NCBI GenBank assembly: GCA_029864405.1
Contig: JAOTTP010000002.1
Coordinates: 31,678-95,677, forward strand
Direction: 5' to 3'
Length of the DNA: 64,000 bases
Source of the DNA: Nitrospirota bacterium
GTDB taxonomy: Bacteria; Nitrospirota; Nitrospiria; Nitrospirales; UBA8639
Both the position numbers and the translations under genes were made by a program. The notes beneath the pieces were generated by a model. It was given only the letters and a program-made list of their open reading frames with translations. It was not told the DNA's origin and did not search any database. Positions 1 through 64,000 of the stretch are shown here, piece by piece. Numbering within the stretch: the stretch's first letter is position 1; each line of letters opens with the position of its first letter.

Positions 1-1208
1 GGACCGAGAAATTGCTGAATGTCAGACTTGGCGAGAAGAGCCGAGCCCGGCGGCACCAAGAGACGAATGCTCAATTGTACTGGATCGGTCGCGTCGATGA
101 GATCGTGGGTCTCCATCATGTCCAACATATGAAGGTAATCGTCCAAGCTGGTCCATGGCGTGAAGGCCACGAGCGATGGGCGAAGCGTGATGCCGCCCTT
201 GCGCAGGATGCCGAGCGCCGTGATGATATCAGCTCCTGTATGCCCCTTGTCTAACAGTTCCAGGACATCGTCGCTGAACGACTCCACTGCGGAGATGATG
301 AACAGGCACCCCTGCGCTTCAAGATCTGGCATCAGAGCACGGCGCTTCAAGAGGTGCTCGATCTTCGCGGTGAAATCAAAGGTCAGATGCGGAAACTCCT
401 TATGCATTGTGCGAACGATGCTCAGGGAATGCCCGGGCCCGTTCAAAAAATCCGGATCGCCGAAGGTGATGTGCGTGGCGCCTGTGTTTACCTGGCGCCG
501 AATGTCCTCGAGGACGACGTCCTCCGGAACGAGGAAGAAGCGCCCCTCATAGACCGGCACGATCGGGCAATGGAGACAGTGATGGAGGCATCCGCGACTG
601 GCCTCGACAGACCCGACCAATCGCTTTGTGCCGTTCTGTTCGAGCCGGGCATATTGGTCCAACATCGGGAGTCCGGCGCGACTTGGGATTGGTTGAGAAA
701 TAGTTGAAGTCGTTGAGTAGGGACGCTTCAAATAGGGATCGACAACCCGGTTTCGAGAACTTACCCCTTCGAGATGGTTGATCGTCTGATCCTGATCAAG
801 CGCCTCAATCAGTGACCGCAGGGGGATCTCGTACTCTCCGCCTACCACAGAATCGGCCAGCCTCTGAAGCAAATATTCCGCATTGATCGAGGCGTACAGC
901 CCATAGAAACAGATGTGGCAGGCTGGGTTTATTGCGCGAATCAGCTCGGCCACCCGCACCCCAAGCCGGAGCGCTGTGTGCATGGGTACCGAGATCCCGA
1001 CAAATCGCACAAGCCGGAGGGTCGATTCATCAATAGCTTCAACCGCGATATCGAGGCCGACCGGCGCAAACCCGGCTTGCTCGAGAAATCCCATCGGCTG
1101 GGCGATGCCAAGAGGTTGATGCCCCAATTCATAACATGAGACGAACATGATCGCGCCCGGGTGCCTGAGCAACGATCGTTCTTCTGTAGGTTCAGTAACT
1201 TGTTCCAT
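1..1208 (-). CDS. B12-binding-type radical SAM protein, partial (C-terminus off the left edge)
   Basis: The frame is open from an ATG at 1208 to the window edge (about 402 codons) and is absent from the ORF track because it has no stop here. The N-terminal ~130 residues (opening HPGAIMFVSCYELGHQPLG) look like a cobalamin-binding Rossmann domain. Near residue 205 comes the radical SAM cluster motif SRGCLHHCLHC (CxxxCxxC), which binds a 4Fe-4S cluster and SAM, followed by a TIM-barrel-like stretch with FGDPDF. Proteins with this opening resemble the CUAEP/CCAEP-tail radical SAM group, but the diagnostic tail would lie outside the window, so that assignment is a guess. The substrate is unknown. 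ORF 941..1543 on the same strand is a shadow in another frame. Confidence 0.85.
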   Translation of the reverse strand, partial: MEQVTEPTEERSLLRHPGAIMFVSCYELGHQPLGIAQPMGFLEQAGFAPVGLDIAVEAIDESTLRLVRFVGISVPMHTALRLGVRVAELIRAINPACHICFYGLYASINAEYLLQRLADSVVGGEYEIPLRSLIEALDQDQTINHLEGVSSRNRVVDPYLKRPYSTTSTISQPIPSRAGLPMLDQYARLEQNGTKRLVGSVEASRGCLHHCLHCPIVPVYEGRFFLVPEDVVLEDIRRQVNTGATHITFGDPDFLNGPGHSLSIVRTMHKEFPHLTFDFTAKIEHLLKRRALMPDLEAQGCLFIISAVESFSDDVLELLDKGHTGADIITALGILRKGGITLRPSLVAFTPWTSLDDYLHMLDMMETHDLIDATDPVQLSIRLLVPPGSALLAKSDIQQFLG

Positions 1209-1837
1209 GATTCATTTCTGCGTTCAATGTGGTGAGATGTCACTGGTAGCACACCCCTGAGAGTGGGCGCAATGAAGTCTACATGGGCGCATGAGACAAG
1301 GTTTCTTGGCAGCCGTGCTCTGGCTCGGTCACGTCGTGAGGCCGTACTTCTTGAGTGTTGTGATCGAACAACAGGAGTGGGGAGTCTTTTTTGACAGTCC
1401 GGGAAAACAGAGTGGCTGCCCTCTCTATTGTTCTCGAGCTTCCTCGCAAGGGGTTGCCAGCTATATATAACCAGGGAGGAGTTGTGAATTGGCTTTATAA
1501 CCTTCTGCTTGATTCCTACCGGAAATAATCCATATTTCCGCAATTTTTTATGATTGTCTGATGTCTGCTGAACTTTTTCTGAAGTCCGTCGATTAGTTCC
1601 AGCCCTCAGGTTGTATGATTTACCCTAGTGTCTTTGTATCTTTTCATACACCAAACCTTCCGGGAATTTTATCGACAAGAATGCCAACTTTTATATATAT
1701 ATTATGAAATGTAAGGGATTTTTCATTTAGGCCTCTCCCCAGTGTTTTTGGCTTGCATTTTGCTTATTTGGTTCTTTTGTTGGTAATCCGATCCTTGATG
1801 TATCCGTTTAGGGAACAACCTCCCCCCTTCATCTGAT
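1209..1837. other. gene-free, AT-rich intergenic region
   Basis: About 630 bases between the divergent radical SAM gene and the CBS-receiver gene. No convincing ORF, RNA or terminator is seen. It contains a short motif at 1375-1402 (GTCTTTTTTGACAGTCCGG core) that recurs at 4732-4757, and a long AT-rich stretch (1500-1780) that probably carries promoters for the flanking genes. Confidence 0.5.
1375..1402. repeat. short dispersed repeat, copy 1
   Basis: GAGTGGGGAGTCTTTTTTGACAGTCC-like segment that matches 4732-4757 with few differences. The match extends to an upstream AACAACA/AACAAAT. Function unknown. Confidence 0.4.
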
Positions 1838-1860
1838 GGTTTCATGTTTGAAACCGGTTT
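1838..1860. promoter_or_regulatory. nested palindromes upstream of the CBS-receiver gene
   Basis: GGTTTCA-TGTT-TGAAACC is a perfect 7-bp inverted repeat, overlapped by the perfect 10-bp palindrome AAACCGGTTT (1851-1860). They sit 18-40 bases before the ATG at 1878. This could be a dimeric-regulator operator or a 5'UTR hairpin; the sequence does not decide between them. Confidence 0.35.
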
Positions 1861-1877
1861 GAAAGAGAGGCCCTCTC

Positions 1878-2942
1878 ATGAACCACTTGCTTTCATCTCC
1901 TCCATTAGCAAAAGACTTAATGGACCCCAAAGCCTTACCACTTAGCCGTGGGAAATTCGAGAACGATCTGGCGCTGCAATTCCTCTCCGGTCAATATTGT
2001 GGATGGCCGGTGGTTGATTCCACCCGCAAAATTCTTGGGATCGTGTCGGATCTCCGGCTGTTCGAGGCCGTTTCACGCTTGGATTCGCTGGATGAACTCA
2101 GTGTCGAAGACACCATGACTCCGCCCGTTTATGTGCATGAGAGTGAACCTCTTGATATGGTGTTGAATTTGATGACTCAAAGACAAATCCAGAGAATGCC
2201 TGTGGTGGGTGATCAGAATCTTGTCGGAGTCATCTCCAAGGCCAATGTGTTACGGCATTGTCTCCCATCTGCGCCTTCCTCCCGATTCGTCTCTTCGTGC
2301 GCGTGGTGTGAATGCGTGCAGGATCCCTCTGCCGGACCGGCCGGGACGAAAGGAGGGCCGGATTTGGCGTCCTTCCTTTCGATGGATCATCTCAACTTCT
2401 CTGAGATCGACTTTGCGCATACCGGTTGCCCTTCTTGTTTGCAAACCCTTCAGACACTCAACACAACATCCGTGAGTCTGTCGCCTGATGAGACGGAGAC
2501 CCAGGAAGTCCGTCCAAGTTTGTTGGTGGTCGATGATGATCCATCAGTGCCCGGGCTGTTAAAGCAGGCGCTTCAGGAATGGGGATACGAAGTGCTTATT
2601 GCGAGAAATGGATGGGAAGGCCTGGACGTGGTGAGCCGCCATAAGGTAGATGGCATTTTACTGGATATACAGATGCCCATTATGGATGGGAGGACCATGC
2701 TTGATGAATTGCGATGGTTGGGTCATCAGATGCCGGTGCTGATGATGTCAGGGGTGTCTGACGAACGAGCCCTCCGGCAACTGTTGCTGGAAGGAGCCCA
2801 AGGGTTTTTCATGAAACCGTTTGATCTCACCTCTCTCAAACAAGCCTGTCGCCAGGTCTTTCAAAAGGACGAGGTTGAGGCACAGTCCTCCTCTCATTTC
2901 CAGGTGGCTAGATCGAATTGTGGAAAACAGGATGAAAGATGA
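1878..2942 (+). CDS. CBS-CBS-receiver (REC) fusion protein
   Basis: 354 residues. Residues ~10-130 form a CBS pair (GWPVVD.., MPVVGDQNLVGVISKANVL), the adenosyl-ligand sensing module. Residues ~213-335 are a CheY-type receiver: LLVVDDDPS acidic pocket, phospho-acceptor Asp in DGILLDIQMP, and conserved Lys in FMKPF. The linker (~143-200) holds two cysteine groups, CAWCEC and CPSC, which could bind metal or form disulfides. There is no output domain, so the protein probably signals through protein-protein contact. The start is supported by the purine-rich GAAAGAGAGG ahead of the ATG. CBS fused to REC in this order, with a Cys-rich linker, is uncommon. Confidence 0.85.
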   Translation: MNHLLSSPPLAKDLMDPKALPLSRGKFENDLALQFLSGQYCGWPVVDSTRKILGIVSDLRLFEAVSRLDSLDELSVEDTMTPPVYVHESEPLDMVLNLMTQRQIQRMPVVGDQNLVGVISKANVLRHCLPSAPSSRFVSSCAWCECVQDPSAGPAGTKGGPDLASFLSMDHLNFSEIDFAHTGCPSCLQTLQTLNTTSVSLSPDETETQEVRPSLLVVDDDPSVPGLLKQALQEWGYEVLIARNGWEGLDVVSRHKVDGILLDIQMPIMDGRTMLDELRWLGHQMPVLMMSGVSDERALRQLLLEGAQGFFMKPFDLTSLKQACRQVFQKDEVEAQSSSHFQVARSNCGKQDER

Positions 2943-3319
2943 GGGATTCCTCAGGAGGTGAATGGTGCCTACTCCTATGGAGAGGAACGTATCAATCCAC
3001 ATAAGGCCGGTTGTGTTTATGGAATCTGAAAAACCGGGCAGTCTACGCTCCTTATGTTATAAAATTTCCTTTTCCCGGGTCTGTAGAAAAGGTGGAAGCC
3101 TATAATATTTTTGATGACTCACCAAGTTGACCGGGACAAAAAAATTAGCCGCCCCCTTCTGTGCTGCCCCGCCCGTTCCTGGTTTGGAATGTAAAAGCCT
3201 ATGCCTGAAGAATGCCGAAACTGCTTCGCGGACGAGTCTAGTTGGGTTTCGATTGCGCTCAGTTGACCTTACCTTCTGCCGCATTCGTATGCACCATTTT
3301 CAGCACGACGGGACAGCCC
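2943..3319. other. gene-free region between convergent genes
   Basis: 377 bases between the ends of the CBS-receiver gene (+) and the Rieske oxygenase gene (-). ORF 3057..3284 (-) has no ribosome-binding site or recognisable domain and is not called. No clear terminator hairpin is seen. Confidence 0.4.
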
Positions 3320-4444
3320 TCATAAGACAATGCCTTCGCGACCAAGCAAGCTCCTTAAGCTTTGGATGACCGGAAAAACCTCCTGGTTCCAGTCGGCGCC
3401 TTGACGATCAAAGGCTTTCTGCTCTTCCTCAACAATCCACCGGTCTTCGGCAAAGATTCCATTGGTAAACCACACGATAAACGGCCACAAGAGGTGGATG
3501 AGTCCGGGAATCGAAGGTTTCCGAACCATCATCAACCCAAAGGTGTGATTCATTCGTTGCGCCCGATCAACGGGAACATACACATTCCACAGATTTAAGG
3601 CAGGGTTGGTGCTCCCGGCTGTCCAGAACTGGAGGGTTTGATAGGGATATTCTGTACAGATGGTCATGAGATCATGCTTCGGGCCATCAGCCGATTGTTT
3701 GGCGCTCCCTAGAATGAGTTTCTCTCCGAGGGGTTGTGCGCCTTTGATCCTGGAGAAGGTATAGTCCACTTCCACGGCATGCGTCCGTTCTCGAAGTTCC
3801 AGAAAGACCGTTCGGACCCCGCCCATCAGTCGACGATGCAAAAACTGATGGTTCATGTCCATGAGGTTCTCATGCATGAATGAATAATGACAGCTCACCT
3901 GACGGTCAAGGTATCGCGTTTTATAATGCGGATCGCCTGCTAAGGACACCTTCGGGAACTCAACCTCTTCCACTCTGCTCGCCGTCCCCGGAAACACAAA
4001 CACCAGCCCATAGGCTTCCCGACAGGGATAACTTCTGACTCCTGCCGGCCGTGGTTGGTCTTTTTCCAAATACGGAACACCCATACATCGCCCGGTTTGG
4101 TCAAACGTCCAGGAATGATACCCGCACTGGAGATGCTCTCCGTGCACCACCCCATGATGGAGCGGAACCTGTCGATGGGCACACCGGTCTTCAAGAGCAT
4201 AGATTCGTCCGCTTACGGTTCTGACCAAGACGATGGGATCGCCGGCAAAGGACACTCCAAGCATCTTTCCATTTTTCAGGTCTCTGGAGCGTGCGAGCGG
4301 ATACCAATAGTCCGGGTGAAGACCCGTTTTTCTCAAATCGGATGTGGGAGTCGTCTGCCCCGCCCGGGATGTAGGGCTTTCCAGGATAATGGGAGCGCCG
4401 CTATCCTTCTGTCTGTCTACGTGTATGTGAGATTGCTCAATCAT
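3320..4444 (-). CDS. Rieske non-haem iron oxygenase (aromatic ring-hydroxylating dioxygenase alpha-subunit family)
   Basis: 374 residues. The N-terminal Rieske 2Fe-2S domain has the full ligand set: CAHRQVPLHHG followed by CGYHSWTF (C-x-H ... C-x2-H). The C-terminal catalytic domain carries the mononuclear iron motif DMNHQFLH (D-x2-H-x3-H). Length and layout fit the single-component VanA / pheophorbide-a-oxygenase-like group, which hydroxylates or demethylates aromatic or cyclic substrates using electrons from a separate reductase. No reductase or ferredoxin gene is adjacent, so the electron donor and substrate are unknown. It is transcribed away from the sensor-kinase block. Confidence 0.88.
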   Translation of the reverse strand: MIEQSHIHVDRQKDSGAPIILESPTSRAGQTTPTSDLRKTGLHPDYWYPLARSRDLKNGKMLGVSFAGDPIVLVRTVSGRIYALEDRCAHRQVPLHHGVVHGEHLQCGYHSWTFDQTGRCMGVPYLEKDQPRPAGVRSYPCREAYGLVFVFPGTASRVEEVEFPKVSLAGDPHYKTRYLDRQVSCHYSFMHENLMDMNHQFLHRRLMGGVRTVFLELRERTHAVEVDYTFSRIKGAQPLGEKLILGSAKQSADGPKHDLMTICTEYPYQTLQFWTAGSTNPALNLWNVYVPVDRAQRMNHTFGLMMVRKPSIPGLIHLLWPFIVWFTNGIFAEDRWIVEEEQKAFDRQGADWNQEVFPVIQSLRSLLGREGIVL

Positions 4445-5245
4445 GAAGTTTTCCCAAATAAGAAGACAAACGTGAAGGGAAACGCCTGAGAATATTCAGG
4501 GATATAAAGAAAGAACTGAAATCGTGTGAGGTGTTGGACAGCCATCAAGCGAAATGAGGAATTAAGAGGGTAGGGACACGAATAATTCGTTTCTAGGGCA
4601 CAGTATAAATCGTGGGATCTAAAATATCGAGTCGGAGCGAATCTTTTTCAAAAGCCTACGAGCTTGCTTACAAGAGCAGGAGAGCAATGGGACATGCCGG
4701 CATGAACAAGGGGAAAGGGACAACAAATGGGGTGGGAGTCTTCTTCTGACAGTCCGGCCTGGCGGGCCGCCCACCGCGTCCGAGTTTATCTTTCGCTGTT
4801 TGTGCTCTGCCAAGCTGCTCTGCTTCATTTCGTTGACCTGGTTTGTCCCGTTCAACTAGAGACGCCAAATAAACGAGAGAAACTACCTACCTGTCTCGTT
4901 TCACGAGGTACACTTTCCGTTGGTTCCATCTCCTACCTTTCCGGGCCTAGCCACAGTATTCTTGGCAGCGATCACGCTAAGAGGGAGGAAGCCCTGTTTT
5001 CCAATCGAGGCCACTGGCTCAAAAGATTTTACCCTGAATGGCTTTATTGAGGTGGTTGCACTTCAAGTTTATGAAGACGATCGTCTTTCTGAAAAGAACT
5101 GGGGGTCTGCTCAGATACCCCCAATCCACGGATTTTAAAAATACCGATTGGTTTAAGGTATGATAAAGAAAATGAGAAAAATCCTTTGAAATAATTTAAC
5201 GATATTGATCGAGCGACCAGGGTCGCCATCAGAGGGTGGAAGGTC
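4445..5245. other. intergenic region between divergent oxygenase and sensor kinase genes
   Basis: About 800 bases. The overlapping short ORFs (4619..4855, 4668..4868, 4727..5050, 5044..5340) lack ribosome sites and domains and are not called. It contains copy 2 of a short dispersed repeat (4732-4757) and a small perfect hairpin GCGACC-AG-GGTCGC at 5213-5226, which would lie in the 5'UTR of the sensor kinase, 20 bases before its GTG start. Confidence 0.4.
4732..4757. repeat. short dispersed repeat, copy 2
   Basis: GTGGGAGTCTTCTTCTGACAGTCCGG-like segment related to 1375-1402. Confidence 0.4.
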
Positions 5246-7222
5246 GTGAAGTTCCCAAAACGTGTGTGGTTAGAAACTTCATCAATCGGAGGAGCCTTAT
5301 TGGCCCTCACCACGTTGTTTATTCTAACGTTGTTCGGCATCCTGCTCTATACGATTACCACTATTCAGAATCAAAAACTCGACAGCGTGACGGTGGACTT
5401 GGCCGGACGACAGCGGATGCTGAATCAACGACTCATGAATGAAATTTTATTGACTTTACAAGGGATTCCTGCCGATTACCGGTTCACTCAAAAGACGTTG
5501 AACCAAACCCTGGACGCTTTACTGGCTGGTGGACAAGCCGTGATTAATTCGGAAAGTGGAGAGACGGTGGCCCTCCCTCCCGCTCCGACCAAGGAAATTC
5601 TGCAGGCATTAGGTGAGCAAAAAACACTCATGACCGAATTTACGGCAAAAGCGGAAAGGTTCTTTACGATCGGGCCTGATCAACCAGAATTTAATTTGGA
5701 ATTAGACGGCCTCCTGGCTTTGAATGTCCGGTTGAATAAAGTGGCCAACAACGCCGTGAAATTATTCAGCCGATATTCACAAGAGAAGATCTCGAAAATG
5801 ATTCTATGGGAATCTCTGATCGGGGGCTTGGCGGGAATTTTCGGAGTCCTTTTGACGAGACAGGTCAGGATGGCCAACCGGGAACTTGAACATGAAATCC
5901 AGGAACGCTTACGAGTAGAAATGGCTCTGCGCTATCGCATGGAAATTGAAAATCTGGTGGCGAATCTTTCAACCCAATTCATTAATCTCAAAAAGGAAGA
6001 TTTTGATACGGAAATTAACCGGGCTCTGGAATCCATCGGAACGTTCGGAGATGTTGATAGAAGCTACGTGTTTGTATTTGAGGATGACGGAGAGACCGTG
6101 AATAATACCCATGAATGGTGTGGGCCGGGTATTGAGTCTCACCAATCAAGACTTCAGGGGGTTCACATGCACGCCTTCCCCTGGCTTGCCGAACGTCTGA
6201 CCTCTTGTCCGTTTATTCAAATTCCAAGCGTGAGCAACCTTCCACCTGAGGCAAGTGCCGAGAAACGGGAATTTGAAAGGCAGCAAATCCAATCTCTGGT
6301 GATTGTGCCCATGGTCTGGCGCGAAAAGTTGTTCGGGTTCCTTGGATTCGATTCGGTGAAACAGGAAAAGATGTGGTCGGAAGAGGACACCAGGCTTCTG
6401 CACATGGCTGGAGAAATTTTCGTCAACGGGTTTGAACGAAAAATGATCGAAGAGAATTTGCGAAAAAGTGAAGCCGACAAAATTGAAGCGTTTCGTCAAA
6501 GCGATGCCCTCAAAACCGCTCTGTTGTCGTTGGTTTCCCACGAATTACGGACCCCGCTTACCGCAATCAAAGCCTCCGTGGCCGGGTTGATCGGTCTTTC
6601 CAGCCAGGAAACGTCCAAGGTGCAGAAGGAATTCCTCCAGAGCATCAATCAGGAAATCGATTTCTTGAATGGATTGGTGGATAATCTTCTGGATATGTCC
6701 AGAGTTGAGTCGGGGACGCTGGCCCCCCATCGTGAATGGCATTTATTGGAAGATTTGGTCGAAGGCGCGATCAGACGGGTGGAATTGTCGTTGGAAGGTC
6801 GATCACTACAAGTGGATCTCGGGGAGAATATTTCTCCTATTTATGTGGACGGGATAGAAATTCAGCAAGTGCTCATTAATCTGTTGGATAACGCCATCAA
6901 ATATTCTCTCACAGGGTCCCGGATCAGCATTTTAGGTCGTATGAAACCGGGACAGGTGGAAGCCAGAGTCTCCAACGAAGGAGATGGAATCCCGCAGGAG
7001 GATTTATCAAAGATCTTCGAGCGGTTTTACCGCCTGAAAGGTCCCCGGGCACGAATGATTAGAGGTACCGGTCTCGGATTGGCAATCTGTAAAGGGATGG
7101 TCGAGGCTCATGGCGGTCGAATTTGGGCCGAATCCCCCAAAGGGCGAGGGGTCACGATTGGCTTCATGTTGCCGATCCCTGATGCCCCCCCTACGATCAA
7201 CCTTGAACGGCCTGAGGAATAA
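5246..7222 (+). CDS. sensor histidine kinase with PilJ/NarX-like periplasmic domain and GAF
   Basis: 658 residues from a GTG start. Order: TM1 (~13-37), periplasmic helical domain with AGRQRMLNQRL (~53-63), the signature of the PilJ/NarX-like nitrate/nitrite-type sensing fold, TM2 (~187-205), coiled coil, GAF domain (~235-400), HisKA with the phospho-acceptor His in SHELRTPL (~432), and HATPase_c with N box (LLDNAIKYS) and G2 box (GTGLGLAIC). It is a membrane kinase that probably senses a small periplasmic ligand. The GAF-HisKA-HATPase half resembles KdpD. The partner regulator gene starts 11 bases downstream. Ligand identity (possibly an oxyanion) is inference. Confidence 0.9.
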   Translation: MKFPKRVWLETSSIGGALLALTTLFILTLFGILLYTITTIQNQKLDSVTVDLAGRQRMLNQRLMNEILLTLQGIPADYRFTQKTLNQTLDALLAGGQAVINSESGETVALPPAPTKEILQALGEQKTLMTEFTAKAERFFTIGPDQPEFNLELDGLLALNVRLNKVANNAVKLFSRYSQEKISKMILWESLIGGLAGIFGVLLTRQVRMANRELEHEIQERLRVEMALRYRMEIENLVANLSTQFINLKKEDFDTEINRALESIGTFGDVDRSYVFVFEDDGETVNNTHEWCGPGIESHQSRLQGVHMHAFPWLAERLTSCPFIQIPSVSNLPPEASAEKREFERQQIQSLVIVPMVWREKLFGFLGFDSVKQEKMWSEEDTRLLHMAGEIFVNGFERKMIEENLRKSEADKIEAFRQSDALKTALLSLVSHELRTPLTAIKASVAGLIGLSSQETSKVQKEFLQSINQEIDFLNGLVDNLLDMSRVESGTLAPHREWHLLEDLVEGAIRRVELSLEGRSLQVDLGENISPIYVDGIEIQQVLINLLDNAIKYSLTGSRISILGRMKPGQVEARVSNEGDGIPQEDLSKIFERFYRLKGPRARMIRGTGLGLAICKGMVEAHGGRIWAESPKGRGVTIGFMLPIPDAPPTINLERPEE

Positions 7223-7233
7223 TCCGTCTACCA

Positions 7234-7938
7234 ATGTCTCATGGATCTCGCATATTAGCCGTCGACGATGAGCGACAAATTCGACGTTCATTGCAGGTCA
7301 ACCTTGAGGCCAAAGGGTATGAGGTGATGACGGCTGAAACGGGAGAAGAGGCGCTGCAAATTATCAGCCACCGCCCACCTGACCTTGCGCTTGTGGATTT
7401 AATGCTTCCCGGAATGGATGGAATCGAACTGACCCGTCAGTTGCGTGAAATCTACCATATACCGATCATTATTCTTTCCGCGATAGGGGAGGAAGCTCAA
7501 AAGATTGAAGCGCTGGAAGTAGGGGCCGATGACTATGTCATCAAACCGTTCAGCATGGAAGAACTGGTAGCGAGAATCCGCTCCGTTCTACGTCGTACAG
7601 CCTCCATGTATAGTGCCGATCCCGTTTTCAGATTTGGAGATTTACTCGTCGATTTCGACCGCCGTGAAATCCGGATGCGGAATAACCCCGTGAAGTTAAC
7701 CCCGACGGAATATGATCTGTTGAAGTTTCTGATTCACAATGCCGGAAAAGTTCTGACGCACGGAACAATTCTCCGGGCCGTGTGGGGACCGGGATATAGC
7801 GATCAGGCACAGTATTTACGAGTATTTATCGGGAACTTAAGAAAGAAATTGGAAAAAAACACGGCACGTCCTCAATATATTCTCACAGATCCTGGAGTCG
7901 GGTATCGTTTTGCCACTGATTTCGTGGAAGATAAATGA
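7234..7938 (+). CDS. OmpR/KdpE-family response regulator
   Basis: 234 residues. Receiver domain at 1-120 (ILAVDDE, phospho-Asp in LALVDLMLPGMDG, Lys in VIKPFS), then an OmpR/PhoB winged-helix DNA-binding domain (~135-230) with the LTPTEYDLLKFL and GVGYRF hallmarks. The sequence is closest in style to KdpE. It lies 11 bases after the sensor kinase on the same strand and is almost certainly its cognate DNA-binding partner. The target genes are unknown; the cupredoxin, receiver and globin-receiver genes downstream are candidates. Confidence 0.93.
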   Translation: MSHGSRILAVDDERQIRRSLQVNLEAKGYEVMTAETGEEALQIISHRPPDLALVDLMLPGMDGIELTRQLREIYHIPIIILSAIGEEAQKIEALEVGADDYVIKPFSMEELVARIRSVLRRTASMYSADPVFRFGDLLVDFDRREIRMRNNPVKLTPTEYDLLKFLIHNAGKVLTHGTILRAVWGPGYSDQAQYLRVFIGNLRKKLEKNTARPQYILTDPGVGYRFATDFVEDK

Positions 7939-8371
7939 ACAACCTGACTGCGGGTTTTCATGTGAGGTGCTCCCTGCAAGTCATCGTCTCCTCCCCTTCC
8001 CGCTCAGGTGACATCCTTTTTTCATTTGCCTTTCTCCTTTAATTCATCCAGCTGTCTTCAACGGATTTTTTCGGAATGACTTCCTTTCCAAGGGAATGAA
8101 TTTCCGGGCCCCGAAAGGCTGCCGCTGATTGAAATCATGGCCCTTACTTCACTCGTTTGAGTGTTTGGCAATATCCTTTTCTGCCCCATCGCCTGGAGGG
8201 TTTATGTCGGCGTTTGGAAGGGAAGCAATAATAAGGAAGCTTTATGAAATCTTTATTCGAAAAGGGTGACAATCAAATGGAATCTTTATAGTTTTTAGAA
8301 ATATCATTTAAACGTAACCAAATGCACACCCACAACCGGCCCGAGGAAGTGAAAAAACGGGAGGTGGACAT
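7939..8371. other. intergenic region before the cupredoxin gene
   Basis: About 430 bases with no convincing ORF, RNA or terminator. A good ribosome site (GGGAGGTGG) ends it just before the ATG at 8372. Confidence 0.4.
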
Positions 8372-8791
8372 ATGAAATCCTTGACCTGGACAACATCCTC
8401 TAAGACTCTGAATGTGATAGAAATTCCCCTTCTCTTGCTGTCGACTTTGAGCGATGGATGGGCCTCCACTCAGTCTTCAGATGTGAAAGTCACGATGGAT
8501 TACTGGGCACCGTATTATAGACCGGCTCGGGCCCTTGTTCCTCATAACGTATCAATTCGCATTGTGAATTCTACCTCTTCACCGCATACCTTGACGCATG
8601 ATGGTTGTCGGATGTCTGGTCCTTGCGCATTTGATAGAGGTGCTGTTCAACCCGGGGAGAATTTCATCATTCCTTCACTCCCGCCCGGACGGTATTCCTA
8701 TTATTGCGTGCTTCATCCCATCATGAAGGGCGAAATTATCGTCAGTCCCCATAACCCGATGCTTAGTCAGGCTGAGACTCAAGATCATTAG
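8372..8791 (+). CDS. small secreted cupredoxin-like protein
   Basis: 139 residues, preceded by GGGAGGTGGACAT. A weak N-terminal hydrophobic stretch (IEIPLLLLSTL, ending around WAST) suggests export. The rest is a plastocyanin/azurin-like beta barrel. The type-1 copper ligand pattern is visible as His in SPHTLTHDGC and the C-terminal loop CVLHPIM (Cys, His, Met). Between them are two extra cysteines (GCRMSGPC) that could form a disulfide. A paralogue with the same layout lies at 38852..39271. The protein probably carries electrons or binds copper in the periplasm; no partner is adjacent. Confidence 0.8.
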   Translation: MKSLTWTTSSKTLNVIEIPLLLLSTLSDGWASTQSSDVKVTMDYWAPYYRPARALVPHNVSIRIVNSTSSPHTLTHDGCRMSGPCAFDRGAVQPGENFIIPSLPPGRYSYYCVLHPIMKGEIIVSPHNPMLSQAETQDH

Positions 8792-8914
8792 GCCGAATAC
8801 TTACGCTAAGAAAGATCGGTAAAGACATGAATTTTGAAATTACTCCCTGATCAGCTGTTCATTCAGGCTATAGAAAACCATAGATTGGAGAATCTCTCCA
8901 TCTGCAACGTACCA

Positions 8915-9280
8915 ATGAAAAGCCGAAAGTGTATTCTCATTGTCGACGATGATGCGGACATCCTCTTATTTCTAAGGGATCGTCTGAATGCTTTGGGCTA
9001 CGACGTTCTCACAGCGACCAATGGAAAGGAAGGGCTTGACTTCCTGCAATATCAATCCGTCGCTGGCGTGTTACTGGATTTATATATGCCTGTCATGGGA
9101 GGCATCTTCATGCTGGAACAATTAGCGCAGTCTTCTACAATTCCACCGGTGATCGTCATGTCGGACACTGAACATCGATCGGAACTGCAGCTAGCTATTG
9201 TTAAGGGGGCAATGGACTTTCTCATCAAACCGATAGCTCAGGACCAATTGACCAGTAAATGTGCGCGACTCTTTCACTAG
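8915..9280 (+). CDS. stand-alone receiver-domain (CheY-like) protein
   Basis: 121 residues from the ATG at 8915 (MKSRKCILIVDDD). The track's longer form begins at a TTG at 8834 and adds 27 residues not typical of a receiver, so the shorter start is preferred although neither has a strong ribosome site. A single REC domain has phospho-Asp in VLLDLYMP, Thr/Ser in VIVMSD and Lys in FLIKPI. There is no output domain. It ends 43 bases before the start of the globin-receiver gene, suggesting co-transcription and possibly phosphotransfer. Confidence 0.8.
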   Translation: MKSRKCILIVDDDADILLFLRDRLNALGYDVLTATNGKEGLDFLQYQSVAGVLLDLYMPVMGGIFMLEQLAQSSTIPPVIVMSDTEHRSELQLAIVKGAMDFLIKPIAQDQLTSKCARLFH

Positions 9281-9323
9281 ACCTGTGAAGCCAAGAGGGA
9301 ATCTTATCCTCAGAAAGGAAACG

Positions 9324-10223
9324 ATGAAGAATGGCAAATTGAACATTTCTCCGGGACTTCCCCTTCCTGATATATCCCGGATCCAAGAAAGTTTTGGGAT
9401 GGTAGCCCCTCACGGAGAGCGGATGGTTTCTCGATTTTATGATGTGTTGTTTGATAAATTCCCAGAATTTCAGACCTTTTTCCCTCAGAGCCATTTATCC
9501 CAACAATATGCGGCGTTTCTAAACGGATTGCGCACCCTCATCTTACACATGGAAAACCCTCAAGAATTACGATCTACCCTTGTTCAATTAGGCAAACGGC
9601 ACCAAAGGTATGGTATTAAAAACAAACATTACCCTCCTGTCGTATATGCCCTATTGCACGTGCTGACCGAATTAGGGGAGGGACGCATAGATGGAAAAAC
9701 ATATGACGCTTGGGAAAATTTCCTTCACCTGATGAGAGCCATTATGCTTGAGAGCCACTCCCTGGAAGTGTTGCCTGATAAAGATCGGAATGGGAAGTCC
9801 CTCATTGCTGTGGCTGGAAGCAATACAAAAAGAATCCTGCTCATTGATGATGACCACCAACTTCTGGACCTCTATCAATCATACTTGGAGCTCGAAGGGT
9901 ATCTCTGCAGTCAAGTTTCGGATGTGGCCTGGGCATTTACCCATATTCAAATGAGTCACTATGACCTCGTCCTGACGGATTTCCAAATGCCCGTGATGAA
10001 TGGTATTCAGTTACGGAGAAATCTTGAATATGTGGGTAATGGCTGTTGTCCGCCATTTGTCTTGGTGACAGGGAGTCTCAATCAGGAGATTCGAAGACAA
10101 GCGTTAGAGTCCGGATTCGAGGCAGTGCTGAAAAAGCCGCATGACCTTACTGAGCTGGGTTCTCTCATAGGAAAAGTCTTAAAGAAATCTATGGGTTTTC
10201 AAGGAAATGTACAGAATATGTGA
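9324..10223 (+). CDS. globin-receiver (REC) fusion protein
   Basis: 299 residues. The ATG at 9324 follows GAAAGGAAACG and is preferred over the GTG at 9261, which would overlap the upstream gene. Residues ~10-145 are a flavohaemoglobin/Vitreoscilla-type globin: Tyr of FYDVLF (B10), Gln in SQQYAAF (E7 region) and proximal His in GKRHQRYGI followed by HYPPVV. Residues ~170-290 are a receiver: ILLIDDDH, phospho-Asp in LVLTDFQMPVMNG and Lys in LKKPHD. The protein lacks the FAD/NAD reductase half of flavohaemoglobins and has a receiver instead, so it is probably a haem-based O2/NO sensor or a haem-gated phospho-acceptor. This architecture is unusual. Confidence 0.85.
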   Translation: MKNGKLNISPGLPLPDISRIQESFGMVAPHGERMVSRFYDVLFDKFPEFQTFFPQSHLSQQYAAFLNGLRTLILHMENPQELRSTLVQLGKRHQRYGIKNKHYPPVVYALLHVLTELGEGRIDGKTYDAWENFLHLMRAIMLESHSLEVLPDKDRNGKSLIAVAGSNTKRILLIDDDHQLLDLYQSYLELEGYLCSQVSDVAWAFTHIQMSHYDLVLTDFQMPVMNGIQLRRNLEYVGNGCCPPFVLVTGSLNQEIRRQALESGFEAVLKKPHDLTELGSLIGKVLKKSMGFQGNVQNM

Positions 10224-10323
10224 AACGGGATGGAGGAAGATGCGAAGCGGTGTTTCCCCTAAATTACGTGCGTGTGTTTGCTAGGGATCTAAGCTGCAGG
10301 GGCTGCGAGAATTTTTTATGGGT

Positions 10324-10327
10324 CTAG
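10324..10327. repeat. IS target-site duplication, left copy (CTAG)
   Basis: CTAG directly abuts the left terminal repeat and is repeated at 12194-12197. A 4-bp duplication is usual for the IS1380 family. Confidence 0.8.
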
Positions 10328-10343
10328 TCCTCAAATAAGTGTG
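10328..10343. repeat. IS left terminal inverted repeat
   Basis: TCCTCAAATAAGTGTG, matching the right end at 14/16 positions. Confidence 0.8.
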
Positions 10344-10447
10344 ATTTTATTTTGTGCTCAACACGAAAAGGCCGGAAACGCCTTCCAGGATTGGCTATAA
10401 TGCGTTTGAAAGAACAGATCATAGCACCCACCCAGGAGGCATTTCCG

Positions 10448-11977
10448 GTGAAGAAGCTTAGCACGAAACAGAGCCGTCGGAACATCACACAACGCAAGAC
10501 GAAGGTTGCGGCACGGCATGCCCAGGCGGGACACTGGTCCGCGCAGGCCCAGCCGATGTTTGGATCGGGCAAGGTCCACTATGAGGTGGGCGGCAACATG
10601 GAGGCGATGAATTATGGGGGGATTGCCCCCGTGCATCGACTGGTGACCAAGTTGGGATTGCGTGCGCAGATCGATGCAGACTTGAGCCTGTTGAAGGTGC
10701 ACTTGCCGTATCATGAGTCCGATCATGTGCTGAATATTGCCTACAATGTCCTGTGCGGTGGGACCCGGCTGGAGGACATTGAGCGGCTTCGCCATGACGT
10801 GGCCTACATGAATGCCTTGGGCGCGGACTTGATTCCGGATCCGACCACGGCCGGCGACTTCACGCGACGCTTGACAGAGGCCGATGTGCTCACGCTGATG
10901 GAATCAATCAATGCGATCCGCCCAAAACTCTGGGCCGGGCGAGGCGCCGAACGGCTGTGGCCGATCGCCTACATGGATATCGATGGCACGATTGCCCCAA
11001 CCTCTGGGGCATGTAAAGCCGGGATGGACATCTCCTATAAGGGCATCTGGGGCTATGCCCCGCTGATCATCTCCCTCGCCAATACCAAAGAAGTCTTGTA
11101 TCTCGTCAATCGCCCGGGCAATGCGCCGAGCCATCAAGGGGCCGCGGCCTGGATCGACAAAGCCCTGACGCATCTGGTCCCCTATGCCCCACGCGTCTGC
11201 ATGCGGGGGGATACGGACTTTTCACTGACCAAGCATTTCGACCAGTGGGCTGAGACCGTGGACTTTATCTTCGGCATGGACAGCACCGCGACGTTACGAA
11301 CCTGTGCCGAGGCCCTCAGCGAAGACCAGTGGAGCCGACTGAAGCGCCAGCCCCCAGACGACACGCTGCCCGGAACCACGCGTGAACGATTCCAAGAAAA
11401 CGAGAAGGCGCGGATTGTCAAAGAGCGCGGCTACCTCAATCTGCACCTCAACGACGAGGATGTGGCCGAGTTTGAGTACCAGCCCGGCAAGTGCACCCGT
11501 CCGTATCGCGTCGTGGCCCTGCGCAAGAACATCAGCAAGATGAAAGGGGAGAACGTGCTGTTCGATGAGATTCGGTACTTCTTCTACATCACCACGCGGC
11601 CGGACCTGAGCGCGGCTGAGGTCGTGGCGTGTGCCAATGAGCGGTGTGATCAGGAAAATGTCATCGAGCAACTCAAGAACGGGGTCAATGCGCTGCGCCT
11701 GCCGGTCTACGATCTCGTCAGCAACTGGGCCTACATGGTCATAGCCGCTCTGGCCTGGAACATCAAATCATGGTTTGCCATGATGCTGCACCTGAAGAAG
11801 GATCGAGACACCTACATTCGGATGGAGTTTCGACGGTTCATGAACAGCTTCATGTTGATCCCCTGTCGCGTGGTGCGGCAGGCTCGAAGTATTGTGGTTC
11901 GGATCCTGGGCTATCAGCCGACGTTGGATCGGCTCTTCAGTGCGTGGAACGCCATCGAACGAACTGGCTTTGGCTAG
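10448..11977 (+). CDS. IS1380-family DDE transposase
   Basis: 509 residues from the GTG at 10448, which has an ideal AGGAGG 8 bases upstream. The track's TTG at 10352 and the ATG at 10400 lack such a site. DDE catalytic residues are visible as Asp in YMDIDGTIAP, Asp in RGDTDFSL and Glu in CDQENVIEQLKNGVNA, the last being a typical IS1380 C-terminal signature. The frame is intact, so the element may still be active. It catalyses cut-and-paste movement of the surrounding IS. Confidence 0.93.
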   Translation: MKKLSTKQSRRNITQRKTKVAARHAQAGHWSAQAQPMFGSGKVHYEVGGNMEAMNYGGIAPVHRLVTKLGLRAQIDADLSLLKVHLPYHESDHVLNIAYNVLCGGTRLEDIERLRHDVAYMNALGADLIPDPTTAGDFTRRLTEADVLTLMESINAIRPKLWAGRGAERLWPIAYMDIDGTIAPTSGACKAGMDISYKGIWGYAPLIISLANTKEVLYLVNRPGNAPSHQGAAAWIDKALTHLVPYAPRVCMRGDTDFSLTKHFDQWAETVDFIFGMDSTATLRTCAEALSEDQWSRLKRQPPDDTLPGTTRERFQENEKARIVKERGYLNLHLNDEDVAEFEYQPGKCTRPYRVVALRKNISKMKGENVLFDEIRYFFYITTRPDLSAAEVVACANERCDQENVIEQLKNGVNALRLPVYDLVSNWAYMVIAALAWNIKSWFAMMLHLKKDRDTYIRMEFRRFMNSFMLIPCRVVRQARSIVVRILGYQPTLDRLFSAWNAIERTGFG

Positions 11978-12177
11978 CGCCATCGAGGCTAGACGTTCGA
12001 TGGGCCGATCGCCGAGCGTGCGAGTCAGGAGGGGTGTGGCGTGAAGAGGAAAAACGGCCAAATTTTGAATGCGGGCTCGTTCTGGTTCGGTGGCAACGAG
12101 CTCGCTGACGGTCGGTCGTGGCATCGCCCCAACCCCGAAGGCGCCATCAACGTCCAAAATGGGCAAGCAATCCAATA

Positions 12178-12193
12178 CACGCTTATTTGAGGG
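12178..12193. repeat. IS right terminal inverted repeat
   Basis: CACGCTTATTTGAGGG, the reverse complement of CCCTCAAATAAGCGTG. Confidence 0.8.
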
Positions 12194-12197
12194 CTAG
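12194..12197. repeat. IS target-site duplication, right copy (CTAG)
   Basis: Direct repeat of 10324-10327 immediately outside the right terminal repeat. Confidence 0.8.
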
Positions 12198-12444
12198 TTT
12201 GTGCAAAACATTGCGATGCGTGAATACCCAATCTGCGTGGAAACAATGGGTGTTCTCCTGATTGGGAGGGAGTCATCTGGTTTTCACACTTAAGGGAAAG
12301 AATGCGCATAGGGGTTTAGAGCGACCTCATCATGCAGCCAGGCGGGAGGAAGTGGGCAATAACCTGTTTGGGGGACTGCGTGAGGAGTGAGCCGAAAGCT
12401 TTTGTCTAGGACCCCTTGAGGGAATCTGAGGAAGAAAAAGCGAT

Positions 12445-12467
12445 GACCCACGGAGATTCCGTGGGTC
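12445..12467 (-). terminator. Rho-independent-type terminator of the small hypothetical gene
   Basis: Perfect 10-bp stem GACCCACGGA / TCCGTGGGTC with a 3-base loop. Read on the minus strand it is followed by CGCTTTTTCTTCC, and it lies 28 bases after the stop of the minus-strand gene ending at 12495. Confidence 0.65.
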
Positions 12468-12494
12468 AGGAGATTAACATGGAACGGGGAAAAA

Positions 12495-12809
12495 CTATCC
12501 GACGAGTTCTGCGACTGGTTTCTGAAAAGATCGGTGGCTGTGCTTTCGGAATTTTGTCCATTTTCGTGTAGAAGAAGCTGGCTCTAGAGTTGGTTGCGGA
12601 GTGGGATTGAGTGTGGGCTGGCCTTCCTCTGTAAAGGTATGTTCCACCCGTTGGAGTTCCTTGAGACGAGCCTGGTGTTGCTCCAATTCCCAGGCCACCG
12701 CTTTTGAGATTCGCGCCACCTGTCTGCGTAATTGGTTCATGGCGTGCTCATGTTGTAATAATTCGCTTTTGCGAGCCAGGCTTATGTACCGGCTATCTAC
12801 ATACATCAT
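12495..12809 (-). CDS. small hypothetical coiled-coil protein
   Basis: 104 residues. The ATG at 12809 has a perfect AAGGAGG 9 bases upstream; the track's start at 12911 adds 34 unsupported residues. Residues ~10-60 are Glu/Gln/Arg-rich and predicted helical or coiled-coil. The C-terminal part is Pro/Thr-rich (QPTLNPTPQPTLEP) and then basic. There is no signal peptide or known domain. A dedicated terminator follows. Family not recognised. Confidence 0.6.
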   Translation of the reverse strand: MMYVDSRYISLARKSELLQHEHAMNQLRRQVARISKAVAWELEQHQARLKELQRVEHTFTEEGQPTLNPTPQPTLEPASSTRKWTKFRKHSHRSFQKPVAELVG

Positions 12810-13629
12810 TTGTCGATCCCTCCTTGTGTTGAAGACCTTCTCATTCACTGTATTGATGAATCCAATTGCCCGTTGGCCTATAGGAAAAAGCAAACGTGTT
12901 GCCACATTCAATTCTTCTGAGGATCTGATACGTAAGGCCTTGATGCCTCATCATATTTTCATAACTAGATCTTCAAGTGGTGTATACCCTGAATCCTGAG
13001 ATGGGTGAAAACGGTCAATGTTTTTTACCATTAGCACAAAACGATTCATGTATTGTTAAGCATCAAGAAAGGTTTGACCATATCTGATGTAAAACGCCAA
13101 TAACATGAGAAAAGTTTTCGACAGATGAAGATATTCCACGATGTTTTCTATCCTGATGCAGATTGGGATATTTTGTGGGATGCCTCACCTTGCAGTCCCC
13201 TGGCTGCTTTTTTCCGGTCTTGTTGCTTTTTATGCTATTTCAATTATGGTAGGTCGCTGAATCCACTTTTTTCTCAAAGAAAAATGATGTAGGCAATAAC
13301 ATTGAGTATGATAGGGTTTTAGATGTTATTACCTGTTGGTTTTTGTAATTATAGAGACAGAAGTGCTTTTTGGGCGACGCTGTTATTTATCCCGGAAAGG
13401 TGCACACTTGACTCATCCTGATATTCCGAACGAATCAAAAAAATCTCGGCTAGAACTCCATACGAGCCAGATATAGTCCTCCGTCGGTTGAACTTGTGGT
13501 TATCAACTCCCCAAAAATCAATTAGACTTTAGGAAATCGATGGAAATCCGAATGGTTGTAGAATCTGTTGAATTCGGCCTGAGCATTGATTGAATGTCAA
13601 ACCCCCGAATCATTTACAAGAAGGACTGT
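12810..13629. other. AT-rich intergenic region
   Basis: About 800 bases between divergent genes. It has long A/T-rich stretches (13020-13400) with no ORF, RNA or repeat that can be supported. Confidence 0.4.
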
Positions 13630-14397
13630 ATGTCCATAAAAAAACTATCCCCGACACAATTCCAGAAGAAGTTGCTTGATGTCATGGCCCAGAAGCATCA
13701 TTGGGCCTGGTCGTATTTTTCCGGTCCGACTCTGACAAAAGCGCAACTGAAGATTCATTTCCAGCAGGAATATGCTGTGTATGTTCGTGACTTTCCGGTA
13801 TTCCTGGCGCGTATACATGGAAAGAACCCGCCGCTGGAAGTCCGGCGAATGCTGGCTGAAAATATTTATGAAGAAGATACCGGGAAGCTGTCATTGGGGA
13901 CTTCACATCCGGAACTCTTTATGAAAATGATGAAGGGCTTAGGATTTCGCCCAGGCGATTTTGAGAAAATTCGGTCGTTGCCTGCGACCCGGCGCTACCG
14001 GGCATGGTTGGATCGAATCTCCAATAGTTCTGATTGGGTTTTGGGAGCAGCCGTCATGACGATATTTGTCGAAGGCAGCGTCAATGATCGTCAGGAACTC
14101 CTCCATCCCGCCAAATCAAAAACCCGCCGGCATATTCAGGAAAAGATCACACATCATCCACTGGTGCAGTATCAGGGAGTTTCTCCCAAGGCGATGGATC
14201 TCATTCGAGCGCATCAAATGGTGGAGGCCGGTCATCGCCATGATGCCTATGCGATGGTCGTGAATTATGCTCAAGAGATCTCGCAGCAGGAAGCAGTTCT
14301 CACGTTTATGGAGAAGAGCCTGCAGCATTGGCTTCGCTATCGTGATGGGGTCGCCCGTGCCTGTGGTTTAAGGAAAAGCGAGGGGGAAATCCGCTGA
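13630..14397 (+). CDS. haem-oxygenase-fold (TenA/PqqC-like) iron-dependent redox enzyme family protein
   Basis: 255 residues from the ATG at 13630, which has GAAGGA just upstream. The track's ATG at 13594 has no ribosome site. The all-helical sequence fits the iron-containing redox enzyme / CADD-PqqC-TenA superfamily: FQQEYAVYVRDFP early, ENIYEEDTGKLS followed by HPELFMKMM, Glu in FVEGSVNDR, and HRHDAYAMV late. The Glu, His and Asp residues in these blocks are candidate diiron ligands, as in haem-oxygenase-like diiron oxidases. Substrate unknown. No cofactor-biosynthesis neighbours are present, so thiamine or PQQ roles are not supported. Confidence 0.72.
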   Translation: MSIKKLSPTQFQKKLLDVMAQKHHWAWSYFSGPTLTKAQLKIHFQQEYAVYVRDFPVFLARIHGKNPPLEVRRMLAENIYEEDTGKLSLGTSHPELFMKMMKGLGFRPGDFEKIRSLPATRRYRAWLDRISNSSDWVLGAAVMTIFVEGSVNDRQELLHPAKSKTRRHIQEKITHHPLVQYQGVSPKAMDLIRAHQMVEAGHRHDAYAMVVNYAQEISQQEAVLTFMEKSLQHWLRYRDGVARACGLRKSEGEIR

Positions 14398-14532
14398 GGC
14401 GATGAGAGATTAGCCTTGGTACCGTCCCTTACCGTGAAGACTGATGAAAAACGGGAACGTTCTTAATCTGGATCTTTTCTGACATTTCCTCCACAATAGA
14501 CTTTTCCAATTTTGCAGTAGGAGGGAAATGAC

Positions 14533-14946
14533 ATGGCCACGATTGGGCAATTCATGACACGGAATCTGAGTTTTGTGACTGAAGATGCCAGCATTCAGGA
14601 AGCGGCTACACACATGTATACCAAGCGGATTGGTTCCTTGTTGGTCAAGCAGGAGTCTGAATTTTCTGGAATTGTAACCGAAACGGATGTAGTGCGCGCG
14701 GTGGCTGAACAACCTGCCCAGGTTGAACGCTTGAAGGTGAAGGAACTGATGTCCAGCCCGATTATAACCGTAGATCGGAATATGTCTGTCCATTATGCCC
14801 GGGATCTCATGGCCGATCGGAAAATACGCCACTTGGCCGTCACCGGGGAAAATGGAGAAATCGTTGGAATTATATCGGTGCGAGACCTTTTGGCCTACTT
14901 TAAAACAGTAGCGAAGGAGCTCAAAACACCTGAAGAGGATAGGTAA
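14533..14946 (+). CDS. CBS domain-pair protein
   Basis: 137 residues with AGGAGGGAAATGAC before the ATG. Two CBS motifs fill it: IGQFMTRNLSFVTEDASIQ..GIVTETDVVRAV and VKELMSSPIITVDRN..GIISVRDLLAY. Such single-pair proteins bind adenosine nucleotides or SAM and act as regulatory partners. It stands alone between the haem-oxygenase-fold gene and the MscS gene (opposite strand). The CBS half of the CBS-receiver fusion at 1878 is related. Confidence 0.88.
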   Translation: MATIGQFMTRNLSFVTEDASIQEAATHMYTKRIGSLLVKQESEFSGIVTETDVVRAVAEQPAQVERLKVKELMSSPIITVDRNMSVHYARDLMADRKIRHLAVTGENGEIVGIISVRDLLAYFKTVAKELKTPEEDR

Positions 14947-15020
14947 ACCTGACCATAGATGATCAGGGAAAGTATTGAATCTCTGAAATGATTACTGGTG
15001 ATGAGGCATTTCTGGTGAGC

Positions 15021-16097
15021 TTACTCAATTTTTGCTTCTTCGGCTTGTTGAATCAGGAGGGACAGACGCTCTTCTTCTTGTCGAATGCGCGTAATCCGTT
15101 GTTCAATCCAGGGGCCGATGTGTTCTTTTTTTGATTTGGCTTGACCCTCCAAGACAGCAATTTCCTCTCGAATCGCTTCACGCTGCTCTTTTAACGCCTC
15201 TATCTGTGCCATCGCGTCGGCTTTGTCAAAGATGAGTGATTCAGGATTACTATCCACAGCATTTTCTTCTACATGCGGCAATTCTGAGGATTGGAGCGGC
15301 AAGACTCGAATGCCATCCTCTAGCCGGCGTTGATTCATGACGACGGGAGAGACAATTTCGATTCCGGCATCATGCAGGGTAGTGAGCATTTTCGCGCGAA
15401 GCTTTGACCGTGCACTGAGCAATTGTTTGACTTCACTTAAAAATCCAGATACTCGATAGGTTACGGAATAATCCCCGAGCTCCATGATGTGGACAAACGG
15501 GTCTTTGAGTTTGGCGGCGAGAGCGGCTTCCGCTAAGAGTTTTTCAATGGTCTGGTGGGAGATGTCATATCCTAAGGATACCGTGGCGGAAACAATCGTG
15601 CCGGATGAACGAAGCACGGTTATCGGGTGAGAAACCAAAAATAAGTTGGGAAGGGTCGTCAGATCGCGTTCTTCTGTTTGTATTTCCGTGTGAAACAAGC
15701 CCCGTTCTGTGACCCGCCCGAATTGATTTTCCACGCGAAGAAAATCCCCCAACCGAAAACTTTGCATGCCTCGTAACATAAAGCCCGCCAAGGCATTCGA
15801 GACGAAGGTCGTGGAAGAAAGGGTAATGACGGCTGTGATCAACAGCGCCAAGAGTTGAAAAAGTTCTTTGTGAGTTTCTTTGTCGAGAGGAAGGGCCAGG
15901 AGAATGAGAACAACCCCAATGCCCACCAGCAGCAACATCCCCACACGGGCTGAAAATCGGTCTTCCTCCTTCAGCCCCCCATTTCGGCGAAAGAAGAACC
16001 AATGGGCCACCCACAATCCTGAACTAACCAGCGCCAGGACCAATAAAATTGGGAGAAAGATCGGGAGGGTAGCAAAAAAGTGGTCCATAAACGTCAT
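15021..16097 (-). CDS. MscS-family mechanosensitive ion channel
   Basis: 358 residues. Three N-terminal membrane helices (PIFLPILLVLALVSSGLWVA; MLLLVGIGVVLILLALPL; LLALLITAVITLSSTTFVSN) are followed by the MscS beta domain (FRLGDFLRVENQFGRVTERG, LTTLPNLFLVSHPI) and the alpha/beta vestibule. The last ~60 residues form a charged coiled coil (REEIAVLEGQAKSKKEH) not found in minimal MscS. Predicted to release solutes on osmotic downshift from the inner membrane. Monocistronic. Confidence 0.9.
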   Translation of the reverse strand: MTFMDHFFATLPIFLPILLVLALVSSGLWVAHWFFFRRNGGLKEEDRFSARVGMLLLVGIGVVLILLALPLDKETHKELFQLLALLITAVITLSSTTFVSNALAGFMLRGMQSFRLGDFLRVENQFGRVTERGLFHTEIQTEERDLTTLPNLFLVSHPITVLRSSGTIVSATVSLGYDISHQTIEKLLAEAALAAKLKDPFVHIMELGDYSVTYRVSGFLSEVKQLLSARSKLRAKMLTTLHDAGIEIVSPVVMNQRRLEDGIRVLPLQSSELPHVEENAVDSNPESLIFDKADAMAQIEALKEQREAIREEIAVLEGQAKSKKEHIGPWIEQRITRIRQEEERLSLLIQQAEEAKIE

Positions 16098-16281
16098 AAT
16101 GTTAGGAACAGAGAATACCGCATTATGCCCGAATTCGCGGGGAGGATAAAGCTAAAAGGGCAAAAGAATAAGCAAGAGAAAGCTATGCCACAAAGACCCC
16201 CTCCTCGGATTCCTGTCTCCGTCCCGATGAGCACGTGAAAGTCTTTTCCTTGAGACTCCCCAAACTAAAGGTAGAACAACC

Positions 16282-16809
16282 TCAAGCAAACCAGTCGAGA
16301 TGTCGCGATCCTACGGCATCGGCCACAGCGGCGGTTAATCTTTTCCGATCGACCGGTTTGACCAAATAATCGGTTATTCCTTGTTTCATGAGTTGCGTGG
16401 CCGGATCAATATCTGGAAACCCGGTTAGAACGATCAACGGCACGCTAGGGTATTCTCGTTGAAAATATGTGATGGCTTCGATGCCATTGATATTGGGCAT
16501 CCGAATATCCGTGATAATCACATCAATGACCATGGGATGCTCTCCTTCGTTGAGGATGCGGATGGCTTGCGCACCGTCTTCCGCGTTCACGACGTAGTAG
16601 CCGTCCTTTTCCAAGGCTATTCGAACAACTTTGCAAATGTCTGCCTCATCATCAACGACCAGTACTCCTCCCCGATAGCTCTGGCCGGAAAACATACCGG
16701 CTGATCGCTCAGGTGCGTGGGAGGAGCCTTCTTTGGGCATGCCTTTTTTTTCTCCTAGATGCTCGGGTGAAGGGGAATGTGTTTTATGAAGGCGAGTGTC
16801 GGTAATCAT
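16282..16809 (-). CDS. response regulator receiver protein
   Basis: 175 residues from the ATG at 16809, which has AGGAGG 9 bases upstream. The track's 16878 start adds 23 unsupported residues. About 50 N-terminal residues are low complexity (HSPSPEHLGEKKGMPKEG), then a receiver domain: VLVVDDEADIC, phospho-Asp in VIITDIRMPNINGIEA, Thr in IVLTGF and Lys in LVKPVD. No output domain. Probable phosphorelay intermediate; the partner kinase is not adjacent. Confidence 0.85.
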   Translation of the reverse strand: MITDTRLHKTHSPSPEHLGEKKGMPKEGSSHAPERSAGMFSGQSYRGGVLVVDDEADICKVVRIALEKDGYYVVNAEDGAQAIRILNEGEHPMVIDVIITDIRMPNINGIEAITYFQREYPSVPLIVLTGFPDIDPATQLMKQGITDYLVKPVDRKRLTAAVADAVGSRHLDWFA

Positions 16810-17300
16810 GAGATGAATCCTCCTGGGATGATGATGAATAAAGACAACATAAGAAATGAGAGATAGTTTGTGACCCATGTCCCATTGTGGATGTTTCTCA
16901 AATGAGGGGTTAGGTCCACATGAATTCCAACCATGTAAGAAGAAAAATACTGATAAACATCATGTACGCATTGGTATGAATGAGGACTGGTTGAATCGTG
17001 ATGACGGATGAATCTGATGAGACCCTTATAGAATGCAACCGTTGTGCCGAATTCGCTTAAGGAAGAATGTTCTGCTACCTGGTTGCTATGCCTTTGAAAT
17101 ACATAGAATTTATGGAGAGAGTAGATAAGTATTCGTTTCTCCAACGAAGAAGATGAACGAGGTGTGTATCTAGACAAGGGCTGAATGTATCTAAAGAGAT
17201 ACGAAAAGGTTCAGGAAGAACCAGGGTGGGTTTGACCGGCATCTCTAGGGCTTTCTTTTGATCTGATTCTTTCTGACGCGGAAAAATTCAAGATAGAAGG
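16810..17300. other. gene-free region upstream of the receiver gene
   Basis: About 490 bases. ORF 16806..17177 (-) overlaps the ribosome site of the receiver gene and has no recognisable domain, so it is not called. No terminator or repeat is seen. Confidence 0.35.
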
Positions 17301-18083
17301 TCAGAGGGGAGGCTTACGAACAATCACGGAGGTGGTGGAGTGGTACAAGGCCCAATGGGTGGAGTCCTGTGAGAGTCTGACATACAGTTGAATGTCTTCA
17401 GGTGAGCATAAGCCGGTCTTGCAATATTCCTGTTCGAGTACCAGAGCAGATTCCCCCATCACCTTAGCCATTGGCGAATTTCCAGGACACAGATGCATGA
17501 GGGATTGAGCGCTTACGATATGAAATCCTGATTCTTGCAGTTTGTGCGGAAGTCGGAGAGCATAGGCGGGATCTAATCCGACATTAATGAACATCTGGCA
17601 AATGGCTCGGTTCACTCTTCCTTGCGGAGTCTCTTGTCCCTGGTCTGGCAATGTCGCCGAGGTGAAGTCCGGTTCTTCGAAGATCGCCCAGCCTCCTGGC
17701 TTGAGGAGAGAGCACAATTTTCTCAGAATTGCCCTCTCCTCTTGATTATGGATGAAGACATACCGGCTATGAAGGAGATCAAAGGATTGTTCTAAGGGAA
17801 CATCAAGAAAGGAGCCTTGGTAAATCTGAACAGGCGGAGAATCATCATTGTGGAGATACGTGGTTTTCTTGTCGATACCCACAGCAAGTCCCGTCGGTCC
17901 CACCCGATTTCCCAGCCAACGCAACATGGACCCTGCCCCTGCGCCTAACTCCAGACAATGCCACCCCGGTTGAATTCCTGTTTCCTCCAACAGCCTGATA
18001 GTGGGATCGTTCGCGGCTTCAACCAATTGTAATCGTTGAAATTCCCGCTCTTCAGATTTGTTATCGAAAATATACTGATTCAT
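17301..18083 (-). CDS. class I SAM-dependent methyltransferase
   Basis: 260 residues from the ATG at 18083 (MNQYIFDNKSEE), preceded by AGAGGAACGGTG. The track's extension to 18308 runs inside the upstream gene and is not used. Motif I is LELGAGAGSMLRWLG, the acidic residue follows in VGIDKKTTY, and LKPGGWAIFEEPDF is post-motif II. The start overlaps the stop of the HI0933-family flavoprotein gene by 3 bases (shared ATGA), so the two are probably translationally coupled. Substrate unknown. Confidence 0.87.
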   Translation of the reverse strand: MNQYIFDNKSEEREFQRLQLVEAANDPTIRLLEETGIQPGWHCLELGAGAGSMLRWLGNRVGPTGLAVGIDKKTTYLHNDDSPPVQIYQGSFLDVPLEQSFDLLHSRYVFIHNQEERAILRKLCSLLKPGGWAIFEEPDFTSATLPDQGQETPQGRVNRAICQMFINVGLDPAYALRLPHKLQESGFHIVSAQSLMHLCPGNSPMAKVMGESALVLEQEYCKTGLCSPEDIQLYVRLSQDSTHWALYHSTTSVIVRKPPL

Positions 18084-19354
18084 CACCGTTCCTCTGCTGC
18101 TGGTTGTTTCATGATATTCAAGGCCGAATGGCATCCGGCCAGATACCCTGTCGTCCAGGCCCATTGAAAGTTGAACCCACCGATCCGCCCGTCGCAATCC
18201 AACATTTCTCCAATCACATAGAGCCCAGGCACGTGCCGAGAGACCATCGAATGAGCGGATATTTCTTCCAGGGGGACACCCCCTGCCGTGACTTCGGCAA
18301 AGTTCCATCCGCGCGATCCGATGACGGGAAGGACAAGGTTGGTGAGTGTCTGGACCAGATTTCGGCGAGCCTCTTTGGACAGGAGGTTAACGGGAGTGTC
18401 AGAAAGATCAGGTTCTTGAACCCTGGCCAGGGTGGTGGCCACACGCGTGGGTAATTGCTCGGCCAACAGCGTGGGGACGAGTTTTCGTCCGGGGAGGGAG
18501 GCTGCCTGCATGAGCCATTTCTCAATATCTTGGTTGGTGATTTGGGGGAGGCAATGGAGATGAAGGCGGACATCTTCACCCTGTGCGGCCGCGCGAACCC
18601 AAACCCGGCTGGCATCCAAGACCACGGGTCCACTGATCCCGAAATGTGTCCACAACAAGCTGCCGGTGCATCGATGGAATGTTTTTCCCGCAATGGTGGT
18701 TGTGAGCGTCACGTCATGAGAAATGCCGGAAAGGGTGGCATGGAAAAACGAAGGCTCAAGGAGCAAAGGCACTAAGGCAGGATAGGTGGCGGTGACGGTA
18801 TGCCCCAATTGTTGAGCCAACGCCCAACCGGATCCATCGGATCCGGTTTTGGGGAGAGACCGGCCACCAGTGGCGAGAATGACTCGTTTGGCACGAAGCG
18901 TCCCCTGGGAATGTTGGATCGAAAACTTCTCGCCTTCCCTTGTCATGTCCCGAACAAAATGTTGAGTCAAAAGAGAAACGCCCAGGGCCTCGCACCGACT
19001 GAGGAGCCCATCGAGGACTGTTCGTGCTTTGTTGCTCACGGGAAACAGTTTGCCCGTGGCTTCGGTATGTAACGGAACCCCCAAAGAGGCAAACCATCGA
19101 ACGGTGGCCTGTTCGTCGAAGCGTCGAAGGATCCGGTCAATCAGCTTTCTGTTCCCATGGAAGTCGGAAGCGGTGACACGTTGATTGGTGACATTGCAGC
19201 GTCCACCCCCAGACACAAGGATCTTGGCCCCGATGGTTTTAGCACTGTCCAGAAGAGCGATAGAAAGATTCGGGTTTGTCTCCGCGGCGAAAATACCGGC
19301 TGCCAGCCCTGCTGCTCCTGCGCCGATGATGGCGATGTCGATGTCGGAAGGCAT
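18083..19354 (-). CDS. HI0933/YhiN-family FAD-dependent oxidoreductase
   Basis: 423 residues, typical family length. N-terminal dinucleotide-binding motif IAIIGAGAAGLAAGIFAA, then the family signature GAKILVSGGGRCNVTN. A second nucleotide-related stretch is VILATGGRSLPKTGSDGSG, and the C-terminus has the FAD-closing sequence LYVIGEMLDCDGRIGGFNFQ. Bacterial family members are poorly characterised flavoproteins (including aminoacetone-oxidase annotations and bile-acid reductase BaiN). The gene overlaps the downstream methyltransferase by ATGA. Confidence 0.92.
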   Translation of the reverse strand: MPSDIDIAIIGAGAAGLAAGIFAAETNPNLSIALLDSAKTIGAKILVSGGGRCNVTNQRVTASDFHGNRKLIDRILRRFDEQATVRWFASLGVPLHTEATGKLFPVSNKARTVLDGLLSRCEALGVSLLTQHFVRDMTREGEKFSIQHSQGTLRAKRVILATGGRSLPKTGSDGSGWALAQQLGHTVTATYPALVPLLLEPSFFHATLSGISHDVTLTTTIAGKTFHRCTGSLLWTHFGISGPVVLDASRVWVRAAAQGEDVRLHLHCLPQITNQDIEKWLMQAASLPGRKLVPTLLAEQLPTRVATTLARVQEPDLSDTPVNLLSKEARRNLVQTLTNLVLPVIGSRGWNFAEVTAGGVPLEEISAHSMVSRHVPGLYVIGEMLDCDGRIGGFNFQWAWTTGYLAGCHSALNIMKQPAAEER

Positions 19355-19380
19355 AGGGAAAGTGTGGAGCGAGCGAGAAT

Positions 19381-20052
19381 CTATCTGGGTTGGGAGTCAG
19401 ACGGTTTACGAAACAAAACGACGTTGTTTTGCAAATAGATGATTGCCGCTCCCCATCGTGAGCTCAGCCATGTCCAGGTCTCGTGTGAAAAAAAGCAGAC
19501 ATGCGTGGGATCTTTGATGTAATACCAATCGAGAAACGGTCGATCGGGTGGCGTCAGTTGAGTCATGATTCCCAGTATGCCATCAGCTTTCAGTCGGGCC
19601 CATAAATGGTCCAATTCTAGCCCGGGATGGCGCAGATGCTCGGCCACTTCCGTGGCTGTGATGAAATCATAGGTCTGTTCCAGGAGAGCAGGATTGTACG
19701 CATAAAAGGGGTCGTAAATCGACAGGGTATGTCCGGATTCTTGAAGCATGAGAGAGAGGGTCGGACCGGGACCAGCCCCAAAATCCAATCCGGAACTATT
19801 GGGTCTCAGGTGTTTGTGGAGTGGTTCGGCCAACTGGTTTAAAAACTTTCGATAGCCCGGATCTTCAGAATTGTTCTCGTGCTGGTCGTAGTGATCTTTT
19901 TCCTGGTTGTGTGACACATGGTAGGCGGGGGGCACGAAAATGAGCCGACAGTGCCCGCAGGAGAAGTACGGCCGATACCGGTCGTTCCCCACTAACGTGG
20001 GTTCCGGTTTGAAACACAGTGGGCATGAATGGGAAATGGCCAGGTGTCTCAT
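19381..20052 (-). CDS. zinc-ribbon class I methyltransferase
   Basis: 223 residues from the ATG at 20052 (MRHLAISHSCPLC). The track's 20178 start would overlap the upstream VOC gene. A four-cysteine N-terminal ribbon (CPLC ... CGHC, then RLIFVPPAYH) precedes a Rossmann methyltransferase with a slightly divergent motif I (GLDFGAGPGPTLSLML) and TATEVAEHLRHP. Related proteins act on small metabolites or protein-bound groups; substrate unknown. Starts 10 bases after the VOC-protein stop, so probably one transcript. Confidence 0.82.
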   Translation of the reverse strand: MRHLAISHSCPLCFKPEPTLVGNDRYRPYFSCGHCRLIFVPPAYHVSHNQEKDHYDQHENNSEDPGYRKFLNQLAEPLHKHLRPNSSGLDFGAGPGPTLSLMLQESGHTLSIYDPFYAYNPALLEQTYDFITATEVAEHLRHPGLELDHLWARLKADGILGIMTQLTPPDRPFLDWYYIKDPTHVCFFSHETWTWLSSRWGAAIIYLQNNVVLFRKPSDSQPR

Positions 20053-20062
20053 GCGTGAGGAT

Positions 20063-20398
20063 TCAGGATGAACATGGAGTGGGATTATACGAAATGTCCG
20101 GCCAGGCTTGGACAATCTCCTCAGCTTGGTGCTGGGCGGTAAAACATTCCCAGGCGATTCCGTTACAGTCCACCTCAACGGACAGTCGGTCGGTTTCTTC
20201 CAATTCCCAGCCTAGGTGCCGAAGGGGCTGTGACTGAGCATTCGAAGATATTCGAATGGAAAGGTTGGGGGTGGCGGTGCGCCATAACGCATAGTGGTCA
20301 GGGATGATCAGATCAGGAGTCTGACCCAGGCGTTGGGAATACTCTTGAACCGAGATTGTAATGTCCGACACAGCAAGGGCAACGTGAAATCTCTTCAT
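20063..20398 (-). CDS. VOC (glyoxalase/bleomycin-resistance fold) family protein
   Basis: 111 residues: MKRFHVALAVSDITISVQEYSQRLG is the first beta-alpha-beta of a vicinal-oxygen-chelate module, and LGWELEETDRLSVE the middle. His5 and later Glu residues could bind a metal, but the second metal half is not obvious. Probably a small dimer. Just upstream of the zinc-ribbon methyltransferase on the same strand. Function unknown. Confidence 0.7.
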   Translation of the reverse strand: MKRFHVALAVSDITISVQEYSQRLGQTPDLIIPDHYALWRTATPNLSIRISSNAQSQPLRHLGWELEETDRLSVEVDCNGIAWECFTAQHQAEEIVQAWPDISYNPTPCSS

Positions 20399-20464
20399 GG
20401 CATGTTTCCGCGTTCACTCGGTGATTCTGGTGGGGGATGGGAGGGTGAACAAGGTATGTGACAC

Positions 20465-20818
20465 CTACCGTTGCCTCCCATCGGCACACGCGATACAGAG
20501 GGGAGCGGTCGGTTCCACGTCTAATCGTTTTCTGGCAATCTCGTCCCCGCACTTCATACACCAGCCGAATTCACCGCTTTCGAGACGTTGGAGGGCTGAT
20601 TTGATGCGCTGCAATTGAATGTGTCGCCGTTGTTGGGCGGCTTGAGCCATCGCTTGTTGTTGCAAGGCATCCATGCGTGAGACGCGCCCGATCGTGGTTT
20701 GGTCCAGTTCCACTCGTTGGGCCGCTTCCTGGCCGGTGGAGGATACGGCCAGCAATTCGTCTTTGAGGGTCAGGAGCGTTGATCGAAAATGGTCCAGGTC
20801 TGGAGTTGGCTGTGGCAT
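20465..20818 (-). CDS. TraR/DksA-family zinc-finger protein
   Basis: 117 residues from the ATG at 20818 (track uses a TTG 9 bases earlier). N-terminal helical hairpin (~1-75) and C-terminal C4 zinc finger CMKCGDEIARKRL..PLCIACA. Family members insert their coiled coil into the RNA polymerase secondary channel and modulate initiation, with or without ppGpp. The paired acidic DxxDxA tip of true DksA is not seen, so this may be a shorter relative. Confidence 0.88.
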   Translation of the reverse strand: MPQPTPDLDHFRSTLLTLKDELLAVSSTGQEAAQRVELDQTTIGRVSRMDALQQQAMAQAAQQRRHIQLQRIKSALQRLESGEFGWCMKCGDEIARKRLDVEPTAPLCIACADGRQR

Positions 20819-20995
20819 GGGAGGCAAGAATCAAAGAGGACTATGTGTCTCTTGTCGTATAAAATGGTTACGTGAGAACGGGCATAGGACACTATTGGGT
20901 TTGGTCGATGGTGAAAGCAATGTACCCCAGCCAGACCGTGAAAGGCCAACAGTCGACAAAAGGAAAGAGGGACAATCTTTCAGCAGGGAGAGCAT

Positions 20996-21619
20996 ATGGA
21001 AAAAGTATTGAAAGGGTTGATCAAATTTCAGGAAGAGGTGTTTTTAAAAAAGAAAGAGTTGTTCATTGGGTTGTCCGGTCAACAAAAACCAAGAGCCGTA
21101 TTTGTAACCTGCTCAGACTCACGAATTGATCCCTCATTACTCACCCAGACTGAACCGGGGGAGTTGTTTATTATTCGAAATGCGGGGAACTTAATTCCGA
21201 CCTACGGAGCGGCCATCGGGGGAAGTACCGCCTCGATTGAATATGGGATCTCTGTCCTTCAAGTAAAAGATATTATCGTTTGCGGACATACGGATTGCGG
21301 TGCCATGGAGGCCTTGTTGCATCAGGAAAAACTTCAGGAGCTTCCTGCCGTCAAAGCGTGGCTGCAACATGCCGAGACCACGGTGCGAATTATGAAAGAT
21401 CTGTACGCGCATTTGCAGGGAGATGAGTTATTTGCGGCCACCATACGGGAAAATGTGTTGGTCCAGCTGGATCATTTGAAAACCCATCCGGCTGTCGCCA
21501 CCCGATTGCGCCGGGGAGATTTGCGTCTGCATGGATGGGTCTATTCCATCGGGACGGGTGAAGTGTGGGTGTATGACTGGGAGAAAAAAGATTTTGTTAA
21601 TCCCAGAGAAAGAATGTAA
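20996..21619 (+). CDS. beta-class carbonic anhydrase
   Basis: 207 residues, ATG preceded by CAGGGAGAGCAT. Zinc ligands and catalytic dyad visible: CSDSRIDPS (Cys, Asp-Arg) and CGHTDCGAM (His, Cys). RNAGNLIP and GGSTASIEYG are typical. It interconverts CO2 and bicarbonate in the cytoplasm, which would support carboxylation reactions in an autotroph. Monocistronic, divergent from the DksA-like gene. Confidence 0.95.
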   Translation: MEKVLKGLIKFQEEVFLKKKELFIGLSGQQKPRAVFVTCSDSRIDPSLLTQTEPGELFIIRNAGNLIPTYGAAIGGSTASIEYGISVLQVKDIIVCGHTDCGAMEALLHQEKLQELPAVKAWLQHAETTVRIMKDLYAHLQGDELFAATIRENVLVQLDHLKTHPAVATRLRRGDLRLHGWVYSIGTGEVWVYDWEKKDFVNPRERM

Positions 21620-21753
21620 CCAGCTATAGTGTGATTACGTTCAACGAAGACATTTCAAAACTTCCCCGCCATTCTAGGGGGAGGGCAAAGGTAAAGACTC
21701 ATCTGATGGTTCATGCGCTATAGACAGAGGCATTCCGTCTTGCCGACATGGAG

Positions 21754-22338
21754 CTAGACGCGTGTCATGGTGTTTTGATCCGTGTGGTGGAATACCTCCG
21801 GGCGGTCCGCGATCTGTAATTGCGTATCTTCCTTATAGCTAAACTTCCAGGGTTCGTGAATGGTGACCGTTAATTCATACCGAACAGTTTTGGCGGCCTG
21901 TTCCAGATACGGATTTGAGAGGATGCCGTAGACGAGGGACCCGGCGTCAGCAGCCATGAAAAATTCTTTGGCGTCAGGCTCTGAAATCCCACCTGCATTC
22001 ACGACGACGCCTCGCGGGACAATAAAGCACCGCATCACCTGTTTCCTGGCCGCATCCCATAACCAATACCCCACTTCTTCGTGAAACGGCTGTTCCTGAA
22101 TCAGCGGCCAGGCAATGGTGGTATAGCGTAAGCCGTAGAGTACCTGCGGACCGTTGACAACAGGACCGAGGGGTTCGAACGTGATTCGTTCCCGAAAATG
22201 TGTTTCATGGCTCCCCTCTTTGGCTGGTGCGATATCGGCACCCTTATCGCCTTCCCAGATTCCGGCAAGAGAAGCGAGTGGACCCAAGTGACTAATGATC
22301 TCGGCATGAGCGGCATCGGAATTGTGGGCTCCGGTCAT
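21754..22338 (-). CDS. nitrobindin-like haem-binding beta-barrel (FABP-like, THAP4-type) protein
   Basis: 194 residues, start supported by AAAGGAGTCTATCCTC. Opening LASLAGIWEGDKGAD and closing VFHHTDQNTMTRV match the nitrobindin/THAP4 beta-barrel family, where the C-terminal His is the haem iron ligand. Family members bind ferric haem and can scavenge or isomerise peroxynitrite, or sense NO. That would suit a nitrogen-cycling host, but this is inference. Monocistronic. Confidence 0.85.
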   Translation of the reverse strand: MTGAHNSDAAHAEIISHLGPLASLAGIWEGDKGADIAPAKEGSHETHFRERITFEPLGPVVNGPQVLYGLRYTTIAWPLIQEQPFHEEVGYWLWDAARKQVMRCFIVPRGVVVNAGGISEPDAKEFFMAADAGSLVYGILSNPYLEQAAKTVRYELTVTIHEPWKFSYKEDTQLQIADRPEVFHHTDQNTMTRV

Positions 22339-22450
22339 GAGGATAGACTCCTTTCAGGAAAGTGTGAACAAAGAAGGGCATGAGGGGAAATTATTTGGAA
22401 TCTGCGGCAAAAGACTCTACCAAATCATGCAAATGGTTCAAACCATTTTT

Positions 22451-23143
22451 TTATGACCACCATATTCGAATTGACTGCATCCAACGGATACCGTGAATAA
22501 CGAGCCCTGCCAATTTGGGGACGCTGAATTGCATGGGTTTTGTTTTCAAACATCGTATGACATGCTCCGCCGCTTGGTCGGTAGTCATCATCATAGGCTT
22601 CCAAGACGCCTTTGGCAGCTTAGTATCCACAAATCCAAAACGAATATTCGTCACGTACACTCCATGCGATCTGAGCTTCAATGCCATAGATCCTAAATAG
22701 TTGCTGAACCCGGCTTTCGATGCCGTATAGGAAGGGGCGTCGGCGTTGTAAAAATCATCGGCAAGACTTGATAGGCCGATGAAATGTCCATGGCCCCGCT
22801 CAAGCCAGCCGGGGGCGAGGGCGGCCAGGGTTCGCACCATCGAGGTGAAATTCACGTCAATGACGCGGGCTTCTTGGGAGAGGTCAGGCAGTGTCAACCT
22901 CGAGCCGATGGCCGCACAAAATATGCAGGCGTGAAAAGGCTCTTTTTCGGCAAGAAGCATTTGCAGGGCCTGCGGATACTCGGGAGCGGCGATGTCTTGC
23001 ACAATATGTCGAGGCCCATCCGGACCAAGTGGACTTGGACTCCGGGAAATACCCACGACTCGATCCCCTTGTGCCAACAGCGCCCGGGTGACCGCGGCGC
23101 CGATGCCATCGGAATTGCCAATGAGTAATACTTTTTTGGGCAT
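22451..23143 (-). CDS. short-chain dehydrogenase/reductase (SDR)
   Basis: 230 residues. Cofactor motif VLLIGNSDGIGAAV (a GxxxGIG variant), catalytic Ser in FIGLSSLAD, and Tyr/Lys in YTASKAGFSNYL. FGFVDTKL follows, as in classical SDRs. The cofactor is likely NADP(H), because basic residues (SRSP) follow the second strand. Substrate unknown. Monocistronic. Confidence 0.88.
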   Translation of the reverse strand: MPKKVLLIGNSDGIGAAVTRALLAQGDRVVGISRSPSPLGPDGPRHIVQDIAAPEYPQALQMLLAEKEPFHACIFCAAIGSRLTLPDLSQEARVIDVNFTSMVRTLAALAPGWLERGHGHFIGLSSLADDFYNADAPSYTASKAGFSNYLGSMALKLRSHGVYVTNIRFGFVDTKLPKASWKPMMMTTDQAAEHVIRCLKTKPMQFSVPKLAGLVIHGIRWMQSIRIWWS

Positions 23144-23448
23144 CGAAACTTTTCTTGACCACGGCAGATTATATGAGATGATCCATTTTAGGGTGGCATG
23201 CCATTGAAATTAGGGCAATAATAAATATTGAAGCACTCAGTGCCTTTTTAGGAAATATAAAATAGGAGATGGGCTAGTTGTGCGATAGGCAATTTTTGCC
23301 TTGTTTGCAAAGGGAGATTGTACATATTTAACTAGAAAGTTCCGAAAAGATCAAAAAGGCTATCATGTTTCCTCCTCATTTATATTCCCTCAAATTCCAT
23401 TCTTCATATGATACTTCCTGCGCTCTTTCATCCACCGGTTGAATACCA
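23144..23448. other. AT-rich intergenic region
   Basis: About 305 bases, markedly AT-rich like the gene that follows. No supported feature. Confidence 0.35.
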
Positions 23449-24366
23449 ATGCTATTAGTTTTCTTTTTGTTGTATCTTTCGGTACCCACTGCTTTTGGGT
23501 TTTTGGCAGGACTTCCAAAATTTCTCATACTGTATTTTAAAAAACCCAAAGGAGTTGTCATTGATAAGAATATGTTCCTCTGTATCCTTGCCGCAGAGGT
23601 TTTAACTTTTAGTGTAATTTTCTTTTATCCTAAGGCCCCATTGTATCAACAGCAAGCTCCGATTGTTTCTCTTATTGATTCTCTGGCGCAAAATTCCCTT
23701 TTTGCTGCTTTGCTCTGTTTGAAAATTTTCCTGGTTCATCGTAATCTTTTCGCATTTTTCCTGGTAATAATTATCTTCTGTTTACCTCTGTATGGGGTTA
23801 TGGCAGTTTTCATGCACTATCCCTTTCGAACATTTTTCAAAACAAAAATTGGATATTTTCTGTTCAGTCTGAGTGTTCCTCTTTTGTTGGGCTTTTGGAT
23901 CCTGGTCGCTCCTTTTATATGGGGAAAATGGTATCCACCCGATAATGGGCGATTTAATACAGATAGTGAGATGAATATTATGCTCTACCATGCTGCAGAG
24001 GTAGGATTACCCAGTGTGGTCAAGGGATTACTTGAAGAGGGAGCTAATGTAAATTTTGAATATTGGAAGGGATCAAAGGGGCAAACTCCCTTATATTCAT
24101 CATTTTCGTTAGGTAGATGGTCAGAAGGAAACCGTTTTGAAACTGCAAAGGTTCTTATTCAATATGGCGCCAATGTTAATGCAAAGATAGGCGGTAATTC
24201 TGGTATTAGTGGTAGTCCTTATCTCGTGGAATTAGCCCGGCGAAATGACCATGAATTAATTAATTTACTCCTTGAATCTGGAGCTGATGCTGAGGCCAAA
24301 GACCAATTTGGAAAAAGCTATTTAGATTACATTCAGGAAGGAAAATTGAATTTATTCTCCTTATAG
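23449..24366 (+). CDS. multi-pass membrane protein with cytoplasmic ankyrin repeats
   Basis: 305 residues. About five hydrophobic helices in the first ~165 residues (LLVFFLLYLSVPTAFGFLAG, FFLVIIIFCLPLYGVMAVF, FLFSLSVPLLLGFWILVAPF), then ~3 ankyrin-type repeats (~178-300): AAEVGLPSVVKGLLEEGANVN, KVLIQYGANVNA, LINLLLESGADAEAKDQFG. The gene is clearly richer in A/T than its neighbours and has no good ribosome site, suggesting acquisition by transfer. Whether it belongs with the downstream operon (33-base gap) is open. Function unknown. Confidence 0.75.
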   Translation: MLLVFFLLYLSVPTAFGFLAGLPKFLILYFKKPKGVVIDKNMFLCILAAEVLTFSVIFFYPKAPLYQQQAPIVSLIDSLAQNSLFAALLCLKIFLVHRNLFAFFLVIIIFCLPLYGVMAVFMHYPFRTFFKTKIGYFLFSLSVPLLLGFWILVAPFIWGKWYPPDNGRFNTDSEMNIMLYHAAEVGLPSVVKGLLEEGANVNFEYWKGSKGQTPLYSSFSLGRWSEGNRFETAKVLIQYGANVNAKIGGNSGISGSPYLVELARRNDHELINLLLESGADAEAKDQFGKSYLDYIQEGKLNLFSL

Positions 24367-24398
24367 AGACTGAAAGTTTATTATTTTTCAACATCCCT

Positions 24399-24878
24399 AT
24401 GGCCATTGTTGTTGATTCAAGAGGCAAGTCTCAACGGTATGCCTTGACTCTATTAGTTTTGACAGTCCTCTTTACTTTCAGAGTAGTCGCACAATTGCTA
24501 CAGGTCTTTTATCCGGTTGCGGTTCTTCCGTCATTCGAGGTCTGGCAGAGCGGAGCCTTACCGTATCCGATTTTGCTGATGTTCCAAGTTGCGATTCTGT
24601 GGGTGTGTCTGCAGATTGTGTGGCGGATGTTTAAGGGGGTGGTGGTGGCCGTCCCGAAAAAATGCCGAATCCTTCTTTGTCTGGGCGGACTCTATCTGGT
24701 GGTGATGGGTATTCGCTTGATGATTGGTCTGACAGTCGCTCCTGATCATTTTTGGTTTGGGGCGGTTCTTCCTACTCTATTTCATTTTGTGCTCGCCACC
24801 TTTATGTTGGTCTATGGCTGGTATCACGTCTCGGGCGCCTACTCATCGAAATATATTCCCCATGAGGCGAAAGTGTGA
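24399..24878 (+). CDS. small integral membrane protein, first gene of the GH3/hydroxylase operon
   Basis: 159 residues with four predicted membrane helices (ALTLLVLTVLFTFRVVAQLL, ILLMFQVAILWVCLQIVW, LLCLGGLYLVVMGIRLMIGL, LFHFVLATFMLVYGWYHVS). No recognised family motif. Its stop overlaps the GTG start of the fatty-acid-hydroxylase-like gene (GTGA), indicating translational coupling, so it probably supports that membrane enzyme. The true start could be slightly different, since no strong ribosome site is seen. Confidence 0.7.
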   Translation: MAIVVDSRGKSQRYALTLLVLTVLFTFRVVAQLLQVFYPVAVLPSFEVWQSGALPYPILLMFQVAILWVCLQIVWRMFKGVVVAVPKKCRILLCLGGLYLVVMGIRLMIGLTVAPDHFWFGAVLPTLFHFVLATFMLVYGWYHVSGAYSSKYIPHEAKV

Positions 24879-25756
24879 GGACGCTGGTCCGTTACGGAGT
24901 TTATCCGGTTGTTCTGGCCCTAGGAATTCTGTTGCATGTGGTCTTGCAGCAGATGGGAATGCATCTTCAACTCGCAACATATCTGCCGGTGGTGCTGGGG
25001 GCTCTCATAATTACCGTCCTGGAATGGCAAGCCCCGTGCCGTCAAACCTGGTGGGCGGACAAGCGCGAAATTGGACAGGACGCCATCTTTATGGCCCTCA
25101 TTCAAGGCGTGCTCCCGCTTGTCTTGGCCTTTGCCGTGTCTCTGACTCTGCTGGATTGGCTGCGTGTGCATGAGTGGTCGGTGGGGGTCGGGTGGCCTCA
25201 TCATTGGACCGTGGCGAGTCAGATGGTGTTGATGATGGGGGTGGCCGATGGGATGCGATATTGGCTGCATCGATGGGCGCATGAGTGGGAACCACTTTGG
25301 CGATTTCATGCCGTCCATCATTCACCCCACAAATTATATTGGCTGAACGTGGGGCGGTTTCATCCTATCGATAAGGGCTTGCAATTCCTCCTCGATACCC
25401 TGCCTTTTTTGATCATTGGTGTGGGGGAAGAAGTGCTGGCCTTGTATGTAGTGTGTTACGCCATTAACGGCTTCTTCCAACATTGCAATATCGATCTCAG
25501 GCTCGGCTGGCTCAATTACCTGATAAGCGGACCGGAACTGCATCGATGGCACCATTCTCAATGGAAAGAAGAATCGAACCATAATTATGGGAACAACTTG
25601 ATTGTTTGGGATCGGATATTTGGAACCTGGTATTTGCCTGATGAGCATCAGGTCGAGAATCTCGGACTGTTAAATCGGAGCTATCCGATGTCCTTCTGGA
25701 AACAAATGGCGACCCCGTTTGTTCCGGGGGCCGATAAACAAACTATTTCCTCATGA
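24875..25756 (+). CDS. sterol desaturase / fatty acid hydroxylase family membrane enzyme
   Basis: 293 residues from GTG. Hydrophobic N-terminal half with several helices, then the His-box clusters of the family: HRWAHE, HAVHHSP and HRWHHSQ, which bind a diiron centre and insert oxygen or a double bond into lipid substrates. Overlaps its neighbours at both ends by 4 bases (GTGA and ATGA), so it sits inside a tightly coupled operon with a GH3 amido synthetase and an enolase-superfamily enzyme. The substrate is probably a lipid or its precursor, but nothing in the sequence fixes it. Confidence 0.88.
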   Translation: MRTLVRYGVYPVVLALGILLHVVLQQMGMHLQLATYLPVVLGALIITVLEWQAPCRQTWWADKREIGQDAIFMALIQGVLPLVLAFAVSLTLLDWLRVHEWSVGVGWPHHWTVASQMVLMMGVADGMRYWLHRWAHEWEPLWRFHAVHHSPHKLYWLNVGRFHPIDKGLQFLLDTLPFLIIGVGEEVLALYVVCYAINGFFQHCNIDLRLGWLNYLISGPELHRWHHSQWKEESNHNYGNNLIVWDRIFGTWYLPDEHQVENLGLLNRSYPMSFWKQMATPFVPGADKQTISS

Positions 25757-27399
25757 AGCTCCCCAATCCATTGCAGAACTCGGAACTTCACGCGCAGATG
25801 GTGATGTGCGGTCGACGGTGGTGGGATCCGTTTATGGATCAGTTGCACCGGCCACAGGCAGTCCAGGATTTGGTGTTGAAAAGCATCTTGCAGGCCCAGG
25901 CGTTTACCGTCTTTGGGCAAACCCATCGATTCCCTTTACTGAAAGGTTCCCGGGAATTTCGTCGGGAAGTGCCGATTCACACCTATGAGGACCTCCGTCT
26001 GCCTATCGAGGATCAAGAAGCCCGCAAAGAAGCCATGCTGAATGGGGAGCAGCCTTTGACCTATGCCCTGACGAGCGGAACCACCGGGAAACCAAAATTG
26101 ATTCCTGTGCTTCACCAAACCCAGGAGGCCTTGCGTCACTATCAGTGGCTCAGTACCTATGCGCAGTACCAGGCCCTTCCTTCGATATTCGAGGGCAAGA
26201 TGCTGGTCATTGCAGGACCTGAAGTGGAAGGTTATTTGGACACTGGCACCAGTTATGGTTCGATGTCCGGGTTATTGACCGCTGCCCTGCCGGCAGTGCT
26301 CCAGCAGAAATTGTTTCTCCCGAAAGCTCTGCATGAGGTCAAAGATTACCAGGAAAAATATATGTATTTGGTCGCCTATGCCTTGTCGGAGCCCAATCTG
26401 TCGGTGGTGGCCACGGCGAATCCCTCGACTTTTTTGAAGTTATGGGAGATGGGTTGTCTTTATTTCCCGCAGCTAGTGGAGATGTTGGCTTCCAACAGTT
26501 CAGAGCCTCAACAAGGCCATCTCCCCCTTCCCCATATTTCCCGGCGGAGATTGAGACAATTGCAGGATTTCATTGGGCATGAAGACCAATTGACCGTGGA
26601 AGAACTGTGGCCCAATCTCAAGTCCGTCGTAACCTGGATGGGGGGCAGTTGCGGAGTTTTGATACCTAAACTTAAAGCGAGCTTGGCTCCCCAGACGGCC
26701 ATCATTGAGATGGGATATCTGTCGAGTGAATGTATGGGCAGCGTGAATGTCGATCCAACTACGAATCGATGTGTCCCTACGATACAAGAAAACTTTTATG
26801 AGTTTGTGTCTCAGTCGGATTGGGAAGCCGATCATCCGCACACTGTGACTGTTGAGCAGTTGGAAGAGGGCAAAAAATACTATGTGGTAGTCACCGCGGC
26901 CAATGGTCTCTATCGCTATTTCATGAATGATCTCATCGAGGTGACGGGACATTTTCATTGCACCCCGACGATCGCATTTATCCAAAAGGGAAAAGGGGTC
27001 ACCAACATCACCGGCGAGAAACTCTATGAATATCATGTGATAGAGGCGATGGAGGCAGTGCAGAACAGGTACCGGACAACGGTGGCCTTTTATGTCATGC
27101 TGGCCGATCCTCTGGCCCGGCAATATATCCTCTATATGGAGCATCCCCCCTTGGATACGTGTGTGGGGAGGCAATTAGAAAAGGCCCTCGCCAAGTCCAA
27201 TGTGGAGTTTCAAAACAAGCGGGACAGTGGGAGGCTGGAGCCGATCCGGGTCGTCCATCTTGAGCCGGGGACGGGTGAAGCCTATAAGACCCACTGCCTC
27301 CAACAAGGTCAACGAGATGCCCAATTCAAAGTGGTGAGATTGCAATATGCCAAAGACTGTTCATTTGATTTCATGAAGTATGGGAGGAATCCATTCTGA
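25753..27399 (+). CDS. GH3-family acyl acid-amido synthetase
   Basis: 548 residues. ATP/AMP motifs of the adenylating GH3 family are present: motif I YALTSGTTGKPKLIPV (~95-110), motif II near YLSSECMGSVNVD (~325) and motif III YRYFMNDLIEV with later GEKLYEYHVIEAM (~395-435). GH3 enzymes adenylate a carboxylic acid and join it to an amino acid or other amine. Plant members act on jasmonate and auxin; bacterial roles are largely unknown. Starts within the hydroxylase stop (ATGA) and its stop overlaps the next start by one base (TGATG). Probable substrate: a lipid-like or cyclic acid made nearby (inference). Confidence 0.9.
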   Translation: MKLPNPLQNSELHAQMVMCGRRWWDPFMDQLHRPQAVQDLVLKSILQAQAFTVFGQTHRFPLLKGSREFRREVPIHTYEDLRLPIEDQEARKEAMLNGEQPLTYALTSGTTGKPKLIPVLHQTQEALRHYQWLSTYAQYQALPSIFEGKMLVIAGPEVEGYLDTGTSYGSMSGLLTAALPAVLQQKLFLPKALHEVKDYQEKYMYLVAYALSEPNLSVVATANPSTFLKLWEMGCLYFPQLVEMLASNSSEPQQGHLPLPHISRRRLRQLQDFIGHEDQLTVEELWPNLKSVVTWMGGSCGVLIPKLKASLAPQTAIIEMGYLSSECMGSVNVDPTTNRCVPTIQENFYEFVSQSDWEADHPHTVTVEQLEEGKKYYVVVTAANGLYRYFMNDLIEVTGHFHCTPTIAFIQKGKGVTNITGEKLYEYHVIEAMEAVQNRYRTTVAFYVMLADPLARQYILYMEHPPLDTCVGRQLEKALAKSNVEFQNKRDSGRLEPIRVVHLEPGTGEAYKTHCLQQGQRDAQFKVVRLQYAKDCSFDFMKYGRNPF

Positions 27400-28499
27400 T
27401 GTCTCTCATGACCTTGTCCCAAACAATGTTGGAGATTCCTTTTAAGCAGGCCTTCACGCATGCGATCGCGACTCGTGCTTGCACTGAAAGTGTGTTGGTG
27501 AAGGCCACAAATTCCCATGGACTGATAGGTTTAGGGGAGGGGTGCCCCAGGTCGTACGTAACATTAGAGACGTTGGAATCGGCCAAGGCGTTTTTTGAGA
27601 CGCATCGTCAGTCATGGGAACATTTGCGGGGGCTGGAAGATCTGCGCACCTGGATGACTGATAACCGGAAACTTGTTGATGCGAACCCGGCGGCCTGGTG
27701 TGCGGTGGAGCTGGCCTTGTTGGATGTGTGGGGAAAAGAATCAGGCCAGTCTCTCGAAGCCCTCTTGCGCCTACCTGAAGTCACGGGATCCTTTCAATAT
27801 TCCGCGGTCCTGGGGACCGACAGTCTGGCCACCTTTCAGAAACAGGCGACACAATTTTCGGCGTTGGGTTTTGTGGACTTCAAAATAAAGGTCTCCGGTT
27901 GCCTGGAAGACGATCAACATAAAATCGATCTTCTTAAAGGGCTGGGCATAGAGAATCTGCGTATCCGGCTTGATGCCAACAACCTTTGGGGCCACCCGGA
28001 AGAAGTCGTGGCCTATCTTGAGGCTCTTCACCATCCCTTTCTGGCGATTGAAGAGCCCCTTCAAGTCGGCGACTTTGAGGGATGTCGAAGGATTAACCGA
28101 CAATTGGGGCTTCCAGTCATTTTGGATGAGAGCTTTTTGCGCAAGGACCAATTCCAGAATGTGCAAGCCGATCCTCAAACTTGGATCATCAATGTCCGTA
28201 TATCCAAGATGGGGGGCGTCCAGCGATCTCTGGCCGTTGCGGAGCAAGCTAGGGAAGCGGGCATTCAAATAATAATTGGCGCGCAAGTCGGGGAGACGAG
28301 CATCCTCACACGGGCGGCGCTCACCGTCGCCAATCAATACCGCGGCAATCTTCTGGCCCAGGAAGGGGCCTTCGGAACCTATCTTCTAGAACACGACATC
28401 ACAGATACACCTCTCATGTTCGGCAAAGGAGGTAGGCTCGATTCTCAACCCCTCAGCGACCTGCCCGGTCTCGGGCTGACTCTCGCGCAATCCGCATAA
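27399..28499 (+). CDS. enolase-superfamily (MLE subgroup) epimerase/cycloisomerase
   Basis: 366 residues. The catalytic barrel shows the MLE-type residues: K-x-K in VDFKIKVS, metal ligands Asp in RLDANN, Glu in IEEPLQ and Asp in ILDESF, and the second acid/base Lys in RISKMGG. Related enzymes include dipeptide epimerases, N-acylamino-acid racemases, o-succinylbenzoate synthase and muconate cycloisomerases. The order next to a GH3 amide-forming enzyme favours an N-acyl amino acid or dipeptide epimerase (inference). Overlaps the GH3 stop by one base; last gene of the operon. Confidence 0.9.
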   Translation: MSLMTLSQTMLEIPFKQAFTHAIATRACTESVLVKATNSHGLIGLGEGCPRSYVTLETLESAKAFFETHRQSWEHLRGLEDLRTWMTDNRKLVDANPAAWCAVELALLDVWGKESGQSLEALLRLPEVTGSFQYSAVLGTDSLATFQKQATQFSALGFVDFKIKVSGCLEDDQHKIDLLKGLGIENLRIRLDANNLWGHPEEVVAYLEALHHPFLAIEEPLQVGDFEGCRRINRQLGLPVILDESFLRKDQFQNVQADPQTWIINVRISKMGGVQRSLAVAEQAREAGIQIIIGAQVGETSILTRAALTVANQYRGNLLAQEGAFGTYLLEHDITDTPLMFGKGGRLDSQPLSDLPGLGLTLAQSA

Positions 28500-28703
28500 G
28501 CTTTTTTATGACGTGAAATTCCAGTAACGAATTGAAGGCTTACTCATGCCTTTCTCCTATGGAATGCCTGACAAGAGCCCATGTTTCACAGCTCAAACTG
28601 ATCATGAGCGACATCTGAATTCCTTCTAATAACTTGAATGGCCATATTTGCCAAATATAGACATTTGCGGTATTTTGAAGGTAACAAGAGAGGAGGAGCA
28701 AGA

Positions 28704-28940
28704 ATGAATGTGAGTTTCACGGAAAAACAGGAACGCTACATTGCAGCGCAACTCGAGTCTGGAGACTACCAAAATGCCAGTGAAGTGGTACGCGATGCTT
28801 TGCGGCTACATGAAGTCTATCGTCATCGGGTGATTGAGGAACTTCGGGCTGAGATTGCTAGGGGGTGGGATGGCAAAGCGAGTCCCCGAAAGGTGCAGGA
28901 TATTATCCAGTCCAGGTTGCGAGCAAGAAAATCTTCCTAG
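28704..28940 (+). CDS. parD: ParD-family antitoxin
   Basis: 78 residues from the ATG at 28704, with AGAGGAGGAGCAAGA upstream. The track start at 28638 lacks a site. The N-terminal ribbon-helix-helix DNA-binding domain (VSFTEKQERYIAAQLESGDY, then NASEVVRDALRLHE) is typical of CopG/ParD, and the C-terminal tail binds the toxin. It abuts the toxin gene with no gap, and autoregulation of the pair is expected from the family. Confidence 0.92.
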   Translation: MNVSFTEKQERYIAAQLESGDYQNASEVVRDALRLHEVYRHRVIEELRAEIARGWDGKASPRKVQDIIQSRLRARKSS

Positions 28941-29246
28941 ATGGCCAAACCAGAGGTGTTGTATGAACTCTCTCATGAGGCCGATAGGGATCTCGAAGAT
29001 ATCTTCGATTATACGGAGCGAGAATTTGGCTTTGATCAGGCTATCGATTATCTCTCCGGCTTTGAAAGCCTTTTTGCCAAACTTGTCAACAATCCAGAGC
29101 TAGGGAAAGAGCGAGAAGAAATTCGTGAAGGACTCAGGAGTTTGCTGAAAGAGAAGCATGTCGTCTTTTACAGAAGACTAGGTAACCAAATTCGCATTGT
29201 AAGAATTCTTCATGGCAGTCGTGATCTGCGAACATTTCTTACCTAA
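28941..29246 (+). CDS. parE: RelE/ParE-family toxin
   Basis: 101 residues. ParE fold: LYELSHEADRDLEDIFDYT at the N-terminus, then RSLLKEKHVVFYRRLGNQIRIVRILHGSRD at the end. Starts directly after the antitoxin stop. ParE toxins usually poison DNA gyrase. The pair is intact and probably functional. Confidence 0.93.
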   Translation: MAKPEVLYELSHEADRDLEDIFDYTEREFGFDQAIDYLSGFESLFAKLVNNPELGKEREEIREGLRSLLKEKHVVFYRRLGNQIRIVRILHGSRDLRTFLT

Positions 29247-29307
29247 GCGTTCTCTCCAGTTTGGCTCGGTCTCAACGCGTGCCCAATTCTAGGAAAAGGT
29301 CAGAGCC

Positions 29308-29351
29308 AAAGGTCTTGAGGGTACGATCATTAATGCCCCTTCAAGACCTTT
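29308..29351. other. long inverted repeat after the ParDE pair
   Basis: AAAGGTCTTGAGGG pairs with CCCCTTCAAGACCTTT across a ~14-base loop (one bulge). Followed only by a short T stretch, so it may be a weak terminator of the parDE transcript or a recombination remnant. Confidence 0.4.
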
Positions 29352-29593
29352 CTCGCGTCTCGTATTTTTCATGAATCGTGCACGATCTCAATGTAATTTT
29401 TCCCTTCCTGCCGAATCCATCGAAGAACGTCTTTTGTTAATTCCTTGCTGCCGCGTCCTGACTTTGGTGCGACAGACCTTTTGAGATTATTCTGATGTGT
29501 CGAAGCTATGAGGGGTAAGCCAATAATTCTGTACATTTTTGGAGTAGTTGGCTAGGATGGTGGGCCAATCTGGACATTTTTAAATATTCAGTT
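29352..29593. other. gene-free spacer before the TIR gene
   Basis: About 240 bases with no supported feature. Confidence 0.3.
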
Positions 29594-30082
29594 ATGAAAA
29601 AGAAGATCACGGTGTTTGTGTCCTATGCCCGCGCCAATCGGGATCTGGCGACACGGTTTTTGAAAAAGTTCAAAGAGCAGGCCGCTCCCTCTAAACAGTA
29701 TCATTACACTTTTTGGCGGGATAACGACATTCTGGTTGGCGAAAAATGGCATGAAGAAATTCAAATTGCCTTGGGAGAGTGCGACGTGGGACTGGTCCTG
29801 GTCAGCCCTGCGTTTCTCGGATCGCAATACATCCAGGATCAGGAACTTCCCAAATTTGTGAAGGGTGGAGATAAACCGGTTATCCCGGTCTTGTTGCAGC
29901 CCATTGATCTGGAGCGCCATGATCTGAAAGGCTTGCAACAGACACAAATCTTTCGGCTGGATCGTCCGCGCTTCGCCTCGCTCAAGGCCTATGGCGAATG
30001 TTCGGGGTCCCAGCGCGATCAATTTGCTCTGGAATTGTTTCGGCAGGTCGAAGCCCGATTGGATAAAGTGCTGAAAAAATAA
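29594..30082 (+). CDS. stand-alone TIR-domain protein
   Basis: 162 residues, almost entirely a TIR domain: ITVFVSYARANRDLATRFLKKF opens it, WRDNDILVGEKWHEEI carries the box with candidate catalytic Glu, and VGLVLVSPAFLGSQYIQDQE follows. Bacterial TIR domains often cleave NAD+ or act as effectors in phage-defence systems, and others are scaffolds. No sensor partner domain is fused, and a DUF2130 protein is next on the same strand. The ribosome site is weak. Role in defence is inference. Confidence 0.85.
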   Translation: MKKKITVFVSYARANRDLATRFLKKFKEQAAPSKQYHYTFWRDNDILVGEKWHEEIQIALGECDVGLVLVSPAFLGSQYIQDQELPKFVKGGDKPVIPVLLQPIDLERHDLKGLQQTQIFRLDRPRFASLKAYGECSGSQRDQFALELFRQVEARLDKVLKK

Positions 30083-30445
30083 TGGGGACGTGTAGGAGAA
30101 AGCCCGGGTTCGTGTTGTCCATAGGGTTATGAGCGGGTCTCCAATGCGTCTCCTTTCCGTCATCTCCGCAAGGTGGTAAGGGGGCTCCATCTGCGAAGAG
30201 GTAACATCAAGATAGATTCCCGATAACAAATGACGGGAATGACTGCACTTTTCTGTCATCCCCCAAGTGGTAGGCGGGGATCCATCAGGAAAAGGTTCAG
30301 GATGGATGCCCGATAACGACTGTCGGGCATGACGAGCGCGGATTGATTCCCGAAAAAATGTCGGGAAGGACGCCCGTGGGAATGTCCTGATGAAAGAGTC
30401 CTCCTCAGTTGCTCACAAAGTTCTTATAACCAACAGAACGACACC
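30083..30445. repeat. REP/BIME-like repeat cluster 1
   Basis: Gene-free stretch made of palindromic units. 30255-30333 holds a head-to-head pair: a unit ending GGCGGGGATCCATC, a 13-base spacer, then one starting GATGGATGCCCGATAACG and ending TCGGGCATGAC. Degenerate copies occur at 30160-30243 and 30340-30375. The same family recurs at 34.7, 37.7, 41.1 and 44.2 kb. Confidence 0.7.
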
Positions 30446-31732
30446 ATGACTGAACCAACGATTACCTGTCCACAGTGCAAAGCGGAAATTAAGCTGACTG
30501 AGTCGCTCGCGGCCCCTCTTCTCGAAGCCACGAAGCGAGACTTTGAGCAACGACTTGCTCAAAAAGAGGCTGAAGCTGTCAAGCGGGATGCTGCCCTGCG
30601 TGAGCGCGAAGCTGTTCTTGCCAAAGCAACAGAGACTCTGGAGGAGCAAGTTGCCGAAAAACTGAAACTCGAACGCAGCAAAATCATGGCGGAAGAAGCC
30701 AGAAAAGCCAGACTGGCCCTCTCCAACGACCTCGAGCAGAAATCTAAAGAAATACTTGAGATTCAGGATATTCTGAAGCAGAAGGATATAAAGCTCGCGG
30801 AAGCGCAGCAGGCCCAAGCCGATCTACTCCGCAAGCAGCGTGAGCTGGATGACGCCAAACGCGAATTGGATCTCACCGTGGAAAAGCGGGTACAGGAAGG
30901 ACTCACGGCCACGCGGGATCAGGCCAAGAAAGAAGCCGAAGAAGCACTGAAATTCAAAGTCATGGAGAAAGAACAGACCATTACCTCCATGCAAAAACAA
31001 ATTGAAGAACTCAAGCGTCGGGCTGAGCAGGGTTCTCAACAACTTCAGGGCGAAGTGCAGGAACTCGAACTCGAAGCGCTCCTCACCTCGAAGTTTCCGC
31101 AGGACCAGATTCAACCGGTGGCCAAAGGCGAGCATGGCGGTGATGTGCTGCATCGCGTCGCCGGCTCATTTGGCCAACCTTGCGGAACGATTTTGTGGGA
31201 ATCGAAACGCACCAAAAACTGGAGCGATGGCTGGCTCACCAAGCTTCGCGAGGATCAGCGGCAGGCCAAAGCCGAAATCGCGATCATTGTGAGCCAGGTT
31301 TTACCCAAAGAGGTAGAGACATTCGAATTCATCGACGGCGTCTGGGTTGCCCATCCCAAAGTCGCCTTGCCCGTAGCCATTGCCATGCGTAACACACTCA
31401 TGGAGGTGGCTTCCGCGCGTCAGGCCGCGGAAGGGCAGCAGACCAAAATGGAAATGGTCTATCAGTATTTGATGGGTCCGCGCTTCCGTCAACGGGTGCA
31501 GGCGATCGTGGAGGGCTTTTCTTCGATGCAGGAGGATCTCGACAAAGAGCGGAAAGTCATCATGAAGCAATGGGCCAAGCGTGAGGAGCAGATCGATCGT
31601 GTGATGCAGGCCACCGTGGGCATGTACGGTGACCTTCAAGGCATTGCGGGGAAAACCTTGCAGGAAATTGAAGGATTGGAACTCCAAGCGCTTGATGCGC
31701 CAAAGGATGAAACCGACGGAAAATTGTTGTGA
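30446..31732 (+). CDS. DUF2130 coiled-coil protein with N-terminal zinc ribbon
   Basis: 428 residues. Starts with a CPQC motif (ITCPQCKAEIKLTES), followed by a long Lys/Glu/Gln-rich coiled coil (~30-215). The DUF2130 domain follows (~220-400), with GEHGGDVLHRV and ILWESKRTKNWSDGWLTKLR. This stretch resembles the nuclease-like core of the family: E-x-K-like ESKRTKNW after an upstream Asp suggests a PD-(D/E)XK relative. No ribosome site is obvious. The neighbour upstream is a TIR protein. Biochemical role not established. Confidence 0.87.
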   Translation: MTEPTITCPQCKAEIKLTESLAAPLLEATKRDFEQRLAQKEAEAVKRDAALREREAVLAKATETLEEQVAEKLKLERSKIMAEEARKARLALSNDLEQKSKEILEIQDILKQKDIKLAEAQQAQADLLRKQRELDDAKRELDLTVEKRVQEGLTATRDQAKKEAEEALKFKVMEKEQTITSMQKQIEELKRRAEQGSQQLQGEVQELELEALLTSKFPQDQIQPVAKGEHGGDVLHRVAGSFGQPCGTILWESKRTKNWSDGWLTKLREDQRQAKAEIAIIVSQVLPKEVETFEFIDGVWVAHPKVALPVAIAMRNTLMEVASARQAAEGQQTKMEMVYQYLMGPRFRQRVQAIVEGFSSMQEDLDKERKVIMKQWAKREEQIDRVMQATVGMYGDLQGIAGKTLQEIEGLELQALDAPKDETDGKLL

Positions 31733-32150
31733 ACGCTTCTTCCTCTCTCCCACCTTGAGAAATTTTTTGCCTGACAATTGCCCCCTGTAGAGAACGATCT
31801 TCTCGCTATCCTGAACATACCGCCTGGACAGACCCGTTCGGAAAGCCTTATCCAAGGAATTGCCCACTTTTCTCACCTGTACGTCAACACATGGTTCCTA
31901 GCCTTCCGTAAGGTATGGCATAGGGTGATAAGGGACCAGGCTGTCCGACAACGGTCTAGGCGGAAGCGCCAAATCGTTTCCTCCTCAAAAAAATCTAGAA
32001 GATTGCCAAAAGGACTGGAGAGATTCCGGTCCAGTGCGCTATTGATTGCGGCCTCACAAAACACGACTCAGGTGTGTGGAAATTTGGGCATATGCGTTGT
32101 CTAAGGAGTGATGCAAATTGCCCCATTTCCATATTAAAAAAACAAAACGC
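31733..32150. other. gene-free region
   Basis: About 420 bases. ORFs 31778..32104 (+) and 31873..32064 (-) have no ribosome site or domain and are not called. No repeat of the REP family is seen here. Confidence 0.35.
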
Positions 32151-32188
32151 TGTGAAAATTCCCATTTTCACACTGGCACGAAATTTGG
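32151..32188 (+). promoter_or_regulatory. inverted repeat plus -24/-12-like element upstream of the cytochrome cluster
   Basis: TGTGAAAAT-TCCC-ATTTTCACA (32151-32172) is a perfect 9-bp inverted repeat. Two bases later TGGCACGAAATTTGG (32174-32188) matches the sigma-54 consensus TGGCAC-N5-TTGC except that the last base is G. The first cytochrome gene starts at 32312, leaving a ~110-base leader. Either an operator overlapping a promoter or a coincidence. Confidence 0.4.
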
Positions 32189-32311
32189 AGTGGAAGTAAG
32201 TGTTATCGAAGCAAAGACAAGTGACCTTTCCGAAGTACAATCAAAGAAGTTCCGAGTGATTGCACACAGGTAAGAGCCAGGTCCCTATTATCAACAAAGG
32301 AGAAAGTCCTG

Positions 32312-32776
32312 ATGGAAGTATTGAGGCAAAAGATTCAATCGGGAGCCTGGATCATCCTCGCAACGGTAACATTGGTCTATGCTTCAGCTTGGGCGGGAAG
32401 CGCCGGGGATCTTCAGTCACGGGTCCCAGCCGATCGCATGGAGCAGGCCCTATCCTTTATCAATCCGTTTACCCCCACAGAAGAATTTATTGCGAACGGA
32501 AAAAAATTATACGAAGGCAAGGGCTGGTGCGCCTTTTGCCATGGCTGGGAAGGGACAGGGGCACCGAGTGCCGGTCGAACCTTTCCTCCCGATATCATGA
32601 TGCCAACCAATTTTGCGGATGCCGCCTGGCAGGCGGCCAGAAGTGACGGGGAACTTTTCTGGGTTCTGATTCATGGTAGTCATGGGACCGATATGGTGCC
32701 CTACATGCCGCAGTATATTACGGACAAAGAGGCATGGGAGATCATTGCCTATCTTCGAACGTTTCGAGGAATGTAA
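32312..32776 (+). CDS. monohaem c-type cytochrome, secreted
   Basis: 154 residues. Signal-like N-terminus (WIILATVTLVYASAWAGSAG), one haem site CAFCH (~74) with the preceding GKKLYEGKGW typical of class I domains, and candidate axial Met in GTDMVPYMPQ. C-terminal ITDKEAWEIIAYLRTF is the usual last helix. Sequence-related to the haem domain of the cytochrome-PepSY protein at 33551. First gene of a redox run that continues to 37307. Probably a periplasmic electron carrier. Confidence 0.9.
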   Translation: MEVLRQKIQSGAWIILATVTLVYASAWAGSAGDLQSRVPADRMEQALSFINPFTPTEEFIANGKKLYEGKGWCAFCHGWEGTGAPSAGRTFPPDIMMPTNFADAAWQAARSDGELFWVLIHGSHGTDMVPYMPQYITDKEAWEIIAYLRTFRGM

Positions 32777-32849
32777 GAGGCGTTTATTTTCATAGGAACA
32801 GGCAGCGGGTGCAAAAATTTCATCTGTTATGACTCATTGAGGAGGTCTC

Positions 32850-33449
32850 ATGATGCAGAAGCAACACTTGAGGAAATGTCATTTGGTAGGGGCGGCGGTT
32901 CTGATGCTGGCTGTGCTGTCAGGTTGTAGTCATTACGGTAAACACGAAGTGTCAAAAACGGCCAACGCAACTATTCAAGGGTGTACGGACCCCACGATTA
33001 CCGGAACTGCCACCCTGAAAGAATTTGAATCGCCCGAAGGCATTAAAAAAGTGTATGTCCAGATGGAGGTCAACGGATTAAAGGATGGCAAGCATGCGGT
33101 CCATATTCATGAGGTCGCAAGCTGCCAACCCTGTGGGGCTGCCAAAGGGCATCATGATCCCGGGCCATTTGGCAAATCCACACCTGACGCGCCGGATTTC
33201 AATCATCCCTATCACATGGGTGACCTGGTGAATATCACGGTGGTGAACGGAGTCGGGAAGCTGCATGCGGTGACCACCCGGGTCGCCTTATCGGATGGCC
33301 GGTTGAGTGTGTTTGATGAAGATGGAAGTTCATTCATCATCCACACCAATGAAGATCTCTATTGCGATCAGGATAGCGAACTCAACCCGGGATGTGCCGG
33401 AGGATCCCGTGATGCCTGTGGAATTATTGAACCGATGCCATCGATGTAA
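32850..33449 (+). CDS. sodC: Cu-Zn superoxide dismutase-like lipoprotein
   Basis: 199 residues. Lipobox-type signal LAVLSGCSHY. Copper ligands in AVHIHEV, zinc-region ligands around GHHDPGPF and HPYHMGDL, a late His in FIIHTNEDL, and the conserved Arg near GGSRDACGII. The spacing suits periplasmic SodC, though DLYCDQDSELNPG is an insert before the final Cys. It would dismutate superoxide at the envelope, next to the cytochromes. The ribosome site GAGGAGG precedes an ATGATG pair, so the start could be 3 bases later. Confidence 0.88.
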   Translation: MMQKQHLRKCHLVGAAVLMLAVLSGCSHYGKHEVSKTANATIQGCTDPTITGTATLKEFESPEGIKKVYVQMEVNGLKDGKHAVHIHEVASCQPCGAAKGHHDPGPFGKSTPDAPDFNHPYHMGDLVNITVVNGVGKLHAVTTRVALSDGRLSVFDEDGSSFIIHTNEDLYCDQDSELNPGCAGGSRDACGIIEPMPSM

Positions 33450-33550
33450 GGAGGATGCCCTTCATGTGGCCACCGATTGAAGAAAGAGGTGGAGCATTTG
33501 TCCTGGTCGCGTTGCAAGAATTTACAGAAGGGATCATCCAAGGAGGAATG

Positions 33551-34516
33551 ATGAAGCATACATCGCAATGGGCGAGCGGGCTCATCGTCGTGCTGGCGGT
33601 GAGTGGATCGCCGGTGTTAGCACAACAGCATGGGCAACAACAGATGATGATGCCACGTGTTCCCGCGGAAAAGCTGGCAGAAGCCAGAGCTCTGATGAAT
33701 CCATTGCCGCCCTCGCCGGACATTGTCGAAAAAGGCAAAACGATCTATGAGGGCAAGGGCGGCTGTGTCAATTGTCATGGTGCAAGTGGACGCGGCGATG
33801 GCCCGGGTGCCGCGACTCTCAAACCGCCGCCTCGTGTGTTCCGGTCACATGGGTTTTGGAGGCATCGGTCTGAAGGAGAAATTTTTTGGGTGATTAAGTA
33901 CGGATCGCCGGGGACCGCGATGATTCCCTTTGGGGGAATGCTCTCGGATGAAGAGATCTGGACCGTGATGCAGTATGAGCGAAGTTTTTCCGGAGGATCA
34001 CTTGGCGGAGGGGGCGGTCCTCAGGGAGGCGGACGACACCAGGGTCGCGGGATGATGCAACATCAGAGCAGTCAGGAGGGGTATCCCACGGAACCCGGAG
34101 CCATGGCCGACCAAGAGGCGGGACCCGGTAAGGACGTCATGGACAAGGCTGAGAAAGCCAAAGCCGCTTCGATGGGGATTGCCCAGGCCATTGCCGCCGC
34201 CAACAACCATGTGCCAGGAACGGTTCTGGAAGCCGAGTTTGAAGTCGAAGAGGATCAGGCCTTATGGGAAGTAATAATCGTCACCGAGGATGGCACATTC
34301 ATGGAAGTCCACGTGGATAGCCAAACGGGATCGATTCTCTCGTCCGAAGAAAAAAAGTCGGCAGACGACCAGAAATCCATGCGAAAGGGAAAGGGCGACA
34401 AGCATCAGGGGTCCAAGGGTGAACATGAGTGTTGTGAAGGTGAAGGGATGGGCAGTAGACATATGGGTGGTAAACATATGGGTGGAGGCGGGATGAAAGG
34501 GCACATGCAGGAATAG
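33551..34516 (+). CDS. c-type cytochrome fused to a PepSY domain with metal-binding-like tail
   Basis: 321 residues from the ATG at 33551 behind AAGGAGGAATG; the track's 33455 start adds 32 residues with no site. Signal peptide (LIVVLAVSGSPVLAQQ), haem site CVNCH (~77), Gly-rich linker (~155-190), PepSY domain (~200-275: AIAAANNHVPGTVLEAEFEVEE..WEVIIVTEDG), then a His/Met/Cys/Gly tail (GSRHMGGKHMGGGG). PepSY domains are often linked to metal- or haem-dependent reduction or protease inhibition. Fusion of class I haem with PepSY and a His/Met tail is unusual. Confidence 0.85.
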   Translation: MKHTSQWASGLIVVLAVSGSPVLAQQHGQQQMMMPRVPAEKLAEARALMNPLPPSPDIVEKGKTIYEGKGGCVNCHGASGRGDGPGAATLKPPPRVFRSHGFWRHRSEGEIFWVIKYGSPGTAMIPFGGMLSDEEIWTVMQYERSFSGGSLGGGGGPQGGGRHQGRGMMQHQSSQEGYPTEPGAMADQEAGPGKDVMDKAEKAKAASMGIAQAIAAANNHVPGTVLEAEFEVEEDQALWEVIIVTEDGTFMEVHVDSQTGSILSSEEKKSADDQKSMRKGKGDKHQGSKGEHECCEGEGMGSRHMGGKHMGGGGMKGHMQE

Positions 34517-34994
34517 ATGTGTCCGGATTGAGAGCGCAGGCGGATGGATGCAGAAGAGTGACAGGTAACGGGGATTAACTGCTGACTCCTCATCGAGTTG
34601 TCATCCTGAGGCAGCGAAGAAGGATCTGTGCCCAGGTGAAAAATCTATGACTGAGCAAGATCCTTCGTAGAACGTGTCCAGAACTCGCCGAGGGGTCAGG
34701 ATGAACATGTATCGGGAACCCTCCCCATCGTGATCATGCTCGACAGTCGTTATCGGGCATCTATTACGGATTTTTTTCTGATGGATACCCGCTAACCACC
34801 GGCGGGGATGACAGCAACGTGATGTCCCGCCCGACCGTTGGCATTGGATATTTATTCACTTTCGTCATGCCCGACGTTTTTTATCGGGTATCCATCTGGG
34901 AATGTTTCGAATGAATCCCCGCTAGCCACCGTCGGGGGATGCCGAAAGTGCGCGAACGTGAAAAATACAGAATTCCTCAGGTATTGTCTGACCA
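34517..34994. repeat. REP/BIME-like repeat cluster 2
   Basis: 34599-34704 is a degenerate copy of the second repeat family (TCATCCTGAG..GAAGGATCTG, then AGATCCTTCG). 34730-34812 and 34864-34943 are two copies of the GATGGATN-CCCGC / CGGGCATC family (for example GTCATGCCCGACG with ATCGGGTATCCATC). No gene in between. Confidence 0.65.
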
Positions 34995-35672
34995 ATGAAG
35001 TTCAGAATTTTTCACATTAACGTGGCCGTTCTCATGGCCTGCATACTGGCAGGACTGTGTTACCCGCAAGAGGGGCTGACCTCACGAATGAGGGAGAAGG
35101 CATCGTAAAATCTGCCTGTATTGGTTGCCATCGAGTTCAGGGCGCGCCGATGCCGCGCTCCACAAAGCAATCACCAGATCTGATCTGGGCGGGTAATAAA
35201 TATCAACGAGACTGGTTAGTGGCCTGGCTCGAAAATCGAAAGGAAAGACTGTATCCGGTCGGCTATGATTTTAAGATCACACGTAAGGGGCGGCACCTGT
35301 CGCTCTCATCTGGTGAAGCGGAAAAAAATGGCCGATTTTTTACGCACACTGAAAGATGCAAGAATCACCGAAGGCGTGATGAAGTCGGGAACTCCGGAAG
35401 AGCTCGCCCGTGGCGAGCAACTCTACCGTGAGCATGCCTGTCAAAACTGCCATTGGACCCCAGCCGAGAACCGGCGGGGCTATACCGGCGGGACGTCCAG
35501 CACGTCCTTTGTCAATATGGGGAATCGTCTCCAGGCCGATTGGGTGTATCGCTTCAATCTGAACCCGAATGATTTTGTGCCTGAAAGCGGAGCGTATATA
35601 CCCAATCCCTCGCTTCCGGATGAGGATATCTATGCGATCACGGCTTACATGATGACGTTCACACAACCATGA
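34995..35672 (+). pseudogene. diheme c-type cytochrome broken by two frameshifts
   Basis: The pieces make one protein only if two shifts are allowed. Frame A (ATG at 34995) gives a signal peptide (VLMACILAGL). Frame B continues with GADLTNEGEG and the first haem site CIGCH to about 35320. Frame A resumes at an A7 run (35322-35328) with MADFLRTLKD and the second haem site CQNCH to the stop at 35672. The first shift lies near 35055-35062. Either a decayed gene or sequencing errors, the A7 run being a typical site. ORFs 35057..35431 and 35265..35672 are its parts. Confidence 0.75.
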
Positions 35673-35698
35673 CACACATTCTACAGGAGGGGTGACAG

Positions 35699-36082
35699 AT
35701 GATCAGGCGCTTCAGTCGGATGAAATATGCAATCAAGAAGAAAGCTGGTACGACACTGTTCGTGGGGCTCGCGTTAGGAATGCTCATGGCTGGCCTCGCG
35801 GTTGCTGGAGGCGGGGATATCGAAAAAGGCAAGACGTTGTATCGACAAAGTTGCGGGCATTGTCACGGATTAGACGGGAAGGGTGATGGGGAAATGGGCG
35901 GGTACTTAAACCCTCCCCCCGCCAATCTGGCCAGTGAAAAAACCCAGTCCAAGTCAGACGCTGAGCTTAAGGATGTCATCATGAAGGGGCGGTCAGGCAC
36001 CGCCATGGAAGGATTTGAAGGAGCACTGGAGGAAGAGCAATTTAACGATCTCTTTGCCTATCTCCGTTCCCTGAAACCGTAA
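35699..36082 (+). CDS. monohaem c-type cytochrome
   Basis: 127 residues, ATG preceded by AGGAGGGGTGACAG. Signal peptide (TTLFVGLALGMLMAGLAVAG), haem site CGHCH within the class I layout KGKTLYRQSCGHCHGLDGKG, and LNDLFAYLRSL-type last helix. Candidate Met ligand in GTAMEGFEGA. Small soluble periplasmic carrier. Closely spaced with neighbours on the same strand. Confidence 0.93.
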   Translation: MIRRFSRMKYAIKKKAGTTLFVGLALGMLMAGLAVAGGGDIEKGKTLYRQSCGHCHGLDGKGDGEMGGYLNPPPANLASEKTQSKSDAELKDVIMKGRSGTAMEGFEGALEEEQFNDLFAYLRSLKP

Positions 36083-36147
36083 AAAATCCTATGATGAAAA
36101 TTCCTTCCCTCCTTAATCTTAAGGATCGCATGTAGAGGAGGCCAGAT

Positions 36148-36762
36148 ATGATCACAAAAGATGTCTCCATTTCGTTCAGAGTATTGCTCGGTGTGGTGGT
36201 CACAGGTTTTGTGCTGTTCATTGGGCCAGTCACGGCCGATACTGGCGAAAGGGAACAAGCTGCTGCGAAAGTGACAGGGGCGTTTCTCCAAGAGTTGGGT
36301 GAGGCGATGACCAGGGAAATGACGAAAGGTGGTCCGGTTGAGGCCATCAAGGTCTGTACGGAACTGGCTCCGGAGATCGCGAACCGTTTGTCGCGGGAAA
36401 ACGGGTGGCGGGTGACTCGCGTGGGAACCCGTGTGCGAAATCCCTTGCTCGGCATGCCGGATGCGTGGGAACAGACTGTACTCGAAGGGTTTGCCGCGCG
36501 GGCCACAAAAGGGGAAGCAATGGCTGGCATGAGTCATGGAGAGGTGGTATCAGAACCGGGCGGGCAATATTATCGGTTCATGAAACCAATAGCTGTTCAG
36601 CCCAAGTGTCTGCTCTGTCATGGACCGACTGAGACCATTCCGGAATCGATCAAGGCTCTGTTGAAGAAACACTATCCCTTCGATGCCGCCACGGGCTATC
36701 AAGCCGGAGACCTGCGTGGAGCAGTCAGCATCAAGCAGCCACTCGGCAAACAAAGCCACTGA
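36148..36762 (+). CDS. Tll0287-like / DUF3365 haem-c protein
   Basis: 204 residues. Signal peptide (LLGVVVTGFVLFIGPVTAD), then the DUF3365 (Tll0287-like) fold: KVTGAFLQELGEAM, VKVCTELAPEIA-like block and WRVTRVGTRVRNP. Haem site CLLCH near residue 154. Family members carry a haem in a PAS-like fold and are suspected redox sensors or carriers. The ribosome site GAGGAGGCCAG is good. Part of the cytochrome run. Confidence 0.85.
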   Translation: MITKDVSISFRVLLGVVVTGFVLFIGPVTADTGEREQAAAKVTGAFLQELGEAMTREMTKGGPVEAIKVCTELAPEIANRLSRENGWRVTRVGTRVRNPLLGMPDAWEQTVLEGFAARATKGEAMAGMSHGEVVSEPGGQYYRFMKPIAVQPKCLLCHGPTETIPESIKALLKKHYPFDAATGYQAGDLRGAVSIKQPLGKQSH

Positions 36763-36812
36763 ATCGAATGGTCTCGACCCACTGGAGGCCGCATCATGAA
36801 AAAGGAGAGACC

Positions 36813-37307
36813 ATGAAACTGGCGAAAGTCGGCGCTCGAATGGCCATTTTTAACTTAATGCTATGGTTGAGTTTTGGTTTTGCGAGCGCAGAGACCAATC
36901 ATCATGCCACGCACAAGCCTGAACACGATATGCCGAAGATGTCGTTGATGAAGCGCATGGCGTTGGATCTCCCCCCGGCTGCGCAAGAAGGTCTCAAGCT
37001 GACCATGCGAGAGCATCTTGAAGCCATCGACGCTATTGTCGCGGCTCTGGCGCGAGAAGATTTTGCCAAGGCAGCCACCCTCGCAAATGAAGAACTCGGT
37101 TTCCCGAAGCATCATGTGGCGATGCAACGTGAGCCGGGAGCCAAATTCCCGCGCGCCTACCATGATCTGGCGATGGCGCATCATCAGGCCGCGGAAGCCC
37201 TGGGCGCGGCGATCCCGACCAAAGACCTCAAGCAGATCCTCCCTCACCTCGAGCAGACGATCCACGCCTGCGTAAAATGCCATCAAGCCTTTCGCTTGCC
37301 GGATTGA
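36813..37307 (+). CDS. small c-type cytochrome, four-helix (cytochrome c'-like)
   Basis: 164 residues from the ATG at 36813 with AAAGGAGAGACC; the track's 36768 start is not supported. Signal peptide (IFNLMLWLSFGFASAE), helical body, and a single haem site CVKCH close to the C-terminus (~156), the layout of the cytochrome c' type where the haem sits at the end of a four-helix bundle. Such proteins bind NO or small gases or carry electrons. Last of the cytochrome run. Confidence 0.85.
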   Translation: MKLAKVGARMAIFNLMLWLSFGFASAETNHHATHKPEHDMPKMSLMKRMALDLPPAAQEGLKLTMREHLEAIDAIVAALAREDFAKAATLANEELGFPKHHVAMQREPGAKFPRAYHDLAMAHHQAAEALGAAIPTKDLKQILPHLEQTIHACVKCHQAFRLPD

Positions 37308-37865
37308 AGTGTGACAACTTTTGATGTCACTACCAAAAAACTAGACGAACCAGGTGTGCCTGCAGTTGCCTCCAACCGGTTGTCATTCTGAGCCCATGGC
37401 GAAGAATCTGTGCCCAGTTCGAGAAGCCCCAGGGCTCAGGGAGATCCTTCGTTTCAGGGAGGATGGCATTGCCTTCCAGGATTTGTTGTGTTCCTGAAAA
37501 GCATAGCATTCATCCGAAATTGTCTCACACATGTTGCTCAAAATTTTGCAATTGAAACAAGAGCCTGTGATCATCATTGTTTCTCTTGCGAGTTGCGATT
37601 AGAATTCTTTCCTCATTGTGTCATGCCGGACAAACTTTCTCGTGAATCCACCCGAGCGTCGTCATGCCCGGCATTGTTTATCGGGCATCCATCCTGAACT
37701 TTTTCCTGATGGATCCCCGCTAACGACTTGCGGGGATGACAGAAGGGTGTCGTCATGCCCGAGTTGAAGGTTCCTCTTTGAAACGGGGGTAGGGGGATTC
37801 GAGGAGACAGTTTTCCTCTACATGTTCCGAAAATTTTGTTGCAAGGAGAATGTTGAGGCCTGCCC
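37308..37865. repeat. REP/BIME-like repeat cluster 3
   Basis: 37380-37460 is a degenerate copy of the second family (TCATTCTGAG..GAAGAATCTG, then AGATCCTTCG). 37661-37740 is a near-perfect head-to-head pair of the first family: a unit with ATCGGGCATCCATC, a 14-base spacer, then GATGGATCCCCGCTAACG ending GCGGGGATGAC. A partial GTCATGCCCGAG lies at 37752. Between them is AT-rich sequence without a gene. Confidence 0.7.
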
Positions 37866-38594
37866 ATGACGAATACACATTACGGATATGCCATCCTGGC
37901 GAGTCTCCTCGCGGCCGGGGTCACGACCACAGGTCTCTTCGTCATTCGCCGGTTTGGAACGTGGGGGCAATACAATGCCACCTACTTTTCCTGTTTCGCC
38001 GCAGGGGTGCTGATCACGGTGTCCTTTCTTCATATCATTCCTCATGCCTTCCACATGAACGAGCAGGCCCCGGTGTATTTGCTTGGAGGTTACCTGGCCT
38101 TTCACCTGATCAACCGGTTCATTCATGCCTATGTCTGCGATAGTACTCCCGACACAGCCATCGGGCTGATTCCTCTGCTCGGAATCGGCCTCCATTCGAC
38201 GTTGGATGGCGTGGTGTATGCCATCACGTTTAGTGTCAGTGTCTTAACCGGAATGTTAGCGGCTATCGGTATGGTTCTGCATGAGTTTCCGGAGGGAATT
38301 GTCACCTATGTGCTGTTGTTGCGTAGCGGGTTCACTCCCCCAAAAGCCTGGCTGTTAGCTTTTCTAGCTGCGGCCCTGACCACACCGATTGGAACATTGG
38401 TGGCCATCCCCATGATCCATCAACTCAATCAGACCGTGCTGGGCGCGCTGCTGGCGGTTTCAGCCGGAGCGTTTGTGTATGTGGGAGCCACGCACCTTCT
38501 GCCCTTGGCCGAGCGGGAAGACCGTCCCTACAGTCTGGCGGCCATGGGAGGCGGTGTTGTGGTGGCCCTCGGCATCATCCTCACTCACGCCTAA
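37866..38594 (+). CDS. ZIP-family metal transporter
   Basis: 242 residues, eight predicted membrane helices. ZIP signatures are in helices 4 and 5: GIGLHSTLDGVV and VLHEFPEGIVTY (His/Glu metal-binding residues). Imports zinc, iron or another divalent metal across the inner membrane. A short His-poor cytoplasmic loop. Downstream of the cytochrome run but separated by repeats, so probably its own transcript. Confidence 0.93.
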   Translation: MTNTHYGYAILASLLAAGVTTTGLFVIRRFGTWGQYNATYFSCFAAGVLITVSFLHIIPHAFHMNEQAPVYLLGGYLAFHLINRFIHAYVCDSTPDTAIGLIPLLGIGLHSTLDGVVYAITFSVSVLTGMLAAIGMVLHEFPEGIVTYVLLLRSGFTPPKAWLLAFLAAALTTPIGTLVAIPMIHQLNQTVLGALLAVSAGAFVYVGATHLLPLAEREDRPYSLAAMGGGVVVALGIILTHA

Positions 38595-38851
38595 TTCAAG
38601 AAAAACCATCTATTGGGAACAGGAGCTAACCAAGGGTGTGACACATTGGTGCTGTGACGAGGTAACAGGAGGATCGCAAATGTGGAAATAATTCAGAGCC
38701 TGATATTCGAATGAAAAACTTCAATTGGGTGTGAGAAAGGGAGAAATTCTATGGACCCACAAAGCCCTTGCCCAACGGCTATCCATAGCCAAGCCTATGG
38801 GTTGATTCTCAATCTTACCCACGAGACAACAGTGTTCAGGAAAACGCCGGA

Positions 38852-39271
38852 TCAGGTCTCACTGGGGCTAGCAGACTCAATCACCACCAGGGTTCCTCGC
38901 ATGATGGGATGAAACGAACAGTGGTAGGGATAATAGCCTGGAGGTAAATGATTGACCGTGAAGGTACGATTGGGGCCAATAGGTCCGGAATCAAAGTCAC
39001 ATTGTTCATCGCTTATACACCCGTCGTGGGTAATGGAATGAATGTTGGCCGTTGGATTTTCCCATGAAATTGGGGTGCCGGCGGCAATTTGTACAAATTT
39101 CGGGGAATAATACGGGGAGAAAGTGTTAAGGGTAATCCGAAATGTAGAAGCCGCAGCTGAAGCAAAAGACATCATGAGGAGGACTAGCCCTCCAATTTTT
39201 AACGGCTTATAGACAAAAGGCCGTTTCCCAAAAATCATTTTTCTGTTGATCCCATACTTTGTCACCGCCAT
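38852..39271 (-). CDS. small secreted cupredoxin-like protein, paralogue
   Basis: 139 residues, the same length as the gene at 8372. Signal anchor (LKIGGLVLLMMSFASAA), His in IHSITHDGC, extra cysteines around SDEQCDFDSG and the copper loop CSFHPIM (Cys, His, Met) reproduce the type-1 copper site. Differs from the first copy in its N-terminus. Possible periplasmic electron carrier or copper-binding protein. Opposite strand to the cytochrome run. Confidence 0.8.
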   Translation of the reverse strand: MAVTKYGINRKMIFGKRPFVYKPLKIGGLVLLMMSFASAAASTFRITLNTFSPYYSPKFVQIAAGTPISWENPTANIHSITHDGCISDEQCDFDSGPIGPNRTFTVNHLPPGYYPYHCSFHPIMRGTLVVIESASPSET

Positions 39272-39438
39272 GGTCGTTCGCCCTCTCGTTGTTCCCGTCC
39301 TTGCTTAGAATGAACCTTCCCAAAGGACATCCCTTAGGCCTCACGATTAATTATACACCCTGAGAGCACAATGATGGGAGAAGGACGCAGAGGCTCTTTT
39401 TCCTGCCTGCCTTCCATGAGACAGAGCTTCACTATATT

Positions 39439-39714
39439 TTAGATTAGCACATCCACAAAAACACCCGTTGAGCCCAGTTTGGCATTTAGGTCCTTGGCCG
39501 TTTGGGTCGCTACCGCAAAAAGGTTTTCGACGAGTCCCTTATCATTTTTATCTTTTTGAAATTGAAAAATAGTGTTGATGGAATTGGCAACCTTTTGAAG
39601 GGTGTCGGCTATTTCTTTGGCCTGGAGTGGGGAGAGACCTTGTCGGGATTTGGTTAGTGTGTTGCTCCGACAGTCGGGTCGTACATATAAAATAGATGAT
39701 TTTCCAGAATTCAA
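39439..39714 (-). CDS. hypothetical protein with uncertain, possibly damaged start
   Basis: 91 residues from a TTG at 39714, helical in the middle (AKEIADTLQKVANSINTIF..). An excellent ribosome site (AAGGAGGTGAG) lies farther upstream on this strand, but the ATGs after it (39758, 39753) run into stops within a few codons. One of them (39753) is in this frame. The gene may have lost its 5' end, or the upstream site may drive only a minimal leader. No recognised family. Confidence 0.4.
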   Translation of the reverse strand: MNSGKSSILYVRPDCRSNTLTKSRQGLSPLQAKEIADTLQKVANSINTIFQFQKDKNDKGLVENLFAVATQTAKDLNAKLGSTGVFVDVLI

Positions 39715-40159
39715 TATTTAGAAACAGTTAGGGAATCTTCAGGCCGAATTCATCGCATCTCACCTCCTTTCGTGCTTTTCCTCTCGCCATTCTCTTCAGC
39801 TCGACAAATAACCAGTGATTGGCATAGTGACTATTCACAAGTGCTCAGCACGGGAATGGGGTTGTGCGTGTGATCGTGTGATGTCGTTTGTTGAAAGCTG
39901 AGGCGAAGGGTAGAAAACAATTTTCACCAGAAGCTGGCCATGTCATTTCGAAACGATAAGGATGGTCAAAATAAGAGAGTTGAGATGAGGGATAGGAAAA
40001 TACAGGATCGGACTCAAGCCCTTTCTTCCCAGGTACTTAAGAAAGGTGGCATGGTAAGCTGGATGTTGACGGCGCCATTTTCCAAAGGGAGAATTTCAAT
40101 GGTCATCCCTGAGCAAGTTATGGGGAATAGTACGTCCAACCTAAAAAAATGATCCGCGT
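39715..40159. other. gene-poor region
   Basis: About 440 bases. ORF 39940..40152 (+, 70 codons) is basic and low complexity, without a domain or clear ribosome site, so it is not called. Confidence 0.35.
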
Positions 40160-40852
40160 ATGACCAAGGAAACTGATCACACTCGAATTCATCTTCGGAT
40201 CGGACATCGTGGCGCGGCGGGGCATGCGCCGGAGAATACGCTGGCAGCTCTAGAGCTGGCTATCAAATTGGGTGTCGACATGATCGAGTTTGATGCCCAG
40301 CGATCGGCAGATGGGGCATTGGTGCTCTTTCATGATAGGACTGTCAACCGGACGACAAACGGGGAGGGGAATGTTGAGTCCTTACCTCTCACGGTTCTGC
40401 GCGGATTGGATGCGGGCGGGGGCGAACGGATTCCACTACTTGAAGAATCCCTCGCGTGCCTCAATGGACGGGCAGGGGCGATGATAGAGCTGAAGGTGAG
40501 GGGAATCGCCGCTGAGGTCTGTTCAATCGTGAAGGCGGCTGATTTTCAGGGAGAAGTAATTTATGCCTCGTTTTTTCATGAAGAATTGCTGACGGTGAGA
40601 AAATTGATGCCCGATGCTCAGACGCTCGCGTTGATCGATGGCGCGCCCATACATCCCACGGCCTTTGCCATTGACGCCAACGCGACGCATGCGGGATTGG
40701 CGTTGGATTGTGTGACCCCTGCTCTTGTGCAGGCGCTTCAGGCGCAAGGCATTCAGGTGTTCGTCTATACGGTTGATGATCCTGAAGATATTGCACGGAT
40801 GAAGCGGCTGGGAGTCGACGGTATTATTTCCAACTTTCCTGATCGGGTCTAA
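40160..40852 (+). CDS. glycerophosphodiester phosphodiesterase
   Basis: 230 residues, cytoplasmic (no signal). GDPD signatures: RIGHRGAAGHAPENTLAAL, MIEFDAQRSADGALVLFHD and the later IELKVRG. The active-site Glu/Asp/His pattern is intact. Splits glycerophosphodiesters such as glycerophosphocholine into glycerol-3-phosphate and an alcohol. No ribosome site consensus, and no neighbours on the same strand. Confidence 0.93.
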   Translation: MTKETDHTRIHLRIGHRGAAGHAPENTLAALELAIKLGVDMIEFDAQRSADGALVLFHDRTVNRTTNGEGNVESLPLTVLRGLDAGGGERIPLLEESLACLNGRAGAMIELKVRGIAAEVCSIVKAADFQGEVIYASFFHEELLTVRKLMPDAQTLALIDGAPIHPTAFAIDANATHAGLALDCVTPALVQALQAQGIQVFVYTVDDPEDIARMKRLGVDGIISNFPDRV

Positions 40853-41334
40853 TTAGCCCATCAACAATGAGAGTTGCTCATTCATTGAGTGGATGAACTC
40901 TTCGGGATTCAGTGAATTTGCAATCGGTAGGTCATCCTGAGCCCGCGGCGAAGGATCTGTGTCCAGGTCAACGATACCACGGTTCAGCAGATCCTTCGAT
41001 CCCCTCAGGATGACATGAATGAGAAAGCCAGCCACACTGTGTTATGCCCGACATTTGTTATTGGGCATTGATCTATTCCCCTCATGCCTCACAGTAATTG
41101 TCGGGCATCTATCTTTTAAAATTTTCGGATGGATTCCCGCTTAATAATGGCGGGAATGACGATGAAGTGAATGGAGCGCCCCTGACGTCTTGCGGGAGGA
41201 CGAAAAAAAGAGGGCGGCGATAGCTCAGAATTCTTCATGCATGCCCTGACTGATGGAGTGCAAAATTTTAAAATTCTTCAATCAGAGCCCCCCGCAATAG
41301 GCATTAGCCGGATGAGCTGATACTCTGATTGTGT
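40853..41334. repeat. REP/BIME-like repeat cluster 4
   Basis: 40931-41014 is the best copy of the second family: GTCATCCTGAG at one end and CTCAGGATGAC at the other (11-bp perfect inverted ends), with GAAGGATCTG and AGATCCTTCG inside. 41041-41161 holds first-family units (TTATGCCCGACA..TCGGGCATCTATC, then GATGGATTCCCGC ending GCGGGAATGAC). No gene. Confidence 0.7.
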
Positions 41335-41970
41335 ATGAGGGAAAAGCAACAGGTAATCGATCTGATTCGGAAAGCATTCAGGGGAACTGTGCATCCTGGT
41401 GAGGCTTTTCTAGTGGGAAGCCGTGAGGGCTGCGAGGCGTCTGAGGTAATTGTGCCCTTTATGGGGGTGGCTGATTGGTCCCAGGTTGCGGCAGAAATTC
41501 TTGATGCGAATTCCGAGGCTCTCAGCTTTTTTTCGGAGGGCGGCTTTCGGTTTTTTCTTCCTGCCTATTTGATTGCAGATCTTAAAGGTCAGTTGCAAAC
41601 TGCGGATCCCCTTTTCCACCTGACGGGAGGGTTTTCCGATGCGGTGGTGCAGGTGCCGACTAAGGTGCGAGTGTATGAAAAGACCATTGGGAAGTCGGCC
41701 TTGTTGAATCCCAGGCGCTATGGAGCTATGACGTTTTATGATTATGCTCGATACCGTTTGTCGATTTTCGCTCGTGAGGAAGCCGAGGCCATTGTGGTTT
41801 ATTTAGAATATCGCCAGGATTTGGACTCTGATGGAATTGAGACGTCCAGCATTACGGCGGCACTGGATGGTTTTTGGCGGGAACGGACAGCCACGGCTCC
41901 ACACGCCTCTGCGTTACGAAAACATGTTGACGATGAAGCCGCCTACATCCGCGATCTGCAAGAACGATAA
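41335..41970 (+). CDS. hypothetical protein, DUF6714-like
   Basis: 211 residues from the ATG at 41335; the track begins at a TTG 6 bases earlier. Opening KQQVIDLIRKAFRG, middle GGFRFFLPAYLIADLKGQL and YGAMTFYDYARYRLSIF. The FLPAYLIADL block resembles the DUF6714 family as recalled, so the family name is tentative. Soluble, no known catalytic motif. Function unknown. Directly upstream of, but convergent with, the intradiol dioxygenase gene. Confidence 0.65.
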   Translation: MREKQQVIDLIRKAFRGTVHPGEAFLVGSREGCEASEVIVPFMGVADWSQVAAEILDANSEALSFFSEGGFRFFLPAYLIADLKGQLQTADPLFHLTGGFSDAVVQVPTKVRVYEKTIGKSALLNPRRYGAMTFYDYARYRLSIFAREEAEAIVVYLEYRQDLDSDGIETSSITAALDGFWRERTATAPHASALRKHVDDEAAYIRDLQER

Positions 41971-42009
41971 CATGGCATTGGAAACAGGAAGCCCAATCCC
42001 ATCCTGGCC

Positions 42010-42819
42010 CTATCCTGGAATCACAAAGTCGTAGTGACCGACTAAGCCATCCGACATCTCTCCCGATGTGTCGGGCGCATAGTCGACAATCACCCGTTCT
42101 TGTTCTTTCGGGGTGAGTCCGGCATCGAGAATCACCACATCCTTGGGTAATAACTCCTGATTGAGTGCATTGTTGGGAATTTGGTCGCCCCGGAAATACA
42201 GCTGCGTGACCAGTTTCGGTTGCGCTGGAGGCAAAAGTTGAAAGTGTAGGTGGGAAGGGCGATACAGTCCGGATTCTAAGTCGATGGGGTAAAAGCCGGG
42301 CACGATGGTTTTGAACCAATAGTCTCCATGCTCATTGGTGACCGCTCGTCCCCAGTATTGAAAATACCCATCGTAGGTTCGGTGAATGATTTCTCCAGTC
42401 GTGGGATGGGGGAAACTCAACATGCCGTCATCCTCTTTGTGGTTATATCGGCCGGAGGCCGATGCACTCCACATGATGATCACGGTGCGAGGAATCGCTT
42501 GGCCGGTTTTTGCGCTCAGGACTTTTCCCCTCAGATAAATGACCTGCCCTTTGGCTTTTCCCTGGCGGCCTTTTACAAAAGTGAGATCCTGATCGTTAGC
42601 CTGACTAATGGGAATGCCGGGGGCGGGGTTTTCGCGAATGGCATCTATTGGGTCTCCCTCGTCGGGGAAAAATGGGCCAAGCGATTGGCGCGGAGTTGGC
42701 CCGTTGAGCATTTCCGCAAGGCTGGATGAGCTGATGTGCCCTCCGGATAACAAGCCGACGTAGCCCAGCCCCCACTTTAATAGGGTTCTTCTGGACAATC
42801 GATTGGTGTCTGCTTTCAT
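42010..42819 (-). CDS. intradiol ring-cleavage dioxygenase, Tat-exported
   Basis: 269 residues, start supported by AAGGAGACCTC. Twin-arginine signal (LSRRTLLKWGLGYVGLLSGG), then the protocatechuate-3,4-dioxygenase-type domain: TPRQSLGPFFPD, Fe ligands Tyr in ASGRYNHKED, Tyr in GFYPIDLE, and two His in RPSHLHFQL. This cleaves catechol-type rings with non-haem Fe(III). Export to the periplasm suggests a role on lignin- or polyphenol-like or other extracellular aromatics. Substrate unknown. No other catechol-pathway genes are adjacent. Confidence 0.92.
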   Translation of the reverse strand: MKADTNRLSRRTLLKWGLGYVGLLSGGHISSSSLAEMLNGPTPRQSLGPFFPDEGDPIDAIRENPAPGIPISQANDQDLTFVKGRQGKAKGQVIYLRGKVLSAKTGQAIPRTVIIMWSASASGRYNHKEDDGMLSFPHPTTGEIIHRTYDGYFQYWGRAVTNEHGDYWFKTIVPGFYPIDLESGLYRPSHLHFQLLPPAQPKLVTQLYFRGDQIPNNALNQELLPKDVVILDAGLTPKEQERVIVDYAPDTSGEMSDGLVGHYDFVIPG

Positions 42820-43140
42820 GAGGTCTCCTTGTCGAGATATGGAGATGGCTTGAGCATGTTCACTGATGGACTGAATCGTTGATTTCCGCCATCAAAAATG
42901 CCGAAACTGTTCTCGGGTACGGTTATCCTTTCACATATCTTCTCCGCTTTCAAATGACCTCGGCAAGAGGAATGAGGTTGGGTGGACATAGGATCGTAAC
43001 TTTAAACGTGAAGACGATGTGGGGTATAGTGTGCCGTGAAGACTCACCAGTCCATTTTGCGGCATTCCTTCTTTCATGTTCCCCATTGTCTCTTCTCTCT
43101 CCCATGATGAATCCTTTATCGTGAGGACAGGTCTTTTGCT
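42820..43140. other. intergenic region between divergent genes
   Basis: About 320 bases with short ORFs (42879..43124 and others) that are shadows. No supported feature. Confidence 0.35.
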
Positions 43141-43581
43141 GTGATCGAGCACTCTTGCAAAATATGTGTTGGCGCATGGCCGCTCAAGGATCATTTTCTT
43201 GGTGATTGTGGCCTGACCAAGGCGTATGTGTTTGAGGACCAGTTTTTTGCCGGCTGGACTGTGCTGGTATTGAAGGAGCACGTCTCCGAGTTGTTTAAGT
43301 TATCCAGAGTCGCACGCGGCATGTTGATGGAAGAAGTTAACCACGTGGCGGAGACGCTGGCACAGGTGTTTGACGCGAAGAAGATGAACTACGAACTGCT
43401 CGGCAATCAGGTTCCCCACATTCACTGGCATCTGATTCCCAGGCTGAAAACCGATCCCGACCCGTTGAAGCCGGTGTGGTGTGTGTCGCATGAGCCGGTG
43501 CGGCTCCCTGCTGATCAACTGGCCGAACGGGTTACCCGTCTTCGAGCGGCCTTGCGCATCCATGCCAACGAACCCGTCTGA
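43141..43581 (+). CDS. HIT-family protein (diadenosine/nucleotide hydrolase type)
   Basis: 146 residues from GTG. HIT signature HIHWHLIPR with the nucleophilic middle His, FFAGWTVLVLKEHVSEL as the core strand and helix. A leading CKIC pair (HSCKICVG) may bind zinc as in other bacterial HIT proteins. Likely hydrolyses nucleoside phosphoramidates or dinucleotides. Monocistronic. Confidence 0.9.
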   Translation: MIEHSCKICVGAWPLKDHFLGDCGLTKAYVFEDQFFAGWTVLVLKEHVSELFKLSRVARGMLMEEVNHVAETLAQVFDAKKMNYELLGNQVPHIHWHLIPRLKTDPDPLKPVWCVSHEPVRLPADQLAERVTRLRAALRIHANEPV

Positions 43582-43692
43582 TCTTCTCAGTCTACCCGGC
43601 AAATAGTTCAGTCCCGCTCCAAGAGGTTTCCCTGTTGTTAGTCTGTTGTCCTTCTGCCATCAGTCGCTTCGAAATCTTGGTTTGGAAGTATG

Positions 43693-44010
43693 TTAGGAAG
43701 CTGCGGATTCCGTCTCTTGGAAATCGATGAGGAATTGCGGGCGCGCCGGTGGACTCGTTTCGAGCTGTTTATATTGGCAGGGAGGAATGTCTTCTTTCAG
43801 CCGCCTCAGGAGAGTGGGCACTTTCATTTTGGGCGGGATGTCGCACACCCAGACGTGCATGCCGGTTTCCAATTCTTCAAAGTGGCGTTTCAGATTAAAT
43901 CCTGGCTTTTCCATGAAATACGCCGAAAGAAATCCGGTGATGCCCTGTACCACCCAGGAATGTTCTTTTACGTATCGATAGCTGACCCGAATCTCTACCA
44001 CTTCCATCAT
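43693..44010 (-). CDS. small conserved-looking hypothetical protein
   Basis: 105 residues, with AGGGAG 8 bases before the start. Alternating hydrophobic/charged sequence (VVEIRVSYRYVKEHSWVVQG; MHVWVCDIPPKMKVPTLLRRL). No signal peptide or known motif. The good ribosome site and codon usage make it likely real. Function not recognised. Confidence 0.55.
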   Translation of the reverse strand: MMEVVEIRVSYRYVKEHSWVVQGITGFLSAYFMEKPGFNLKRHFEELETGMHVWVCDIPPKMKVPTLLRRLKEDIPPCQYKQLETSPPARPQFLIDFQETESAAS

Positions 44011-44546
44011 GTCGTAATCTCCCTGTGCAGTCGATCATATCTTGCTTGGAAGGTCTCACCCTAACAATTCCTTCGCCTTTTTGGAAATTGAGAAACACCA
44101 TCGGGAATTCTTCCGCTTTTGTCGTGTCAGACATGCTTTGCCTTGTACCTCTCCGTTCCCGTCATGCCCGACATTTTTTATCGGGCATCCATCTTGTCTT
44201 GCACATTTCGAGGATGGATCCCCGCTTCCTACTTGCGGGGATGACGCGGAAAGGCTGTCATGCCCGACGGTTGTTATCGGGCATCTATCTTGATTTCTGT
44301 CTCTCTATTTGAGTCCCTAACAGCTAACGTTATCTACTAATGGATCCCCCCTTACTAATGGCGGGGATGACAGAAGGGTATGCTTTATAAGCATCGGTGA
44401 GGTCGATGGAAGATGAGACAGATTGAGGCATGATGTAACTTTTGTGGGAGCAGGATAGAAACCAGGAATATGCCGAAGGTTAGGGAACGAGGGGCGGATA
44501 TGCACCTGATGGTGCATCGATCCGACCCCCTTCTCTTGTTTAAGCC
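44011..44546. repeat. REP/BIME-like repeat cluster 5
   Basis: 44161-44245 is a canonical head-to-head pair: a unit GTCATGCCCGACATTTTT with TCGGGCATCCATC, spacer, then GATGGATCCCCGCTTCCT ending GCGGGGATGAC. 44257-44371 is a second, looser pair. These are the cleanest copies in the window. No gene. Confidence 0.75.
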
Positions 44547-44990
44547 TTACTCGTGTTTCTCGCCCTTGCCATGCATCCCTTTTTTCTCGCCTTTGCCATG
44601 TTTCTCTTTATATTCCTTCATCTTTTCCTGCCGTTCTTCCTGCATTTCCTTCCATTTCGCTTGTTGCTCGGGCGTCAGTTCGGCCTCAATCTTTCCCATG
44701 GCCTTTTGGCGCATCGCTTTCATTTGTTGGTGAAGCGCCTCCATCTGCTGGTGTTTTTCCTCAATGATGGGGAGGATCTTGTCCTGTTGCTCCTGTGTGA
44801 GCGACAGCTTCTTTGTGAGTTTCTCCAGATGGGATTTTGGATCGTGACCATATCCATGATCGTCGCCGTCTGCCCAGGCAGAAGCGCCAAACAGACTCAA
44901 TGCGACGGTCAGCATGAAAAGCCCCATCATGCGCGAAACCGTCTTGAGTGTTCTCTCATGGATCATGTGGCGTTGACTTGTCTGAGTCAT
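44547..44990 (-). CDS. Spy/CpxP-like periplasmic protein
   Basis: 147 residues, start supported by AAGGAGGTAGGA. Signal peptide (MMGLFMLTVALSLFGASAWAD). The mature part is a charged helical repeat, LEKLTKKLSLTQEQQDKILP and ELTPEQQAKWKEMQ, with two copies of the LTxxQ motif typical of Spy/CpxP proteins (chaperones or metal-stress sensors). The C-terminus is Lys/Gly/His-rich (GKGEKKGMHGKGEKHE). A second Spy-like gene lies at 55653. Confidence 0.8.
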   Translation of the reverse strand: MTQTSQRHMIHERTLKTVSRMMGLFMLTVALSLFGASAWADGDDHGYGHDPKSHLEKLTKKLSLTQEQQDKILPIIEEKHQQMEALHQQMKAMRQKAMGKIEAELTPEQQAKWKEMQEERQEKMKEYKEKHGKGEKKGMHGKGEKHE

Positions 44991-45188
44991 TCCTACCTCC
45001 TTTGTGAAAAACAGTGATTGAAAGGGTTAGCCTTTTAGTATATCAAATGACAGAGTGCTTCTGCTTTTGGCTTGAACAAGGATATCAAAGATAAGATAAA
45101 GCCTTGAAAACGTGCTTTTCTGATTGTTGGGAGGAAAGTCTTCATTTGACCGTTTAGGATTCTCCAAAATGGAAACATGCCGCTATCA

Positions 45189-45626
45189 TTAAATGAAACG
45201 CCGGCAGTTTTGGGTTTGACAGGTACAAGCCAGTTCCCCGTTGTGATGAGAGTCGCCATAGTCGAGCGTGAGTTCGGTTCCGGCCTTGATGGGGTGCAAG
45301 GCATAAAACTCTGCCCGTTCTCCAATGATTCTCATGAAGGTATTTGGTGTGCAGGAATGGTTGATAAACCGGAATCCTGTCGTCTCTTCGGCCCCATCAA
45401 TCGACTTCCCATTATTCACTTCGACAATGGCAATCCACTTTTGGGTTTTAGCCCGCTTTCGCCCTTCTCGTTGGGTAATCAGTTCTCCAGTATACTCCCC
45501 GATTTTTTGCCGTTGTCGCAAATGGACTTTGGTGAATAAGCCACGGCCCTCAATGGCACTGGGTTTCACATCCATGGGAACTGGCCATTGTGTCTTGGGG
45601 GAGATGGTTTTGGTAGATAAGGGCAT
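45189..45626 (-). CDS. SET-domain protein-lysine methyltransferase
   Basis: 145 residues. Full SET core: AIEGRGLFTKVHL, GEYTGELIT, FINHSCTPNTFM (pseudoknot with SAM-binding NHSC), ELTLDYGD, plus a post-SET cysteine cluster CTCQTQNC. SAM-dependent lysine methylation of a protein is expected. SET proteins are mostly eukaryotic but occur in bacteria such as Chlamydia and some environmental groups. Target unknown. Small size suggests the catalytic core only. Confidence 0.88.
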   Translation of the reverse strand: MPLSTKTISPKTQWPVPMDVKPSAIEGRGLFTKVHLRQRQKIGEYTGELITQREGRKRAKTQKWIAIVEVNNGKSIDGAEETTGFRFINHSCTPNTFMRIIGERAEFYALHPIKAGTELTLDYGDSHHNGELACTCQTQNCRRFI

Positions 45627-45782
45627 GCCGGAGTTGTCACATTACTGTGGTGATGATCGTCTGAAGTGAGTTGAGTGAAATGTACAAAATGGGAGGAGGA
45701 TAAGGCCAGAGGGGTTTGTCACGAAATGCAAAAAAAAGAGAAGATACTTTCAAAGGGTTTGGGGTGGCCCTTAGATAAATTG

Positions 45783-45814
45783 AAAGGGCTGCCTCTGGAT
45801 TGAGGCAGCCCTTT
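45783..45814. terminator. strong hairpin between convergent-side genes
   Basis: 13-bp perfect stem AAAGGGCTGCCTC / GAGGCAGCCCTTT with a 6-base loop, 39 bases after the stop of the minus-strand repeat protein (45853). T/A-rich sequence follows on the minus strand (CAATTTATC). Probable intrinsic terminator of that gene. Confidence 0.75.
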
Positions 45815-45852
45815 CGTTCTCCTTTGTGAGCTTGGGGGAGATGGATGCTTTG

Positions 45853-46698
45853 TTACTTGGTAGGTTCGGCTCTCACCCATTTGCCGTTGTGAAATAATTC
45901 GTCATAATCCCACAGGAAAAACCAGTTCTTTTTTCCTGACTCGCTCCCAGTCAGCTGTTGTTGTGGGACCGATCGCGACTGGGCATGAATTTCAGTGATT
46001 GCCGGTTTGGCTTTGACCAATTCCGGTGCGTTCGTTTCACACAGTACCTCCCGCCACACCATCCGGCCCTCCGATTCTTTGATCGTTTTTGTCACGGTTT
46101 GATATTCGGCCGGAATAGGAATCCGGGTTTGCTGGGCTGGGGCGATCAATTTATTGACCCGCACCGTCTTATACTCCGCCGGGACCTGCACGAGTCTTGT
46201 GGTAGCCGGGGTTTTGAGTACTTGCTTGGTCACGGTCGTGTATTCAGCCGGAACTTCTTCCAAGCACATGATTTCACCGGTAAAGTTGTCAACTTTTTCG
46301 ACCAACCCTCGACCTTTTTTCCATCTGGTAGTGGCTGGTTTGACGAGGAGTTGTTCGGTGACCGTTTCAAATTGAGCAGGGATAATTTCTTCTCTCTCAT
46401 AGGCGGCTCTGAGCAGGACTTGTTCTTCAACCATTTCATACTTGGCTGGGATGATCTCAATACGTTCCGATGCCTCTCTTTGGAGAACTTGTTCGTTCTC
46501 GGTCCGATATTTGGGATCCTCAAACACTCGAGCGTAGCATTTTCCAGCCTGAGCATTGGCTGGAAGGGCCATCTCCCCGGCGGGAATCTCGACAGGCGGA
46601 GGAACATTTGATAACGGCGTAGCTGCCAAGACGGTTTGGCCCACGCCCATGGTGAGAACTGAAACACCCAAGAGCATGAATTTGTTGGTGGTCTTCAT
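45853..46698 (-). CDS. secreted protein with five PAEY-type repeats
   Basis: 281 residues. Signal peptide (LLGVSVLTMGVGQTVLAAT). The mature part holds five ~25-40-residue repeats with the core (I/V)PA(E/K/Q)(Y/F)xxVxxxxL: IIPAKYEMVEEQVL, IIPAQFETVTEQLL, EVPAEYTTVTKQVL, QVPAEYKTVRVNKL, PIPAEYQTVTKTI. Ends in WFFLWDYDELFHNGKWV. Repeats of this kind occur in bacterial envelope proteins of unknown role. Preceded by AAGGAGG and, farther up, by a sigma-54-type promoter and a palindrome. Own terminator. Likely structural or cell-surface. Confidence 0.8.
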   Translation of the reverse strand: MKTTNKFMLLGVSVLTMGVGQTVLAATPLSNVPPPVEIPAGEMALPANAQAGKCYARVFEDPKYRTENEQVLQREASERIEIIPAKYEMVEEQVLLRAAYEREEIIPAQFETVTEQLLVKPATTRWKKGRGLVEKVDNFTGEIMCLEEVPAEYTTVTKQVLKTPATTRLVQVPAEYKTVRVNKLIAPAQQTRIPIPAEYQTVTKTIKESEGRMVWREVLCETNAPELVKAKPAITEIHAQSRSVPQQQLTGSESGKKNWFFLWDYDELFHNGKWVRAEPTK

Positions 46699-46758
46699 GA
46701 GAGGGTACCTCCTTAAGGTAGATTGTAAAGTGTGAGCATCTGCTAGGCAGGTACTAGC

Positions 46759-46773
46759 GCAAGTTGGATACCA
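46759..46773 (-). promoter_or_regulatory. sigma-54-type (-24/-12) promoter
   Basis: On the minus strand TGGTATCCAACTTGC matches the TGG-N8-TTGC consensus with GG and GC exactly 10 bases apart. It lies ~61 bases upstream of the start codon of the repeat protein, allowing a normal leader. Confidence 0.6.
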
Positions 46774-46827
46774 TGGAGGGAACGTATAATTTAATGAATG
46801 ATTTCAACAGACTGAAGGAATTGCTGG

Positions 46828-46860
46828 ATAGGAATGTTCCAGCGAATGGAACATTCCTAT
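46828..46860. promoter_or_regulatory. 13-bp perfect inverted repeat, candidate enhancer (UAS)
   Basis: ATAGGAATGTTCC-AGCGAAT-GGAACATTCCTAT, with another TGTTCCAG half just after. Its centre is ~97 bases upstream of the predicted sigma-54 start, the usual place for an NtrC-family activator site. It could also form a hairpin. Confidence 0.55.
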
Positions 46861-47119
46861 GTTCCAGACTGTCCCACGTCTCAGCGGACGGGAACGGCAA
46901 ACTATGAGGAATGTGACGTCAGCATTCTATTGAACTGTTCAAAGGTGGGATAACGGTTCCCGGGCCCAAAGTTGGTGAAGCAAGGATGTAGGAGAACTTA
47001 AGCGAAAGGAGAGACTGCACATGTTTTCCGGCGAAGGTGATTCACCTGATCAGAAGAACCGGCAATGGGTCTGATCATTCTCGGAGACACCGGCGAGTTT
47101 ACCAGAGGATGTATCAAGG
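46861..47119. other. gene-free spacer
   Basis: About 260 bases between the palindrome and the end of the next minus-strand gene. No supported feature. Confidence 0.3.
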
Positions 47120-47554
47120 TCAATCACCGCCCAGGAAGGCATCCTCATCATGTTCCGGCATGAGATCCTCTTCTTCCTCGATGCCTAACCCGCCTTGAAA
47201 CGATTCTCGGATGGCGACCACGTGTTGATGCGATGGAGTGCCTTCAATCTGTTTCCCAAATCGATCGAGGAACCGATCGCAGAGGTCCAGCCCAAGTTGA
47301 AAATATCGGGGCAGGGGGCCTTCCGTGACTTGCTGCCAGGTGATGTAAATGAGGAACTCCTGCAGGTGTTGAGCCTGTGGAAGCTGTGCTCCCAATTCCT
47401 GAAGGGTATCAAACGCGCGCTTGGCTTGTGGTCCTTGATCGGTGGAAAATATCGCCTCCGCCTCTAAAATGTCCGATTCAAGATCCCCAAGTTCTCCTTG
47501 TTTCTCAGCTTGTTGAAGAGCGTGCAGAGCAGCGATGGCTGGATCAAAATTCAT
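47120..47554 (-). CDS. hypothetical acidic helical protein
   Basis: 144 residues from the ATG at 47554 (MNFDPAIAALHAL), with AAAGGAAGTT before it. The track's 47755 start overlaps the upstream gene by many codons; an ATG at 47614 is a weaker alternative. Helical (FDTLQELGAQLPQAQHLQEFL) with an acidic tail (GIEEEEDLMPEHDED). Downstream of the YkgJ-type gene on the same strand and probably co-transcribed. Family not recognised. Confidence 0.6.
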   Translation of the reverse strand: MNFDPAIAALHALQQAEKQGELGDLESDILEAEAIFSTDQGPQAKRAFDTLQELGAQLPQAQHLQEFLIYITWQQVTEGPLPRYFQLGLDLCDRFLDRFGKQIEGTPSHQHVVAIRESFQGGLGIEEEEDLMPEHDEDAFLGGD

Positions 47555-47615
47555 AACTTCCTTTCGGTGAAGAGCCTGGATGATGGTTCGCGTTTTTTGA
47601 AGCAGAAATGCCATG

Positions 47616-48419
47616 TTACCGCGAAGGTTTTTTCCGGGGAAGGGAGGTGAAGGTTTGATGTAAAAATTTTCCCAGCCCCTCCAACGCAGCCTGAAAGAGC
47701 TCCATTCCCTTCCAGGTTTTCTTGTTGAGGGCTTGGTGTTTCTCCGCCCACTCAAAGGCGATCGGGAGGGGCATGAGCCGGATGGGCCCGCCTGTCAGTT
47801 CTGCCCACAGGACACTCAAGACGGTGCCTGCCCGGAGAGGAATATGCAGTACCTGAACAGGATTCTTTTCAGTGTCCTGGCATAGCTCAGCCGGACTGGT
47901 GACCAAATATTCCCGGCAAGCGGCAGGACGATGTTCATAAATGGAACATGCATCGTTTTCCAGAAAAATACAGGGTAGACGTAAGGCATAATACGCCCGG
48001 TTGATGGGGTCAAGGTCCGAATCGGTTTTCTGGTTGGGCGATTCTGCCAATTCCTGCAGCAAGGGAAGCAGTCCGGCTGCTTGTAACCGTTCTCTGGTTT
48101 CTGCCAACCGACGTTTAATTCGCGCCCGATGGTCCTGTGGCAAGCCTTCTAACGTCTTGGCAAGGGCAAAGGCTTCGGGCGGGGAGACCGGGACCATGAT
48201 GCGCTGACAACAGGCGTCACATCCCTTTTGGCAGGAAATCTTCTTGCCGGCTTGGAGGGTAGCGGAAATTTCCAGGGCTTGGGCCTGTTCCCCAAGGGAT
48301 CGCATCACCGGCACAATGTCGGTAATCGGGATGATACTGGTGGGAACATCCACTTGGGCCTGTAATTCCCCCGAAGTGGTATGAATAGAGAGATTGAGAC
48401 GTTCGAGAGGGGGCACCAT
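47616..48419 (-). CDS. YkgJ-type cysteine-cluster (CxxxCxxCC) protein
   Basis: 267 residues. Signature CQKGCDACC (~66-74), then CIFLENDACSIYEHRPAACR and LC later, eight or so cysteines that probably bind a metal, as in the YkgJ/Fe-S or zinc oxidoreductase family (UPF0153). N-terminal ~50 residues are not conserved with it. Possible role in metal or redox handling. Immediately upstream of the acidic helical protein. Confidence 0.82.
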   Translation of the reverse strand: MVPPLERLNLSIHTTSGELQAQVDVPTSIIPITDIVPVMRSLGEQAQALEISATLQAGKKISCQKGCDACCQRIMVPVSPPEAFALAKTLEGLPQDHRARIKRRLAETRERLQAAGLLPLLQELAESPNQKTDSDLDPINRAYYALRLPCIFLENDACSIYEHRPAACREYLVTSPAELCQDTEKNPVQVLHIPLRAGTVLSVLWAELTGGPIRLMPLPIAFEWAEKHQALNKKTWKGMELFQAALEGLGKFLHQTFTSLPRKKPSR

Positions 48420-48662
48420 GAAAATGCGTCCAAGGTCTCAGCGAAGGAGGTGGTTGGATATTGAAAATGGTAATTTTGAGATCATCCCCATGGGGGCTTT
48501 GTTTAGTTTCCAGCCTAGTGTCCATTATTGGGGTTGTCAATTCCGGGATGGGGCCGATTAGGAATTTTGGTTGAATCCCGGAGGGGCTCCGGTGAAGTAA
48601 TAAAGTGGAGTGTTGCTTTCCTTCCCCAATTTTTCGCGGTAGCAAAAATTTGGGGCCGTGAT
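48420..48662. other. intergenic spacer
   Basis: About 240 bases. An imperfect repeat is visible (TTTTTCGCGGTAGCAAAAAT). No gene. Confidence 0.3.
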
Positions 48663-49394
48663 TCAGATTTTTTGTTGGGGGCGGTGGACATCCCGGTACG
48701 CCAACATCGGCAGCAGCTGCTGCTCACGAAAATCTTCAAATCCACAAGCATCATCCCAGGTGGGAGGGTTCTCATAGGTCCCAAACAGCATGTCCCACCA
48801 CACGAGGTCACCATAATTATTACGGTGATACCCATGCTGATGATGAATGCGATGCATCTCTGGGCGTTGGAATATATAGCCTATCCACTGCGGCGTCCGA
48901 ATATTAGTATGATAAAAGAATTCGCCGATGGCGGTGCAGGCGGTGTAGATGATACCGGCTTCTAAGGACAAACCGAGGATCGTATACACCAGGACACTTC
49001 CCAAGAGAGAATTAACGATCATTTCACCGGGGTGCTTATAAAACGAGGTGCTGACTTCCAATCGTTGGGGACTGTGGTGGATTTGGTGAAAGGCTATCCA
49101 CAGAATATGCACTTCATGTCGCCATCGATGCCACCAATAAAAGACAAAGGTCGCCAAAAAATAGGCTAGGAAGCCTCCTGCGACGGGTGAAAAAGAATCC
49201 CCAAGTTGAAAAATTGACCAGGAGGACAGCCAAACCTCCCAGGCCATACCCGCTAGCCAGACAATCCCGATTTGAACAAGATTCATGAGGAAAACTCGAA
49301 TGGGCCAGGTTTTGACGGTAGGCAGGTTCCAGCCTGGCCTCAGACGTTCAATTCCAAGGCAAATCAAAAATACAAGGAAAAGATAGGGAAGCAT
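48663..49394 (-). CDS. sterol desaturase / fatty acid hydroxylase family protein (second copy)
   Basis: 243 residues from the ATG at 49394 (MLPYLFLVFLICLG); the track's TTG at 49448 is weaker. Four membrane helices and His boxes HRWRHE, HQIHHSP and HRIHHQHGYHRN, which bind the diiron centre. Same superfamily as 24875 but not operon-linked. Likely introduces a hydroxyl or double bond into membrane lipids; substrate unknown. Confidence 0.87.
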   Translation of the reverse strand: MLPYLFLVFLICLGIERLRPGWNLPTVKTWPIRVFLMNLVQIGIVWLAGMAWEVWLSSWSIFQLGDSFSPVAGGFLAYFLATFVFYWWHRWRHEVHILWIAFHQIHHSPQRLEVSTSFYKHPGEMIVNSLLGSVLVYTILGLSLEAGIIYTACTAIGEFFYHTNIRTPQWIGYIFQRPEMHRIHHQHGYHRNNYGDLVWWDMLFGTYENPPTWDDACGFEDFREQQLLPMLAYRDVHRPQQKI

Positions 49395-49469
49395 ATTCTG
49401 AAGTCGGTACAGTCTATATCTTGTTTCGGAAAGATGTTGGTGTAACAAAAGGGAGAGGAGTGAAAGTTA

Positions 49470-50450
49470 TTGAGCATAAAGGAAAATAACTGTTCTCGTG
49501 TGGAGTCTGAGCGTTGGGAGAATTTCTGCGCGGCGTGCCCAGGTTATTTGAAGGCGCTCGCCGAGAACGTGGAACAGAGTTTTCTCCGGCGGGATACGAC
49601 CCATCCGGTCTTCTGCGGGTGCATCGATTGGCACTCCAGTGTTCATGGCGCCTACGCGTTGTTAACCGCCGCCAGGCTGACCGGACAAACCCGGTGGGCC
49701 AGGGTTGTGGATGCTGCGCTGGAGCCCGATTGCCTGGAGGCTGAACTGGCCTCCCTTAGGCGGGGGGACCTGAATCATGAGCTGCCCTATGGCTTTGCCT
49801 GGTTTCTCAAGCTTGCGCAGGAGCGTGAACAAGGCTGGAGCAAACACGATTTACTACCCTTGGCCACGGAAATCTCCTCGCGTTTGGGACACTGGCTCTT
49901 TTCCTTGTCGGATGAAGACCTTGTGCATCATGCGCAACGTCGGGAATACGGGAATCTCTCCTGGCCGCTGCTGAATCTCTGGCATTGGGGTAAATGGAAA
50001 CAGGATTCTCGTCTGCTTGAACAACTGTCGAATTTTACGCGGGTTCGCTTGTTGCCGCTTGATCAGGAATGCCCTGCTTCTCTTGACCAGGACACGAATG
50101 AATTTTTTCCGGCAGCGCTCCAGCGATGCCGGGCACTGCTCACGATTCTGTCACCTGAAGACTCATCGACATGGCTGGCCTCCCATCAGCATGGCAGCGG
50201 GGAATTTTCTCCTTTAACTATGTTCCCCACCACCCACTCAGCCGGCCTGAATTTTAGTCGGAGCTGGGGACTGTGGACTGCGTATCAGTATACGAAGGAT
50301 CCGGCATTCCGTGATCTGTACGTCAATCATATTGTTACGCATATGGATAGGCCGCAGTACTGGCGGGATGACTATCGAAAACACGGGCATTGGGTGCCCC
50401 AATTCGGCGTCTACGCGATTGCGTTAAGCCTCGACGACGTCACGATCTAA
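49470..50450 (+). CDS. DUF2891 family protein
   Basis: 326 residues from a TTG preceded by AGAGGAGTGAAAGT. The family signature HPVFCGCIDWHSSVHGAYAL is present near residue 44. The body is helical with many Trp/His (RREYGNLSWPLLNLWHWGK, FPTTHSAGLNFSRSWGL), compatible with an alpha/alpha-barrel fold. No signal peptide. Function not characterised. Divergent from the hydroxylase gene. Confidence 0.85.
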   Translation: MSIKENNCSRVESERWENFCAACPGYLKALAENVEQSFLRRDTTHPVFCGCIDWHSSVHGAYALLTAARLTGQTRWARVVDAALEPDCLEAELASLRRGDLNHELPYGFAWFLKLAQEREQGWSKHDLLPLATEISSRLGHWLFSLSDEDLVHHAQRREYGNLSWPLLNLWHWGKWKQDSRLLEQLSNFTRVRLLPLDQECPASLDQDTNEFFPAALQRCRALLTILSPEDSSTWLASHQHGSGEFSPLTMFPTTHSAGLNFSRSWGLWTAYQYTKDPAFRDLYVNHIVTHMDRPQYWRDDYRKHGHWVPQFGVYAIALSLDDVTI

Positions 50451-50488
50451 ATTGTCGGCGGGTTTTTGTTTGAAATGTAAAAATGAGA

Positions 50489-51373
50489 TTACAGACCAAC
50501 GCCAATTTTTACGAGGGCCGACTCGGGAGAAATGAGGTTGCGGTTCAAGCCAAGGCGTTTGGCATCTAATCCCATCGCCAACCCAAGCAGTTGGGGAAGA
50601 TGAAGAATGGGTAGGTCGATCATCGTCTGTTCCTGACTGGCAGCTTTGGTCTGCATGCCGTCGAGGTTGAGATGGCAGAGCGGGCAGGGGGTGACCATGA
50701 TATCCGCTCCGTGCGATTTGGCATCCCGGGTATGGGTGGCGACCATCGTGAGGGAATTTTTTTCATTGATCGTCAGAATGGGAAATCCGCAGCAGCGCGT
50801 CTTCCCGGGAAAGTCGACAATTTCTGCTCCAAGAATTTCAATGATCCGTTCCAACGACTTGCCCCTATCGGGATGATCATCGATTCCCAAGGCTTCGGTC
50901 GGGCGCTGAATGTAGCATCCGTAAAATGGCGCGGCACGAAGACCCGTTAACGGCGTGGTGATGCTGTGACGAAGCGCGTCTTCTCCCACGTCCTCCAATA
51001 AAATCCACAGAAAGTGTTTGATGTTCGTGGTGCCCCGGTACTCCAGTCCTTCATCTTTCAGGAGGCCGTTAATCTCCTGAAGATAATCCGCCCTGGTGGT
51101 GAGACGATGATTGGCTTGGCTCATCACGCCCTGGCATGTACTACAAATAGTCATGATGGGGAGGCCTTGTTGTTCGGCCAGCGCAAAGGTGCGGGCATTC
51201 AGCACGTCTCCCAGTCGCAGGTCTTTTTCCTGCAACACGCCGGCACCAGTGCAGGTGGCGGTGGTCATTTCTGCGAGTTCGATTCCGAGTCTGGGATAGA
51301 CCTGCATGACGGATTGGTACAGTTCGGGGCAGGCCCCTTTGGAGACGCAACCCGGGAAGAAGGCGTATTTCAT
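50489..51373 (-). CDS. CCG-domain subunit of succinate dehydrogenase/fumarate reductase (SdhE/HdrB-type)
   Basis: 294 residues. Two cysteine-rich CCG-type domains: MKYAFFPGCVSKGACPELY with CSTCQGV, and YGCYIQRP, RCCGFPIL and CPLCHLNL. They resemble HdrB and the E subunit of atypical succinate:quinone reductases, where they hold an unusual 4Fe-4S cluster and replace the haem membrane anchor. The first domain has CTGAG in place of the CCG core. Overlaps SdhB by ATGA, last gene of the operon. No SdhF-like partner is adjacent. Confidence 0.88.
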   Translation of the reverse strand: MKYAFFPGCVSKGACPELYQSVMQVYPRLGIELAEMTTATCTGAGVLQEKDLRLGDVLNARTFALAEQQGLPIMTICSTCQGVMSQANHRLTTRADYLQEINGLLKDEGLEYRGTTNIKHFLWILLEDVGEDALRHSITTPLTGLRAAPFYGCYIQRPTEALGIDDHPDRGKSLERIIEILGAEIVDFPGKTRCCGFPILTINEKNSLTMVATHTRDAKSHGADIMVTPCPLCHLNLDGMQTKAASQEQTMIDLPILHLPQLLGLAMGLDAKRLGLNRNLISPESALVKIGVGL

Positions 51374-52329
51374 GATTGGCTTCTCACGCGTGTAAACAGC
51401 CGTTGAATGTGTTGGATGCCTGGGATCGGTCGATGTAGTGGGCCGGACATGGGCACTTTGCCTTTGAAAACTGACTGAATAATCATGGGAATCATCCCGA
51501 CTAATCTTCCAGCATGTTTGAGGCCGAAGGTTCTGATCGCCAGCATGGGTTCGTCCAGCATTCCTTTGTGTTTGATAATGTCCGTAAACACTTCGGCATG
51601 GCGAGAGCCACAGGTGGAGGGAACTTTTGCCTTCATCCCTTTAGCGCGTAGAGACATAATCCTGTCCATCGGTCCTACCCCTTTGGGACAGACTTGAATA
51701 CATTCCATGCATCGGGTGCAATCCCACATGCCGCCCGGCTGATTGAGCTGTTCGAGTCGATGGGTGGTTGCCCCATCGCGAGGGTCGGCGACGAACCGAT
51801 AGGCTTTGGCCAGGGCAGCAGGCCCGACGAAGCTCTTATCCACTTCCAGGACCGTGCAGTCCGACACACAGACGCCACACATGATACAGCTCATGACCCC
51901 GGAGAGGTGGCTCATGGACTCCGGTGAGGCTATGTATTCGGCGGTTGGAGCCCGCCCTTGCGGTTGGAGCCACGGCTGAATCTGTCGGATCTTTGACCAG
52001 AATGGTGCCATGTCGGTGACCAGATCTTTAATGACCGGCATGTTATTCATGGGTTCAACCTGAATCGTCTCACCTTCCGATGCCACCGAAATCATTTTGG
52101 TTTTGCAGGCCAGCACGGCATGCCCGTTAATTCGCATACCGCATGACCCGCAAATCGCTCCGCGACAGGAACAACGGAGCGTTAAGGAATCATCAACAGT
52201 TTCTCGAATTTTGATGAGTCCATCGAGCACACTGTCGGATGGATCGATCTCCAGATCGTATTCCTGATAGTACGAGGAAGGACGATCCTGTTCGGGATTA
52301 AAGCGGCGTATGCGAAGCGTGGTGTGCAT
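51370..52329 (-). CDS. sdhB: succinate dehydrogenase/fumarate reductase iron-sulfur subunit
   Basis: 319 residues, longer than ordinary SdhB (~240). 2Fe-2S region CSCRGAICGSCGMRINGHAV..LAC, then 4Fe-4S CIMCGVCVSDC and 3Fe-4S-type CTRCMECIQVCPKGV. A C-terminal extension (~250-319, HAGRLVGMIPMIIQSVFKGK) is typical of forms that pair with a CCG subunit. Transfers electrons from the flavoprotein to the quinone side. ATGA overlap with the CCG subunit gene. Confidence 0.93.
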   Translation of the reverse strand: MHTTLRIRRFNPEQDRPSSYYQEYDLEIDPSDSVLDGLIKIRETVDDSLTLRCSCRGAICGSCGMRINGHAVLACKTKMISVASEGETIQVEPMNNMPVIKDLVTDMAPFWSKIRQIQPWLQPQGRAPTAEYIASPESMSHLSGVMSCIMCGVCVSDCTVLEVDKSFVGPAALAKAYRFVADPRDGATTHRLEQLNQPGGMWDCTRCMECIQVCPKGVGPMDRIMSLRAKGMKAKVPSTCGSRHAEVFTDIIKHKGMLDEPMLAIRTFGLKHAGRLVGMIPMIIQSVFKGKVPMSGPLHRPIPGIQHIQRLFTRVRSQS

Positions 52330-52446
52330 CAGTGGGGTGATTCCTCGGCTTCTACCTATAGTATATCGCCTTCAAGCCGTTGTCGGGGGGCTCGTACGTA
52401 GCGCATGCCCAGTTCTGAAGGAGCCACGATGTGTTCTCTGACTCCA

Positions 52447-54162
<1,716 letters not shown>

Positions 54163-54293
54163 TCTCGAAGGTCAACGATATTAATACGGAAACAGGCTTC
54201 TACCTTGTAGGGGTGCATAAACGTGTGAATAGTAAAGCGTAAGGAGAATTGATGGATGCTCATGTCTTTTTCTCTCCACTCCTTACTCCTAAC

Positions 54294-55445
54294 TTACTCC
54301 TCACGCCTCACTTCGTTTCTCTCCTTTACCGGTTGATAGGGACGATGGCGTGGGCCTTCATAAATCTGGTCGGGCCGGAACAAGTGATTATCTTGATATT
54401 GTTCAAAACAGTGCGCTAACCACCCGGCCACCCGGGCCATCGCAAAGACAGGAGTGAATAAATCGGTCTCAATTCCCATCCGATGGTAAATGATGCCGGA
54501 GTAAAAATCCACGTTTGGCCGAATTCCTTTGGGTCCCACACGTTGTTCCATTTCGTGCTCAACCGCCCTGGCAAGAGAAAATAAGGAATTGCCATCCGGA
54601 CGGGTATCCAATTGCTGAGCGAACGCTTGTAACACGGTGGCGCGGGGGTCCTTCACTTTATAAATCCGGTGCCCGAACCCCATAATTTTTTGCTTCATCG
54701 AAAATTTGTGATCAAGGTACGCAGGAATGGCCTCAATGGATCCGATGTCCTCTAACATGTGAATGACGGCCTCATTCGCGCCGCCATGTAATGGGCCTTC
54801 CAAGGTTCCAATGGCTGAGGCGATCACGGTAAAGGGATCGGCCAGGGTGGAGGCTGTCACCAGGCCGCTAAACGTCGAGGCGTTCATCGTGTGCTCGGCA
54901 TGGAGAATCAAGCAGATGTCAAACATCCTGGCGATGTCGGGGGCAGGGACGTTTTCGGAGAGCATGTACAAAAAATTTTCGGCGAATGAAAGGTCGTCAC
55001 GTGGTTGGATTTGTTCATCACCATGGCGCAGGCGAGCAAACCCCGCGACGATGGTGGGGAGTTTGGCGATGAGGCGGACGGCGGTCCAATATCGGGTGGA
55101 GTCATCCCGGACATCCGGAACCGGATAAAACATGCCCAAGGCGGCCACCGCCGCTTGCAGGGCATCCATCGGGTGTCCATGCTCGGGGAGGCATTTCAGG
55201 AGATCGGTGATGCGATATTTAATCCGGCGATGGTGAGTGAGATCCTCGTGAAACCGGGCTAGTTCTGTTTGGGTGGGAAGCCGGTTGAACAATAATAAAA
55301 ACGCCGTTTCGGTAAAGGTACTTCGTGTCGCGAGTTCCTCAATAGGGATCCCGCGATATTCCAGAACACCCTGGAGCCCATCTACATAACTGATTGTTGA
55401 TTTCGCCGCAGGAACGCCTGCTAGGCCTGGCAAATAATCTTGCAT
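54294..55445 (-). CDS. gltA: citrate synthase (possibly 2-methylcitrate synthase type)
   Basis: 383 residues, ATG preceded by GAGAGAAGGTGAC. Family blocks: STISYVDGLQGVLEYRGIPI, ASTFSGLVTASTLADP with preceding HAEHTMNAS, GPLHGGANEAVI and the catalytic GFGHRIYKVKDPRA. The short (~380-residue) dimer-type form. Condenses acetyl-CoA with oxaloacetate. Same strand and order as sdhA-sdhB-CCG subunit. Discrimination from methylcitrate synthase needs a tree. Confidence 0.93.
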   Translation of the reverse strand: MQDYLPGLAGVPAAKSTISYVDGLQGVLEYRGIPIEELATRSTFTETAFLLLFNRLPTQTELARFHEDLTHHRRIKYRITDLLKCLPEHGHPMDALQAAVAALGMFYPVPDVRDDSTRYWTAVRLIAKLPTIVAGFARLRHGDEQIQPRDDLSFAENFLYMLSENVPAPDIARMFDICLILHAEHTMNASTFSGLVTASTLADPFTVIASAIGTLEGPLHGGANEAVIHMLEDIGSIEAIPAYLDHKFSMKQKIMGFGHRIYKVKDPRATVLQAFAQQLDTRPDGNSLFSLARAVEHEMEQRVGPKGIRPNVDFYSGIIYHRMGIETDLFTPVFAMARVAGWLAHCFEQYQDNHLFRPDQIYEGPRHRPYQPVKERNEVRREE

Positions 55446-55652
55446 GTCACCTTCTCTCTCTTGGATGTCACATTCGTATTTTTGCGCATAACGATATTAT
55501 ACCTTGACCGTGATCTGCATCCCAACTTTACCCGTAAACTTGCTATACTACGTTGTTGGAATCAGGATGAGTCGAGGTTTTGACTGTGTGAAAGAAATAT
55601 ATCATTGTTCTCGTATGGTCCAATTTTCAATTTCAAGAAAGGGGAATTCAGT

Positions 55653-56252
55653 ATGCATGGTTTCAAGAACGTCATGATGGTCGCGGGGTTTGTGGCTCTC
55701 GTCACGGGGGGGACAGGATTGTTGGCAGGGGCTGACCCCGGGAGCGATCACGATCCACATGGGAAGCAGCCTCATGCGGGAATGGGCTATGGAGAAGGCG
55801 ATCATGAAGGTATAGGGCATCATGGTGGTCTGTCGCCTTTGGCCATGAAAGAGCAATTGGGTCTTTCTGATGAACAGGTGACCAGGTTACGTCCACTCGA
55901 AATGGACTATCGAAAGACCATGATTCAGAATGGGGCGGATTTACGGGTGGCGATGGTAGATATGGGGACACTCATGGATGCCAAGCAACCCGACATGGCA
56001 GCGATTACCAGTAAGGTTGATGAAATTAGCCTGTTGCAAAAGAATATGATGATGTATCGCGTCGAGGTCCTTCTTAAAGTCAAAGAGGTGTTGTCTCCCG
56101 CGCAATATGAGCAATTCCGGTCCAGACTTCGTGAGCAAATGGAAGGGATGGCCCATCGTGGAGGTGAAATGCCGGAAGGGATGGAACACCATGGTGAGTA
56201 TCCTGGAAAACCACATGGCTATGGCGGTGAGATGCAGAAACAACATCCCTGA
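55653..56252 (+). CDS. Spy/CpxP-like metal-stress protein, secreted
   Basis: 199 residues from the ATG at 55653 (site AAAGGGGAATTCAGT); the track begins 16 residues earlier. Signal peptide (VMMVAGFVALVTGGTGLLAGAD), a His/Gly/Asp-rich stretch (~30-60, GSDHDPHGKQPHAGMG), then Spy-like helices (LGLSDEQVTRLRPLEMDYRKTM; LSPAQYEQFRSRLREQM) and a His/Met/Gly-rich tail. Similar in design to the protein at 44547. Suggests a metal-binding chaperone or stress role. Followed by a strong terminator. Confidence 0.85.
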   Translation: MHGFKNVMMVAGFVALVTGGTGLLAGADPGSDHDPHGKQPHAGMGYGEGDHEGIGHHGGLSPLAMKEQLGLSDEQVTRLRPLEMDYRKTMIQNGADLRVAMVDMGTLMDAKQPDMAAITSKVDEISLLQKNMMMYRVEVLLKVKEVLSPAQYEQFRSRLREQMEGMAHRGGEMPEGMEHHGEYPGKPHGYGGEMQKQHP

Positions 56253-56355
56253 ACATTGGGAGTTCTTCTTTGGAGGTTCTTGGGTCCCTTTTTATATGAG
56301 GGGCGGCATTGAGGGTTGAACTGATCGAACATCCAGAATAAGCCATCTTTCACAA

Positions 56356-56396
56356 GGGCCCCTTCTTCATCAACAGAAGAAGGGGCCCGTTTTTTT
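56356..56396 (+). terminator. intrinsic terminator
   Basis: 13-bp perfect stem GGGCCCCTTCTTC / GAAGAAGGGGCCC, 7-base loop, then GTTTTTTT. A textbook Rho-independent terminator for the Spy-like gene ending at 56252. Confidence 0.92.
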
Positions 56397-56637
56397 ATGT
56401 ATCTGCCAATCTGTCTTGATCTCCCTACAGGGTTATTGATGAAGTTGTAGGCGATTGCCTGCACATCTTCAGGTGATACTTGGTGCGTATCGCGATAGGC
56501 GAACATCTAACCACTTGAAGTTGTTCATGAAAAAAATCATGGGATGGGAGGGAATGAGCCTTGCAATATCTCGCAAGTAATCACTGAAATACGACAGGGT
56601 ACCCAGTCGCATGTATTTGTCGTGGAGGGAGGTTGTC
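56397..56637. other. spacer before the small secreted protein gene
   Basis: About 240 bases with no supported feature. Confidence 0.3.
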
Positions 56638-56979
56638 ATGAAATCATTTACTCAAATTGGTGTCTTGATGTTGGTGATAGGTTGTGGGGGAGTTGGCCCG
56701 TGTCTGGCCATGGAGGGGGAAGCTCTGGCTCAAGCACCTGAGGTTCGACAGGAACTTCATACGACTTCGCCGACTGCCACCTCACGGTATATGAATGTGG
56801 AAGGTACGCTTCAGGCCATCCAGGGAGACATGTTTATCATCGAAGGGGCATCAGCCGAACAACAGATTCAGATCCAGGTTGGCAAGGATACGGCGTTCCC
56901 GAATGGGCAAAAAGAACCCGGGCAACCCGTTCATGCCCTGGTGTCCGCCCAAGATGGACATGCGTTGATCATTCGATAA
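56638..56979 (+). CDS. small secreted hypothetical protein
   Basis: 113 residues from the ATG at 56638, preceded by GGAGGGAGGTTGTC. Signal peptide (IGVLMLVIGCGGVGPCLAME), then a compact beta-rich domain (NVEGTLQAIQGDMFIIEG; IQVGKDTAFPNGQKEPG; VHALVSAQDGHALIIR) with an OB-like pattern. No recognised family. The two Cys in the signal region may make it a lipoprotein. Likely real from its site and codon use. Confidence 0.7.
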   Translation: MKSFTQIGVLMLVIGCGGVGPCLAMEGEALAQAPEVRQELHTTSPTATSRYMNVEGTLQAIQGDMFIIEGASAEQQIQIQVGKDTAFPNGQKEPGQPVHALVSAQDGHALIIR

Positions 56980-57253
56980 AAGGCGACTCGGGGACTTGCT
57001 GCCTTGGTCTGAAGATCTTGAGGAATGATTTCATGAGAAAAGGGCATCGGGCTGGGAAAAAAGAAGTATTCATCACGATGCCATGAATGCGGGAGGGGCG
57101 AACATTTCAGAATTATTCACTTTGTCACTTGGGGGAGATACGGTGCGTGGTTCGAAGTGTTCGTCCTTCCGCTACTTTTAAGTTGAGAGGTGCGGTTCGT
57201 AGGTGCTAGTTTAGTAATAGGTGCATGTTAACAAATTATTGGAGAGAAGGCCA

Positions 57254-57421
57254 ATGATGAGATGTAAAACGTGTTGCCAGGAATATACGGCTTTTGATTT
57301 TGTCACCCTGCGGAATCTCTGTGAACATGTGTATTTGGATTCTCTAGCCCAGAAACAGAATCCCTGGTTATCCAATTCGGATAAGCATGTTTCCCGGTTG
57401 AATACACCCCAGCCGGTCTGA
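57254..57421 (+). CDS. tiny cysteine-containing protein (tentative)
   Basis: 55 residues with a GAGAGAAGG site close to the ATGATG pair. CKTCCQEY near the start and a later Cys suggest a metal-binding knuckle. No family recognised, short, so only tentative. Confidence 0.35.
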   Translation: MMRCKTCCQEYTAFDFVTLRNLCEHVYLDSLAQKQNPWLSNSDKHVSRLNTPQPV

Positions 57422-57482
57422 CTTTGAGCGCCTCCATCTCCCTTGCCGATCGTTGGATGTGGGACATGTGAGAGAATGGGTT

Positions 57483-58397
57483 TTAGGGGCAAGACCGCCC
57501 GTGTGTCTGTTCTTCTGCGTGGTAAGAACTCCGAACCAGCGGGCCGGATTCCACATGCTGAAATCCTAAGGCCATTCCCTCTTCTTTGAATCGCTCAAAT
57601 TCATCCGGAGTATAGTATCGGGAAACCGCCGCATGCTGAAGAGTCGGCTGAAGGTATTGGCCGATGGTCAGAATGTCACATTCTACCTCGCGAAGATCAC
57701 GCATCACCTGCCGAATTTCCTCGTCTGATTCTCCTAAGCCTGCCATAAGCCCGGATTTCGTTCGCCCTCCCATCGCTTTAGCCCATTGAAGAACCTGTAG
57801 CGATCGCTGGTATTTCCCCTGCGGACGAATTGAGGGAAAGAGGCGAGGGACGGTTTCGATATTGTGATTTAAAATGTCCGGTTTGGCCTGCATCACCATT
57901 TCCAGATCAGTCTGCTGACCCTGAAAGTCCGGGATCAGCACTTCCACCGTGCACGTCGGGTTCTCGTGGCGGATTCGCTGAATCGTGTCTGCGAACAGTG
58001 CCGCGCCTCCATCGGGAAGATCATCCCGGTTTACCGAGGTCACGACTGCATGTCGGAGTTTGAGGAGTTTGACGGCATTGGCCACCCGCTGAGGTTCTTC
58101 CCGGTCCACGGCGGACGGGCGTCCCGTGGTCACTGAGCAGTAATGGCAACGCCTGGTGCAGATATCTCCAAGGATGAGGAATGTGGCTGTCCGATTATTC
58201 CAACATTCCCATATATTCGGACATCGAGCCTCTTCACAAATGGTATGCAGGCGATGCGTATCCATCAGTTGACGGATTTCCTGGTAATGGGGGCCTGGTC
58301 GGAAACGGACCTTAAACCAGGAAGGGAGATTTTTTCTGCGGGAGGCATTTGTAAAAGAAGAAGCGGGAGTAATTTCTGAAGTGGGAATGAATGTCAT
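57483..58397 (-). CDS. lipA: lipoyl synthase
   Basis: 304 residues from the ATG at 58397 (MTFIPTSEI). Two clusters as expected: the auxiliary CEEARCPNIWECW (CxxxxCxxxxxC) and the radical SAM CTRRCHYCSV, then TSVNRDDLPDGGAALFADTI and LKSGLMAGLGES-like substrate region. Inserts two sulfurs into protein-bound octanoyl groups. Adjacent to no lip or pdh genes. Lipoate is needed by the 2-oxoacid dehydrogenase and glycine cleavage systems. Confidence 0.96.
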   Translation of the reverse strand: MTFIPTSEITPASSFTNASRRKNLPSWFKVRFRPGPHYQEIRQLMDTHRLHTICEEARCPNIWECWNNRTATFLILGDICTRRCHYCSVTTGRPSAVDREEPQRVANAVKLLKLRHAVVTSVNRDDLPDGGAALFADTIQRIRHENPTCTVEVLIPDFQGQQTDLEMVMQAKPDILNHNIETVPRLFPSIRPQGKYQRSLQVLQWAKAMGGRTKSGLMAGLGESDEEIRQVMRDLREVECDILTIGQYLQPTLQHAAVSRYYTPDEFERFKEEGMALGFQHVESGPLVRSSYHAEEQTHGRSCP

Positions 58398-58614
58398 AAG
58401 CGTCTTGGAAGGTATGGTAATCTGTGAGTGTTGCCTGAAGTGGCGTTGAGTAGGAAATGGCACCCAACAGACGTCACCTATTGTAACACGAGAGTGTAGT
58501 CATGCCTATACTCTCGAGGAGATCTACCATGGGCTGCAGGAGTGAGGGAAATCCGGAAAGGCATGAACGCTGCAGTCAACGATCGGTTGGCAGATGCGTA
58601 GTCTTGTCAGAATG

Positions 58615-59847
58615 TCATGCGGGCTCATCCATCATTGAAGAAAAGTGGTTGGCCCAATCAATGGCTTCCACATAGAAATCCCGAATGGTGACAGGAGGAA
58701 GTTGGAGGTGCTTGAGTTCCAACCATTCGCCTTGTTCATAAGCCTTCACACAGTTCAATACGGTTCCCATCGGTCCGGTTCCCGAGATCAAGGCATCAAG
58801 AATGTCGTCCGGTAGGGGAAGGTTTTTGACAATGTCTTCCATGGAGGCCTCATACAAGGCGTCTAGGACCGACAGGAGGCCCATGGTGAAATATTTTTCG
58901 GGAGAATGGGCGCTCAGGCCGTGCCCCAATTTCTCGCACATTTTGGCTCGTACCAAGGCGATCACCAGCAGTTCCATCGGCTGGTCTTTTTCGGTGGCCA
59001 TAATAATGAGGGTGGCCCAGGTGCGAATCCGGTCGATGCCCACCATGCACGCGGCTTGCTCAATGCATTCCATACGTCTGGGGAGTCCAAGGGAGGCCGA
59101 ATTCACGTATCGAAGAATTTTGTAACTCAATGAGAGATCATTGCGAATAAATTCAACCAGGTGTTTCAACGAGATGCCAGGGTCCTGAAGATTCCCCAAT
59201 AATTCCAGGAGGGCGGCACGATTCCCGGGGATTTGACGGCCTCGAACGATATCAGGGCGATAAAAGAAGAACCCTTGAAAATAGAAAAATCCTAGCTGTT
59301 TGCAGGTTTCATAGACTTCCCGTGTCTCGACCTTTTCGGCGAGAAGACGCACGCGGTAATCCCGAAGCTGCCCGGCCTCTTGTTGTAACTGCTCTCCGCT
59401 TTTTCCTGCAACATCGATTTTGACGATGTCGGCCAATTCCAGAAACGGTCGAAAGCGATCATGAAACACGAAATCATCCAAGGCAATGGTATAGCCCTGC
59501 TGAGAGAGGGAGGCAATGGCTTCAAGCACGTGTGAGCTGGGTTCGACATTCTCTAAAATTTCCAAGACGACTCGATTTTTCGGAAGAGCCTCACAATGGT
59601 TCTCTAATAAAAATTGTTTGGGAATATTTAAAAAGGCCAGGTGCGATCCCACCACATGTTCCAGGCCGATATCGAGGTAGGTGTTCAAGAGGACCTGCGC
59701 CGTGGCGATCCCATCATCGGAGAAGTTGGCTGAATCGACTTCACAGTTTCGATACAGCAACTCATAGCCAATTGTTTTCAGATTCGGACCTAAAATCGGC
59801 TGGCGACCGACGAAGATATCTCGATCATGGATGAGGGTGGAATTCAT
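58615..59847 (-). CDS. EAL-HDOD (YuxH-type) signalling protein
   Basis: 410 residues. N-terminal EAL-like domain (~10-205: DIFVGRQPILGPNLKTIGYELLYR, LALDDFVF-type and IVKIDVAG) with a changed signature (YELLYRN rather than EALxRW), so cyclic-di-GMP hydrolysis is doubtful. C-terminal HDOD domain (~205-390: LSLSYKILRYVNSASLGLPRRM). The YuxH/CdgJ-like group uses this pair to bind c-di-GMP or scaffold signalling. Separate from the REC-GGDEF-EAL gene by ~780 bases. Confidence 0.9.
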   Translation of the reverse strand: MNSTLIHDRDIFVGRQPILGPNLKTIGYELLYRNCEVDSANFSDDGIATAQVLLNTYLDIGLEHVVGSHLAFLNIPKQFLLENHCEALPKNRVVLEILENVEPSSHVLEAIASLSQQGYTIALDDFVFHDRFRPFLELADIVKIDVAGKSGEQLQQEAGQLRDYRVRLLAEKVETREVYETCKQLGFFYFQGFFFYRPDIVRGRQIPGNRAALLELLGNLQDPGISLKHLVEFIRNDLSLSYKILRYVNSASLGLPRRMECIEQAACMVGIDRIRTWATLIIMATEKDQPMELLVIALVRAKMCEKLGHGLSAHSPEKYFTMGLLSVLDALYEASMEDIVKNLPLPDDILDALISGTGPMGTVLNCVKAYEQGEWLELKHLQLPPVTIRDFYVEAIDWANHFSSMMDEPA

Positions 59848-60627
59848 GTGGATTCTAGGTCCCTATTGGTTGCCTGGATCAATTTGCGAATCTCCTGGTC
59901 TGTTGGAAGGTCGTTGCCAGGCAACGAGTCTGAAGCCGTCTCGGTCTTTATATTTTCTTTATCTCTTCCTTTTTGTCGGTTGTACAGCTTAAATAATGAA
60001 TATTTCCAAAAAGTTAATAGAAGAAGAAAGAGGGCACATGTCCGAGCCGGGAAGCAAGAGGGTCGGGTTTCCTTCGACAACGCAGGTGCCTTGTGCCTCG
60101 TCGAAATGAGGCGCAGGAGCCATAACGATCATGAAATCACAAGAAGGTCAGGGAAATGAACCGGTTGCTCAGGTAGTGAGCATATCTGGCATTCCTGGCA
60201 GTTTTCGTCATGTGCTCGCCGGTGAACAGGCGACGATTCGAACTAAAAGGGCGCTCACTATTCTTTCTACGCAATCAGGGATCTCCCGGCCCGCCATTCC
60301 CGACATTTTCTATCGGGAATCTCTCTTGTGGTTTGGAAAATCCAGGTGCCTGCTCCAGCAACCATTTGAAGGGGAAGGTTCAAGAACTTGGAGAAATGAC
60401 GATCGGGGGGCAATCGATGTCGACCGCACTCTCGATTCATCTGACACTGTCCGTCAAGTGATATCCAAGTTTATACGGATGTAGGGATATCGCGTGCCAC
60501 GGTCATACTGAATTGGTGGGTGTGATGAATCACCAGAAAGATGGCATAAGGTGGCGGCAGGAGGAGGTCAGAGGAGTAAGAATGTTGATTGCCAGCCGAT
60601 GATTGCATGATTGACCGCAATCGGGTC
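59848..60627. other. gene-free region with a lone repeat unit
   Basis: About 780 bases. At 60292-60325 is a half-unit of the first REP family (CCATTCCCGACATTTTCTATC then GGGAATCTCTC). ORF 60131..60484 (+) has no site or domain and is not called. Confidence 0.45.
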
Positions 60628-62460
60628 TTACACCTTCTCGCCGGCGCAAAGGGAAGCAAGCATCGGAGCCAGGTTTTCCACGGTTACCGGTCGACTGAAG
60701 AAATATCCCTGGTATTGGTCGCAATTCAGAGTGGTGAGAAAATCAAGTTGCTCCTGATGCTCCACCCCTTCGGCGACGACGGTTAAGGAGAACTCATGCG
60801 CCAGATAAATCATGGCCGAGACCAAGGCCCGGTCTTCCGGGTTGTGGGTAATATCGGTCAGAAAGGAGCGGTCGATCTTCAACTCATGAATGGGGAAACG
60901 TTTCAAATAACTGAGAGAGGAGTAGCCCGTCCCGAAGTCATCCATGGAGATCTTTGGTCCCAAGGCCATCAGGTGGTTCAAGGTCTCCACGGCCTGCTCC
61001 GCGTTTTTCATCAACAGGCTTTCCGTCAGCTCAAGTGTCAAATAATTCGCTTTGGCCCCCGTGCTCTGTAAGGTCTCCCTCACCAAATGCACCAGATAGC
61101 CGTCATTGAATTGTTTCGCCGAGACATTCACCGCGATCTGAATCCATATTCCCTGGGCCTGCCAGCGTGCCAATTGCGCACAGGCTTCTTTGAGCACCCA
61201 TTCACCCAAAGGAATGATCAGGCCGGTCTCTTCGGCTAGGGGAATGAATTGATCCGGAAAGATAATCGTGCCGTCTGGTTTCTGCCATCGCACCAGCGCT
61301 TCGACCCCGATGATGTGGCCGCTCTTCACCTCAACCTTCGGCTGATAATACAACAGCAATTGGTCTCTCTCGATGGCATGGCGCAAGTCTGACTCCATTC
61401 GCAGACGCTCCAGGCTCTGAGAATTCAGTTCGCTCGAATAAAAATTGAAGCCTCCCTTTCCATGCACGTTGGCCTGGGCGCACGCGCCAACGGCGCATTG
61501 GATCAAGGTCGTCAAATCTGTGGCATCCGCAGGAAAACTGGCAATACCGATATTTGGGGAAATGTAGACCTCGGTCCCATTGGCATTGAACGGAAATTCC
61601 ATGACCTTCAGAATACGGGAGGCTAACTTCATCGCATATTCGGCATGAGCCATCGTCGGACACAATAACGAGAATTCATCCCCATCGACGCGAAAGAGGC
61701 TATCCAACTCACTCGAATCAGGAATTCCGCGCCCAAACACATCAGATCGGCGCATGCATGAACTCATCCGTTCCGCGATCTGCGTGATAAGCTGATCTGC
61801 GATTTCCGGCCCGAAGGTATTGGCCAGGCGCTTAAACTGGTTCAGCGTAATATGCAACAGCACCAGGTTCTCGTGATGGCGTTCCGCTCGCTGGATAAAC
61901 CAAGCCAATCGATCAAGAAACAAACTCCGGTTCGGCAATTTCGTCAAGGCATCATAATAAGCAAGTTGATTCTGATAGGCTCGGGCGGCGAGCGTGTTGC
62001 GAACCCGAAGTTTCAATTCACTGGGATCGACCGGTTTGGCCAGAAAATCTGTGGCACCCCGGTCGAGGGCCTGGAGTTTGGTCTCTGGGTCGGAGGAAGA
62101 GGTCAGGATAATGACAGGAAGATGTTGCAGCTTGGGATGGTCCCTCACCTGCTGCAGGATTTCGAATCCTGAGACGTTCGGCATCATCAGATCAAGCAAC
62201 AGAATGTCCGGTCGATGCTCTTCAATATGTTCCATGGCCCGAGAGGAATCCTCGACGAGCACAAAGTGCTGATAATCAGCATCCTCCAGATAGGCCCGCA
62301 TGATCTCCATGGTCGTCGACTCGTCGTCGACCATCAGAATCGTAGCCTGAGTCAGCGAGGTTTCATCGCATCCCAATTCATTTAGGACAGGTTTAGCCAA
62401 AAGCAGCCCGTCGTTATTTTGTGATTGGAATGCTCTCTGATCTGTCTGTTCTGTTTCCAT
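60628..62460 (-). CDS. REC-GGDEF-EAL cyclic-di-GMP phosphodiesterase-type protein
   Basis: 610 residues. Receiver (~37-155, ILMVDDESTT, DILLLDLMMPNVSG, FLAKPVD), GGDEF domain (~170-335) with the site changed to RVDGDEFS in place of GGDEF, and an EAL domain (~350-600) with an intact GVEALVRWQKPDG, TDDFGTGYSSL-type and EGVEHQEQ. The diguanylate-cyclase half is probably inactive or GTP-sensing, while the EAL half should hydrolyse c-di-GMP. Activity is set by phosphorylation of the receiver. Confidence 0.93.
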   Translation of the reverse strand: METEQTDQRAFQSQNNDGLLLAKPVLNELGCDETSLTQATILMVDDESTTMEIMRAYLEDADYQHFVLVEDSSRAMEHIEEHRPDILLLDLMMPNVSGFEILQQVRDHPKLQHLPVIILTSSSDPETKLQALDRGATDFLAKPVDPSELKLRVRNTLAARAYQNQLAYYDALTKLPNRSLFLDRLAWFIQRAERHHENLVLLHITLNQFKRLANTFGPEIADQLITQIAERMSSCMRRSDVFGRGIPDSSELDSLFRVDGDEFSLLCPTMAHAEYAMKLASRILKVMEFPFNANGTEVYISPNIGIASFPADATDLTTLIQCAVGACAQANVHGKGGFNFYSSELNSQSLERLRMESDLRHAIERDQLLLYYQPKVEVKSGHIIGVEALVRWQKPDGTIIFPDQFIPLAEETGLIIPLGEWVLKEACAQLARWQAQGIWIQIAVNVSAKQFNDGYLVHLVRETLQSTGAKANYLTLELTESLLMKNAEQAVETLNHLMALGPKISMDDFGTGYSSLSYLKRFPIHELKIDRSFLTDITHNPEDRALVSAMIYLAHEFSLTVVAEGVEHQEQLDFLTTLNCDQYQGYFFSRPVTVENLAPMLASLCAGEKV

Positions 62461-62673
62461 GTCGCGATGACTTCCAAGCTTGAAGGGCCGGCATCCCGGC
62501 CTTCAGACCAAGGTTGTTCTTAAGCTGCTTTACCGATTTTTCGGTCGTTCAAAGGTGAAAATTAAGAAAAAACGGTGGCCGACTGTGAATGGACGCCTTG
62601 AGGCCACCTGACATCCGTTGAGCCGAAAGGTCGGGAGGGCCGGTTCCATGCCATGGAAAGGTCTGCCGTGGCC

Positions 62674-64000
62674 TTATCCGACAGGTCTGCAAGCAGAGGG
62701 CGCGTCCACTTCTCTCTCTGGCTCCGGGGTGGCCCGATCCCCATGAGCTATTCGTCCCGCCAGCTGGTGAAGGTGGTGAAGGTGCCGTTCGATGGCTGCC
62801 AGGTCGGCAGTCTTGGTCGCGGCTTCCAGTTCGGCAGCCGGCTCGTTTAACACATCGAAACCCACCGTGCCACCCGCACCCTTCAGCCAATGAGCCAGCT
62901 TGGCCAAGGCCTCCATATCCCGATTCGAGTAGGCGGCATCCATCGCGTGCAGTTGTTCGCCCAAGCGGCCCACAAAACGTGAAATCACGTTGGCGAATCT
63001 CGGGTTGCTCCCCCCAAGCTTTGACACAATGGGTGAGGTATCCTCCGCCTGTGAGGCTTGATCTTGCCGGGACTCCGGCATGAGGGTTTTCCTAGACGAT
63101 TCATTGACTGGTTGAGCGTGGAGCAACTGGGCCAATTTAGAGAGGAAACGATCGATGTCGATCGGTTTGGTCAGATAGTCGGAATACCCGGCATCAAGTA
63201 ACTCCTGCTCAAAGCCTTTCATCGCGTTGGCGGTGAGCGCGAGGATAGGTGTCTGCAGGCCTCTGTCCCGTAACGTGCGAGTGGCGGTGAACCCGTCCAT
63301 CTCAGGCATCTGCACATCCATGAGAATGAGGTCATAATTTGTGGTCGTGGCCATTTCAACTCCCACCCGACCATTACCGGCTTCGTCGATGGTCAGGCCA
63401 TAATCCTCCAGAACCACCTTGACCAGTTCCCGGTTTTCCGGGCCGTCGTCTACGACCAGGATCCTTGCCGATGGAAAGGCCCAGTTCGTGTGTTCCTGTA
63501 TCATGACGGAATCGACGACCGCTAAGGCCTGCTGGGGTGTCACCCATGCCACCTCCGCCGCACTGCCGGCATCCAGGGTGATTCTGAACACGCTGCCCAC
63601 TCCCGGCTCACTTTCCACCGTAATATCTCCACCCAACGCGCGTGCGAATTTGCGGCTGATGGATAATCCCAGACCGGTTCCACCAAATTTCCGGGTCACC
63701 GATGCATCGGCCTGAACAAAATCTTGAAAAATCCGGCTGGTGGCTTCCCGACTCATGCCAATACCGGTGTCTGCGACATCGATATGAAACTGGAGCATGT
63801 TCCCGTCCATTTGCTCGGCATACGTGGTCAGGGTGACGGCGCCACGCTCGGTAAATTTCACCGCGTTACCCACGAGGTTGGTGACAATCTGACGGATCCG
63901 GTTCGGGTCGCCGATGATGGTCTCCGGGACGTCATCCGGGACCTTGAGTTCAAGGTGGATGCCTTTCTCGTGAGCCCTGACACCCAGGACCCTGACGACA
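62674..64000 (-). CDS. hybrid sensor histidine kinase, partial (N-terminus off the right edge)
   Basis: 442 visible residues, open to the window edge. Track ORF 62674..63873 is its truncated form. HATPase_c (from the edge: IGDPNRIRQIVTNL with LVGNAVKFTERG, GTGLGLSISRKF), a receiver (~RILVVDDGPENRELVK, LILMDVQMPEMDGFTA, YLTKPID) and an HPt domain at the end with the phospho-His in LAHWLKGAGGTVG. This is an ArcB/BarA-type phosphorelay kinase that would feed a separate receiver; stand-alone receivers at 8915 and 16282 are possible partners. Confidence 0.92.
   Translation of the reverse strand, partial: VVRVLGVRAHEKGIHLELKVPDDVPETIIGDPNRIRQIVTNLVGNAVKFTERGAVTLTTYAEQMDGNMLQFHIDVADTGIGMSREATSRIFQDFVQADASVTRKFGGTGLGLSISRKFARALGGDITVESEPGVGSVFRITLDAGSAAEVAWVTPQQALAVVDSVMIQEHTNWAFPSARILVVDDGPENRELVKVVLEDYGLTIDEAGNGRVGVEMATTTNYDLILMDVQMPEMDGFTATRTLRDRGLQTPILALTANAMKGFEQELLDAGYSDYLTKPIDIDRFLSKLAQLLHAQPVNESSRKTLMPESRQDQASQAEDTSPIVSKLGGSNPRFANVISRFVGRLGEQLHAMDAAYSNRDMEALAKLAHWLKGAGGTVGFDVLNEPAAELEAATKTADLAAIERHLHHLHQLAGRIAHGDRATPEPEREVDAPSACRPVG

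Follow-up and report, generated by a model that had tools for sequence, protein, structure and literature searches.

The window, by which we mean the whole 64,000-nucleotide stretch of DNA analysed here, encodes at 9324..10223 a globin joined in one continuous frame to a receiver (REC) domain. This globin-REC is one real protein, far beyond chance, and both its globin and its REC half are maintained by purifying selection. Our best explanation, the truth of which as a whole we regard as evenly balanced, is that globin-REC serves as a gas-responsive accessory receiver of the adjacent kinase and regulator, and that it was born by gene fusion.

The fusion protein

The gene and the parts of its product are as follows:

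9324..10223, + strand: globin-REC fusion gene (299 aa, ATG start, uninterrupted open reading frame)
9369..9758, + strand: M-type globin domain, as assigned below (aa 16-145)
9438-9440, + strand: B10 Tyr39, globin haem-pocket residue
9504-9506, + strand: E7 Gln61, globin haem-pocket residue
9600-9602, + strand: F8 His93, proximal His
9630-9632, + strand: Tyr103, equivalent of Hmp Tyr95
9759..9827, + strand: linker (aa 146-168), poorly conserved and of low model confidence
9828..10187, + strand: receiver (REC) domain (aa 169-288), complete active site
9978-9980, + strand: Asp219, phospho-acceptor of the REC active site

A Shine-Dalgarno-like AAAGGA lies directly 5' of the ATG at 9324; an alternative in-frame GTG is present at 9261, and it is the ATG with its ribosome-binding site that is kept in most orthologues. 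Pfam recognizes two domains in the 299-aa protein, Globin (PF00042, E 6.6e-13, aa 37-137) and Response_reg (PF00072, E 3.1e-18, aa 171-279), and finds neither a reductase nor any further output domain. The protein is neither a known effector domain with a REC nor a stand-alone REC of the CheY/Spo0F type, the globin being the sole companion of its REC. The earlier note had described a globin of the flavohaemoglobin type, carrying Tyr at B10, Gln near E7 and the proximal His, followed by a full REC in place of the reductase; both the Pfam domains and the invariant residues bear this description out.

In pairwise comparison (NG86), the median dN/dS reaches 0.68 in the linker but only 0.22 in the globin and 0.07 in REC; it is because the values for the two domains are low that we consider both halves to be maintained. 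In the AlphaFold2 model, pLDDT falls below 50 at aa 144-168. Since the linker is poorly conserved and modelled with low confidence, no rigid signalling element between globin and REC is evident in the model. The catalytic set of the REC half (Asp175/Asp176, Asp219, Thr249 and Lys271-Pro272) is invariant in orthologues. The modelled REC has a pLDDT of about 40-65, obtained from a six-sequence alignment, and no domain-domain geometry is therefore drawn from the model. PADLOC matches reflected generic REC similarity only. A DNA-binding domain lost from the 3' side of REC was also considered, since a tblastn match in L092 suggested that a piece of Trans_reg_C might persist beyond the stop codon; the downstream frames show none. 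About 130 bp 3' of the fusion gene lies a DDE transposase (DDE_Tnp_1_4; 10352-11977), which is unmatched in the relative loci examined, and further along, at 13594-14397, is a haem-oxygenase-like iron enzyme of the TENA/PqqC type (PF14518), with distant similarity to CADD.

Occurrence of the fused frame

The genus, which is Nitrospira-like, was represented by 21 genomes; the relatives include Nitrospirales NPIRA06 and NPIRA03, Nitrospira sp. HKST-UBA08 and UBA8639. The fused frame is present in 9 of the 21 (the window, G001, G002, G005, G008, G009, G010, G015 and G019), with a globin identity of 58-79% in the relatives that carry the fusion. In G007 and G018 the surrounding cluster is present and the contigs end before the position of globin-REC, while G014 and G020 lack the fusion though their genomes are 98-100% complete. 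A frame error or an assembly fault could in principle have joined two genes, and such an artefact would fit the finding that, at this locus, relatives carry the halves unfused. The same continuous frame recurs, however, in nine species and in separate assemblies, including the single-contig genomes G001 and G002, which leaves the artefact a vanishingly small probability. Thus, of the two concerns coupled in the earlier note, that the halves might be separate genes in homologues and that the frame might be misjoined, the first proved true of relatives, and the second is ruled out by the nine intact orthologues.

A sample of about 1,700 genomes covering five phyla gave, beyond the genus, matches to single halves only and none that spanned both. 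The fusion did not turn up beyond the genus among 236 genomes of the order (searched with the globin as query), among 396 genomes of the phylum, or among about 290-350 genomes from each of the phyla to which the Stutzerimonas, Terriglobia, Spartobacteria and Marivirga records belong. In 72,556 plasmids, tblastn gave single-half matches only and no globin-REC, and a pattern scan of 84,980 species, which detects close relatives only, returned five Nitrospirales orthologues as its only full-length matches. Judging from these sequence searches, globin-REC is likely absent outside the genus. One candidate, a 291-aa protein from Bacteroidota (L231), was rejected, being by eye an Hpt-like N-terminal part joined to a REC, with no globin.

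The globin half

Tyr39 (B10), Phe53 (CD1), Gln61 (E7), His93 (F8) and Tyr103 are invariant in six globin-REC orthologues. Position E11 is Phe65 in the aligned fusion rows, whereas it is Leu in every other aligned globin. The flavohaemoglobin catalytic Glu (Hmp Glu137) is absent; the aligned position holds His145, which varies among orthologues. The best NCBIfam model for this half is the flavohaemoprotein, while a Protoglobin match on the same half is weaker (E 1.1e-5, 26 bits, for a cut-off of 25). The closest sequence is Hell's Gate globin I of Methylacidiphilum (PDB 3s1i, E 8e-11), and the AlphaFold2 globin model best matches the O2-bound form of that protein (TM 0.92 on the target, rmsd 1.5 Å, 27% identity). 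By these comparisons, the globin half is M-type (flavohaemoglobin-like) and stands outside the sensor/protoglobin (S) lineage, and it would be expected to bind haem. With flavohaemoglobins and Hell's Gate globin I it shares the globin fold and the equivalents of B10 Tyr, E7 Gln, F8 His and Tyr95; unlike them, it is without the FAD/NAD(P)H reductase and the flavohaemoglobin catalytic Glu, and has Phe, not Leu, at E11.

Flavohaemoglobin-type globins also occur in Nitrospiraceae and other Nitrospirota as parts of HAMP/PAS-MCP proteins and, in a single genome, of a CheW protein (L084:2348-5638, L124:1432-3450, L087:1752-2969). They are the nearest globins within the same order and class (31-35% identity in the order) and form N-terminal modules as in globin-REC, but their outputs are of the chemotaxis type, whereas that of globin-REC is REC. 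These are globin-coupled signalling proteins built on a non-canonical globin lineage.

The roles of the two halves might be reversed, with REC as input and globin as output, so that phosphorylation by the kinase switches the globin's handling of NO or O2, or recruits the globin to the kinase, much as in a response regulator with an N-terminal effector. REC is the regulated input in ordinary response regulators, some globins with B10 Tyr and E7 Gln are NO dioxygenases and others bind O2 with very high affinity, and the lone globin of the G235 cluster (described below) could scavenge without a REC. Nevertheless, the protein lacks both a reductase and the Glu used by flavohaemoglobins in catalysis, REC is much more conserved than the globin, and M-type globins in the same order are the N-terminal parts of MCP and CheW proteins. 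In our opinion, this reversed arrangement is unlikely.

The conserved kinase cluster

Globin-REC is the last gene of a conserved neighbourhood:

1878..2942, + strand: CBS-REC protein, another receiver protein without a classical output domain
3320..4444, - strand: Rieske oxygenase
5246..7222, + strand: sensor histidine kinase (PilJ-type N-terminal domain, GAF, HisKA, HATPase_c), the proposed phosphodonor
7234..7938, + strand: OmpR/KdpE-type response regulator (REC and Trans_reg_C)
8239..8289, + strand: repeat box, TCTTTAT-like motifs at 8239, 8250, 8272 and 8283, in register on an 11-bp ladder
8372..8791, + strand: cupredoxin-like protein, first gene 3' of the repeat box
8918..9280, + strand: REC1, stand-alone receiver immediately 5' of globin-REC

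The order CBS-REC, Rieske oxygenase (on the opposite strand), kinase, OmpR-type regulator, cupredoxin, REC1, globin-REC is kept in eight relative loci, as far as the contigs reach. The start of REC1 is placed at ATG 8918, which is kept among relatives, and not at TTG 8834. Because the distance from the last sense codon of REC1 to the start of globin-REC is 46-49 bp in all compared loci, the two genes are likely co-transcribed. Since globin-REC sits in a conserved kinase cluster, the adjacent kinase appears to be a credible partner. A PDB search with the sensor region of this kinase gave nothing significant; the PilJ model also covers NarX-type nitrate/nitrite sensors, which offers a lead. The other phosphodonor put forward in the earlier note, the kinase at 62674, had to be set aside: it is a HATPase-REC-Hpt piece about 52 kb away that reaches the contig end and has no conserved link to globin-REC. 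Within the window this piece spans 62674-63873 (HATPase_c-REC-Hpt), its sensor and HisKA parts lying outside.

The repeat box is a conserved block between the OmpR-type regulator and the cupredoxin in all eight compared loci, the window included. The exact pair TCTTTAT-N4-TCTTTAT occurs at only 16 places in the 21 genus genomes (0-3 per genome), and nine of these places are the box site. The window's own copy of the box has one mismatch to the exact pair, its exact match lying elsewhere, at 59945. Close versions of the box are found 5' of REC1 in the related globin-less loci of G014, G013, G020 and G230 and are weaker or absent in others. An 11-bp ladder of direct repeats is the arrangement typical of OmpR-family sites, and the box is probably a binding site of the regulator at 7234.

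One may ask whether globin-REC signals instead, in the manner of CheY, to motility or type IV pili and does not modulate the adjacent regulator. The PilJ-type domain of the kinase would suit such a role, as would the coupling of related Nitrospiraceae globins to MCP and CheW proteins. Yet no chemotaxis or pilus gene was recognized beside the cluster, and what is conserved next to the gene is a regulator that binds DNA, close to a repeat box that is likewise kept; we therefore regard an output of this kind as very unlikely.

Unfused relatives and the origin of the fusion

Each half of globin-REC is also found alone at the same place. The locus of G013, G014, G016 and G020 reads kinase-RR-REC1-REC2, with a lone REC2 and no globin, whereas that of G235 (another genus) and G004 reads kinase-RR-cupredoxin-receiver followed by a lone globin gene, without REC2. 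Each half is thus tied independently to the kinase module. In G226, G228, G230 and G232, which represent further genera, the best matches of the fusion profile fall on the REC half, and the loci also hold the regulator and REC1. It should be noted that the lone globin of G004 is frameshifted (L199:549-1193) and that a globin of the MCP-fused type in G016 has internal stops (L018/L088); these may reflect sequencing error or decay.

In the globin tree, a clade of the fused and the lone (G235/G004) globins is neither supported nor rejected (p-AU 0.14). The REC tree has many open forks, and REC2 genes are taken as orthologous from their position and their best-hit status in several genera. The separate halves at the same place point to a gene fusion within an existing kinase module. 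The simplest account would be that a kinase-RR-REC1-REC2 module gained the cupredoxin and the globin, and that the globin then became fused to REC2, a step that we place in the window's lineage.

These loci also bear on whether globin-REC is mainly a phosphate sink or competitor receiver, whose globin senses no gas and only stabilises the protein, helps it to dimerise or directs its location. REC1 and globin-REC are receivers in tandem, neither of them with an output domain, reminiscent of a sink of the NmpT type, REC2 is kept without any globin in relatives, and the linker is unconserved. On the other hand, the haem-pocket residues are invariant in the aligned fusion orthologues and the globin is under purifying selection, so that a sink without gas sensing seems to us quite unlikely.

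Proposed mechanism

In the explanation that we favor, globin-REC would be a soluble accessory receiver of the kinase (5246-7222) and the OmpR-type regulator (7234-7938). The kinase would phosphorylate the REC half, the globin half would bind haem and O2 (or NO), and the ligand state would alter the uptake, holding or return of phosphate by REC, or its docking on the kinase. The gas level would thus bias the share of phosphate that reaches the DNA-binding regulator, which would in turn bind the repeat box. As to its origin, an older kinase-regulator-REC1-REC2 module would have had two stand-alone REC genes, and a globin gene would have become joined to the second of them. What we observe is the fusion, the intact residues of both domains, the conserved cluster with its repeat box and the unfused halves in relatives; what we infer is that haem is bound, which gas is its ligand, that this kinase supplies the phosphate, which half gates the other, how the genes came to be fused and that the regulator binds the box. 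The explanation is supported by domains that are intact and under purifying selection, by the structural match to an O2-bound globin, by the conserved gene order and by the repeat box; in the alignments, the haem-pocket and REC residues of globin-REC are intact. Against it stand, besides the poorly conserved linker and the p-AU of 0.14 for a clade of fused and lone globins, the globin of G235 without REC2 and the REC2 of G013, G014 and G020 without a globin: because the halves occur apart, neither needs the other in those relatives.

A bolder reading, tentative and in our judgement somewhat doubtful, is that globin-REC represents a new class of haem-gated receiver, in which an M-type globin directly controls REC phosphorylation, O2 or NO enters the pathway at the receiver and not at the kinase, and the protein was born by fusion in a Nitrospira-like kinase module of which unfused relatives are extant. 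The literature searched places gas sensing by globins at kinases, cyclases or chemoreceptors and not at receivers; should haem gate the REC, O2 or NO would be integrated at the second step of a two-component pathway. With lone globin, lone REC2 and fused pair forming a natural series among the relatives, both the origin and the function of the fusion can be tested. The PilJ-type sensor and the host lineage suggest, without proving it, a link to oxygen or nitrogen-oxide control in nitrite-oxidising bacteria.

Comparison with known systems

With its N-terminal 3-over-3 globin followed by a signalling domain, globin-REC is built as globin-coupled sensors are and would work like one, yet it falls outside the canonical group. 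Members of that group (HemAT, AfGcHK, globin-coupled diguanylate cyclases, RsbR) resemble it in combining an N-terminal globin with a signalling domain and in probable gas sensing. They differ in that their globin belongs to the sensor/protoglobin lineage, while PF00042 and the flavohaemoprotein model score best on globin-REC. A 2026 review gives kinases, cyclases, MCPs and phosphodiesterases as the outputs of globin-coupled sensors and does not name REC among them (PMC13401364). The earlier statement that known sensors of this kind use other outputs agrees both with that list and with the lack of globin-REC outside the genus in our searches.

The nearest described architecture is that of HGbRL from Methylacidiphilum infernorum (globin-Roadblock/LC7), termed a putative globin-coupled sensor (PMC4476040) and among the best PDB sequence matches of the globin half (3wfw, E 2e-8). 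Like globin-REC, it is a small two-domain protein of one genus, with an N-terminal B10 Tyr/E7 Gln globin, no reductase and a C-terminal signalling-type domain. However, the output of HGbRL is Roadblock/LC7 and that of globin-REC a phospho-acceptor REC; the haem-coordinating Lys52 (E10) of HGbRL aligns, in our alignment, with Ala64 of globin-REC; and for the HGbRL operon a methyltransferase is named, not a sensor kinase (PMC4476040).

For the proposed mechanism, the closest working parallel that we found is, by analogy, NmpRSTU of Myxococcus, in which the globin kinase is O2-responsive and an effector-less two-receiver protein has been proposed as a phospho-sink (PMC11841059). The myxobacterial NmpRSTU/AfGcHK pathway shares with the globin-REC cluster a sensor kinase and a receiver-only protein and, if the proposed mechanism holds, a haem-globin O2 input. 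Analogously to the CBS-REC of the window cluster, a CBS-domain protein is encoded in the operon of the NmpRSTU regulator (PMC11841059). The NmpRSTU globin is part of the kinase, whereas here it is the receiver that carries the globin, and the N-terminal domain of the kinase is of the PilJ type.
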